Source: Kocuria tytonicola
GTDB lineage: Bacteria > Actinomycetota > Actinomycetes > Actinomycetales > Micrococcaceae
Assembly (NCBI RefSeq): GCF_003687455.1
Contig: NZ_PHOA01000011.1
Location: 1-40,686, forward strand
Reading direction: 5' to 3'
Length of the DNA stretch: 40,686 nt
Both the position numbers and the translations under genes were made by a program. This document shows positions 1 through 40,686 of the stretch, piece by piece. How positions within the stretch are numbered: the stretch's first letter is position 1; each line of letters starts with the position of its first letter. The notes beneath the pieces were generated by a model. It was given only the letters and a program-made list of their open reading frames with translations, had not been told where the DNA came from and made no database searches.

Positions 1-252
1 CCGCAGGGCTTCACCATCCTCAACCTGCTGCTCCAGTTCGTGCTCATGGCTCTCATGGTGCTGCTCGCGCTGCCGCCCCTGGTGCTCCTGTTCGTGCACC
101 TGGGCACCGGCGCCGCCGTGTGGAGCTGGGCGGCGCTCGCGGTGGGCCTCGCGGAGGGGGCCATCCTGCTCTGGACCGGTGTCCGGGTGGGCGGGAAGTG
201 GCTGGAAGCACGCGGTCCCGAGCTGCTGCAGGAGGTGGCCGGGTACCGCTGA
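1..252 (+). CDS. C-terminal end of a membrane protein (partial)
   Basis: The reading frame is open from the first base and stops with TGA at 250-252, giving 83 residues of a protein whose start lies outside the window. The visible part has two strongly hydrophobic stretches: one rich in Leu, Met and Val just after the window edge, and one around a Trp-Ser-Trp-Ala-Ala-Leu run. They are separated by a short Gly-rich turn and followed by a charged C-terminal tail. That pattern fits the last two membrane helices of a polytopic protein such as an ABC-type permease, but no family motif is visible, so the function is unknown. Confidence 0.6.
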   Translation, partial: PQGFTILNLLLQFVLMALMVLLALPPLVLLFVHLGTGAAVWSWAALAVGLAEGAILLWTGVRVGGKWLEARGPELLQEVAGYR

Positions 253-280
253 GCCGGACACCCGGTTTCGGTGCACGGGG

Positions 281-286
281 TACAGT
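281..286 (+). promoter_or_regulatory. -10 element of the DUF3039 gene (leaderless type)
   Basis: TACAGT ends 7 nt before the ATG at 294. The GGAGGG between them is too close to act as a Shine-Dalgarno site, so transcription probably starts at or next to the start codon. No convincing -35 element is visible. Confidence 0.5.
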
Positions 287-293
287 GGAGGGC

Positions 294-629
294 ATGGAAA
301 CCACCGAAGCCCAGCACGTCCAGGGCCCTGCCGCGTGGGCCCGCCGGGTGCTCCTCAGCACCGAGTCCGGGACCGAGACCGTGGGGGGAACAGCCACGAT
401 CGAGCGTGAGGAGACCCGCCAGTTCGCGGAGCCCGGTGACCACGAGCGGTTCGCCCACTACGTCCGCAAGGAGAAGATCATGGAGTCGGCGCTGTCCGGC
501 GAACCCGTGATCGCCCTGTGCGGCAAGGTGTGGACCCCCGGACGCGATCCGCAGCGCTTCCCGGTGTGCCCGGAGTGCAAGGAGATCTACCAGGGCCTGC
601 GCCCCGGCAAGGACAAGCCCGAGGACTGA
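294..629 (+). CDS. DUF3039 family protein
   Basis: This is a 111-residue protein of unknown function. It matches the actinobacterial DUF3039 family in its core: a Gly-Asp-His-Glu-Arg-Phe-Ala-His-Tyr segment, then a Pro-Val-Ile-Ala-Leu-Cys-Gly-Lys-Val-Trp stretch and a terminal Cys-Pro-Glu-Cys motif before Lys-Glu-Ile-Tyr. The three cysteines could bind a metal, but this is not shown. The ATG at 294 is chosen because the conserved part follows it and a TACAGT hexamer sits just upstream; longer in-frame starts are not supported. A helicase gene follows 155 nt downstream, with a strong hairpin between them, so the two are probably separate transcripts. Confidence 0.85.
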   Translation: METTEAQHVQGPAAWARRVLLSTESGTETVGGTATIEREETRQFAEPGDHERFAHYVRKEKIMESALSGEPVIALCGKVWTPGRDPQRFPVCPECKEIYQGLRPGKDKPED

Positions 630-672
630 CGGCACCCCCGCACCACCCCCGTCCCGCACCACGGGACACCGG

Positions 673-695
673 CGGCGCCCGCACTGCGGGCGCCG
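673..695 (+). terminator. Hairpin after the DUF3039 gene
   Basis: Ten perfect base pairs (673-682 with 86-95 of the same hundred, i.e. 686-695) enclose the 3-nt loop ACT. The stem is all G and C and is followed by GTTGCC, with no real U-tract. A transcription terminator is the likely role. Confidence 0.6.
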
Positions 696-784
696 TTGCC
701 GTGCCAGCGGTCCGCACCCGGCGGCGTCGTCCCGGGAGCGGGGCAGATGCGCGCCCCGGAGCGCGCGGAGAGGACGAGCACCAC

Positions 785-2587
785 GTGTCAGAGAACGACC
801 AGATGTCCCTTTTCGGGGCGGCCGCGGACCTTCCCCCGGCGTACCCGGACCGAGCCGCGTGGGGCACCGCCCCGAAGCTGCGCGCCTGGCAGGCGGAGGC
901 CATCCAGCGCTACGAGCAGGCGCAGCCGCGGGACTTCATGGCCGTGGCGACCCCCGGGGCCGGCAAGACCACGTTCGCGCTGACCGTGGCCAAGAAGCTG
1001 CACGATGCCGGAGTGGTCCAGCGCGTGACCGTGGTGACCCCCACCGAGCACCTCAAGCGGCAGTGGGCGGACGCCGCGGCCCGTGTGGGGCTGGCCATCG
1101 ACCCCAACTTCAAGAACGCGGACGGTCAGCACGGCCGGGGCTACATGGGGGCCGCCGTGACCTACGCGCAGGTGGCGAACAAGCCGCTGCTGCACCGGGC
1201 GCGCACCGAGGCCGGGCGCACCCTCGTGATCATGGACGAGATCCACCACGCCGGTGACGCGCTGTCCTGGGGGGACGGACTGCGCGAGGCGTTCGAGCCC
1301 GCCACCCGGCGGCTCGCCCTGACGGGCACCCCGTTCCGCTCGGACACCTCACCGATCCCGTTCGTGACCTACACCGAGGACGCGGACGGCATCCGCCGCT
1401 CCACGGCGGACTACACGTACGGCTACGGCAACGCCCTGCAGGACCACGTGGTGCGCCCGGTGATCTTCATGGCGTACTCGGGTCAGATGCGCTGGCGGAC
1501 GTCCGCGGGGGAGGAAATGGCCGCGCAGCTCGGGGAGGGGTTCACCAAGGACATCACCTCCCACGCGTGGCGCACGGCTCTGGACCCGCAGGGCCAGTGG
1601 ATCCCGTCCGTGCTGCGGGCGGCGGACCAGCGCCTGACCCAGGTGCGCCGCACCGTGCCGGACGCGGGTGCGCTCGTGATCGCGACCGACCACCAGGACG
1701 CCAAGGCCTACGCCGAGCAGCTGCACGCCCTCACGGGGGAGCGGCCCACCGTGGTGCTCTCGGACGACAAGGCGGCCTCGAACAAGATCGACCAGTTCTC
1801 GGAGTCCGACAAGCGGTGGATGGTGGCCGTGCGCATGGTCTCCGAGGGGGTGGACGTGCCCCGCCTGGCAGTGGGCGTGTACGCGACGTCGACCTCCACG
1901 CCCCTGTTCTTCGCGCAGGCCGTGGGCCGCTTCGTGCGTGCCCGCAAGCGCGGTGAGACGGCCTCGGTGTTCCTGCCCTCGGTGCCCGTGCTCATGGCGC
2001 TCGCGAACTCCATGGAGGAGGAGCGGGACCACGCGCTGGACAAGCCCAAGAGCGTGCCCGACGTCGTGGACTTCGACCAGCCCATGGAGACCGGCTGGGA
2101 CGACGACCTTCTGGAGGAGGCCAACCGCGAGGACCGGGCCTCGTCGGCGCTCGCCCAGGGCAACTTCCAGGCACTGGACTCGGACGCCTCGTTCCACGGG
2201 GTGCTCTTCGACGGCGGTGCGTTCGGCGGCGGTGCGGCCGTGGGCTCCGAGGAGGAGGCCGAGTACCTCGGGATTCCCGGTCTGCTGGACCCCGAGCAGG
2301 TCTCCGCCCTGTTGCGCGAGCGCCAGTCCCGCTCGGTGCAGCGGCAGGGGCGGGTGAGCCCGGAACCGGAGGAGCCCGCCGTCCCGGACCACCGGCGGCT
2401 CAAGGACCTGCGGGCGCAGCTGTCCAAGAACGTCTCGGCGTGGTCCGCGCGCACGGGCACCCCGCACGGCGTGATCCACAACGAATTGCGCGCCAAGTGC
2501 GGCGGCCCCGCCGTGGCGCAGGCCTCCGAAGAGCAGCTCAATGCGCGGATCGCCCTGCTGCAGCGCTGGTTCATCGGACGCAAGTAG
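785..2587 (+). CDS. DEAD/DEAH box superfamily II helicase
   Basis: This is a 600-residue ATP-dependent nucleic-acid translocase or helicase of superfamily II. Motif I (Pro-Gly-Ala-Gly-Lys-Thr-Thr) has its Lys at residue 61. Motif II is Asp151-Glu-Ile-His-His, motif III-like Leu-Thr-Gly-Thr-Pro-Phe-Arg lies around residue 180, and motif VI (Ala-Val-Gly-Arg-Phe-Val-Arg-Ala-Arg) lies near 380. The C-terminal 200 residues are acidic and then charged and helical, with no recognised domain. The GTG at 785 has GGAGAGGA 9 nt upstream (768-775); longer in-frame starts would run through the hairpin region and have low-complexity sequence. The substrate (DNA or RNA) cannot be told from sequence; the DEIHH box and overall layout resemble restriction-helicase and repair-type proteins more than RNA helicases. 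It is convergent with pncA, 250 nt away. Confidence 0.88.
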   Translation: MSENDQMSLFGAAADLPPAYPDRAAWGTAPKLRAWQAEAIQRYEQAQPRDFMAVATPGAGKTTFALTVAKKLHDAGVVQRVTVVTPTEHLKRQWADAAARVGLAIDPNFKNADGQHGRGYMGAAVTYAQVANKPLLHRARTEAGRTLVIMDEIHHAGDALSWGDGLREAFEPATRRLALTGTPFRSDTSPIPFVTYTEDADGIRRSTADYTYGYGNALQDHVVRPVIFMAYSGQMRWRTSAGEEMAAQLGEGFTKDITSHAWRTALDPQGQWIPSVLRAADQRLTQVRRTVPDAGALVIATDHQDAKAYAEQLHALTGERPTVVLSDDKAASNKIDQFSESDKRWMVAVRMVSEGVDVPRLAVGVYATSTSTPLFFAQAVGRFVRARKRGETASVFLPSVPVLMALANSMEEERDHALDKPKSVPDVVDFDQPMETGWDDDLLEEANREDRASSALAQGNFQALDSDASFHGVLFDGGAFGGGAAVGSEEEAEYLGIPGLLDPEQVSALLRERQSRSVQRQGRVSPEPEEPAVPDHRRLKDLRAQLSKNVSAWSARTGTPHGVIHNELRAKCGGPAVAQASEEQLNARIALLQRWFIGRK

Positions 2588-2837
2588 CCCCCGGGCACGA
2601 CGCCGCAGGGCCGGGTCCTCCACGCTCCGCACCTCTCGGGCGCTCCGGAAGACGCCCTCCCGGGGGTCCACCGCGGGGTTCGTACCCCGGCGTGCGAGGA
2701 CCCGGGCGTCCAGACGTGGGCCGCCGCAGGACCGCGCGGACGCGTACGGACCACCTCCCGATCCGAGCCGGCCCGTTCCCGCACCGGGCCACTCCCCACT
2801 GGTTCGCTCCCCCGGGGCCGCGCGCGGCGGGAACGCG

Positions 2838-3455
2838 TCAGGGCAGGTCCGTGACGACCTCCACGCCCACGTCCTCCAGCTGCGCCACGGCCTGCTCGCC
2901 GCCCTCCGGGGAGACCGGGGCCGTGAGCGGGAGCAGCAGCCGGGTCTCGTAGCCGGCGTCCACGGCATCGCGGGCGGTGGCCAGCACGCAGTGGTCCAGT
3001 GCGAGTCCCACCACGTCCACGGCCTTGATGTCGCGCTCGCGCAGCCAGTCGTCCAGGCTCACACGGTCCTCGTCCGTGCTCTCCTCGGGCTCGCCCATGG
3101 GGACGTCCACGTCCGGGGCGGAGAGACCCTCGAAACCGGAGTAGGCGGCGTCGTACGCGCCCTTGCGGAAGAACTCGGTGACGTGCTCGGTGTCCAGCTC
3201 CGGGTGGATCTGCGCGCCGTGGGTCTCGGCCACGCAGTGCACGGGCCAGCTCGTGGCCCAGTCCGGGGTGTCGCTGAAGTGCTCCCCGGGATCCACGTGC
3301 CAGTCCTGGGTGGCCGCCACCGCGGCGTACTGCGCGTGGTGGACCTCCAGGTACTCGGAGATCCCCGCGGCCACCGCGGCACCTCCGGTGACGGCCAGGC
3401 TGCCTCCCTCACAGAAGTCGTTCTGGACGTCCACGATCAGCAGTGCTGTGCGCAC
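2838..3455 (-). CDS. pncA: Nicotinamidase
   Basis: The 205-residue enzyme hydrolyses nicotinamide to nicotinate and ammonia in NAD salvage, and belongs to the cysteine-hydrolase (isochorismatase-like) fold. The catalytic triad is visible as Asp9, Lys98 and Cys156, and the metal ligands as Asp51, His53, His59 and His73, in the same pattern as mycobacterial PncA. The start is GTG at 3455, with GGGAGG 6 nt upstream. The gene follows pncB with only 14 nt between them, so the two are almost certainly one transcript, and PncB uses the nicotinate that PncA makes. There is a short acidic insertion around residues 115-130 (Met-Gly-Glu-Pro-Glu-Glu-Ser). By family, such enzymes also activate pyrazinamide; that is not shown here. 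Confidence 0.93.
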   Translation of the reverse strand: MRTALLIVDVQNDFCEGGSLAVTGGAAVAAGISEYLEVHHAQYAAVAATQDWHVDPGEHFSDTPDWATSWPVHCVAETHGAQIHPELDTEHVTEFFRKGAYDAAYSGFEGLSAPDVDVPMGEPEESTDEDRVSLDDWLRERDIKAVDVVGLALDHCVLATARDAVDAGYETRLLLPLTAPVSPEGGEQAVAQLEDVGVEVVTDLP

Positions 3456-3469
3456 GGTTGCCTCCCTGC

Positions 3470-4807
3470 TCAGTGTGCGGTTCCGGGTTCGATCACGGTG
3501 GGGATGACGGGCTCACCCTCGGAGAGCCGGTGCGCGGCCCGCGGCAGCTCCGCCACGGACTCCGCGTGGCGGGCACGCGCCTTGGTCACGGCCTCGGGGC
3601 CCGTGAAGCCGTCCCGCAGCTCGCCACCGGTCACGTAGTCCACGATCAGCGGGCGGTCGTCGCCGTCGTCCCGCGGTGCGTGGGACACGCCCACGATCTC
3701 GTGGGTGGCCACCCCCTGGGGGCAACGACGGCGCAGGGCGAACTTCTCGCCCCCCACGGACGCCTTCCCGGAGGAGGCCTTCGCCACGGGCTCCATGGTG
3801 CCCGAGGCCCCTTCGCGGGACACGAGCTTGTAGACCATCGAGGAGGTGGGGGCCCCGGAGCCGGTGACCAGCCGCGTGCCCACGCCGTAGGCGTCCACGG
3901 GCGCGGCCCGCAGCGCGGCGATCGCGTACTCGTCCAGGTCGCTCGTGACCGTGATGCGGGTGTTGGAGTTGCCGAACTTGTCCAGCAGGGCGCGCACGGA
4001 GGCCGCCTGGGTGACGAGGTCACCCGAGTCCAGCCGCACGCCGCCCAGGTCCGGCCCGGCGATCTCGACGGCCAGGCGGACGGCCCGTTCGACGTCGTAG
4101 GTGTCCACTAGCAGCGTGGTGGAGACCCCCAGGGCGTCCAGCTGGGCGCGGAAGGCCTGCTCCTCGGAGTCGTGGAGCAGGGTGAAGGAGTGGGCCGCGG
4201 TGCCCACCGTCTTCACGCCGTAGCGGAACCCGGCCTCGAGGTTGGAGGTGGACTCGAAGCCCGCGACCACGGCGGCACGTGCCGCCGCGACGGCCGCCTC
4301 CTCGTGGGCGCGACGGGAACCCATCTCGATGCACGGCCGGTCCCCGGCGGCACCCACCATGCGGGACGCGGCGGAGGCCACCGCCGAGTCGTAGTTCAGG
4401 ACGGAGAGGATGTAGGTCTCCAGGACGCACGCCTCCGCGAAGGAAGACTCCACGCTCAGCAGCGGCGAGTACGGGAAGTACGTCTCGCCCTCGGCGTAGC
4501 CGCGGATCTGGCCCGTGAAGCGGAAATTCTCCAGGTAGGCCACCGTGGCGGCGTCCACCACGCGGGTGTCGCGCAGGAAGCGCAGCTGCTCGTCCGTGAA
4601 GCGGAACTGCTCCAGGCCCTCCAGGATCCGGCCCACGCCCGCGAAGACGCCGTAGCGGCGGCCGTGCGGCAGCCGCCGGGCGAAGACCTCGAACACGCTG
4701 CGGCGGGACGCCGTGCCGGCGCGCAGGGCGGCCTGCAGCATGGTCAGCTCGTAGTGGTCCGTCAGCAGGGACGTGGCCTGCGGGTGCCAGGAGGAGTGCT
4801 CGTTCAC
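3470..4807 (-). CDS. pncB: Nicotinate phosphoribosyltransferase
   Basis: The 445-residue enzyme joins nicotinate to PRPP, giving nicotinate mononucleotide, the committing step of NAD salvage. Family hallmarks are the N-terminal Leu-Leu-Thr-Asp-His-Tyr-Glu-Leu-Thr-Met, the Arg-Arg-Leu-Pro-Gly-Arg-like stretch (here Arg-Arg-Leu-Pro-His-Gly-Arg-Arg-Tyr), the Gly-Thr-Ala-Ala-His-Ser segment in mid-protein, and Val-Arg-Leu-Asp-Ser-Gly-Asp with the following Thr-Ser-Asp-Leu-Asp-Glu. The start is GTG at 4807; TAGGCT lies 6 nt upstream and there is no Shine-Dalgarno, so the message looks leaderless. It is divergent from clpS across a 64-nt gap, an arrangement also known from Mycobacterium (Rv1330c and Rv1331). 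Confidence 0.94.
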   Translation of the reverse strand: MNEHSSWHPQATSLLTDHYELTMLQAALRAGTASRRSVFEVFARRLPHGRRYGVFAGVGRILEGLEQFRFTDEQLRFLRDTRVVDAATVAYLENFRFTGQIRGYAEGETYFPYSPLLSVESSFAEACVLETYILSVLNYDSAVASAASRMVGAAGDRPCIEMGSRRAHEEAAVAAARAAVVAGFESTSNLEAGFRYGVKTVGTAAHSFTLLHDSEEQAFRAQLDALGVSTTLLVDTYDVERAVRLAVEIAGPDLGGVRLDSGDLVTQAASVRALLDKFGNSNTRITVTSDLDEYAIAALRAAPVDAYGVGTRLVTGSGAPTSSMVYKLVSREGASGTMEPVAKASSGKASVGGEKFALRRRCPQGVATHEIVGVSHAPRDDGDDRPLIVDYVTGGELRDGFTGPEAVTKARARHAESVAELPRAAHRLSEGEPVIPTVIEPGTAH

Positions 4808-4813
4808 GCTGCC

Positions 4814-4819
4814 AGCCTA
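4814..4819 (-). promoter_or_regulatory. -10 element of pncB (leaderless type)
   Basis: On the minus strand TAGGCT is followed by 6 nt (GGCAGC) and the GTG start at 4807. This placement supports the GTG as the first codon of a leaderless message. Confidence 0.55.
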
Positions 4820-4858
4820 GTGGGCGCCCGGCGGAGAGCACATCCGCGGGGCCGCCGT

Positions 4859-4864
4859 TACCAT
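4859..4864 (+). promoter_or_regulatory. -10 element of clpS (leaderless type)
   Basis: TACCAT ends 7 nt before the ATG at 4872. An ATG at 4863 overlaps the hexamer itself, so the ATG at 4872 is the more credible start. Confidence 0.45.
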
Positions 4865-4871
4865 GGGGACG

Positions 4872-5222
4872 ATGTCCACTACTGCCCTCACGGCCCACGC
4901 CCCCGCCTGCACCGTCCTGGTGAGCGCTGCTCCTGCGGAGTCTCCCGCGCTCACCACGGAGGAGGAGGCCGTCACGGCGGTGGACGTGCCCTGGAACGTG
5001 GTGGTGTGGGACGACCCCGTGAACCTCATGAGCTACGTGGTCTACGTGTTCCGCGCCCACTTCGGCTATCCGGACGCCAAAGCACGCGCCCTCATGCTCG
5101 AGGTCCACCACCGGGGGCGCTCCATCGTGTTCACGGGCACCCTGGAAGAGGCGGAGACCCACGTGAGCGCACTGCACGGCTACGGCCTGTGGGCCACCTA
5201 CGAGAAGGCGGGGGAGAACTGA
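4872..5222 (+). CDS. clpS: ATP-dependent Clp protease adaptor ClpS
   Basis: The 116-residue adaptor delivers proteins with destabilising N-terminal residues to ClpA/ClpC-type unfoldases. The core matches actinobacterial ClpS: [11 protein letters not shown] (Asp47, Asp48), Phe-Gly-Tyr, Leu-Met-Leu-Glu-Val-His-His (His79) and a C-terminal Gly-Leu-Trp-Ala-Thr. The first 38 or so residues form an unusually long Ala-rich extension with no similarity I recognise; a shorter protein would be usual. The position that is normally Asn in the degron pocket (WNDP) is Asp here. The ATG at 4872 is favoured by the promoter spacing; an in-frame ATG at 4863 is the alternative. The stop overlaps the start of the next gene by one base. 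Confidence 0.9.
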
Positions 5223-5782
5223 TGGCACACGGTTTCAAGCGCACACGCAAGGGCATCGTGGGACGGTTCGAGGCCCCCGAGGTGCGGCTGCTCCAGAAGC
5301 TGTTCTCGGACGTGGGCGAGACCCTGGCGCCGGAGCCGCGCGAGGAGCAGGATCCGCTGGAGGCGCTCGTGGGGTGGGACGAGGACGTGCCCGAACCCAC
5401 GGACCCGGCGTTGCGGCGGATGCTGCCCCCGGCGTCGTCGGACCCCGAGCAGGCCGCAGAGTTCCGGCGGCTCACGGACCGGTCCCTCCGGGAGCGCAAG
5501 ATCGCCGCGCTGAGGGCGTCCTCCCTCGCCCTGGAGTCCGAGCCCGTGGTGCTCACCACGGAGCAGGCGCAGGACTTCGCCCGCTCGCTCAACGATGTCC
5601 GCCTGGTGCTGGCCTCCCGGCTGCGCATCGACTCGCCCGAGGACGCCGAGCGCGTGGCCGAGCTCACCGACTTCGGGAAGGCCGAGTCCGTGGAGCAGTA
5701 CATGGGCGTGGTCTACAACTTCGTCTCCTGGCTGCAGGAGACCCTCATGAACGCGCTGCTGAAGACCCTGCCCGCGAGGTGA
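5222..5782 (+). CDS. DUF2017 family protein
   Basis: The 186-residue protein is of unknown function and belongs to the actinobacterial DUF2017 family, which is regularly found directly after clpS (Rv1332 in Mycobacterium). It starts Met-Ala-His-Gly-Phe-Lys, has an early Glu-Val-Arg-Leu-Leu-Gln-Lys-Leu-Phe segment, an acidic middle, a central [13 protein letters not shown] stretch and a long helical C-terminus ending in a Trp-Leu-Gln-Glu-Thr-Leu motif. The ATG shares its A with the clpS stop codon, so translation is coupled. A link to Clp-mediated proteolysis is a guess from position only. Confidence 0.86.
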
Positions 5783-5836
5783 CGCAGGCCTCACGGCACA
5801 AGGTGACTCACGCGCGAGGGGACACGGGAAAAGCAC

Positions 5837-5842
5837 TACAGT
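5837..5842 (+). promoter_or_regulatory. -10 element of murI (near-leaderless)
   Basis: TACAGT ends 8 nt before the ATG at 5851. This gives murI a promoter of its own in the 68-nt gap after the DUF2017 gene. Confidence 0.45.
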
Positions 5843-5850
5843 TTCCCGGT

Positions 5851-6744
5851 ATGCATGCTGATCGATCTCGTTCCGCCGGGCCCAATCCCAACTCGCCCAT
5901 CGGCGTGTTCGACTCGGGTGTGGGCGGACTCACGGTGGCGCGCTCGATCATCGACCAGCTGCCCCACGAGGAGATCCTCTACGTGGGGGACACCGCCCAC
6001 GGCCCGTACGGTCCGTTGCCGATCGCGGAGGTGCGCTCCAACGCCCTGCGCATCATGGACGAGCTCGTGGACTCCGGCGTGAAGCTGCTGGTGATCGCGT
6101 GCAACACCGCCTCCGCCGCCGTGCTGCGCGACGCCCGTGAGCGCTACACCCGCGGCTACGACATCCCCGTGACCGAGGTCATCCAGCCCGCGGTGCGTCG
6201 CGCGGTGGCCACCACCCGCTCGGGCCGGGTGGGCGTGATCGGGACCGAGGCGACCATCGGCTCGCGAGCGTACGACGACACGTTCGCCGCCGCCCCGCAG
6301 CTGGAGATCACCTCCGTGGCGTGCCCGGAATTCGTGGAGTACGTGGAGCGCGGCGTGACCACCGGCCCCGAGCTGCTGCGCACCGCCCAGCAGTACCTGC
6401 AGCCGCTCAAGGACGCACAGGTGGACACCCTGGTGCTTGGCTGCACCCACTACCCGCTGCTCACCGCGGTGATCTCCTACGTCATGGGGGAGAGCGTGAA
6501 CCTGGTCTCCTCCGCGGAGGAGACCGCGCGGGACGTCTACCGCAGCCTCATGGACCACAGCCTGGAGCGCGATCCCGGCCTGGCCCCCCACCACGAGTTC
6601 CTCGCCACGGGAGATCCCGTGCGCTTCGAGGGCCTCGCCCAGAGATTCCTCGGGCCCGAGGTGGTCCGGGTCCGGCACACGGCGTCGGTGGCCGAGCAGT
6701 ACCCCACCGGTTCCCTCGCGACGATCCATCCCGCTCAGCGCTGA
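5851..6744 (+). CDS. murI: Glutamate racemase
   Basis: The 297-residue enzyme converts L-glutamate to D-glutamate for peptidoglycan synthesis. The diagnostic motifs are [11 protein letters not shown] near residue 18, Ile-Ala-Cys-Asn-Thr-Ala-Ser with the first catalytic Cys84, and Leu-Gly-Cys-Thr-His-Tyr-Pro with the second, Cys198. There are about 14 non-conserved residues before the first motif. The ATG at 5851 follows a TACAGT hexamer. The gene heads a run (murI, MBL hydrolase, rph, rdgB) in the order of Mycobacterium Rv1338-Rv1341. A 20-bp perfect palindrome covers its stop codon. Confidence 0.95.
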
Positions 6745-6749
6745 GCGGG
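6730..6749. repeat. 20-bp perfect palindrome over the murI stop codon
   Basis: CCCGCTCAGC is followed directly by its reverse complement. The stop TGA (6742-6744) lies inside the right half and the next gene starts 22 nt further on. With no loop bases it would fold only as a shorter hairpin, or act as a dimeric protein site. Confidence 0.6.
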
Positions 6750-6770
6750 GACGCAGAAAGGCCAACACGC

Positions 6771-7610
6771 ATGATCCTGACCGTGGTCGGCAACTCCGGC
6801 AGCTTCCCGGGCCCAGACTCTCCGGCGTCCTGCTACCTCGTCACCGGCGAGGACGAGAACGGGCGCACGTGGCGCATCGTGCTGGACATGGGCAACGGCG
6901 CACTGGGGGCGCTCCAGCGCCACGTGGACCTGCACACCATCGACGCGATCATGCTCTCCCACCTGCACCCGGACCACTGTGTGGACGTGGGCGGGCTGCA
7001 CGTGGCGGTGAAGTGGGACCCCCGGGGATGGCAGGGGGAGCGGATTCCCCTCTACGGCCCGTCCATGCTGCACACCTACCTCAACCAGCTGCACATGCTC
7101 CCCGCCGAGCACTCCATGGACACGGAGTTCGACTTCCACGTGTGGCAGACCGGGGTTCCCGTGACCGTTGGCCCGTTCACCGTCACTCCGTACGCGGTGA
7201 ACCACCCTTGCCCGGAGCCGTTCGCCCTGCGCGTGGAGCACCGCGGTCCGCACGGCACGGAGGTGCTCACCTACTCGGGGGACACGGATTCGTGCGAGGA
7301 GCTCGTGGCGGCGGCCCGGGACGCGGACCTCTTCCTGTGCGAGGCCGCGTACGAGGACGGCCGGGAGGACCACCTGCGCGGCATCCACCTGACCGGGGGG
7401 CGCGCCGGAGAGACCGCGGCCGAGGCCGGCGTGCGTCGCCTGCTGCTCACGCACCTGCCCGTGTGGAACGACCCCCGGGTGGCCGAGTCCGACGCCGCGG
7501 GGGCCTACGACGGCCCGGTGTCGGTGGCCCGTGCGGGCGCCTCGTACGTGGTGGCGGACCCGACCGGTCGTTCGGTCGATGCGTTGGCACGCCCGGGTGG
7601 CGAGGGATAG
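6771..7610 (+). CDS. MBL-fold metallo-hydrolase, Rv1339-like phosphodiesterase
   Basis: The 279-residue protein has the metallo-beta-lactamase fold with the metal motif His64-Leu-His66-Pro-Asp68-His69 and a later Ser-Gly-Asp-Thr-Asp-Ser and Leu-Thr-His-Leu-Pro segment as further ligands. The beginning ([11 protein letters not shown]) is typical of RNase Z-like and cyclic-nucleotide phosphodiesterase members. Its position between murI and rph is that of Rv1339, which has been described as an atypical class II cAMP phosphodiesterase, so that activity is a reasonable inference; an RNA-processing hydrolase is the alternative. The ATG has AGAAAGG about 9 nt upstream. Confidence 0.85.
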
Positions 7611-7613
7611 GCT
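7584..7613 (+). promoter_or_regulatory. Promoter of rph (leaderless type)
   Basis: TTGGCA (7584-7589), an 18-nt spacer and TAGGCT (7608-7613), ending 7 nt before the ATG at 7621. It lies within the end of the preceding gene, so rph and rdgB can be transcribed independently of murI. Confidence 0.55.
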
Positions 7614-7620
7614 GACGAGC

Positions 7621-8427
7621 ATGACTTCGCCCCACGGTCCGGCACACTCCTCGGCACGCACTGCGCAGGAGGGTCAGGGCGCATCCCCCGTGGTGCGCGC
7701 GGACGGACGGGCCGTGGACGAGCTACGTCCCATCACCATCACCCGGGGCTGGTCCGAGCAGGCGGAGGGTTCCGCGCTCATCGAGTTCGGCGGCACGCGG
7801 GTGCTGTGCACCGCATCCCTGACCGAGGGCGTGCCCCGCTGGCTCAAGGGCGAGGGGCGCGGGTGGGTCACCGCCGAGTACGCCATGCTGCCGCGGGCCA
7901 CGTCCACCCGCTCCGCGCGCGAGTCCGTGAAGGGCAAGATCGGCGGACGCACCCACGAGATCTCCCGGCTCATCGGTCGGTCCCTGCGCTCCGTCATCGA
8001 CCTCAAGGCCCTCGGCGAGAACACCGTGGTGCTGGACTGCGACGTGCTGCAGGCCGACGGCGGCACGCGCACGGCCTCGATCACCGGCGCGTACGTGGCG
8101 CTCGCCGAGGCCATCTCCTGGGCGCACGAGAACGGGGTGCTCAAGCCCCGGGTGAACCCCCTCACCGACTCCGTGTCCGCGGTCTCCGTGGGCATCATCG
8201 ACGGCGTTCCCATGCTGGACCTGCCCTACGTGGAGGACGTCCGCGCCGAGACCGACATGAATGTGGTCGTGACCGGATCGGGGGACTTCGTGGAGGTCCA
8301 GGGCACCGCGGAGGGCGTGCCCTTCCGCCGTGACGAGCTCGACTCCCTGCTGGACCTCGCCGTCTCCGGCTGCGCCCAGCTCTCCCAGATCCAGCGCGAG
8401 ACCCTGGAGTCCAGCCGTGTCCGATGA
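7621..8427 (+). CDS. rph: Ribonuclease PH
   Basis: The 268-residue phosphorolytic 3'-5' exoribonuclease trims tRNA 3' ends. Family features are [14 protein letters not shown], the Ile-Gly-Arg-Ser-Leu-Arg stretch, [14 protein letters not shown] and a C-terminal Glu-Val-Gln-Gly-Thr-Ala-Glu. The first 35 or so residues form a Pro/Ser-rich lead before the conserved Arg-Ala-Asp-Gly-Arg; the ATG at 7621 is kept because a promoter with -35 and -10 sits directly in front of it. The 3' end overlaps rdgB by 11 nt. Confidence 0.95.
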
Positions 8428-9100
8428 CACCGGCGACGCCCGTCTGGTGCTCGCCACGCACAACCAGGGCAAGGTCCGCGAGCTGCGGGCCATGCTCGCG
8501 GACGCGGGCCTGTCCGATCCCGGGATCGTGGTGGACGCGGGCGCGGTGGGGCTGGACGATGTCGTCGAGACCGGCACCACGTTCCAGGAGAACGCCCTGC
8601 TGAAGGCCCGCGCCGCCGCCGAGCAGTCGGGTCTGATCGCACTCGCGGACGACTCCGGGCTCGCCGTGGACATCCTGGGTGGAGCGCCCGGGATCTTCTC
8701 CGCCCGCTGGTCCGGCAGCCACGGCGACGACGCCGCCAACCTCCGCCTGCTCCTCGCCCAGCTCGCGGACATCGCGCCGGAGCACCGCGGTGCGAGGTTC
8801 GTGTGCGCGGCGGCCGTGGTGAACCCGCGAGGCGCCGAGCACGTGGTGCTGGGGGAGCTGCCGGGTTCGCTGCTGACCGCACCGGCCGGGGAGAACGGGT
8901 TCGGCTACGATCCCGTCTTCGCGCCCCACGGCGAGAACGGGCTGAGCTGCGCGCAGCTCACGCCGGAGCACAAGAACCGGATCAGCCACCGGGCCCGGGC
9001 CATGGCGGCCGTGCTGCCCCGGGTCCTGGAGTTCCTGCAACGGGAGACCGGGCACGAGACCAGCGCGTCCTCTTCCACCCGATCGGGGCGCGAGGACTGA
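8417..9100 (+). CDS. rdgB: RdgB/HAM1 non-canonical purine NTP pyrophosphatase
   Basis: The 227-residue house-cleaning enzyme hydrolyses dITP, ITP and XTP to monophosphates and so keeps deaminated purines out of DNA and RNA. The substrate motif Thr14-His15-Asn16-Gln-Gly-Lys19 and the metal-binding Ala-Asp-Asp-Ser-Gly-Leu are visible, as is the C-terminal Gly-Phe-Gly-Tyr-Asp-Pro-Val-Phe segment. The GTG at 8417 lies inside the end of rph (11-nt overlap), giving coupled translation. A tail of about 20 residues rich in Ser and Thr follows the fold. Mycobacterium Rv1341 occupies the same position. Confidence 0.93.
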
Positions 9101-9103
9101 CCC

Positions 9104-9964
9104 ATGACCTTCGCGTGCGGACACCTCCCCTTTGCCCGAGCCGTGGAAGCGGTGCTCGCCGAGGCCGGCGTGCACGTGGACCGCTCCGAGTGGGAGCTGC
9201 ACGCCGGAGGCTCGGCCCACATCGTGGTGAACGCCGGCCACATGATGAGTGTGCGCATTGCCAAGAACCCCATCTCCGGGGAGAACGTGCGGCGCCGCAC
9301 CAAGGCGCTCGCCCAGATGCCCGAGTTCGACTTCGCGGTGCCCCGCCCCCTCACTCCCGTGATCCAGGACGGCCGCTACACCGCCGTGGGCATGACCTGG
9401 ATCCCCGGGGCACCGAGGTCTCCCGGTCCCGTGGATCCCCGCGAGCTGCACCGGGTGCTCCAGCAGATCCGTCACGCGGACCCGAGCGGCGCCGAACCGT
9501 GGCTGGACCGGCCCGGTCAGCACTGGGGCGGCCACCGGCGGCGGCACGTGCTGCTCGACCAGGTGCTCCCACGGCTGCTGCCCCGGAACAGGGACCGGGC
9601 CCTGCGCGCCATTGAAGACCTCGTCTCACTCGAGACGGTGGCACCGCGGCTGGTGCACGGGGACCTCATGGGCTCCAACATGCTGTGGCAGGACGACCAC
9701 CTGGTGGGCGTGATCGACTGGGACCACGCGTGCCTGGGGGACCCCGCCTACGACGTCGCCTCGCTGGGGCTGTGGTTCGGCTGGGCCAGCGTCGGTGACG
9801 CCACCGACGAGGAGAGCTGCCGCCGGGCCCGGCTGCACGCGCGGATCTTCCCCCTGCAGGCCGTGGCGTACGCCCTGCACCACGAGCTCGACACCGCCCA
9901 GGTGCGCCAGGCGGTGGAGAAGGCGGACGCGTGGTTCGAGACGCGGGCCATGGCGGCCGTCTGA
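9104..9964 (+). CDS. APH-fold phosphotransferase (aminoglycoside/choline kinase-like)
   Basis: The 286-residue protein belongs to the APH/choline kinase family. The catalytic loop reads His185-Gly-Asp187-Leu-Met-Gly-Ser-Asn192, and the metal-binding Asp is Asp205 in Val-Ile-Asp-Trp-Asp-His. The N-terminal half carries an His-Ala-Gly-Gly-Ser-Ala-His phosphate loop and a Val-Arg-Ile-Ala-Lys as the likely ATP-binding Lys. The substrate cannot be read from sequence; many such chromosomal actinobacterial proteins phosphorylate small metabolites rather than antibiotics, and resistance should not be assumed. The ATG is 3 nt after the rdgB stop, so the two are coupled. Confidence 0.85.
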   Translation: MTFACGHLPFARAVEAVLAEAGVHVDRSEWELHAGGSAHIVVNAGHMMSVRIAKNPISGENVRRRTKALAQMPEFDFAVPRPLTPVIQDGRYTAVGMTWIPGAPRSPGPVDPRELHRVLQQIRHADPSGAEPWLDRPGQHWGGHRRRHVLLDQVLPRLLPRNRDRALRAIEDLVSLETVAPRLVHGDLMGSNMLWQDDHLVGVIDWDHACLGDPAYDVASLGLWFGWASVGDATDEESCRRARLHARIFPLQAVAYALHHELDTAQVRQAVEKADAWFETRAMAAV

Positions 9965-9993
9965 CCACCCCCGAGCATGTCGGAGCGGGTGCC

Positions 9994-9999
9994 TAGTCT
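9994..9999 (+). promoter_or_regulatory. -10 element of the exonuclease gene (leaderless type)
   Basis: TAGTCT ends 6 nt before the GTG at 10006, supporting that GTG as a leaderless start. Confidence 0.5.
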
Positions 10000-10005
10000 G
10001 GGCGG

Positions 10006-10587
10006 GTGCCCGTCAGTTTCACCGCCATAGACTTCGAGACCGCCAACCGCAGCCTTGCCTCCGCGTGCGCCCTCGGGGTGGTCAGGGTCCGGGACGGTGA
10101 GGTGGTGGACACCCGCTACTCGCTCATCCGGCCCCCCGCGGGTCACGACGCGTTCGAGGCGGGAAACATCCGCATCCACGGCATCCGCCCGGCTGACGTG
10201 CGGAACGCTCCCACCTTCGACCGGCTGTGGCAGTGGATGTGCGAGAACCTCACCGACGAGGACCCCGACTCCACTCTCGTGGCGCACAACGCCGTGTTCG
10301 ACACCGGCGTCATCCGCGCCGCGAACGCGGCGTGCGGTGGGGTGGCGCGCCCCTGGAACTACGCCTGCACCCTGCGGCTCGCGCGGGCGGCCTACACGCT
10401 GCGCTCATACGCGCTGCCCTCGGCCTCCCGCGCGGCAGGCGCCGAGGTGGTGGAGCACCACAACGCGCTGAGCGACTCCCTGGCGTGCGCCGGGATCGTG
10501 CTCGACCTCGCACGGCGCAGCGGGGCGCGTGACATGGCGGGCCTCGCCGCGCACTACGGCGTGACGGTGCAACGCGCCGCCCTGTGA
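10006..10587 (+). CDS. DEDDh 3'-5' exonuclease (DnaQ-like)
   Basis: The 193-residue stand-alone exonuclease resembles the epsilon subunit of DNA polymerase III. All four acidic metal ligands and the general-base His are in place: Asp9 and Glu11 in Ala-Ile-Asp-Phe-Glu-Thr, Asp99 in Ala-His-Asn-Ala-Val-Phe-Asp, and His152/Asp157 in His-Asn-Ala-Leu-Ser-Asp. It probably removes 3' nucleotides during DNA repair or from small RNAs. No BRCT or UvrC-like domain is attached, and it is close to the minimal length of the fold. The start is GTG with a -10 hexamer 6 nt upstream. Confidence 0.9.
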   Translation: MPVSFTAIDFETANRSLASACALGVVRVRDGEVVDTRYSLIRPPAGHDAFEAGNIRIHGIRPADVRNAPTFDRLWQWMCENLTDEDPDSTLVAHNAVFDTGVIRAANAACGGVARPWNYACTLRLARAAYTLRSYALPSASRAAGAEVVEHHNALSDSLACAGIVLDLARRSGARDMAGLAAHYGVTVQRAAL

Positions 10588-10647
10588 GCCGCCTGCGGTC
10601 CCGCGGCGTGCTACGCACGTCAAGGAACCGGCGTGGGGCGGCGCCCC

Positions 10648-10678
10648 GGTCCTCCCGTCGTTTTCGGGAGCGGCCGGA
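10648..10678. terminator. Possible shared hairpin between convergent genes
   Basis: CTCCCG (10652-10657) pairs with CGGGAG (10665-10670) around a T-rich loop (TCGTTTT), with outer CCGG/CCGG pairs possible. It lies between the exonuclease gene and the convergent ADP-ribosylglycohydrolase-like gene. The stem is short, so this is tentative. Confidence 0.3.
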
Positions 10679-10693
10679 GATCGACGCGTCCGG

Positions 10694-11773
10694 TCAGGGC
10701 CGCCAGCGGGCGTTCCACTCCGCGGCCAGCTGCTCCAGCTCCGCCTGCGCGTCCCGCGTACCCGATCGCGCGGCATCGTGGCCGTGCCCCGCTCCGGAGC
10801 GGTCCTCCGCGCCCTCCGCGCTGGGATGGGGCCAGCGTGCAGCGGCGACCGTGACCGCGGCGGTGCGGGCAGCCCGCGCGACCGGTCCGGAACCGGGCAG
10901 ACGCCCGAGAGCCCGCCGAGCGACGTCGTTCTCCTCGCGGTTCCCCGACTCTCCCTCGACCGCAAGGAGCGCGGCGAGCCCCAGGGCCAGCGCGTACGAC
11001 GCCGCCAGCTCCGGTTCGGAAGCGGCGGTCCCCGCGGCTGCCGCGTCCAGCAGGTCCTCACGTGCCGCTGGATCGGCGCAGCGTGTCAGGAGACCCAGGG
11101 TCACCGGTGCGGGGCGGGTGACCAGTTCGCACACGCGGGCGGTCTCAGCAACGACCTCCGTGAGGCTTGCGTTGATCTCAGCGGCCCGGGCCGCAGCATG
11201 CACCGCCAGGGCCATCGCTACGGCGGCGGTCTGGGACTCCGGGCTTCCGTGGGTGATGGCCGCGGAGTCCACCGCCAGGGCCACGAGGGACTTCCACCCG
11301 ATGTTGGGCAGCAGACCGTACGGTGCGGTGCGTGCCAGGACCTCCGGGCTCCCGGCACGCGGCAGCACCGGTCGGACGACCTCCCCGAGAGCACCGGTGG
11401 CGAGAGCTGCGAAGCTGTCCCCCGCGTGCTCGCCCGGTTGGGCGAGGAGGGGATGGTCCCGGTCGAAGTCGTCAGTGGGCGGGTGCGGAGCGTCGCTGGG
11501 CAGTCGTGCGCCGTTCGCAACCGCCCACCGCAGATAGCCCAGCCATGCGCAGGCCGTGGGATCGGCGGACTGGCCGTCGTTCGCCCAGCGCGCCACCTCG
11601 TTGAGGGCGGCCACGGTGCGGGCGGCCAGGTGGGTGGCCTCATCCGGGAGGCCGCCGGGGGTCTCGTGCAACGGGGCCAGAAGTACGGCGCGCACCACGA
11701 GCGGGTAGGCGGTGGTGGTCGCATCCAGTCCTCGGTCCGGGGCGATCAGTTCGGGGCTGTCCGGGGTGCTCAT
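10694..11773 (-). CDS. Degenerate ADP-ribosylglycohydrolase-like protein
   Basis: The 359-residue protein is mostly Ala-rich helix. Residues 117-178 resemble the middle of ADP-ribosylglycohydrolase (ARH/DraG) proteins: Gly-Asp-Ser-Phe-Ala-Ala-Leu-Ala-Thr-Gly-Ala-Leu-Gly, then Ala-Pro-Tyr-Gly-Leu-Leu-Pro near residue 150, and an Ile-Thr-His-Gly-Ser-Pro-Glu-Ser segment (173-180) before a helical repeat. The residues that bind the two Mg ions in active members are not seen: no Gly-Asp-x-x-Gly or Thr-Asp-Asp-Thr near the N-terminus and no Gly-Asp-Thr-Asp-Thr near residue 280. If the fold call is right, it is a non-catalytic or altered member. The ATG at 11773 has TAGACT 6 nt upstream. Confidence 0.6.
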   Translation of the reverse strand: MSTPDSPELIAPDRGLDATTTAYPLVVRAVLLAPLHETPGGLPDEATHLAARTVAALNEVARWANDGQSADPTACAWLGYLRWAVANGARLPSDAPHPPTDDFDRDHPLLAQPGEHAGDSFAALATGALGEVVRPVLPRAGSPEVLARTAPYGLLPNIGWKSLVALAVDSAAITHGSPESQTAAVAMALAVHAAARAAEINASLTEVVAETARVCELVTRPAPVTLGLLTRCADPAAREDLLDAAAAGTAASEPELAASYALALGLAALLAVEGESGNREENDVARRALGRLPGSGPVARAARTAAVTVAAARWPHPSAEGAEDRSGAGHGHDAARSGTRDAQAELEQLAAEWNARWRP

Positions 11774-11779
11774 GCGCCC

Positions 11780-11785
11780 AGTCTA
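11780..11785 (-). promoter_or_regulatory. -10 element of the ARH-like gene (leaderless type)
   Basis: On the minus strand TAGACT is followed by GGGCGC (6 nt) and the ATG at 11773, fixing that start. Confidence 0.5.
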
Positions 11786-11845
11786 GGAACTCGACGAACC
11801 GTGTTCACCCGCTGGCCCCCGTGGTGCCGGGTGAACCGTTCCCTC

Positions 11846-12985
11846 TCAGCGTGAGCCGCCCGGGCAGCCCAGTCCGGACGGGTTGATCCGGCAGTCGTCG
11901 GCCACGTTGTGCACGGTGGCTCGCCACACGCTCAGCGGAACGGCGGGGGAGACCACCTGGTTGTAGCCCGCCACAGGCTGCCAGCCGGTGCCCGCGATGT
12001 TGTACTCCCCGAAGAAGTACGTGGTGAGCGAGACGGAGTAGTCCCCGGTTGCCGTGTAGACGTGGGAGGTGTCCGTGGGGACGTCCCAGGCCCCCTCGGC
12101 GAGCGGCGATCCCGTGAGCGGGGTCGGCCCCAGGGTGGTTCCGTCACCGTAGTTCCAGGTGTACTGGACGGGGTAGGCACGCACCGAGACCGGATAGCCT
12201 CCCAGGGCGGTCTCGAACGACTGCGGCTGGGCCACCGCGTAGACGTTCGTGTTCATGTTCTTCAGGGTGTCCGGCGTGGGCTGAACGTGGTTCTCGGCCG
12301 GGGCCACGGCCAGTCGCTGAAAATCCTGCAACGTGAACACGGGGAGGGGCACGTACCCGTCGTCGTTCGTGCCCGCGGCCTGGGCATCGGAGACACACAT
12401 CTGGGTGCCCCGCGCCGAACGGGAACCCTCGTTCGCCCCACCCACCACGATGTCCATGTTCACGCCCGCCGCACCGGACTCGTCCGTGCACTCCTGGGCA
12501 GCCCGGCACCTCTTGAGACCGGAGCCCTTCTCCTTGGTGCACGGGTCCTGCAGCCCGTAGGTTGTATTGTTCTTGGCCGTGTCCATGAGGCGGGCATTGA
12601 AGAAGATCGAGTCGTCGTCGGACATGAGACGGTCCCGGAGGGCCTTCTGGAAGGCGGGATCGGTGTCGGGGTTCCAGGCGACGCCGGTCTGCCTTTGCTG
12701 GTCGGGCCCGAAGCCGCCAGGTGCGTTACTGCGCGGACGAGTGACGCCACCCTCTCCGCCTAAGTGAGCGCGCAGCTTAAGTATGATGTCCGCTCCGTCG
12801 GAGGCTGCGCCGTGCTGAAACCCTCCAAAGTCGCCAACTAAGCCACTGCCGCCAATCAAGGGATCTTCCTCAGCGTTTGCAGGAGAAAAAGATGCTTGAA
12901 GGAGTGCGAAAATGACTAAACTAAGCAAGCCTATTTTAGCTTTGAACGGATAGGTGCTCGCCTTTGCCACTTTAGACCCGCTCAT
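11846..12985 (-). CDS. Secreted PKD-domain-like protein
   Basis: The 379-residue protein has a clear signal peptide: basic start, hydrophobic core near residues 18-33 and a likely cut after Ala-Asn-Ala at residue 38. The C-terminal half contains Tyr-Thr-Trp277-Asn-Tyr-Gly-Asp-Gly-Thr-Thr and a following His-Val-Tyr-Thr-Ala-Thr-Gly-Asp-Tyr-Ser-Val, the signature of a PKD-type beta sandwich. It has six cysteines, which fits an exported disulfide-bonded protein. Proteins with this Asp-Phe-x-x-Leu, His-Val-Gln-Pro and Asn-Val-Tyr-Ala layout occur in other Micrococcales, with unknown role. The ATG at 12985 shares its A with the stop of the lipoprotein gene, so the pair is coupled; an ATG at 13024 is the alternative but would move the signal peptide inward. 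The 5' part is unusually AT-rich. Confidence 0.75.
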   Translation of the reverse strand: MSGSKVAKASTYPFKAKIGLLSLVIFALLQASFSPANAEEDPLIGGSGLVGDFGGFQHGAASDGADIILKLRAHLGGEGGVTRPRSNAPGGFGPDQQRQTGVAWNPDTDPAFQKALRDRLMSDDDSIFFNARLMDTAKNNTTYGLQDPCTKEKGSGLKRCRAAQECTDESGAAGVNMDIVVGGANEGSRSARGTQMCVSDAQAAGTNDDGYVPLPVFTLQDFQRLAVAPAENHVQPTPDTLKNMNTNVYAVAQPQSFETALGGYPVSVRAYPVQYTWNYGDGTTLGPTPLTGSPLAEGAWDVPTDTSHVYTATGDYSVSLTTYFFGEYNIAGTGWQPVAGYNQVVSPAVPLSVWRATVHNVADDCRINPSGLGCPGGSR

Positions 12986-13380
12986 CACAGCGCGCCCCGG
13001 GGTGAGGCTGTCACGTGGGTCCAATGCCCCTCGCGATAATCAACGTAAATATCGATTAGATCCGTTCCGGAAAACGGCGATTGCGTCACTGATTTGGATG
13101 AAGAAGGCACAGTCTTCGAACCGGAACTCATAATATCGACCGGTAAGTTGTAACCCCCGTCCATTCTTTTTGTGAATCCACCCGGGAGTATCGTTACTTT
13201 TTCCCATCCCCCGATGGCCCAACCGCCATGTTGGTAAAGTGCTTCGATATCATCGAATTGCGCTGTGCATTTTGAGCATTCTGCGGCGGTTACGTCCCGT
13301 ACCAATGTTGTGTCACCCGTCTGCATGGCGTACCACTGCGCATCAGCGCGGTAGTTCAGGAACGCCTGAGCACCGGCCTC
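12765..13380. other. AT-rich block across the lipoprotein / secreted-protein junction
   Basis: Hand counts give 26 of 60 G+C at 12901-12960 and 27 of 60 at 13081-13140, against 46 of 60 at 13561-13620. The block covers the first part of the PKD-type gene and the last part of the DUF6318 gene, while the outer ends of both genes keep the usual high GC. The edges are approximate. This mosaic pattern suggests replacement of the junction by recombination. Confidence 0.65.
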
Positions 13381-13761
13381 AGTCTCCTTCGTGGCCTCCG
13401 CGGGCATCACCGGTTTGGGCACGTTGCGTGCAGGGTGCTCCAGGGTGGCCGGTTCGTAATCCTCGGGCACTTTCTGTCCCGTGGCGAGGACCGTGGGTTC
13501 CTCGGGGCGCCAGTCGTCCGGCAGCGGTGACTGGCTGCCGTCGGGAGACGGGTGGGCAGTGGAGGCGGCGGCGTCGTCCGGTGTGGGTGACCCGGAGCCC
13601 TGTGGCGAGGCTGCGGACGTGGCCGCGGAGGGGCTCTGGGTGCTGCCGGCTGCGGTCTCGTTCTGGTTCCCGTCGCAGCCTTTGAGCAGGAGTGCGCCCG
13701 AGCACACGAGTGCCCACCCTGCCAGGTGTCCGCGCATCGAGCGCGAATGATGCATTCCCAT
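12985..13761 (-). CDS. DUF6318 family lipoprotein
   Basis: The 258-residue protein looks like an exported lipoprotein: a short basic lead, a hydrophobic stretch and Leu-Leu-Lys-Gly-Cys29 as a lipobox (Lys at -2 is unusual). A Ser/Pro/Ala-rich linker of about 70 residues follows, then the globular part with Ala-Glu-Ala-Thr-Lys-Glu-Thr-Glu-Ala-Gly-Ala, Thr-Gly-Asp-Thr, Cys-Ser-Lys-Cys and Gly-Gly-Trp, the pattern of DUF6318. The ATG at 13761 has AGGGGG 5 nt upstream; an ATG two codons later is possible. Longer in-frame starts reach to 13911 but would bury the signal peptide. Its function is unknown; together with the coupled secreted protein it probably acts at the cell surface. Confidence 0.75.
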   Translation of the reverse strand: MGMHHSRSMRGHLAGWALVCSGALLLKGCDGNQNETAAGSTQSPSAATSAASPQGSGSPTPDDAAASTAHPSPDGSQSPLPDDWRPEEPTVLATGQKVPEDYEPATLEHPARNVPKPVMPAEATKETEAGAQAFLNYRADAQWYAMQTGDTTLVRDVTAAECSKCTAQFDDIEALYQHGGWAIGGWEKVTILPGGFTKRMDGGYNLPVDIMSSGSKTVPSSSKSVTQSPFSGTDLIDIYVDYREGHWTHVTASPRGAL

Positions 13762-14143
13762 GAATCCCCCTGCGGAATCCGCCGATCTGTGATGTGCCTT
13801 ACGTTCCGCATCATAGGGGGCTCGATCACGGATGGGCGTGGAAAGGCGCCGCCTGTGGAGAACGAGGAACATGCGCTTGCATGACGCCAGGTCAGACGAC
13901 AATTCCCACACATCGCCGCGACGAATAATGCGGGATGTTTCAGGTCGAGGGGCATGAGGAAGGGAGGCTCGAGGGGGGGACCAGGCTCGTACCGGACCCC
14001 GCCGGTCGACGGGGGCGATGCCCGGGTCCGCTCGTCGGGACCCCCCTCGGGGACCATCGCCTCCGCGGTGCGGCTGGTCATCCGATCTCCACGTTTTCGC
14101 CAGGCGCGCTGTGGGTGTCCGAGACCCTCGTTACATTGACCTC
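13762..14143. other. Gene-free stretch between the DUF6318 and sbcD genes
   Basis: These 382 nt lie between divergent genes. They hold a good -10 hexamer for the minus-strand pair (TATGAT on the minus strand, 13810-13815, about 49 nt before the start at 13761) and, at the right edge, the sbcD promoter. Open frames crossing the region have no family resemblance and are judged not to be genes. I see no repeat, tRNA or clear hairpin. Confidence 0.6.
14132..14137 (+). promoter_or_regulatory. -10 element of sbcD (leaderless type)
   Basis: TACATT ends 6 nt before the ATG at 14144; no Shine-Dalgarno is present. It supports the shorter SbcD start, which begins directly with the conserved beta strand. 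Confidence 0.5.
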
Positions 14144-15358
14144 ATGCTGATTCTGCACACGTCCGACTGGCACCTGGGCCGCACGTTCCACGGCGTGGAC
14201 ATCCTGGACGTCCAGGCGCGCGCCATGGCTGAGATCGTCACCTGGGTGCGCGAGCACGGCATCGACCTCGTGCTGGTCTCGGGGGACGTGTACGACCGCG
14301 CCCAGCCGCGCACGGAGGTGATGGAACTTCTCAACTCCACCCTCGCGCAGATCCGTGAGGCGGGCGCCCAGGTGGTGCTTACGAGCGGCAACCACGACTC
14401 CCCGGCGCGCCTGGGCTTCGGGGCACGGATCATGTCCCACGGAGGTGTCCACCTGCTCACCACGGCGCAAGGTGCCGCACACCCGGTGCTGTTCTCCGAA
14501 TCAGGCGAAGGCCTCGTGACCCCGACGACGCCGCACGGCCCCGTCCCGGGTCACGGCACCTCGGCGGGCACCACCACGGTGGCGGTGTACGGCATCCCGT
14601 ACCTGGAGCCGCGCGCCGCGGCGGCGCAGCTGGAGTGCGCGCCCACGCACCAGGGCGTGCTCGGCGCCGTCATGCAGGACGTGGATGCCGACCGTCGTGC
14701 CCGGGACGGTGTCACGTCGGTCGTGATGGCCCATGCCTTCGTCACGGGGGCCCACGCCACGGACTCGGAGCGGATCGTGGACTCCGGGGGCCTGGGCACC
14801 GTGTCCGCAGACATCTTCGAGCACCACGACTACACCGCGCTGGGGCACATCCACCGCCGGCAGCGGATCTCCGAGACGGTGCGCTACAGCGGGTCACCCG
14901 TGGCCTACTCGTTCTCCGAGGCCGGCCACCCGAAGGGTGCGTGGCTCCTGGACGTGGGAGAGGACGGGGTGCGTGGCGTGAGTCCGCTGGAGCACGAGTC
15001 GGGCCTGGAGCTTGCCCGGTTGAGAGGCAGGCTGGAGGACCTCCTGCAGGGAACTGAGCACTCACCCGCCGAAGGAGCGTGGTGCCAGGTGGTTCTCACG
15101 GACCCCGAGAGGCCTGCGGCAGCCATGGAACGCATCCGTGCCCGCTTCCCCCGCACGGTGGAACTGCGCTGGGAGCCGGAAGGGGGCAGGGCAATGACCC
15201 CGCAGGCCTACGCGACCCGGGTCGCGGAAGCGGCCAGCCCCGAGGAGCTGTGCGGGAGGTTCTACGAGCACGTGCGCCACCGGTCGCTTAGTGAGGCGGA
15301 GGCCACAGACGTTTCGGACGCCGTTGCCGCGGTGCGGAGCAGGGAGGTGTCCCGGTGA
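14144..15358 (+). CDS. sbcD: Exonuclease SbcCD, nuclease subunit SbcD
   Basis: The 404-residue Mre11-type metallophosphoesterase is the nuclease half of SbcCD, which cuts DNA hairpins and processes double-strand ends. Metal-binding motifs appear in order: Thr-Ser-Asp8-Trp-His10-Leu-Gly, Gly-Asp-Val-Tyr-Asp-Arg, Gly-Asn-His-Asp-Ser, Val-Met-Ala-His-Ala-Phe and Leu-Gly-His-Ile-His. The C-terminal domain has the usual length. The start is fixed by the conserved first strand and by the hexamer upstream. The stop overlaps the GTG start of sbcC by four bases (GTGA), as expected for a two-subunit complex made in fixed ratio. Confidence 0.96.
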   Translation: MLILHTSDWHLGRTFHGVDILDVQARAMAEIVTWVREHGIDLVLVSGDVYDRAQPRTEVMELLNSTLAQIREAGAQVVLTSGNHDSPARLGFGARIMSHGGVHLLTTAQGAAHPVLFSESGEGLVTPTTPHGPVPGHGTSAGTTTVAVYGIPYLEPRAAAAQLECAPTHQGVLGAVMQDVDADRRARDGVTSVVMAHAFVTGAHATDSERIVDSGGLGTVSADIFEHHDYTALGHIHRRQRISETVRYSGSPVAYSFSEAGHPKGAWLLDVGEDGVRGVSPLEHESGLELARLRGRLEDLLQGTEHSPAEGAWCQVVLTDPERPAAAMERIRARFPRTVELRWEPEGGRAMTPQAYATRVAEAASPEELCGRFYEHVRHRSLSEAEATDVSDAVAAVRSREVSR

Positions 15359-18300
15359 AGCTGCACCGCCTGGAGATCACGGCCTTCGGCCCGTTCCCGG
15401 GCCACGAGAGCATCGACTTCGACGCGCTGAACGACGCGGGCGTTTTCCTGTTGAACGGTGAGACCGGTTCGGGCAAGACGAGCGTGCTGGATGCCATCTG
15501 CTTTGCACTCTACGGTTCGGGGCCCACCACGGCCGCCAAGGGTGGGCGCAAGGCCCAGCACAGCGACCACGCGCACCCGCAGACCGGGCCGCGCGTGGAC
15601 GTGGAGTTCACCGCGGGTGGCCGCCGGTGGCACGTGAGCCGGACGCCCGCGTGGCGTGCGCCGTCGAAACGGGCCGCCTCCGGGTGGACGGAGCGCCACG
15701 CCACGGTGCTGCTGCGGGAACTCGTCTCGGGCGAGTGGGTGGAGCGCGGCTACCGTCCTGACGACGTGGGCCAGATGATCCACCACGCGGTGGGTCTGGA
15801 CAGGGAGCAGTTCACCCAGGTCATGATGCTCCCGCAGGGGCAGTTCGCCCGCTTCCTGCAGGCGGGATCCCGGGAGCGTGAAGAGCTGCTGGAAACCCTG
15901 TTCGGCACCGACGTCTACGCCGGGATCCAGGACGAGCTCAAGGCCCGCGCGGACGAGGCGAGGACCGAGTTGCGGTCCGCTGAGGCTGACGTCGAACGAG
16001 GAGACCAGTTGCTCGAGCGCTATCGGGGCCGGGTGAACGCTGCCCTGGCGGAACTGCCCGCGGACCTGTGTTCCGAGGTGGCCGACTCCCCGGTCGCGGA
16101 GGAGCCCGCGCCGTCGGACCGGGACCTCGCCCGTTGCGGGTGGGACGCCGTCGTGACACGGTGCGGCGCGCTGGTGGACGCTGTGAGCCGGGCGCGGGGT
16201 GAAGCGGCCGACCGCTGCGCGGAGGCGGCGTCGCGGCACACACGCAGGGAAGGGCTCGAAGCACTGCTGCGCCGTCGCGCGGAGCTCACCGGCAGGCTCG
16301 ACGTCCTGAACGGCGACTCCGAGCGGGCCGAGGCAGCAGCCCGGCGGGTTCGTGAGCACACACTGGCCCAGCAGTTGCAGGGGGCCGTGGACCGTGTGGA
16401 GGAGTCCGAGCAGCGCGTGGCCTCCCTGCATGCGAGCGTGCAGGAGTTGCGGGGGCGGCTCGCCCCGGACACGGACTCCGGGCAGGCTGCCCGGCAGGTC
16501 CTCGCCGGACGGGCAGTTCTCCTCGAGGGACTCGCGGGAGATGCGCCGCCGCCCGAGGGTCTGCGGGACACCGCGGTCGCCGCGGGGGAGTCTGCGCGCT
16601 CGTGCGTGCAGCGAGAGCGGGCCGTGGCCGAGGACCGCGCGGCCGCCCAGCGCGACGGCGCACGGTCCGCCGACCTCAGGGGCCGGGCCGAGCGCACGCG
16701 GGACGACCTGCGGGTGGCTCGGGAGGAACTGAGCGGCGCGGAACGCCGACGCGACGACCTTGCGCGGGCCACCAGGGACGAGGCGCTGATCCGGGAGCGG
16801 GCGCGCTCCGCGCGCGACGCCGTCGAGGCGAGTCGAGAGCATGAACGGGCCAGGGCGGCAGAGACTGGCAGCGCCACCGCCTACGAACGGGCGGAGGCCA
16901 CCAGGCGAGAGGCTGCCCGCGCCGTCGAGGACCTGGAGGCGCGGCGGTTCGCGAATGCCGCCGCGACCCTCGCGAGTGAGCTCGGTCCCGGCCAGCCGTG
17001 TCCCGTCTGCGGGGCCACGGAACACCCACGGCCGGCGAGCATCGAGGACGGCGACGACGTGACCACGGCGACACTCGACCGTGCTCGCGCCGCCCGTGAG
17101 GTGGCCCAGGACGCCGTGGATGCAAGACATGCGGAGCTCGAACGGGCCCGCCGCGCCACCGCCGAGACGCTCGCACGCGGTGCGGATCCGGACCTGGACG
17201 CCGTGCAGGACAGGGCCCGTGGTGCGCGGGCGGCCGAGGAGCGTCTGGACGAGGCGCTCGAGGCATTGCAAATGTGCGAGCAGCAGCTCGAGGAGGCGCG
17301 CGAGCGCCTCGCGGACCTCGAGGCGCAGGCCACCCGCCTCACGGCGGAGGCCGAGGAGGCCCGGACGCGCTCCGAAGCACTCAAAGAGCGGTGCGATCGG
17401 GAAAGCAGCGATCTCGCGGGGCAGCTGCGGGGCTTCGCCACCGCCCGGGAGTTCCTGGACCGGGCGGAGGAGCTTGTGCGCCTGGTCAGCGACCTGGATG
17501 CCGGCCAGCAGGCTCTGGACTCCGCCCGGCACCACGCCGCCGCCCATCGGGACGCCCTGGACCGGGCCCTCGCGGACTCTCCCTTCGGCGACCCCCAGGA
17601 GGTCTCAGCGGCGCTCATGGATCCCGAGAGGGCAGCGCGGGAACAGTCCTGGCTGGAGGACCGGCAGCGGGAGCTCTCCCGCGTGGAGGCGGAGCTGTCC
17701 ACGGAGGACATGCAGCGAGCCGCACGGCTCACCCCCGAGGAACGGGCGGAGCTCACCGCGGAGGCGCTCGCGCGCGGTGCCGAGGAGCTGGCCGCGTCAG
17801 CACAGCTCAGAGACCACCTCACCCAGCAGCTCGGAGGGTTGCGGGCCCTTGCGGCCGAGATCGAGACCTCGGCGCGGGAGGTGCCGGAGCTGGAAGGAGC
17901 GTACGAACGGGCCCGGGAACGCTCGGAGCGGTTGAGCGGGCTCGCGGACATCGCCACTGCCACGTCCTCGGAAAACGCCCTGCGCATGACGCTCACCTCG
18001 TTCGTGCTGGCCGCCAAGCTCGAGCACGTTGCGGCCGTGGCATCGGAGCACCTGTCCCGGATGTCCTCCGGGCGGTTCACCCTCGTGCACACGGACCAGA
18101 CCCGCGGTGGCGGGAAGGCCGGCCTCGGACTCGAGATCGACGACTCCTGGACGGGCGTTCGTCGCGGCACAGAGACCCTCTCCGGAGGGGAGTCCTTCTT
18201 CACCTCGCTGGCCCTGGCCCTGGCACTCGCGGACGTGGTGCGCGCCGAGGCCGGTGGCCAGGACATCGACACCCTGTTCGTGGACGAGGGGTTCGGGTCT

Positions 18301-18474
18301 CTGGACGAGCAGACCCTCGAACAGGTGCTTGAAACCCTGGACGGCCTCCGGCGGGACGGTCGGGTCATCGGGGTGGTGTCGCACGTGAGCGAGATGAAGC
18401 AGCGGATCGCCACCCAGCTCGTGGTCACCAAGACGCCGCAGGGCTCCCACCTGAGCATCACCACCGGCCCGTGA
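15355..18474 (+). CDS. sbcC: Exonuclease SbcCD, SMC-like ATPase subunit SbcC
   Basis: The 1039-residue protein is the Rad50-like partner of SbcD. The N-terminal ATP site reads Gly-Glu-Thr-Gly-Ser-Gly-Lys-Thr-Ser near residue 38. Two long coiled-coil arms rich in Glu, Ala and Arg flank a zinc-hook motif Cys549-Pro-Val-Cys552 that joins two SbcC molecules. The C-terminal ABC signature is Leu-Ser-Gly-Gly-Glu-Ser and the Walker B is Leu-Phe-Val-Asp-Glu-Gly-Phe-Gly-Ser-Leu-Asp. The coiled coils are highly repetitive in composition, which makes long open frames on the opposite strand, none credible. The GTG start overlaps the sbcD stop. Confidence 0.96.
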   Translation: MKLHRLEITAFGPFPGHESIDFDALNDAGVFLLNGETGSGKTSVLDAICFALYGSGPTTAAKGGRKAQHSDHAHPQTGPRVDVEFTAGGRRWHVSRTPAWRAPSKRAASGWTERHATVLLRELVSGEWVERGYRPDDVGQMIHHAVGLDREQFTQVMMLPQGQFARFLQAGSREREELLETLFGTDVYAGIQDELKARADEARTELRSAEADVERGDQLLERYRGRVNAALAELPADLCSEVADSPVAEEPAPSDRDLARCGWDAVVTRCGALVDAVSRARGEAADRCAEAASRHTRREGLEALLRRRAELTGRLDVLNGDSERAEAAARRVREHTLAQQLQGAVDRVEESEQRVASLHASVQELRGRLAPDTDSGQAARQVLAGRAVLLEGLAGDAPPPEGLRDTAVAAGESARSCVQRERAVAEDRAAAQRDGARSADLRGRAERTRDDLRVAREELSGAERRRDDLARATRDEALIRERARSARDAVEASREHERARAAETGSATAYERAEATRREAARAVEDLEARRFANAAATLASELGPGQPCPVCGATEHPRPASIEDGDDVTTATLDRARAAREVAQDAVDARHAELERARRATAETLARGADPDLDAVQDRARGARAAEERLDEALEALQMCEQQLEEARERLADLEAQATRLTAEAEEARTRSEALKERCDRESSDLAGQLRGFATAREFLDRAEELVRLVSDLDAGQQALDSARHHAAAHRDALDRALADSPFGDPQEVSAALMDPERAAREQSWLEDRQRELSRVEAELSTEDMQRAARLTPEERAELTAEALARGAEELAASAQLRDHLTQQLGGLRALAAEIETSAREVPELEGAYERARERSERLSGLADIATATSSENALRMTLTSFVLAAKLEHVAAVASEHLSRMSSGRFTLVHTDQTRGGGKAGLGLEIDDSWTGVRRGTETLSGGESFFTSLALALALADVVRAEAGGQDIDTLFVDEGFGSLDEQTLEQVLETLDGLRRDGRVIGVVSHVSEMKQRIATQLVVTKTPQGSHLSITTGP

Positions 18475-18541
18475 CCCCGGGCAGCCGGAGCCGTCGATCC
18501 GAGGGCCCGTCGACCGTCGGCCCCAGCGCTATGGCCCCGCG

Positions 18542-18547
18542 TAGGCT
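18542..18547 (+). promoter_or_regulatory. -10 element of the MFS gene (leaderless type)
   Basis: TAGGCT ends 6 nt before the GTG at 18554. The same hexamer and spacing are used by pncB. Confidence 0.5.
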
Positions 18548-18553
18548 GAGCGC

Positions 18554-19846
18554 GTGAACACCGCCATGCACCCCCAGACCACGGAGCTGCCGGCCGGGAG
18601 CCTCCCGCCCAGGGAGCAGTGGGTTCGCCGCGACCGGCAGCTCGCGCTCATCACCCTGCTGCTGCGCGTGCCGCAGGTCATGACGCCCCTGGGAGTCCTC
18701 ACCTGGGTGGCGGTATCCGCGGCCTCGGCGTGGACGGCTGCGGTCAGTTCGGCTGCCCTGTGCCTCGGCATGGCCGTGTGCGGCGTGGGCATGGCGGTCT
18801 TCGCGAACGTCCGCTGGCGGCTCTGGGCCCTCGCAGGGGTTGCTCTCATCCAGGGCGTGGTGATGTGGCAGCTCTCCCGGGTGGACGTCGATGCCGTGGG
18901 AACCACCTGGGACGCTGCGGGCGCGTTCATGCCGTTCTTCGTCGCGGGTCTCTCCCTGGCCCCGATGGGTCTGGCCGCACGGCTGCGGTGGGTGTCCGTG
19001 GTGGAGTCCGAGAACCGTCCCGAGGCGTTCGGCGGGGCCATGCGCCGCGAGTCCGTCAACGAGGCACTGGCCACGGTCCTGGGCGCCGCACTGACCGGGC
19101 TGCTGGCCGTGGTGGCAGGACCGTCGTCGGTGCTGCGTGCCTCGGCGATCCTGTCGGTGCTCACCATGGTGCTGTTCGTGGTGCACCCCTCGGCCAGGCA
19201 TCCACAGGCCAACATGCCCGAGAGCCAGTGGCGCCGGGACCGTCGACCAGCTCCTCGGGCGCAGCAGCGCGCGGCGTTCCGGCTGCGCCACGGCCTGCTC
19301 TACGGCATCGCCGCGCTGAACGCCCTGCTCGGCGCGGCTCAGGGATGCCTCGCGGTCTACTCGGTCTCCCTGGACACGGTGAAGACCATGGGGGTGATGT
19401 ACGCGCTGGTCGGATTCGGGGCGGCGGCGGGCTCCAGCCTGGCGGTGCGCTTCCGCCACCGCATCACGGCCGCCAACATGTGGGTCCTGGTGGCCACGGG
19501 CGCCCTGCTCACGTCCATGCTGCTCTCCGGGCCCTCCGGCACAGTCGGCTTCTCCGTGGTGCTCATAGCCGTGGGCTTCTTCTCCGGTCCGTGCCTGCTG
19601 TGCATCCACAGCTCCGCGGGGCAGGTGGACATGGCCCACGGCTACATGGGTCTCGTGGGCCTCATGAACGTGGCCACGAGTGTGGCCACCGCCCTGGGCC
19701 TGATCATCTGCGCGTACCTGGGCGTGCACCACGACTACATGTCCGCCGCCATGGTGCCCGTGGCCGCCTCGATGCTGCTGCTGGGCACGGCTCTCGTCTT
19801 CAACCACGGGCTGCGCCGCGCCCCCGGGCCGGAGCCGAGGATCTGA
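18554..19846 (+). CDS. MFS-type membrane transporter
   Basis: The 430-residue polytopic membrane protein has around twelve hydrophobic segments split by a hydrophilic loop near residues 215-240 (Arg/Gln-rich), the layout of the major facilitator superfamily. A typical first-half loop motif is not obvious: the second segment pair is followed by Phe-Ala-Asn-Val-Arg-Trp-Arg. The substrate is unknown; small-molecule or drug efflux is the usual role of such proteins. It starts at a GTG with a leaderless-type hexamer and is convergent with the MBL-hydrolase gene, with a large hairpin between. Confidence 0.75.
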   Translation: MNTAMHPQTTELPAGSLPPREQWVRRDRQLALITLLLRVPQVMTPLGVLTWVAVSAASAWTAAVSSAALCLGMAVCGVGMAVFANVRWRLWALAGVALIQGVVMWQLSRVDVDAVGTTWDAAGAFMPFFVAGLSLAPMGLAARLRWVSVVESENRPEAFGGAMRRESVNEALATVLGAALTGLLAVVAGPSSVLRASAILSVLTMVLFVVHPSARHPQANMPESQWRRDRRPAPRAQQRAAFRLRHGLLYGIAALNALLGAAQGCLAVYSVSLDTVKTMGVMYALVGFGAAAGSSLAVRFRHRITAANMWVLVATGALLTSMLLSGPSGTVGFSVVLIAVGFFSGPCLLCIHSSAGQVDMAHGYMGLVGLMNVATSVATALGLIICAYLGVHHDYMSAAMVPVAASMLLLGTALVFNHGLRRAPGPEPRI

Positions 19847-19928
19847 GCCCTCGCTCCGGCCGGGGCCAGGGCGGCTCGCCGTCGCGAGCACCCGCCGGGG
19901 CACGTGTTGCAGGAACGGTGCCCCACCA

Positions 19929-19988
19929 GCACGACGCCGCCTCCGGAACCGTACCCGCGAGGGTCAGGTTCCGCAGGCGGCTTCGTGC
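19929..19988. terminator. Long bidirectional hairpin between convergent genes
   Basis: Two 28-nt arms (19929-19956 and 19961-19988) pair at 24 of 28 positions around the loop GCGA; mismatches are at 19935/19982, 19943/19974 and two near the loop. It lies between the stop codons of the plus-strand MFS gene and the minus-strand MBL gene and would stop transcription from both sides. No U-tract is visible on either side. Confidence 0.7.
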
Positions 19989-20016
19989 GCTCCTGGTGCA
20001 GGGTGCTCGGCTGAAC

Positions 20017-20700
20017 TCAGGAACCGCGCGCGATCCACTCCGCCAGGTGGGGCTTCTCCCGGCCCACGGTGGTGGAGTCCCCGTGGCCTGTGAGCACGAG
20101 GGTGTCCTCCGGGAGCGTGAACAGGCGCTTGGCGATCGAGTCGATGATCGTGGGGAAGTCGGAGTAGGACCGGCCCGTGGCGCCGGGACCGCCCTGGAAG
20201 AGGGTGTCTCCGGTGAAGACGACCCCGTCCTCGCCCAGGTCCGGTGCGTGGAAGACCACGGAACCGGGGGAGTGCCCCGGGGTGGCCACCACGGTGACGG
20301 CCACCGTCCCGGCGAGGATCTGCTGACCGTCGTGCAGGGGCTCCGGCTCGGGACCCTCGGGATGAACGGCGCGCCACAGCATGAGGTCCTCGTGGTTCAT
20401 CATGACGGGAGCGTCCGTGCCCGCCCGCTCCACGAACTCGCGCACGGCCTTGATGTGGTCGTCGTGGCCGTGGGTGAGCAGCACGTGGGTGATGGTGCGG
20501 TCGGCCACGGCGGCGAGCACCGCCTCGGGGTCGTGCGCGGGGTCGATGACGGCGCACTCCGCCTGGTTGCCCAGGACCCAGACGTTGTTCTCCACCTCCC
20601 ACGTGCCGCCGTCCAGGTTGAACGTCCCCGCGGTCACGCAGTTCACCACGGTGACCCCGCCGCGGGGATCGGTCAGGACGGTCTCGGGCTGCCGGGTCAT
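20017..20700 (-). CDS. MBL-fold hydrolase, probable S-formylmycothiol-type
   Basis: The 227-residue glyoxalase II-like metallo-hydrolase has the motif Thr-His-Gly-His-Asp-Asp-His, a further His in Pro-Gly-His-Ser-Pro-Gly, the Asp of Thr-Gly-Asp-Thr-Leu-Phe and a late Gly-His-Gly-Asp-Ser. Its ATG overlaps the stop of the upstream dehydrogenase gene by four bases (ATGA). In Mycobacterium (Rv2259-Rv2260) and Corynebacterium the same pair occurs; there the hydrolase is proposed to release formate and mycothiol from the oxidised adduct, so I infer the same here. A general thioester or persulfide hydrolase is the alternative. Confidence 0.83.
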
Positions 20701-21794
20701 CGCTGCAGCTCCACGACCGAGCGCAGGACCTTGCCGGACTTCATGGTGTCGAACGCGGCGTCCACCTGGTCCAGAGCAATGCGCTCGGACACGAAGGCGT
20801 CCAGGTCCAGGCGCCCGAGGACGTACTGGTCCACGAGCATGGGGAAGTCGCGGGAGGGCAGGGTGTCCCCGTACCACGCCGACTTGATGGACCCGCCGTG
20901 GGAGAAGACCTCGTCGAGGGGAAGCTCCGCGGTGGTCCCGGGATCGGGAACGCCCACGAGCACCATGCGCCCGGCGAGGTCCCGTGCCTGGAAGGCCTGC
21001 AGGAAGGTGTCCGCCACGCCCACGGCGTCGATCACGAGGTCCGCGCCGTTGCCCCCGGTGAGCGCGCGAATGGCCTCCACGGGGTCCTCCGAGCGGGAGT
21101 TGACCACGTGGGTGGCGCCCAGACGCTGGGCGGTGCGCAGCTTGTCGTCGTCCACGTCCACGGCGACGATCGTGGTGGCGCCCGCCAGGGCGGCACCGGC
21201 CACGGCCGCGGTCCCCACGCCACCGCAGCCGATGACCGCCACGGAGTCCCCGCGCTGCACGGCGCCGGTGTTGATGGCGGCACCGATGCCGGCGGTGACA
21301 CCGCAGCCCAGCAGGCCCACGGCGGCGTACTGGTCGTCCTCCAGCGGGGACTCGATGCGGGTGCACTGGCCTGCCGCCACGAGGGTCTTCTCCGCGAAGG
21401 CGCCGATCCCCAGTGCAGGCTCCAGCTCGGTGCCGTCCTCGAGGGTCATGCGCTGAGAGGCGTTGTGGGTGTCGAAGCAGTACCAGGGCTGGCCCCGGCG
21501 GCAGGCTCGGCACTCACCGCACACGGCCCGCCAGTTGAGGATCACGTGGTCACCCACGGCAACCTCCGTGACCCCGTCTCCCACGGCGCTGACCACACCG
21601 GTGGCCTCGTGGCCGAGGAGGTAGGGGAAGTCGTCGCCCACGCCGCCCACCTTGTAGTGCAAGTCCGTCTGGCACACCCCGCACGTGAGCACGTCCACGA
21701 GTGCCTCTCCGGGCCCGGGATCCGGAACCAGGATGGTCTCCACGGTCGCGGGCTCGTTCTTCGCCCGGACCACTACGCCCTTGACCTTGTGCAT
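20697..21794 (-). CDS. mscR: S-(hydroxymethyl)mycothiol dehydrogenase
   Basis: The 365-residue zinc-dependent class III-like alcohol dehydrogenase oxidises the formaldehyde-mycothiol adduct with NAD. Visible features are the catalytic-zinc motif Cys-Gly-Val-Cys-Gln-Thr-Asp-Leu-His, Gly-His-Glu-Ala-Thr-Gly, the structural zinc Cys-Gly-Glu-Cys-Arg-Ala-Cys, a Phe-Asp-Thr-His-Asn-Ala-Ser-Gln-Arg stretch characteristic of the mycothiol branch, and the NAD-binding Gly-Cys-Gly-Gly-Val-Gly. The ATG at 21794 has GGAGGC 7 nt upstream; longer starts add no conserved sequence. It is the first gene of a two-gene operon with the MBL hydrolase. Presence of this enzyme indicates mycothiol is made, hence an actinobacterium. 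Confidence 0.92.
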
Positions 21795-21968
21795 GAAGTT
21801 GCCTCCGTCATCGTGCTCGGTTGCGTGCCGGTCCCAGTATGGGGGGTGCCGCACGGACCCGCACAGTGCCCGGGCGGGTCGTTCGCCGCCCGGTGAACGG
21901 TGGGCGGTGAGCAGCGGCAGCGGGCAGCTGGCGGCCGGTGGCGTGCGGCGGCGGACCATGACACGGAA

Positions 21969-22000
21969 CGGGCCCGCACGGTGTGCACCGTGCGGGCCCG
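21969..22000. terminator. Strong hairpin after the YihY gene
   Basis: Fifteen perfect pairs (21969-21983 with 21986-22000), with a TG at the centre of the hairpin. It lies 30 nt beyond the YihY stop in its direction of transcription and separates that unit from the dehydrogenase operon. Confidence 0.75.
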
Positions 22001-22029
22001 TCGGGGCAGGAGTCCGGGAGGGAACGGGC

Positions 22030-23109
22030 TCAGCTGTCCTGGGAGTAGTCCAGGTGCTCGGTGTGGAGGCGGATCTTGCGGCCCTCGGCTTCCAGCTTCT
22101 CCTCCTTGGCGCGCAGCTTCTCCACCTGGGTGGTGTCGCGGGGCGGGAGCTGGATGGTCTCCTCGGCCCGGATGCCGCCCTGCAGCTGGCGGCCGCGCTC
22201 GAGCTCGGCGTCCACCTCGGCTCCGAAGAGCAGCGCGTTGTTCATGACCCACAGGCCCAGCAGCAGGATGATCACGGAGCCGATGACCCCGTAGGTGGCG
22301 TTGTACTTCGCGAAGTTGGCCACGTAGAACGCGAACGCGAGCCCCGCAACGATCATGAACACGAGCGAGATGGCCGCGCCGGGGCTCATCCAGCGGAACT
22401 TGGGCTGCCGCACGTTCGGAGTCGCGTAGAAGAGGATGGCGATGAGGAGCACGAGCAGGACCAGGACCACGGGGATCTTGGCCCAGTTCCACACGGTGAC
22501 CGCGGTGGATCCCAGACCCACGGCGTCACCGAGGGTCTGCGCGAGGTCTCCCGAGAGCAGCACCATGATCATCACGGCGGCGACGATCAGCACCACGATC
22601 AGGGTCACGAGCAGTATGACGGGCTTGAGCTTCCAGAAGGGGCGCCCCTCGGCGACCTCGTAGATGCGGTTGAGCGCGCGGGAGAAGGCACCGGTGTAGC
22701 CGGAAGCGGTCCACAGCGCACCCACGATGCCGACCACCAGGGCGAGTCCGGCACCGGACTGGGTGGTCAGCTGCGAGATCGGCTCCGAGAGCAGGTCCAC
22801 GAGGGCCGCGGGTGCGTACTGGTCCAGGAAGTCCAGGATGGCCTTGGTGGTGGCCTCACCCTGGCCGAAGACGCCCAGCAGCGACACCAGCGCCAGCAGC
22901 GCGGGGAAGATGGACAGCACCGCGAAGTAGGTCAGGGTGGCGGCGAGGTCCGTGCAGCCGTCCTTGGTGAACTCGGACAGTGCCCGCTTGAAGATGTACC
23001 CCCATGACTGCCCCTTGAGCTTGCCGGGGGAATCGGGCTTGGTGCCGTGGTCCGGGTGGGGCGCGGAGTCCTCCCGGGCCACTGTGGACTCCAGGTTCTG
23101 GTGGGTCAT
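22030..23109 (-). CDS. YihY/virulence factor BrkB family membrane protein
   Basis: The 359-residue protein has six or so transmembrane segments after a hydrophilic 30-residue lead. Family marks are [17 protein letters not shown], Trp-Thr-Ala-Ser-Gly-Tyr, and a late [15 protein letters not shown]. The C-terminal 60 residues are charged and probably cytoplasmic, with a helical Lys/Glu repeat. The exact role of the family is not settled; it was once mistaken for RNase BN. The ATG at 23109 has GAGAGGA 6 nt upstream. Confidence 0.88.
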
Positions 23110-23267
23110 GGGGGTCCTCTCGAAGGGGGAAGCAGCGATCTCCGCGGTGTTCTGGCAGAACTGCCGCACTGTGTGCACCACGGGGTCAGGAAGAAGTGTA
23201 CTGATCTTGGAACCTGCAGGGGCATGGTGAACGCGTCCGGGAGCGAATGCGGCGGGGGGGAGACAGA

Positions 23268-23302
23268 TCACCGCGCCCGTGAAAGGTTCACGGACGCGGT
23301 GA
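23268..23302. terminator. Hairpin after the MarR gene
   Basis: Arms 23268-23283 and 23287-23302 pair at 15 of 16 positions (one C/A mismatch) around the loop AGG. It begins 17 nt past the MarR stop in its direction of transcription. Confidence 0.65.
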
Positions 23303-23318
23303 CGGGTGCTGCGGTGGG

Positions 23319-23765
23319 CTACCGGGACAGCGAGAGCGCGTACTGGTGGATGCGCTCGCTCAGCCGTGTGAGCACCCGGATCTCCTGGGAGTCCAGTGCC
23401 GTGCTCATCACGTCCGCGACCTTCTGGTCGTTGTCCTCGGAGATCTGCTTGTAGAGCCGCCCCCCGGCCTCGGTCAGCGCCACTCGCACGCCTCGCAGGT
23501 CCTGCGAGTCCTGGCGGCGGGTGACGAGACCCTTGTTCTCGAGCCGCTCCAGCATGCGGGACAGGCTGGACTGCGTGAGCAGCACGTGGCTGTTCAGGTC
23601 CCGCAGCCGCAGTCCGCCACGATCCGCGCCGTCCAAGGTGGCCAGCACCTCGAACTCACGGCGTGAGAGACCGCGCAGGTCCACGTCGCGCTGCAGCTGC
23701 CGGGTCACCGACACGTGGCAGCGGCTCAGAGCGTCCCAGGCCTCGATGCTCCCCCTAGATGTCAT
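23319..23765 (-). CDS. MarR family transcriptional regulator
   Basis: The 148-residue winged-helix protein has the MarR layout: an N-terminal dimer helix, Leu-Ser-Arg-Arg-Glu-Phe-Glu-Val-Leu-Ala-Thr-Leu, the recognition helix around Leu-Thr-Gln-Ser-Ser-Leu-Ser-Arg-Met-Leu-Glu-Arg-Leu-Glu, then the wing with Gly-Leu-Val-Thr-Arg-Arg and Asp-Leu-Arg-Gly-Val-Arg-Val-Ala-Leu-Thr. The ATG at 23765 has AGGGGG 4-5 nt upstream. A 7-bp inverted repeat in its own promoter region suggests autorepression. Neighbouring targets could include the YihY gene downstream or the mqo gene behind it, but no matching site was seen there. Confidence 0.88.
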   Translation of the reverse strand: MTSRGSIEAWDALSRCHVSVTRQLQRDVDLRGLSRREFEVLATLDGADRGGLRLRDLNSHVLLTQSSLSRMLERLENKGLVTRRQDSQDLRGVRVALTEAGGRLYKQISEDNDQKVADVMSTALDSQEIRVLTRLSERIHQYALSLSR

Positions 23766-23780
23766 AGTTCCCCCTTTGCG

Positions 23781-23801
23781 ACGTTCACCCCCTATGAACG
23801 T
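23781..23801. promoter_or_regulatory. Inverted repeat, candidate MarR operator
   Basis: ACGTTCA (23781-23787) and TGAACGT (23795-23801) are perfect reverse complements with a 7-nt spacer, 16 nt upstream of the regulator start. A TATAGA hexamer on the minus strand (23804-23809) would place the transcription start within the repeat. Confidence 0.55.
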
Positions 23802-23903
23802 TATCTATATGTTACGAGAGCAAAAGGATGCATTTCCGGCCGCCGCTGTCCACACTTCTGGCCGAACGGGGCGTGCCTGTCCACGCAACGGGGTACACGA
23901 CGG

Positions 23904-23942
23904 CGCGGGGGCCGGTACGCGCAGTGCGTACCGGCCCCCGCG
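23904..23942. terminator. Strong hairpin after mqo
   Basis: Seventeen perfect pairs (23904-23920 with 23926-23942) around the loop GCAGT, starting 20 nt beyond the mqo stop in its direction of transcription. Confidence 0.8.
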
Positions 23943-23962
23943 GGCCCACCCGAACGGGTGGG

Positions 23963-25447
23963 CTACTCGATGCCGAGCACCGAGGCGGTGTGACCCATGA
24001 TCTCGTCCGCGAGGCGAGGGTTGTCATTGAGCGTGGTCCCGTAGGACGGGATGAGCTCCTTGATCCGGGGCTCCCACTCGGACATCTTGGCTGGGAAGCA
24101 CTTGGACAGCAGGTTGAGCATGATCGGCACGGCCGTGGAGGCACCGGGGGACGCCCCGAGGAGGGCGCCGATGGAGCCGTCCGCGCTGGTCACGAGCTCG
24201 GTGCCGAACTGCAGCACGCCGCCCTTCTTGGCGTCGGACTTCATGACCTGCACGCGCTGGCCCGCCTCGATGAGCTCCCACTGGGAGCCGTCGGCGGTGG
24301 GGTAGTACTCGTGCAGGGCATCGATGCGCTGCGCCCTGGTCTTGGTGAGCTCGCCCACGAGGTACTTAACGAGGTCCAGGTTGGCCATGCCGGCGCGGGT
24401 CATGGGGTAGAGGTTGTGCGCCCGCACGCTCTTGGGCAGGTCCAGCAGGGAGCCGTGCTTGAGGAAGTTGGGCTTGAACCCGCCGTAGGGGCCGAACATG
24501 ATGGCGCGGCGCCCGTTGACGTAGCGCGTGTCCAGGTGGGGCACGGACATGGGAGGTGCTCCCACGGAGGCCTGGCCGTAGACCTTGGCGTTGTGCTGAG
24601 CCGTGACGGAGGGATCGGTGTTGCGCAGGAACAGCCCGGACACGGGGAACCCGCCGTAGCCCTTGGCCTCCTTGATGCCGGACTTCTGCAGCAGCGGCAG
24701 CGCACCGCCGCCCGCACCCAGGAAGACGAAGCCCGCGCGGATCACGCGGTTGTTGTCGCTGTTCAGGCGGTCCTCCACCGAGACCAGCCAGGAGCCGTCA
24801 CTCTGGCGGTCCAGGGTGGTGACCTCCTGGCCGTACTGCACGGTGATGCTTCGCCCGGTCAGGTGGTCCAGCATCTGGTTGGTGAGGGTGCCGAAGTCCA
24901 CGTCGGTGCCCTCCGGGGCGAACGTGGCGGCCACCCGGCCTGCACCGCGCCCGTGCATCGTGAGCGGTGCCCACTGCGCAATCAGGTCGCGGTCCTCGGT
25001 GAACTCCATGCGCTCGAAGAGCTTGTGGGGCTTGAAGGCCTCGTAGCGGGCCCGCAGGTAGGTGGCGTGGTCCTCGCCGAACACCATGGACACGTGCGGA
25101 ACCGGGTTGATGAAGGAGCGGGGTTCCCGCAGCGTGCCGTTCTCCACCAGGGAGCTCCACAGCTGGCGCGTGACTTGGAACTGCTCGTTGATGTTCAGCG
25201 CCTTCTCCGCGCCCACGGTGCCGTCCGCGGCCTGCGGGGCGTAGTTGAGCTCGCACAGGGCGGAGTGCCCGGTGCCCGCGTTGTTCCACGCGTTGGAGCT
25301 CTCCAGCCCGGCCGCGTCCAGGCGCTCGAGCACGAGCAGCTTCCAGTCCGGCTGCAGGTCGTTGAGCAGGGTTGCCAGGGTGGCGCTCATGATGCCGGCG
25401 CCCACGAGGACGACGTCGACGGATTCGGTGGGCTGAGGTGAAGTCAC
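23963..25447 (-). CDS. mqo: Malate:quinone oxidoreductase
   Basis: The 494-residue peripheral membrane flavoprotein oxidises malate to oxaloacetate and passes electrons to quinone, serving the TCA cycle and the respiratory chain. The FAD-binding start is Val-Asp-Val-Val-Leu-Val-Gly-Ala-Gly-Ile-Met-Ser-Ala-Thr, followed by the family segments Asn-Asn-Ala-Gly-Thr-Gly-His-Ser-Ala and Pro-His-Val-Ser-Met-Val-Phe-Gly and a C-terminal Gly-Ala-Ser-Pro-Gly-Ala-Ser-Thr-Ala. The start is GTG at 25447 with GGGAGA 5 nt upstream. It is a single-gene unit ended by a strong hairpin. Confidence 0.95.
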   Translation of the reverse strand: MTSPQPTESVDVVLVGAGIMSATLATLLNDLQPDWKLLVLERLDAAGLESSNAWNNAGTGHSALCELNYAPQAADGTVGAEKALNINEQFQVTRQLWSSLVENGTLREPRSFINPVPHVSMVFGEDHATYLRARYEAFKPHKLFERMEFTEDRDLIAQWAPLTMHGRGAGRVAATFAPEGTDVDFGTLTNQMLDHLTGRSITVQYGQEVTTLDRQSDGSWLVSVEDRLNSDNNRVIRAGFVFLGAGGGALPLLQKSGIKEAKGYGGFPVSGLFLRNTDPSVTAQHNAKVYGQASVGAPPMSVPHLDTRYVNGRRAIMFGPYGGFKPNFLKHGSLLDLPKSVRAHNLYPMTRAGMANLDLVKYLVGELTKTRAQRIDALHEYYPTADGSQWELIEAGQRVQVMKSDAKKGGVLQFGTELVTSADGSIGALLGASPGASTAVPIMLNLLSKCFPAKMSEWEPRIKELIPSYGTTLNDNPRLADEIMGHTASVLGIE

Positions 25448-25628
25448 TGTGTCTCCCGTGCGTGCAGGGTGGGCGCGGCACTGCGCCCGTGCGTTCGTCG
25501 TCCAGGGTATCCCCAGCCCCGGGCTTCTCCCAACGCGTCCCGGGGCCGCACGGGGCGCGCCACGACGCCGCCCGCGCGCCTCGCCGGGGCCGGGTCACCG
25601 TCCGGGCTGCACGGGGCGGTGAGTGGGT

Positions 25629-27236
25629 TCAGGCGAGCTGCAGCTCGTTGAAGCGCTCGAACCCGGTGGAGGTGAGCGGGAAGCTGACCACGCGCGAGTT
25701 CACGGCCACGGCAGAGACCGGGTGGCACAGGGGAACCGCGGGCAGCACCTCGGACACACGGTCGTTGAGCGTCTTGTACGCGGCGGTGCGGGGGTCCCCC
25801 TGCGCCATGCCGGCGGCGCGGTTGACCGCGGTGGTGAGTCCGGCGTCGTCGTCCCCCAGCAGGGCGAGCTCCGTGCCCAGGAGGGGGCCCATGAAGCTGT
25901 CCGGGTCCCGGAAGCTCCCGCTCCAGCCCATGAGGCTGAACGCGTGGTCACCGGACGGATCCGTCACGGCGTCCGCGTAGCCGCGGTCCCAGTCCATGGG
26001 CACGGGGGTGATGCGGAAGCCGGCCTTCGTGAGCTGGGCGGAGATCTGCGCGTACACCCGCTCGGGCTCCTGCAGGTACAGGCGCGAGGTGTTGCGCGGG
26101 TAGACGAACTTCAGGCGCTGGCCCCTGTAGGAGCTGGCCTGGAGCAGGTCCTTGGCGCGCTGGGGATCGTAGCCGGGGATCTGGAGGTTGTCCCCGTCCA
26201 CGGTGAAGCGGGCCGGCACGAACTGGTCCGCCACATTGGTGCCGTTGGGGAAGAGGTTCTTCGCCAGAGCCCCGCGGTCCACGGCCGCGGCCGCGGCCCG
26301 GCGCACGTCCACGTCCCGGAACAGGGGCAGGGAGCGGTTCATCCCGAGGTAGCACACGGAGTAGGGGTCCCGGTAGAGCACCTGCACACCCTCGCGCGCC
26401 AGCGGCGCGAAGGCGTCCATCCCCACGAGGTCGTAGGCGTCCACATCCCCGCTCAGCAGGGCGGCGCAGCGCACGTGGGCGTCCGGCACCACGCGCATCT
26501 CGAGTGTGCCCACCTGACCCAGCTCCCCCCAGTAGCGCTCGTTGGCGAGCAGCGTGACGCTCTCGGGGTCCGCGGAGTCCAGGCGGAAGGGGCCCGTGCC
26601 CACGAGGTGCTCGTCCTCGGTGCCCGCACGGATGCTCTCGGGGGAGGCCATGCCGAAGGCGGGCTGGGTCAGTGCGGAGAGCAGGGGGGAGTAGGGGCGG
26701 GTCAGTCGGAGCACCACGGTCCGCTCGTCCGCGACGTCCACGCCCGCGTAGCAGGAGGAGACCGAGGACCCGGTTCGGCCGTGGCGGAAGGTCGTGGCGA
26801 ATGCGCACCGCGGTGCCCACGGCTGCTCGGACTCGGACTGTGCCTGCCACTTCTCGAAGTTCGCCTTGACCGCGGCGGCGTCGAACTCGGTGCCGTCGTG
26901 GAACAGGACGTCGTCCCGCAGCCGGAAGGTCACGGAGCGCTTGTCGTCCGCCACGGTCCAGGACTCCGCCAGACCGGGTGCGGCCTCCCCCGTGGAGCGG
27001 TCGGCCGTCACGAGCCCCTCGAGCACCTGCGTGGCGATCCGCGAGGTCTCCTGGGAGGTGCGTCGTGAGGGGTCCAGGCCCGTGGGTGCCGCCGCGTGGG
27101 CCAGGACGAAGTGACCACCGGGGACCGATGCGCTGGACCCGGAGTGCGCGCCGGGACGTCCGCAGCCGGTCAGGACCGCGCCGAGTCCGGCGGCGGCAAG
27201 GAACGCACGCCGCCCGAAACCGTTCTCATACGTCAC
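25629..27236 (-). CDS. Peptide-type ABC transporter substrate-binding lipoprotein
   Basis: The 535-residue exported solute-binding protein belongs to family 5 (oligopeptide, dipeptide and nickel binders). The N-terminus has Gly-Arg9-Arg10-Ala-Phe-Leu, a hydrophobic stretch and the lipobox Leu-Thr-Gly-Cys25, so a Tat- or Sec-exported lipoprotein anchored in the membrane is likely. The family start Leu-Asp-Pro and Gln-Val-Leu-Glu-Gly-Leu-Val and the segments Ala-Glu-Ser-Trp and Phe-Arg-Leu-Arg-Asp-Asp-Val-x-Phe-His-Asp-Gly-Thr are visible. No permease or ATPase gene is beside it, so it is an orphan receptor. The start is GTG at 27236 with AGAAAGG about 9 nt upstream; it lies 55 nt after a tRNA-Leu gene on the same strand. 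Confidence 0.9.
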   Translation of the reverse strand: MTYENGFGRRAFLAAAGLGAVLTGCGRPGAHSGSSASVPGGHFVLAHAAAPTGLDPSRRTSQETSRIATQVLEGLVTADRSTGEAAPGLAESWTVADDKRSVTFRLRDDVLFHDGTEFDAAAVKANFEKWQAQSESEQPWAPRCAFATTFRHGRTGSSVSSCYAGVDVADERTVVLRLTRPYSPLLSALTQPAFGMASPESIRAGTEDEHLVGTGPFRLDSADPESVTLLANERYWGELGQVGTLEMRVVPDAHVRCAALLSGDVDAYDLVGMDAFAPLAREGVQVLYRDPYSVCYLGMNRSLPLFRDVDVRRAAAAAVDRGALAKNLFPNGTNVADQFVPARFTVDGDNLQIPGYDPQRAKDLLQASSYRGQRLKFVYPRNTSRLYLQEPERVYAQISAQLTKAGFRITPVPMDWDRGYADAVTDPSGDHAFSLMGWSGSFRDPDSFMGPLLGTELALLGDDDAGLTTAVNRAAGMAQGDPRTAAYKTLNDRVSEVLPAVPLCHPVSAVAVNSRVVSFPLTSTGFERFNELQLA

Positions 27237-27290
27237 CGAGGGCCCTTTCTGCCGCCGTGGTCCCGTTCTGCGTGGCGGTCCGCAGCTGTC

Positions 27291-27375
27291 TGGTGCGCAA
27301 GACGGGAATCGAACCCGCACGCCGTGAGGCACAGGAACCTAAATCCTGCGTGTCTGCCAGTTCCACCACTCGCGC
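27291..27375 (-). tRNA. tRNA-Leu (anticodon UAG)
   Basis: Read on the minus strand, the acceptor stem GCGCGAG pairs with CTTGCGC and the discriminator A is followed by an encoded CCA (27291-27293). The anticodon stem CAGGA/TCCTG encloses the loop TTTAGGT, giving anticodon TAG. There is a long variable arm, as expected for a class II tRNA, and a GGTTCGATTCC T-loop. A possible -10 hexamer (TAAGGT on the minus strand, 27425-27430) lies upstream. It reads CUN-type leucine codons. Confidence 0.95.
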
Positions 27376-27458
27376 CGCTGCCGGGTCCGGAGCCAGCAGG
27401 GTCCGGCTCCACCCGGGAGCGCCCACCTTATCAACCGCCCGTCATGCGGATGGCCCAC

Positions 27459-27492
27459 GGCGCCGAGGGCCCGCGGCCCTGGCCTCGGCGCC
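27459..27492. terminator. Hairpin after bcp
   Basis: GGCGCCGAGG (27459-27468) pairs with CCTCGGCGCC (27483-27492), and the stem can extend by two more pairs with one bulged G. It lies about 58 nt past the bcp stop and before the tRNA-Leu gene. Confidence 0.55.
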
Positions 27493-27549
27493 GGGCACGT
27501 TCGCGTCCCGCGGGCCAGCTGTGGGGGCCGTGGGGGAGCAGGAGCAGGT

Positions 27550-28023
27550 TCAGCCGTCCAGGCCGAGGTCCCGGCGCAGCTTCGCCACGTGACCGGTGGC
27601 GCGCACGTTGTACTGGGCGAGCACCACGGTGCCGGTCTCGTCCAGGACCACGGTGGAGCGGATGAGGCCCTCGTAGACCTTCCCGTAGTTCTTCTTCTCG
27701 CCCCAGGCGCCGTAGGCCTCGGCCACCCGGTGGTCGGGGTCGGAGAGCAGCGGGAAGCCCAGCTCCTGAGCTGCGGCGAACCGCTCCAGCGCGGCCGGCT
27801 CGTCCGGGGAGATGCCGATCACCCGGTAGCCTGCGGACGCGAGCGAGGCCAGGCTGTCCCGGAAGTCGCAGGCCTGCGTGGTGCACCCCGGGGTGGCCGC
27901 GCGCGGGTAGAAGTACACGATGACCTTCTCGCCACGCATGTCCTCCAGGGACACGGGCTTCCCGTGGGCGTCCGGGAGGGTGAAGGCAGGGGCGGCGGTG
28001 CCGGGGGCAAGGCGATCGGCCAT
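27550..28023 (-). CDS. bcp: Thioredoxin-dependent peroxiredoxin (BCP/PrxQ type)
   Basis: The 157-residue cytoplasmic enzyme reduces hydroperoxides with thioredoxin as electron donor. The peroxidatic Cys47 and resolving Cys52 are in Ala-Thr-Pro-Gly-Cys-Thr-Thr-Gln-Ala-Cys, five residues apart as in the BCP/PrxQ group. The preceding Val-Ile-Val-Tyr-Phe-Tyr-Pro-Arg strand is also typical, as is the later Gly-Ile-Ser-Pro-Asp. The length is normal. The ATG has AAGGA 8 nt upstream. The gene is divergent from a MarR-type regulator, which may control it, though no operator has been recognised. Confidence 0.94.
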   Translation of the reverse strand: MADRLAPGTAAPAFTLPDAHGKPVSLEDMRGEKVIVYFYPRAATPGCTTQACDFRDSLASLASAGYRVIGISPDEPAALERFAAAQELGFPLLSDPDHRVAEAYGAWGEKKNYGKVYEGLIRSTVVLDETGTVVLAQYNVRATGHVAKLRRDLGLDG

Positions 28024-28234
28024 GAGGTGTTCCTTACGGTGTGGTGACAGATGTTCCCTAAACAGTCCGACCTCGCGTACAGTTCAGGGGTGCGGACGGG
28101 GTCGCGCTGCTCGTCAGGTGATCATCCCACGGCCCGGGTGTCTCTCGTCCCGGCCCTCCGCACGACGCCGCTCGGTCGGCATCCTCTGCGCGGTCGGGAT
28201 CCCCTGCGCACGCGGGAGCCCGGCGGCGGGGGAT

Positions 28235-28263
28235 TTGACTTGAACGTCCTCCTGGAGTATAGG
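28235..28263 (+). promoter_or_regulatory. Promoter upstream of the second MarR gene
   Basis: TTGACT (28235-28240), a 17-nt spacer and TATAGG (28258-28263) make a good housekeeping promoter, with a transcript start near 28270 and a 5' leader of about 27 nt. Confidence 0.5.
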
Positions 28264-28284
28264 AAGCGGATCACGTCGAGCGGA

Positions 28285-28290
28285 TATAGT
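28285..28290 (+). promoter_or_regulatory. Second -10 hexamer before the MarR gene (leaderless type)
   Basis: TATAGT ends 6 nt before the ATG at 28297, the spacing seen at many other starts in the window. No -35 is obvious. Confidence 0.4.
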
Positions 28291-28296
28291 TGTCTC

Positions 28297-28803
28297 ATGT
28301 CGTACAGGAACCAGTGGCCCACGAACCGTCTGCTGTCCACGGCAGCGCGACTCGTGGAGCACGCGTGGAACGAGGACCTCGCGTCTCTCGGGGTGACCCA
28401 CGCGGGCGTCATGGCACTGGACGTCCTGCAGTCCGAGGGGAGCATGACGCAGGCCCAGCTCGCGAGTCAGGTGCGCGTCCAGGCGCAGACCATGGGCAAG
28501 ACCCTGCACCGCCTCGAGGCCCACGGCCACGTGACCCGTTCCCGCAACGAGCGTGACCGCCGCTCCCACGTGGTGGCCATCTCGCTGGCGGGGGAGCGGG
28601 TGCTCGCGGACGCGGCGCGCCTGGAGCAGAATCTGCTGGGTGAGTCCCGTGACTCCGACGAGCAGTTCCGGGACCGCCTCGTGGAGATCATTGCCGCCCA
28701 CGGTGGAGCCCGGTGGCGCAGGGAGGTCGAGGACGGTCGCTCCCGGAGCCACGGTGCGGCGACGGCGGACCGGGGCGCGGGAGCCCTTGCAGAGGGTCAC
28801 TGA
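28297..28803 (+). CDS. MarR-type winged-helix regulator
   Basis: The 168-residue DNA-binding protein has the MarR pattern: an N-terminal helix pair, Leu-Gly-Val-Thr-His-Ala-Gly-Val-Met-Ala-Leu-Asp-Val-Leu, the recognition helix around Gln-Ala-Gln-Thr-Met-Gly-Lys-Thr-Leu-His-Arg-Leu-Glu and the wing with Asn-Glu-Arg-Asp-Arg-Arg-Ser-His. The C-terminal 35 residues are an Arg/Ala/Gly-rich tail. The ATG at 28297 is preferred. The frame continues upstream to a GTG at 28090, which also has a TACAGT hexamer 6 nt in front, but the extra 69 residues look unlike protein. It is divergent from bcp; oxidative-stress control is a guess. Confidence 0.82.
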   Translation: MSYRNQWPTNRLLSTAARLVEHAWNEDLASLGVTHAGVMALDVLQSEGSMTQAQLASQVRVQAQTMGKTLHRLEAHGHVTRSRNERDRRSHVVAISLAGERVLADAARLEQNLLGESRDSDEQFRDRLVEIIAAHGGARWRREVEDGRSRSHGAATADRGAGALAEGH

Positions 28804-28960
28804 CCCCTCCCTCTTTCTCCACCCGCTCTTCCTGCACCGGCAGACGCCGCTGCCCGGCCCGCCCCGGTTGCTCTCCGAGACCCCCTGCCCCGCGCCGTGA
28901 AGCCCGTCGTACGGGCCGGGAATCCTGAACCCGGGCCTGGACGGGGTGCCGGACACGACA

Positions 28961-28990
28961 AAGGCCGGACCACCACGGTGGTCCGGCCTT
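28961..28990. terminator. Hairpin after tRNA-Lys
   Basis: Fourteen perfect pairs (28961-28974 with 28977-28990), with an AC at the centre. It lies 11 nt beyond the 3' end of tRNA-Lys on the minus strand and is followed there by TTTGTC. It may also stop transcription coming from the MarR gene. Confidence 0.75.
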
Positions 28991-29001
28991 CGTCTCTGCT
29001 G

Positions 29002-29074
29002 TGCGCCCCCAGGGACTTGAACCCTGAACCCATTGATTAAGAGTCAATTGCTCTGCCAATTGAGCTAGAGGCGC
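29002..29074 (-). tRNA. tRNA-Lys (anticodon CUU)
   Basis: Read on the minus strand the acceptor is GCGCCTC pairing with GGGGCGC, including a T-G wobble. The anticodon stem ATTGA/TCAAT encloses CTCTTAA, so the anticodon is CTT. The T arm contains GGTTCAAGTCC. The CCA end is not encoded and must be added afterwards, unlike the tRNA-Leu gene in this window. The length of 73 nt is standard. Confidence 0.95.
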
Positions 29075-29134
29075 GTGTGCTGCTGTCGGTTTGCGGCGGT
29101 CTTTCCCCGCTGCTTTCCCCTGCAACGAGAGATA

Positions 29135-29162
29135 ACTTTAGCAGTCCGACGGGGTGAGTCAA
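29135..29162 (-). promoter_or_regulatory. Promoter of tRNA-Lys
   Basis: On the minus strand TTGACT (29162-29157), a 16-nt spacer and TAAAGT (29140-29135) are close to consensus. The start would be near 29128, giving a leader of about 54 nt before the tRNA. Confidence 0.7.
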
Positions 29163-29225
29163 ATCGAGGTCCGGGGGTGGCTCGCACCCCGGGCGGTGCG
29201 CACCGGCGGGCGGCCTGCCGCGCCG

Positions 29226-29231
29226 TAGAAT
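29226..29231 (+). promoter_or_regulatory. -10 element of the 2-hydroxyacid dehydrogenase gene (leaderless type)
   Basis: TAGAAT ends 7 nt before the ATG at 29239, supporting that start. Confidence 0.5.
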
Positions 29232-29238
29232 CGGTGTC

Positions 29239-30210
29239 ATGAGCCACCCTGGACCCCCCGTTGACCCTGCCTCCCTGCGCGTGGTCTCCCTGCCGGAGCA
29301 GGAGCTGTTCGATGCGGTGGTGCCGCACGTCACGGACTTCCGCTGCGTCCTGTGGGACATGGTGGGGGAGCCGGAGGGGTGTGCCCGCGAGGAGGTGGAT
29401 GTCGCGGTGGCCCCCTACTACAGTGCGCGCTGGCGGAGGGATCCCTCCGTCCTGCGGGACGTCTCCCTGCTCCAGTTGCAGTCGACGGGCTACGACGGGG
29501 TGCCCGAGCTGCTCGGGGACGGCACCGCACTCGCCGCGGCCGGCTGGGTCCACGCCGCCGGAACCGCCGAGATCGCGCTGGGTCTGATCCTCGCGGCCCA
29601 GCGCAACCTGGACCGTGCCGTGCGGCAGCAGGCGGACGGTGTCTACCGGCAGTTCTTCTCCCGCTCGCTCGCGGACTCCCGGGTCACCGTGGTGGGGGTT
29701 GGGGAGATCGGGCGGGCTGTGGTCGCGCGGCTGGAGCCGTTCGAGGTGGAGCTCACCCGGGTGGCCAGCACGGCGAGGGAGGACGAGCGGGGGAGCGTCC
29801 ACGGCATCGCCGAGCTGGGGGAGATCTTGCCCCGCACGGACGTCCTGGTGCTCGCCCTGCCCCTCAGCGACGCGACCCGTGGACTCGTGGGCGCCGAGGC
29901 CCTGGCGGCCCTGCCGGACGACGCACTGGTGGTCAACGTGGGCCGCGGGGCCGTGGTGGACACCGTGGCGCTGAGCGCGGAGGTGTGCTCGGGAAGGCTG
30001 CGGTGCGCGCTCGACGTCGTGGAGCCCGAGCCCCTGCCGGGAGACCACCCGCTCATGAGCGCCCGGGGGTCGATCATCGCGCCCCACGTGGGCGGTTCCA
30101 ACTCCTCGTACCTGCCACGGATGCGGGACCTCCTCCTGCAGCAGCTCGCCGCCCTCCGGCAGGGCAGGGCGCCGCAGTTCCTGGTCAGCCCGGGGCGTCT
30201 CATGATCTGA
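29239..30210 (+). CDS. D-isomer-specific 2-hydroxyacid dehydrogenase
   Basis: The 323-residue NAD(P)-dependent enzyme reduces a 2-keto acid to a D-2-hydroxyacid or the reverse. The nucleotide motif is Val-Gly153-Val-Gly155-Glu-Ile-Gly158, and the catalytic residues are Arg236 in Asn-Val-Gly-Arg-Gly, Glu264 and His283 in Ala-Pro-His-Val-Gly-Gly-Ser. The acidic residue that normally follows the second strand is not evident (Leu-Thr-Arg-Val-Ala-Ser), which may mean a preference for NADPH. The substrate is unknown; phosphoglycerate or glyoxylate-type substrates are possible. It lies directly before the ilv leader but has its own promoter. Confidence 0.88.
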   Translation: MSHPGPPVDPASLRVVSLPEQELFDAVVPHVTDFRCVLWDMVGEPEGCAREEVDVAVAPYYSARWRRDPSVLRDVSLLQLQSTGYDGVPELLGDGTALAAAGWVHAAGTAEIALGLILAAQRNLDRAVRQQADGVYRQFFSRSLADSRVTVVGVGEIGRAVVARLEPFEVELTRVASTAREDERGSVHGIAELGEILPRTDVLVLALPLSDATRGLVGAEALAALPDDALVVNVGRGAVVDTVALSAEVCSGRLRCALDVVEPEPLPGDHPLMSARGSIIAPHVGGSNSSYLPRMRDLLLQQLAALRQGRAPQFLVSPGRLMI

Positions 30211-30227
30211 GACGAGGTGTCCGCAGA

Positions 30228-30257
30228 TTGACACGATGGTTTCCTGCGTCACACCAT
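30228..30257 (+). promoter_or_regulatory. Promoter of the ilv leader and ilvBNC
   Basis: TTGACA (30228-30233) is a perfect -35. The best -10 at an 18-nt spacing is CACCAT (30252-30257), a weak match, which would start transcription at about the ATG of the leader peptide (30264). Confidence 0.5.
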
Positions 30258-30263
30258 GAGGGC

Positions 30264-30329
30264 ATGACTTCGGCGCTGCGCATCATCATCGACCTCGTAC
30301 CGGTCGTCCTCGTGGGACATCCGGCCTGA
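30264..30329 (+). CDS. ilv leader peptide (attenuation)
   Basis: This 21-residue open frame reads Met-Thr-Ser-Ala-Leu-Arg, then three Ile in a row, Asp-Leu-Val-Pro and Val-Val-Leu-Val, before Gly-His-Pro-Ala and TGA. Ten of its residues are Ile, Leu or Val, exactly the end products of the operon behind it. When these amino acids are scarce, ribosomes would stall here and alter folding of the downstream RNA. It probably has no role as a protein. If the promoter is read correctly the frame is leaderless, as no Shine-Dalgarno precedes it. Confidence 0.85.
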
Positions 30330-30364
30330 GGCGGTCTCGACGCGCGCGTTCCCCAGGCCCTCAG
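30323..30364 (+). promoter_or_regulatory. Antiterminator pairing of the ilv attenuator
   Basis: GGCCTG (30323-30328) can pair with CAGGCC (30354-30359), or CTGAGG (30326-30331) with CCTCAG (30359-30364). Either pairing uses bases of the left terminator arm, so it excludes the terminator. The left partner overlaps the leader stop codon. Confidence 0.6.
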
Positions 30365-30393
30365 CCCACGAGATCCGTGGCAGGGGCCTTTTT
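30355..30393 (+). terminator. Attenuator terminator before ilvB
   Basis: AGGCCC (30355-30360) pairs with GGGCCT (30384-30389), and CCACG (30366-30370) pairs with CGTGG (30376-30380), followed by five T (30389-30393). This is the only hairpin in the window with a classic U-tract, as expected of a regulated intrinsic terminator. Confidence 0.8.
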
Positions 30394-30477
30394 CATGCAC
30401 GACCCCATCCCGGTCGCACCCGCCAGGCACCACCCCGCCGGGCATCCCGCACCCCACAGCACGTAAGGACACAGCAC

Positions 30478-32355
30478 ATGAGTAAGGACCAGCCGATCTC
30501 CCCGGCGGTGATGGCTCAGCGGCGCGCTCCGTCCGCGCCCACGGAGCAGGCCGCCGAGTCGGACCAGGTACTGCTGACCGGTTCCGCCACGGATGTCGTG
30601 GCCCCGGAGGAGATGACCGGCTCGCAGGCCATCATCCGCTCGCTCGAGCTGCTCGGTGTCACGGATGTCTTCGGTCTGCCGGGTGGCGCGATCCTGCCCA
30701 CGTACGACCCGCTGTTGGACACGGACAAGATCAACCACGTGCTCGTGCGCCACGAGCAGGGCGCGGGCCATGCCGCCGAGGGCTACGCCCTGGCCTCGGG
30801 CCGCGTGGGGGTGTGCATTGCCACCTCCGGCCCCGGTGCAACGAACCTCGTGACGGCACTGGCGGACGCCAACATGGACTCCATCCCCATGCTTGCGATC
30901 ACCGGCCAGGTGGCCAGCTCCTCGATCGGCACGGACGCCTTCCAGGAGGCGGACATCGTGGGGATGACCATGCCGGTGACCAAGCACTCCTACCTGGTGA
31001 CCGACGCCCGGGACATCCCCCGGGTGCTCGCCGAGGCCTACCACCTGGCCTCGACCGGCCGTCCGGGACCCGTGCTGGTGGACGTGGCCAAGGACGCCCA
31101 GCAGGGGAGCCTGACCTTCAGCTGGCCGCCGCACGTGGAGCTCAAGGGCTACCGCCCCGTCACCCGGGGGCACTCCAAGCAGATCAAGGAGGCGGCCCGT
31201 CTCATCGCCGAGGCCAGGCGTCCCGTCCTCTACACGGGCGGCGGGGCCATGCGGGCCGACGTCGCCGCGGAGCTGACCGAGCTGGCCGAGCTCACCGGGG
31301 CCCCCGTGGTCACCACCCTGACGGCCCGCGGCATCTTCCCGGACTCCCACCGGCAGAACCTGGGGATGCCGGGGATGCACGGCACGGTGCCTGCGGTGTA
31401 CGCAATGCAGCAGTCGGACCTGCTGATCACGCTCGGCGCGCGCTTCGACGACCGCGTCACCGGTCAGCTGGACACGTTCGCCCCGAACGCGAAGGTGATC
31501 CACGCGGACATCGACCCCGCGGAGATCTCGAAGAACCGGATCGCGGACGTGCCGATCGTGGGGGACCTCAAGCACGTGATCCCGGACCTCACCCAGGCCG
31601 TGCGCCAGGAGTTCGCGGACGCGCAGACCCCGGACCTGACCACGTGGTGGGAGACGCTGGACTCCCTGCGCGAGACCTACCCCCTGGGCTACACGAGCAC
31701 CGACGACGGCCACGGCAGCCCGCAGCACGTGATCGAGCGGATCTCGGCACTGACCGGCCCGGAGGCCGTCTACGCCTCCGGTGTGGGCCAGCACCAGATG
31801 TGGTCCGCCCAGTTCGTGGACTACGAGCGTCCCCGGCAGTGGCTGAACTCCTCCGGCCTGGGCACCATGGGCTTCGCGGTCCCCGCGGCCATGGGCGCCA
31901 AGGTGTCCCAGCCGGACCGCGTGGTGTGGGCGATCGACGGCGACGGCTGCTTCCAGATGACCAACCAGGAGCTCGCCACGTGCGTGCTCAACGACATCCC
32001 CATCAAGGTGGCGGTGATCAACAACTCGTCGCTCGGCATGGTGCGGCAGTGGCAGACGCTGTTCTACGACGGCCGCTACTCCAACACCGAGCTGAACACG
32101 GGCCACGACTCGCGCCGGATCCCCGACTTCGTGAAGCTCGCGGAGGCCTACGGCTGCGCGGCGCTGCGCTGCGAGCGGGACGAGGACGTGGACGCCACCA
32201 TCCAACAGGCGCTGGAGATCAACGACCGCCCGGTGGTGATCGACTTCGTGGTCTCCGCGGACGCCATGGTGTGGCCCATGGTCCCCTCCGGTGTCTCCAA
32301 CGACCAGATCCAGATCGCCCGCAACATGACTCCCGAGTGGAAGACGGAGGACTGA
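30478..32355 (+). CDS. ilvB: Acetolactate synthase, large (catalytic) subunit
   Basis: The 625-residue thiamine-diphosphate enzyme joins two pyruvates, or pyruvate and 2-ketobutyrate, in the first common step of valine, leucine and isoleucine synthesis. The catalytic Glu93 is in [13 protein letters not shown], and the ThDP motif is Gly-Asp-Gly-Cys-Phe-Gln-Met-Thr through to Val-Ile-Asn-Asn. An N-terminal lead of about 45 residues is poorly conserved. The ATG at 30478 has AAGGA 9 nt upstream. The first gene of ilvB-ilvN-ilvC, preceded by the leader peptide and attenuator. Confidence 0.97.
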
Positions 32356-32358
32356 TCC

Positions 32359-32868
32359 ATGAGCCGACACACCCTCTCCGTCCTGGTGGAGGACAAGCCC
32401 GGCGTGCTGACCCGGGTGGCCGGGCTCTTCGCCCGCCGCGCCTTCAACATCCACTCGCTGGCCGTGGGCCCCACCGAACTGTCCGGAATCTCCCGGATCA
32501 CCGTGGTGGTGGACGCGGACGGCGAGCTGCTCGAGCAGGTCACCAAGCAGCTGAACAAGCTCATCAACGTGATCAAGATCGTGGAGCTCGCGCCGGAGGC
32601 CTCCGTGCAGCGGGACCACATCATGGTCAAGGTCCGCGCGGACGCCGCCACCCGGTTGCAGGTCACGCAGGCCGCGGACCTGTTCCGTGCCACCATCGTG
32701 GACGTCTCCACGGAGTCCGTGGTCATCGAGTCCACGGGGTCCCGGGACAAGATCCACGCGCTGCTGGACGTCCTGGAGCCCTTCGGGATCCGCGAGATCG
32801 TCCGCGCCGGCACCGTGGCCCTCGGCCGCGGCCCCAAGTCCATGTCGGACAGGGCGCTGCGACACTGA
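32359..32868 (+). CDS. ilvN: Acetolactate synthase, small (regulatory) subunit
   Basis: The 169-residue regulatory subunit stimulates IlvB and gives feedback inhibition by valine. The N-terminal ACT domain begins [16 protein letters not shown] and includes [11 protein letters not shown]. The C-terminal half has the Ser-Thr-Gly-Ser-Arg-Asp-Lys-Ile segment usual in this subunit. It starts 3 nt after ilvB, with GGAGG before the ATG, consistent with fixed-ratio synthesis. Confidence 0.96.
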
Positions 32869-32965
32869 CCGTACGACCACCCTCAGACCCGGTCCGGCGT
32901 GGCGCCCCAGAGCCCGCGCGGGACCACCAACGACCCACCCGCTACCCAAGGAGACAGAGCACCCC

Positions 32966-33991
32966 ATGGCCAAGATCTACTACAACGACGACGCCGACCT
33001 CTCGATCATCCAGAACCGCTCCGTGGCCATCATCGGCTACGGCTCGCAGGGCCACGCCCACGCGCTGAACCTGCGCGACTCCGGCGTGGACGTCCGCATC
33101 GGCCTCAACGAGGGCTCGAGGTCCCGCGCCAAGGCGGAGGCCGAGGGCCTGCGGGTGCTCTCCATCGCGGACGCCGCCAAGGAGGCGGACGTGATCATGA
33201 TCCTGACCCCGGACCAGGTCCAGGCGCAGGTCTTCGAGGAGTCCGTCAAGGACAACCTGGACGAGGGCGACGCCATCTTCTTCGCGCACGGCTTCAACAT
33301 CCGCTTCGGCTACATCGAGGCGCCCCAGGGCGTGGACGTGGCCATGGTCGCCCCCAAGGGCCCCGGCCACACCGTCCGCCGCGAGTTCGAGGCCGGGCGC
33401 GGCGTCCCGGACCTCGTGGCCGTGGAGGTCGACGCCTCGGGGCAGGCCCTGCAGCTGGCCCTGTCCTACGCGAAGGGCATTGGCGGCACGCGCGCCGGCG
33501 TCATCGAGACCACCTTCACGGAGGAGACCGAGTCGGACCTGTTCGGCGAGCAGGCCGTGCTGTGCGGTGGTGTGTCCCACCTGGTCCAGTACGGCTTCGA
33601 GACGCTGACCGAGGCGGGCTACCAGCCCGAGATCGCCTACTTCGAGGTGCTGCACGAGCTCAAGCTGATCGTGGACCTCATGGTCGAGGGCGGCATTGCC
33701 AAGCAGCGCTGGTCCTGCTCCGACACCGCCGAGTACGGCGACTACGTCTCCGGCCCCCGCGTGATCCAGCCGGACGTCAAGGAGCGCATGCAGGAGGTCC
33801 TCGCGGACATCCGGAACGGCGCCTTCGCGGACCGCTTCATGAAGGACCAGGCCTCCGGCGCCAAGGAGTTCAACGAGCTGCGCGCCAAGGAGGAGAAGCA
33901 CCCCATCGAGACCACGGGCCGCCAGCTGCGCTCGCTCTTCGCGTGGGAGCAGACGGACGAGGACTACACCGAGGGCACCGCCGCGCGCTGA
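32966..33991 (+). CDS. ilvC: Ketol-acid reductoisomerase
   Basis: The 341-residue class I enzyme rearranges and reduces acetolactate or acetohydroxybutyrate with NADPH. Seen are the nucleotide motif Gly-Tyr-Gly-Ser-Gln-Gly-His-Ala, then Gly-Ser-Arg-Ser-Arg-Ala-Lys around the phosphate-binding loop, [10 protein letters not shown], and metal-site Glu residues in the helical C-terminal domain. The ATG at 32966 has AAGGAGA 10-16 nt upstream. A 97-nt gap after ilvN has no terminator, so it belongs to the same operon. Confidence 0.97.
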
Positions 33992-34044
33992 TCCTCTCCC
34001 GCGTCGCCCGCCGCCCGCGGCGGAGGGGAACGGCACACCCCACC

Positions 34045-34090
34045 ACGACGCCGCGGCGCCCCTCCCACGGGACGGGCGCCGCGGCGTCGT
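34045..34090. terminator. Terminator of the ilvBNC operon
   Basis: Seventeen perfect pairs (34045-34061 with 34074-34090), all but a few G-C, around a 12-nt loop. It ends the operon 54 nt past the ilvC stop. Confidence 0.8.
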
Positions 34091-34148
34091 CGTGCCCAGG
34101 GGAGCAGGACCTCCCGCGCCTGGGACGGGCGCGGTGCCGCGGGGTGGC

Positions 34149-34154
34149 TAGAGT
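34149..34154 (+). promoter_or_regulatory. -10 element of metG (leaderless type)
   Basis: TAGAGT ends 6 nt before the GTG at 34161. The intervening GGAGGG touches the start codon and cannot serve as a Shine-Dalgarno at normal spacing. Confidence 0.55.
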
Positions 34155-34160
34155 GGAGGG

Positions 34161-35714
34161 GTGACTGAGCAGACTCCCTTCTACGCGACCACGGCCATCT
34201 CGTACCCGAACGGGCGCCCCCACATCGGCCACGCCTACGAGGCGATCGCCGCCGACACCCTGGTGCGGTTCAAGCGCCTGGACGGGTTCGAGACCCGCTT
34301 CCAGACGGGCACGGACGAGCACGGTCAGAAGATGCAGCAGACGGCCGAGAAGCTCGGCACCACCCCGCGCGAGCTCGCGGACACCAACTCCGCGCGCTTC
34401 CGGGAGATGGACGACGAGCTGGAGATCTCCTACGACCGCTTCATCCGCACCACGGACGCGGACCACGCCGCGGCGTCGCAGGAGCTGTGGCGGCGCATGG
34501 AGGCCAACGGGGACATCTACCTGGACACCTACGCCGGGTGGTACTCCGTGCGGGACGAGGCGTACTACGCGGAGGACGAGACCGAGGTACGAGCGGACGG
34601 GCAGCGCTACTCGATCGGCACGGGCACCGAGTTGACCTGGACCGAGGAGGAGAGCTACTTCTTCCGGCTCTCCCGCTACCAGGACCGCCTGCTCGAGCTC
34701 TACCGGAGCGGGTTCGTGCAGCCGGAGACACGCTCGCACGAGATCGCGTCCTTCGTGGAAGGGGGACTGCAGGACCTCTCCATCTCCCGCACCACCTTCG
34801 ATTGGGGTGTGCCCGTGCCGGGCAACCCGGACCACGTGATGTACGTGTGGGTGGACGCCCTGACCAACTACCTCACCGGTCTGGGCTACCCGGACACCGA
34901 GAACCCCCTGTTCCAGCGGTTCTGGCCCGCGGACGTGCACCTGATCGGCAAGGACATCGCGCGCTTCCACGCCGTGTTCTGGCCCGCGTTCCTGATGTCC
35001 GCGGGACTGGAGTTGCCGCGTAAGGTGTTCGCGCACGGATTCCTCTTCAACCAGGGGGAGAAGATGTCCAAGTCCGTGGGCAACGTGATCGACCCCCACG
35101 CGCTGATCGGGGAGTACGGGTTGGACCCGCTGCGGTTCTTCCTGCTGCGCGAGGTGCCGTTCGGGCAGGACGGCAACTACTCGCACGACGCCATCGTGGG
35201 GCGCATCAACTCGGACCTCGCCAACGACCTCGGCAACCTGGCCCAGCGCAGCCTGTCGATGGTCGCCAAGAACCTGGACGGCACGGTCCCCGGGCCCGGC
35301 GAGCTCACGGCGGAGGACCGGGCGATGCTGGACGAGGCGCGGGCCGTGGTGGCGGAGTACCGCACGGCGTTCGACGCCCTGGCCTTCCACCGGGGGCTCG
35401 AGTCCGTGTGGCGCGTGATCGCCTCCGCCAACCGCTACTTCACGGCCCAGCAGCCCTGGGTGCTGCGCAAGACCGATCCCGGGCGCATGGCCACCGTGCT
35501 GTACACGACCGCCGAGGTGGTGCGCATCGTGGCCGTCCTGGTGCAGCCCGTGATGCCCGGTGCCATGGCGCGGCTCCTGGACCAGCTCGGCCAGCCCGAG
35601 GGGCCGGCCCGCACGTTCGCCGCTCTGGACACCCCGCTGGCCCCCGGCACGCCACTGCCCAAGCCCTCGGGCGTTTTCCCGCGCTACGAGGAGCCCACGG
35701 CGCTCGCGGACTGA
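34161..35714 (+). CDS. metG: Methionyl-tRNA synthetase
   Basis: The 517-residue class I synthetase charges tRNA-Met. The HIGH motif is in [11 protein letters not shown], and the KMSKS loop is [10 protein letters not shown]. The zinc-binding cysteines found in the connective domain of many bacterial enzymes are missing, and there is no C-terminal tRNA-binding (Trbp111-like) extension, which matches the short type common in actinobacteria. The GTG start has a -10 hexamer 6 nt upstream. A good hairpin follows the stop. Confidence 0.96.
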
Positions 35715-35781
35715 GGTGTCCCTGCGCCCCGGCCCGGGCCGGAGCGCCTCGGGTGTCCGCTGTCCTCGGACGGAGGGGACC

Positions 35782-35820
35782 TGCACGGAGGGGCCCGCTG
35801 CCTGCCGGGCCCCTCCTGCA
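35782..35820. terminator. Hairpin after metG
   Basis: GGAGGGGCCCG (35787-35797) pairs perfectly with CGGGCCCCTCC (35806-35816) around an 8-nt loop, and TGCA on each side can extend the stem over one bulged C. Confidence 0.7.
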
Positions 35821-35906
35821 TGCTCTCCGCCCACACGCGCGGCTACCTGCCGTCTCAACATGTGGAACAGGCGTTCATCATGTGGATGTGCCCGTTCTCA
35901 TGCCCC

Positions 35907-35912
35907 TAGGGT
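35907..35912 (+). promoter_or_regulatory. -10 element of leuB (leaderless type)
   Basis: TAGGGT ends 6 nt before the ATG at 35919. Confidence 0.5.
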
Positions 35913-35918
35913 GGGCGC

Positions 35919-37007
35919 ATGAGCGAATCCACTGCCGCCGAGACCGCCCGCCACCACTCGATCGCCGTGCTTCCCGGGGACGGGATCGGCCCGGAGGTGG
36001 TCGCGGAGGCGGTCAAGGTCCTCGACGCCGTCACGGACCCCGCCGGGGTGACGCTGGAGAAGACCACCTATCCGCTGGGTGCTGCGCACTGGCTCGACAC
36101 CGGTGAGGTGTTGAACGAGGACACCATGGAGCGGCTCCGCCAGCACGACGCGATCCTCTTCGGTGCGGTGGGCGCTGCCCCGAACGACCGGCGGGTGCCC
36201 TCCGGCCTCCTGGAGCGGGACCTGCTGCTCAAGCTGCGCTTCGGCCTCGACCACTACGTCAACCTGCGCCCGGCCACCCTCTACCCGGGGACCACGAGTC
36301 CGCTGGCGGACCCCGGGGACATCGACTTCGTGGTGGTCCGGGAGGGCACCGAGGGCCCGTACGCGGGCAACGGCGGCACCCTGCGCACCGGAACCGAGCA
36401 CGAGATCGCCACCGAGGTCTCCGTGAACACCGCCCACGGTGTGCGCCGGCTGGTGCGCTACGCCTTCGGGCTCGCCCAGAGCCGTGCGCGCAGGAAGCTG
36501 ACCCTGGTGCACAAGCACAACGTGCTGGTCAACGCGGGTCGGCTGTACCAGCGCACGGTGGACGAGGTGGCGGAACAGTTCCCCGACGTCACGGTGGACT
36601 ACATGCACATCGACGCCGCCACGATCTTCCTGACCACGGACCCCGCACGGTTCGACGTGATCGTCACGGACAACCTGTTCGGGGACATCCTCACGGACCA
36701 GGCCGGCGCGATCACGGGCGGGATCGGGCTCGCGCCGAGCGGCAACATCAACGCGGACCGCACGGCCCCGTCCATGTTCGAACCCGTCCACGGGTCCGCC
36801 CCGGACATCGCCGGCACGGGCACTGCGCAGCCCACCGCCGCGATCCTCGCCGGTGCCATGATGCTCGAGCACCTGGGCCACCCCGAGCTGGCCGACCGGG
36901 TGAACCGCGCCGTGCGCGCGGACCTCGAGGAGAACGGCCCCGCCACGCGCGGCACGACACGGGTGGGCGACGACGTCGTGGCCCGCCTCCGCGCCGTCGG
37001 TGCGTAG
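35919..37007 (+). CDS. leuB: 3-isopropylmalate dehydrogenase
   Basis: The 362-residue NAD-dependent enzyme makes 2-oxoisocaproate in leucine synthesis. Hallmarks are [11 protein letters not shown] near the start, Leu-Arg-Pro-Ala-Thr-Leu-Tyr, Val-Arg-Glu-Gly-Thr-Glu-Gly-Pro-Tyr, the Lys-His-Asn-Val-Leu segment and the metal/NAD region [10 protein letters not shown]. leuA, leuC and leuD are not in this window. It is followed 107 nt later by ilvE, whose own Shine-Dalgarno suggests either read-through or a separate promoter. Confidence 0.96.
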
Positions 37008-37114
37008 CTGCCGGGTGCGGTCCCCACGGGACGGCATACTGGTGAGACACACATCACGCTGCACCCTGCCCCGCCGGGCGGGTGGCGCGACCGCACCGTC
37101 GAAGGAGACCACCC

Positions 37115-38212
37115 GTGAGCACTGAGTTCACCCGGCAGATCAACCCCCAGCCCGCCACCGACGAGGTGCGTGCCGCAGTCCTGGAGAACCCCGGTTTCGG
37201 TCAGCACTTCACGGACCACATGGTCTGCATCGACTGGCAGGGCGACGTCCAGAAGGGCACCGGCAGCTGGGACAACGCGCGCATCCAGCCCTACGGTCCG
37301 CTGAGCCTGGACCCCTCCACGTCCGTGCTGCACTACGGCCAGGAGATCTTCGAGGGTCTCAAGGCCTACCGCCACCAGGACGGCTCCGTGTGGAGCTTCC
37401 GCCCCGAGGCCAACGCCGCCCGGCTGAACCGCTCGGCGCAGCGCCTCGCCCTGCCCGCCCTGCCCGAGGAGACGTTCGTGGACGCGGTCCGGGAGCTCGT
37501 GCGGGTGGACGAGGCGTGGGTGCCCTCCGGGGAGGGGGAGTCCCTGTACCTGCGCCCGTTCATGATCGGCACCGAGCCGTTCCTGGGCGTGCGGCCCTCC
37601 AAACAGGCACTCTTCTCCGTCATCGCCTCCCCGGCGGGCAACTACTTCGGCACCGTGGAGCCCGTGGACATCTGGCTCTCCGACACGTGGGCGCGTGCGG
37701 GCAAGGGGGGCACGGGTGCGGCCAAGTGCGGCGGCAACTACGCCGCGTCGCTCATCGCGCAGCTGGAGGGGGACGCCCACGGCTGCAGCCAGGTGCTCTT
37801 CCTCGACCCGGAGCGCGAGGGCGCCGTGGAGGAGCTCGGCGGCATGAACGTGTTCTTCGTCTTCGACGACAACCGCCTGGTGACCCCCGAGCTGACCGGC
37901 ACCATCCTCGAGGGCATCACGCGGGACTCCGTGCTGAAGCTGGCCCGGGACCGCGGCATGCAGGTGGAGGAGCGCGCGTTCACCCTGGACGAGTGGCGTG
38001 AGGGCAAGCGCTCGGGCCGCCTCACGGAGGTCTTCGCGTGCGGCACCGCCGCCGTGATCGCCCCGGTGCGCCGGCTCCTGAGCCACGACGAGGTGATCGG
38101 CTCGGAGCACGAGCGCCCCGGCGAGGTCACCATGGCCATCCGCCGGCAGCTGCTCGACGTGCAGACCGGCAGGGCCGAGGACCCCCACGGCTGGCTGACC
38201 CGCCTCGTGTGA
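37115..38212 (+). CDS. ilvE: Branched-chain amino acid aminotransferase
   Basis: The 365-residue PLP enzyme carries out the last transamination to valine, leucine and isoleucine. The PLP Lys204 is in Gly-Ala-Ala-Lys-Cys-Gly-Gly-Asn-Tyr-Ala, and the family segments Tyr-Gly-Gln-Glu-Ile-Phe-Glu-Gly-Leu-Lys-Ala-Tyr, Leu-Tyr-Leu-Arg-Pro-Phe and a late Glu-Val-Phe-Ala-Cys-Gly-Thr-Ala-Ala are present, so it is the fold-IV class II type. The GTG at 37115 has GAAGGAGA 6 nt upstream; a longer start (37082) would read through that site. A strong hairpin follows. Confidence 0.96.
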   Translation: MSTEFTRQINPQPATDEVRAAVLENPGFGQHFTDHMVCIDWQGDVQKGTGSWDNARIQPYGPLSLDPSTSVLHYGQEIFEGLKAYRHQDGSVWSFRPEANAARLNRSAQRLALPALPEETFVDAVRELVRVDEAWVPSGEGESLYLRPFMIGTEPFLGVRPSKQALFSVIASPAGNYFGTVEPVDIWLSDTWARAGKGGTGAAKCGGNYAASLIAQLEGDAHGCSQVLFLDPEREGAVEELGGMNVFFVFDDNRLVTPELTGTILEGITRDSVLKLARDRGMQVEERAFTLDEWREGKRSGRLTEVFACGTAAVIAPVRRLLSHDEVIGSEHERPGEVTMAIRRQLLDVQTGRAEDPHGWLTRLV

Positions 38213-38227
38213 TCCTCCACGTCCGTG

Positions 38228-38262
38228 GCGGCCCTGGTCCGTGCTGAACGGACCGGGGCCGC
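38228..38262. terminator. Terminator of ilvE
   Basis: Fifteen pairs including one T-G wobble (38228-38242 with 38248-38262) around the loop GCTGA, 15 nt past the stop. Confidence 0.75.
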
Positions 38263-38266
38263 TGTG

Positions 38267-38272
38267 TAGCCT
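38267..38272 (+). promoter_or_regulatory. -10 element of the FAH-family gene (leaderless type)
   Basis: TAGCCT ends 6 nt before the ATG at 38279, favouring that ATG over the in-frame GTG at 38273, which would begin directly after the hexamer. Confidence 0.5.
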
Positions 38273-38278
38273 GTGGGC

Positions 38279-39052
38279 ATGCGCATCGCACGGTTCACAC
38301 ACGAGAATGAAATCCACTACGGCACCGTCCACGGGGACCCGGGGCAGGAGACGCTGCGGTACCTCACCGGGGATCCCCTGTACGTGGGCGTCCAGGAGCT
38401 GGACCGCACCGTCGCGGTGTCCGAGGCCCGGCTGCTCGCACCGGTGATCCCGCGCTCCAAGATCGTGTGCGTGGGCCGCAACTACGCCGAGCACGCCGCG
38501 GAGATGGGCAACGACGTCCCGTCCCGGCCGCTGCTGTTCTTCAAACCCAACACGGCCGTCTCCGGCCCCGGCGATCCCGTGACCCTGCCCGCGTGGACCG
38601 AGGAGGTCTCCTACGAGGCCGAGCTGGCGGTGGTGATCGGGCGCATGTGCAAGGACGTCCCGGTGGAGCGCGTGCCGGAGGTGGTGTTCGGCTACACCGC
38701 GGCCAACGACCTCACCGCCCGGGACGCCCAGCGCACGGAAGGCCAGTGGGCCCGGGCCAAGGGCTTCGACGGCGCGTGCCCCCTGGGCCCGTGGGTCGAG
38801 ACGGACCTGGACACCTCGGCCCTGTCCGTGCGCTCCTCCGTGAACGGGGAGCTCAAGCAGGACGGCAGCACCGCCGACATGATCTTCGACGTCCCCGCGC
38901 TGGTGTCCTACGTGTCCGAGGCGTTCACCCTGCTGCCCGGGGACGTGATCCTCACGGGCACACCCGCCGGTGTGGGCACCGTGGACGAGGGTGACCAGCT
39001 CTCGGTGGAGGTCGAGGGCATCGGCGAGCTCACCACCGTCCTGCGCCGCTAG
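38279..39052 (+). CDS. Fumarylacetoacetate hydrolase family protein
   Basis: The 257-residue protein has the FAH fold with metal ligands Glu113 and Glu115 in Ser-Tyr-Glu-Ala-Glu-Leu-Ala and Asp144 in Ala-Asn-Asp-Leu-Thr. Also seen are Cys-Val-Gly-Arg-Asn-Tyr and the C-terminal Thr-Gly-Thr-Pro-Ala-Gly-Val-Gly. Members hydrolyse or decarboxylate small keto acids such as acylpyruvates and oxaloacetate; the true substrate is open. The neighbourhood leuB, FAH, gltX resembles Rv2995c-Rv2992c in Mycobacterium, so the order is old, but a functional link to gltX is not known. Confidence 0.9.
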   Translation: MRIARFTHENEIHYGTVHGDPGQETLRYLTGDPLYVGVQELDRTVAVSEARLLAPVIPRSKIVCVGRNYAEHAAEMGNDVPSRPLLFFKPNTAVSGPGDPVTLPAWTEEVSYEAELAVVIGRMCKDVPVERVPEVVFGYTAANDLTARDAQRTEGQWARAKGFDGACPLGPWVETDLDTSALSVRSSVNGELKQDGSTADMIFDVPALVSYVSEAFTLLPGDVILTGTPAGVGTVDEGDQLSVEVEGIGELTTVLRR

Positions 39053-39085
39053 GGCCGGGGCGGGCGGCGGTCCGGGGGCACCCCG

Positions 39086-39091
39086 TAGAAT
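39086..39091 (+). promoter_or_regulatory. -10 element of gltX (near-leaderless)
   Basis: TAGAAT ends 9 nt before the ATG at 39101; transcription would begin within three bases of the start codon. Confidence 0.4.
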
Positions 39092-39100
39092 GGCGCCATC

Positions 39101-40618
39101 ATGACTGACGACGCATCCACTCTGCATCCCACCGTTCCCGAGGGCACTCCCGTCCGCGTGCGCTTCTGCCCGTCCCCCACGGGCACCCCGCACGTGGGCC
39201 TCATCCGCACCGCGCTGTTCAACTGGGCCTGGGCGCGGCACACCGGCGGCACCCTGGTGTTCCGCATCGAGGACACGGACGCCGCCCGCGACTCCGAGGA
39301 GAGCTTCCAGCAGATCCTGGAGGCCCTGGACTGGCTGGGCATCACGTGGGACGAGGGCGTGAACGTGGGCGGTCCCCACGAGCCCTACCGGCAGTCCCAG
39401 CGCGGCGAGATCTACCAGGATGTCCTGCGCCGCCTGGTGGCCGCCGGCCACGTGTACGAGGACTTCTCCACCCCGGAGGAGGTGGAGCAGCGCCACCGCG
39501 AGAAGGGTGAGGACCCCAAGCGCGGCTACGACAACTTCGATCGCGACCTCACGGAGGAGCAGAAGGCGGCGTACCGCGCGGAGGGCCGCCAGCCCGTGCT
39601 GCGCCTGCGCATGCCGGACGAGGACATCTCCTTCACGGACCTGGTCCGCGGTGAGATCACCTTCAAGGCCGGTTCGGTCCCGGACTTCGTGGTGGCCCGC
39701 GCCAACGGCAAGCCCCTCTACACCCTGGTGAACCCCGTGGACGATGCCCTCATGGGCATCACCCAGGTGCTGCGCGGGGAGGACCTGCTGTCCTCCACCC
39801 CGCGCCAGATCGCGCTGTACCGCGCGCTCGTGGCCATTGGCGTGGCCGAGTTCATCCCGGAGTTCGGCCACCTGCCGTACGTGATGGGCGAGGGCAACAA
39901 GAAGCTCTCCAAGCGGGACCCGGAGTCCAATCTGTTCCACCACCGGGACAACGGGTTCATCCCCGAGGGCCTGCTGAACTACCTGGCCCTGCTGGGCTGG
40001 TCCCTGTCCGCGGACGAGGACATCTTCACGGTGGAGCAGCTCGTGGCGAACTTCGACATCCACGACGTGCTGGCCAACCCCGCGCGCTTCGACGTCAAGA
40101 AGGCCACGGCCATCAACGGCACCCACGTGCGCATGCTGGAGCCGGAGGACTTCCGCAACCGGCTGGTCCCGTACCTGCGTGCCGCCGGCCTGGTGGGGGA
40201 GACCCTCACCCCGCGCGAGAACGAGATCCTGGACCAGGCCGCGCCGCTCGTGCAGGAGCGCATGAACCTGCTGGGTGAGACCGAGGGCCTGGTGGGCTTC
40301 CTCTTCCGCTCGGACGACGAGATCGTGGTCGCGGACGACGCCGCCAAGCAGCTCAGGGAGAGCGCGCCCCAGGTGCTCGACGCCGCGATCACGGCCCTGG
40401 AGCCCCTCCCGGACTTCTCCGCCGCGGCCATCGAGACCGCGCTGCGCGAGGCCATCGTGGACGGGCTGGGCATCAAGCCCCGGCTCGCGTTCGGACCCGT
40501 GCGCACCGCCGTGTCCGGGCAGCGCATCTCCCCGCCGCTGTTCGAGTCGCTGGAGATCCTGGGCAGGGACTCGTCCCTGGCGCGCCTCAGGGCTCTGCGG
40601 GCCACGCTGGGGGACTGA
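39101..40618 (+). CDS. gltX: Glutamyl-tRNA synthetase
   Basis: The 505-residue class I synthetase charges tRNA-Glu, and in many actinobacteria also tRNA-Gln ahead of amidation. The HIGH-type motif is [10 protein letters not shown] and the KMSKS-type loop is Lys-Lys-Leu-Ser-Lys-Arg-Asp. Phe-Arg-Ile-Glu-Asp-Thr-Asp and the anticodon-binding helical C-terminus are normal. The ATG at 39101 lies nine bases after a TAGAAT hexamer. The stop is followed 11 nt later by a hairpin. Confidence 0.97.
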
Positions 40619-40629
40619 CTCCTCCCACT

Positions 40630-40667
40630 TCGTGGTCCCCTCGTCCTCCGCGGGCGGGGGACCACGA
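40630..40667. terminator. Terminator of gltX
   Basis: TCGTGGTCCCC (40630-40640) pairs perfectly with GGGGACCACGA (40657-40667) around a 16-nt loop. Confidence 0.7.
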
Positions 40668-40686
40668 GGCCCCGCCCCACGGCACC

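Follow-up and report, generated by a model that had tools for sequence, protein, structure and literature searches.

Upstream of ilvB in Kocuria tytonicola lies a short, unannotated open reading frame (ORF) rich in branched-chain residues, and this locus raises the question of whether translation of such a peptide could control transcription of the ilvBNC genes. We addressed this question by computational analysis of a 40,686 nt stretch of genomic DNA (contig NZ_PHOA01000011.1; hereafter the window). Three genes on the plus strand of the window encode the acetolactate synthase large subunit (ilvB, 30478-32355; NF005860, 1104.4 bits; TIGR00118, 751.5 bits), the acetolactate synthase small subunit (ilvN, 32359-32868; TIGR00119, 200.3 bits) and ketol-acid reductoisomerase (ilvC, 32966-33991; TIGR00465, 429.1 bits, scanned from 32969). 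The closest named relatives of the IlvB protein are from Kocuria and share 85, 82 and 78% identity with it. Downstream of ilvC, a methionyl-tRNA synthetase gene is found on the same strand (34161-35714; 648.8 bits, cut-off 598). Upstream, and also on the plus strand, is a D-2-hydroxyacid dehydrogenase-like gene (29239-30210), whose best NCBIfam match of 130.2 bits does not reach the model cut-off of 400.

Architecture of the ilvB leader

The stop codon of the dehydrogenase-like gene is separated by 17 nt from a plus-strand -35 element, TTGACA (30228-30233), which is present in exact form in 11 of 11 genus-level leaders. An 18 nt spacer connects this element to a putative -10 element, CACCAT, of the form nANNNT (30252-30257). 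The predicted transcript start, placed by a distance of 6 nt from the -10 element, is the A of an ATG codon (30264; ATG, 30264-30266). This ATG opens an ORF of 21 residues that ends with a TGA codon (30327-30329; entire ORF, 30264-30329). Ten of the 21 residues are Ile, Leu or Val, and the candidate control codons are Ile7-9, Leu11, Val12, Val14, Val15, Leu16 and Val17 (30282-30314). Further downstream, folding predicts an intrinsic terminator (30355-30393) with a stem formed by 30355-30361 and 30383-30389, an inner stem and a T-tract. The terminator hairpin (30355-30389) has a free energy of -20.0 kcal/mol and runs into five T residues (30389-30393). An earlier sequence-only reading of this DNA had proposed both a 21-residue peptide with ten Ile, Leu or Val residues before ilvB and a five-T terminator, and both are present.

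Two additional structures emerge from folding of the leader RNA. One is a protector hairpin located inside the ORF (30300-30324), in which 30300-30303 pairs with 30321-30324 and 30306-30310 pairs with 30314-30318. The other is an antiterminator (30309-30372), the larger part of which consists of eight perfect pairs between peptide codons (30309-30316) and 30365-30372; its other part joins 30323-30328 in the region of the stop codon to 30354-30359. The sequence-only reading had noticed an alternative pairing over the stop codon, and this pairing is real; the larger part of the antiterminator had gone unnamed there. Compared with 200 dinucleotide shuffles, the stretch from 30264 to 30396 folds more stably than 198. 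A simple consensus scan of the stretch detected neither the promoter nor the terminator because CACCAT agrees with TATAAT at only three of six positions and because the terminator stem is interrupted. Furthermore, no Rfam family (library release 15) reached its gathering score on the stretch, and the only matches in the window are two tRNAs.

We propose that this region is a translation-dependent transcription attenuator that acts on a leaderless message to control ilvBNC, and we assign a probability of roughly 0.8 to this interpretation, for which we infer the start point, translation, stalling and regulation. Our confidence is tempered because one of the folding calculations described below yields a switch in five of the seven leaders of the genus, and not in all of them. 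Transcription would begin at the leader ATG or a few bases from it, so that the ribosome would start on a leaderless message. When charged Ile, Leu or Val tRNA is in short supply, the ribosome would stall in the Ile/Leu/Val run. A stall at about codons 9-12 would free both 30309-30316 and 30323-30328 for pairing with 30365-30372 and 30354-30359, respectively, and a later stall would free the region of the stop codon alone. With the 5' arm of the terminator occupied, polymerase would read into ilvB. When supply is good, the ribosome would reach the TGA codon and cover these segments, and the terminator would form. If the message were left untranslated, the protector hairpin would form and the terminator would win as well.

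Conserved promoter spacing and a predicted leaderless start

Regions upstream of ilvB were obtained from 148 of 149 Micrococcaceae genomes, that of the window among them (G125 gave no match). A leader was scored when a TTGACA box with at most one mismatch was located 35-38 bp from the start of an ORF carrying at least four Ile, Leu or Val in eight residues, a definition that selects on distance. Such an Ile/Leu/Val-rich ORF is found in 122 of the 148 genomes, with box-to-start distances of 35 (35 leaders), 36 (66), 37 (16) and 38 bp (5). Because the count selects on distance, its controls matter: 20 rounds of dinucleotide shuffling gave a mean of 3.2 genomes (range 1-7), the reverse complement gave 5, and nine other 5 nt distance bins between 20 and 69 gave 8-21 genomes each. 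When distance is not selected, an exact TTGACA precedes an Ile/Leu/Val-rich ORF by 35-38 bp in 91 of the 148 genomes. These exact boxes peak at 36 bp (55 genomes), with 20 genomes at 35 and 14 at 37, and no more than six at any other distance from 15 to 80. A set of 80 named loci that extends past the family contains 40 with a short Ile/Leu/Val-rich ORF and 24 with an exact box at 35-38 bp.

These counts also bear on whether the peptide could be an ORF that arose by chance next to a promoter and terminator of the usual kind. Short ORFs rich in Ile, Leu or Val are not rare, since a loose criterion applied without distance selection finds one in 125 of the 148 upstream regions. However, chance does not reproduce the geometry kept in 122 genomes, for which the shuffle mean is 3.2, and we give this explanation almost no weight.

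Leaders are distributed over 28 of the 32 genera of the family. The 26 genomes scored as being without a leader belong to genera g14 (7), g23 (7), g10 (4), g11 (4), g13 (2), g3 (1) and g24 (1), and they include G087, whose upstream region (L195) is cut to 276 bases by a contig end. By the criteria used, and with the G087 region shortened in this way, none of the 22 genomes of g10, g11, g14 and g23 carries a leader; control of ilvB in these genera may have been lost or replaced. In a separate case (L231, genome G104), the ORF of the leader peptide is intact, and ilvB matches in two overlapping pieces in the assembly, one of which has an internal TGA codon.

Across these 122 genomes, the peptides diverge and the spacing between promoter and start codon stays at 35-38 bp. 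The start codon is ATG in 120 of the 122 family leaders and GTG in two. Among the four closest leaders, 12 codon differences are synonymous and 39 are not, and the nucleotide differences show no excess at third codon positions (27, 18, 22). In the same four leaders, 17 of the 24 amino acid changes that touch Ile, Leu or Val stay within this set of residues. The terminator is also widely maintained: a T-tract hairpin follows the leader in 121 of the 122 family leaders, and all 121 hairpins have free energies of -12 kcal/mol or lower. Shuffled downstream sequences give such hairpins (dG of -12 or lower) in a mean of 31.6 of 122, and hairpins of any stability in 83.6 of 122. The sole exception among the 122 leaders is that of G120, a member of the window's genus in which no T-tract terminator was detected by the criterion used.

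The gap between an nANNNT hexamer and the start codon is 6 nt in 90 of the 122 leaders and 7 nt in 33 (a leader can be counted in both groups). In Streptomyces lividans, the distance between the -10 element (TAnnnT) and the transcript start is 4-9 nt, with a mean of 6.3 (PMC8079986). Because the nANNNT box of the window likewise ends 6 nt before the start codon, transcription should start at approximately 30262-30267, on or next to the leader ATG, if the S. lividans spacing applies. No Shine-Dalgarno-like 4-mer is found at positions -15 to -4 in 109 of the 122 family leaders, and 13 have one. In the window, the promoter spacing puts the predicted start on the start codon, and the only Shine-Dalgarno-like run beside the ATG, GAGGG (30258-30262), ends one base upstream and is too near to serve. 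The conserved 35-38 bp, the scarcity of Shine-Dalgarno-like sequences and the 6-7 nt distance from the -10 element all support the earlier proposal that TTGACA and the weak CACCAT place the predicted transcript start on the ATG of the peptide.

The attenuator could be real and the peptide nevertheless be made from a leadered transcript that starts upstream, for example by use of an in-frame TTG at 30228 or by read-through from the dehydrogenase-like gene. The reading frame is indeed open back to this TTG, GAGG (30214-30217) is located 10 nt before it, and the dehydrogenase-like gene runs in the same direction. However, the conserved TTGACA box itself begins with this TTG. Of the 122 box-to-start distances, 66 are divisible by three; distance is conserved and frame is not. 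The GAGGG run, ending one base before the ATG, also argues against ribosome binding on a longer transcript. We consider a leadered origin of the peptide to be quite improbable, and we favor a leaderless start at the ATG.

Ribosome position and RNA folding in the window and its genus

To describe how ribosome position might affect the terminator, two calculations were used. In the full-transcript calculation, the RNA left free by the ribosome was folded with the A site at each codon and an offset of 13. The computed probability of the window terminator is 0.97 at codons 1-6, and falls to 0.57 at Ile9, 0.28 at Asp10 and 0.03 at Leu11. It recovers to 0.76 at Val12, and positions from codon 13 onward give 0.92-0.97, with 0.97 at the stop codon. 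Varying the footprint offset from 10 to 16 leaves the zone with values below 0.5 inside codons 9-12. Specifically, only stalls at codons 9-12 release the terminator in this calculation, and stalls at Val14-Val17 do not. RNA free of ribosomes adopts the protector hairpin (30300-30324), and the terminator prevails. A switch of this kind is obtained for five of the seven genus leaders that have a terminator. The read-through zones of G083 (codons 7-16), G103 (10-16), G005 (9-18) and G061 (10-15) are all wider than that of the window, and G036 and G134 show none.

The arrested-transcript calculation represents an RNA whose terminator still lacks its 3' arm and a ribosome stalled in the richest Ile/Leu/Val run (Val15 in the window). 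Under these conditions, the outer 5' arm of the window terminator is sequestered at 0.77 when the ribosome stalls at Val15, compared with 0.10 when it occupies the stop codon. All seven genus leaders with a terminator behave similarly, with the 5' arm sequestered at 0.72-0.86 in the stalled state and 0-0.26 at the stop codon; shuffles of the genus leaders give 0.27-0.54, and those of the window still reach 0.44. By folding, a stall at the control codons leads to an alternative pairing that excludes the terminator. The interpretation of the region as a branched-chain attenuator, already put forward by the sequence-only reading, gains support from the terminator, the control codons and the predicted mutually exclusive pairings that depend on ribosome position.

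The helix in the region of the stop codon is position-specific in the 11 genus-level leaders. It has a mean of -16.1 kcal/mol, compared with -5.3 to -8.2 when the paired segment is moved by -48, -36, -24 or +12 nt and -12.1 when it is moved by +20 nt (one leader only). This helix beats 95% of shuffles in five of the 11 leaders; that of the window does not (19% of shuffles do as well). Covariation in this stem, which had been suggested as a check on the proposal, was sought among the 11 genus-level leaders and was not found (own pairings -16.1, crossed pairings -15.9). A MAFFT alignment of these 11 leaders placed the terminator arm wrongly in several rows and was left out of the pair counts.

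Two possible RNA architectures in Micrococcaceae

When the same calculations were extended to the family, the full-transcript read-through zone appeared in 26 of 121 family leaders versus 25 of 121 shuffled leaders, and it fails as a family-wide signature. Codons for Ile, Leu or Val account for 120 of the 239 codons in the low-terminator zone and for 793 of all 1718 codons scored, an enrichment that is hardly perceptible. With the ribosome on the stop codon, full-transcript folding gives a terminator probability of at least 0.8 in 106 of 118 family leaders. In the arrested transcript, the family mean for sequestration in the stalled state is 0.18, below the shuffled value of 0.30, and 31 of 121 leaders exceed their own shuffles. 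Sequestration reaches at least 0.5 in 20 of 121 leaders, comprising seven from the window's genus, six of six from g12, five of seven from g3 and one each from g4 and g13; in the g3 leaders, the stop-codon state is often no lower than the stalled state. On these arrested-transcript results, the classical antiterminator characterizes the window's genus and g12, and not the family as a whole.

The six leaders of g12 (L217, L218, L219, L222, L224 and L225) share the classical logic of the window, with the 5' arm sequestered at 0.81-0.97 in the stalled state and 0.01-0.32 at the stop codon, and their shuffles give 0.42-0.59. The terminator arm of L217-L219 is CCCCGGC, unlike that of the window.

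The family results are relevant to a further explanation, in which the terminator and peptide exist and control is exerted by constitutive early termination, or by a protein or Rho step, in place of classical attenuation. This has been argued for the ilvB leader of Streptomyces coelicolor, where Seliverstov et al. report codon substitutions to be without effect (PMC1262725). Consistent with this view, in 101 of the 114 leaders outside the window's genus the sequestered fraction of the terminator arm stays below one half in the stalled state, and the full-transcript switch is no commoner in the family than in shuffles. In contrast, the antiterminator is predicted in seven of seven leaders of the window's genus by arrested-transcript folding. 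Moreover, control in Corynebacterium glutamicum depended on the valine codons and the ATG of the leader (Morbach 2000, cited in PMC11857589), and attenuation is supported in Mycobacterium tuberculosis (PMC13236596). We judge non-classical control to be unlikely, and translation-dependent attenuation remains our preferred interpretation of the window.

Leaders of many other genera contain a helix between the last peptide codons and bases directly 5' of the terminator (for example, in L092, L121, L124 and L162), and this helix does not overlap the terminator stem. With G-U pairs allowed, it measures at least 7 bp in 85 of 121 leaders, has a mean length of 7.9 bp versus 5.4 bp for shuffled leaders, and beats 95% of shuffles in 72 of 121. 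It persists despite changes in sequence (GCGCGTGGC, GCGCCTGGC, GCGCATGGA, GCACGTGGA, GCGCGTCGC). The window's genus is without this helix (4-6 bp, no better than shuffles), as are g3, g12, g17 and most of g20, and in g22 the helices of 7 bp do not outperform shuffles. We call this arrangement Arthrobacter-type, since its peptide endings recur in named Arthrobacter loci. To affect termination, an Arthrobacter-type helix would need a route other than competition for shared bases; it might, for example, serve as a pause hairpin or impede terminator nucleation. We tentatively suggest, while regarding the full scheme as doubtful, that the Micrococcaceae ilvB leader is leaderless in most genera and that its RNA switch comes in two architectures. 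These would be a Kocuria-type classical antiterminator that takes the 5' arm of the terminator, and an Arthrobacter-type helix of 7-15 bp that pairs the last codons (often GCGCGTGGC) with bases 5' of the terminator and is kept through sequence changes.

The leaderless design of the ilvB leader is already known from related actinobacteria. The ilvBNC attenuator of C. glutamicum (IlvL, MTIIRLVVVTARRLP) resembles that of the window in having a branched-chain-rich peptide before ilvBNC and a terminator hairpin (PMC11857589). Its transcript starts one nucleotide from the start codon and has no ribosome binding site, as is predicted for the window, and the peptide has 15 residues versus 21 (PMC11857589). 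The absence of a ribosome binding site was noted by Morbach 2000 (as cited in PMC11857589), and the peptide is also named in PMC4046766. Unlike the leader of the window, that of C. glutamicum has been tested experimentally, and it is described by a model of three hairpins (H1, H2 and H3) that includes an anti-antiterminator covering the start region; partial deletion of its terminator hairpin is recounted to have had little effect (PMC11857589). The ilvB leader of Corynebacterium diphtheriae is leaderless, with a transcript start mapped at the leader start position, whereas that of the window is predicted; its peptide (MNIIRLVVITTRRLP) differs from that of the window (PMC5784534). In S. lividans, ilvL (MRTRILVLGKRVG) is, like the window's leader, associated with hairpins and a uridine-rich stretch before ilvBHC, and its leaderless start has been mapped; this peptide has 13 residues with four branched-chain codons by the paper's count, versus 21 residues and ten Ile, Leu or Val in the window (PMC8079986). 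The ilvB1NC attenuator of M. tuberculosis shares with the window an upstream ORF and antiterminator/terminator logic in which a ribosome at the stop codon masks the antiterminator, and its control codons, LVVI, are unlike those of the window (PMC13236596); the passages cited do not describe its upstream ORF as leaderless. For the window, a leaderless start stands as a prediction, and it is less of an anomaly than the sequence-only reading implied, given the ilvB precedents in S. lividans and the two Corynebacterium species.

In 2005, Seliverstov et al. compiled candidate ilvB leaders with terminators from Corynebacterium, Mycobacterium and Streptomyces; their genome list includes neither Kocuria nor Arthrobacter (PMC1262725). 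Corynebacterium upstream ORFs and an ilvB-II motif (PMC10272879), as well as mycobacterial leaderless transcripts and small ORFs (PMC4633059), have also been described. A literature search for an ilvB leader in Kocuria, Arthrobacter or relatives returned no report among the matches listed. Neither the family-wide distribution of the leader nor the division between two RNA architectures was encountered among those matches.

These findings extend the leaderless ilvB attenuator, with statistical support, from a few model actinobacteria to most sampled genera of a family. They also indicate that the peptide of the window, although unannotated, very probably has a function. Furthermore, the contrast between two architectures would offer a handle on why the ilvB leader has looked classical in some actinobacteria and not in S. 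coelicolor.
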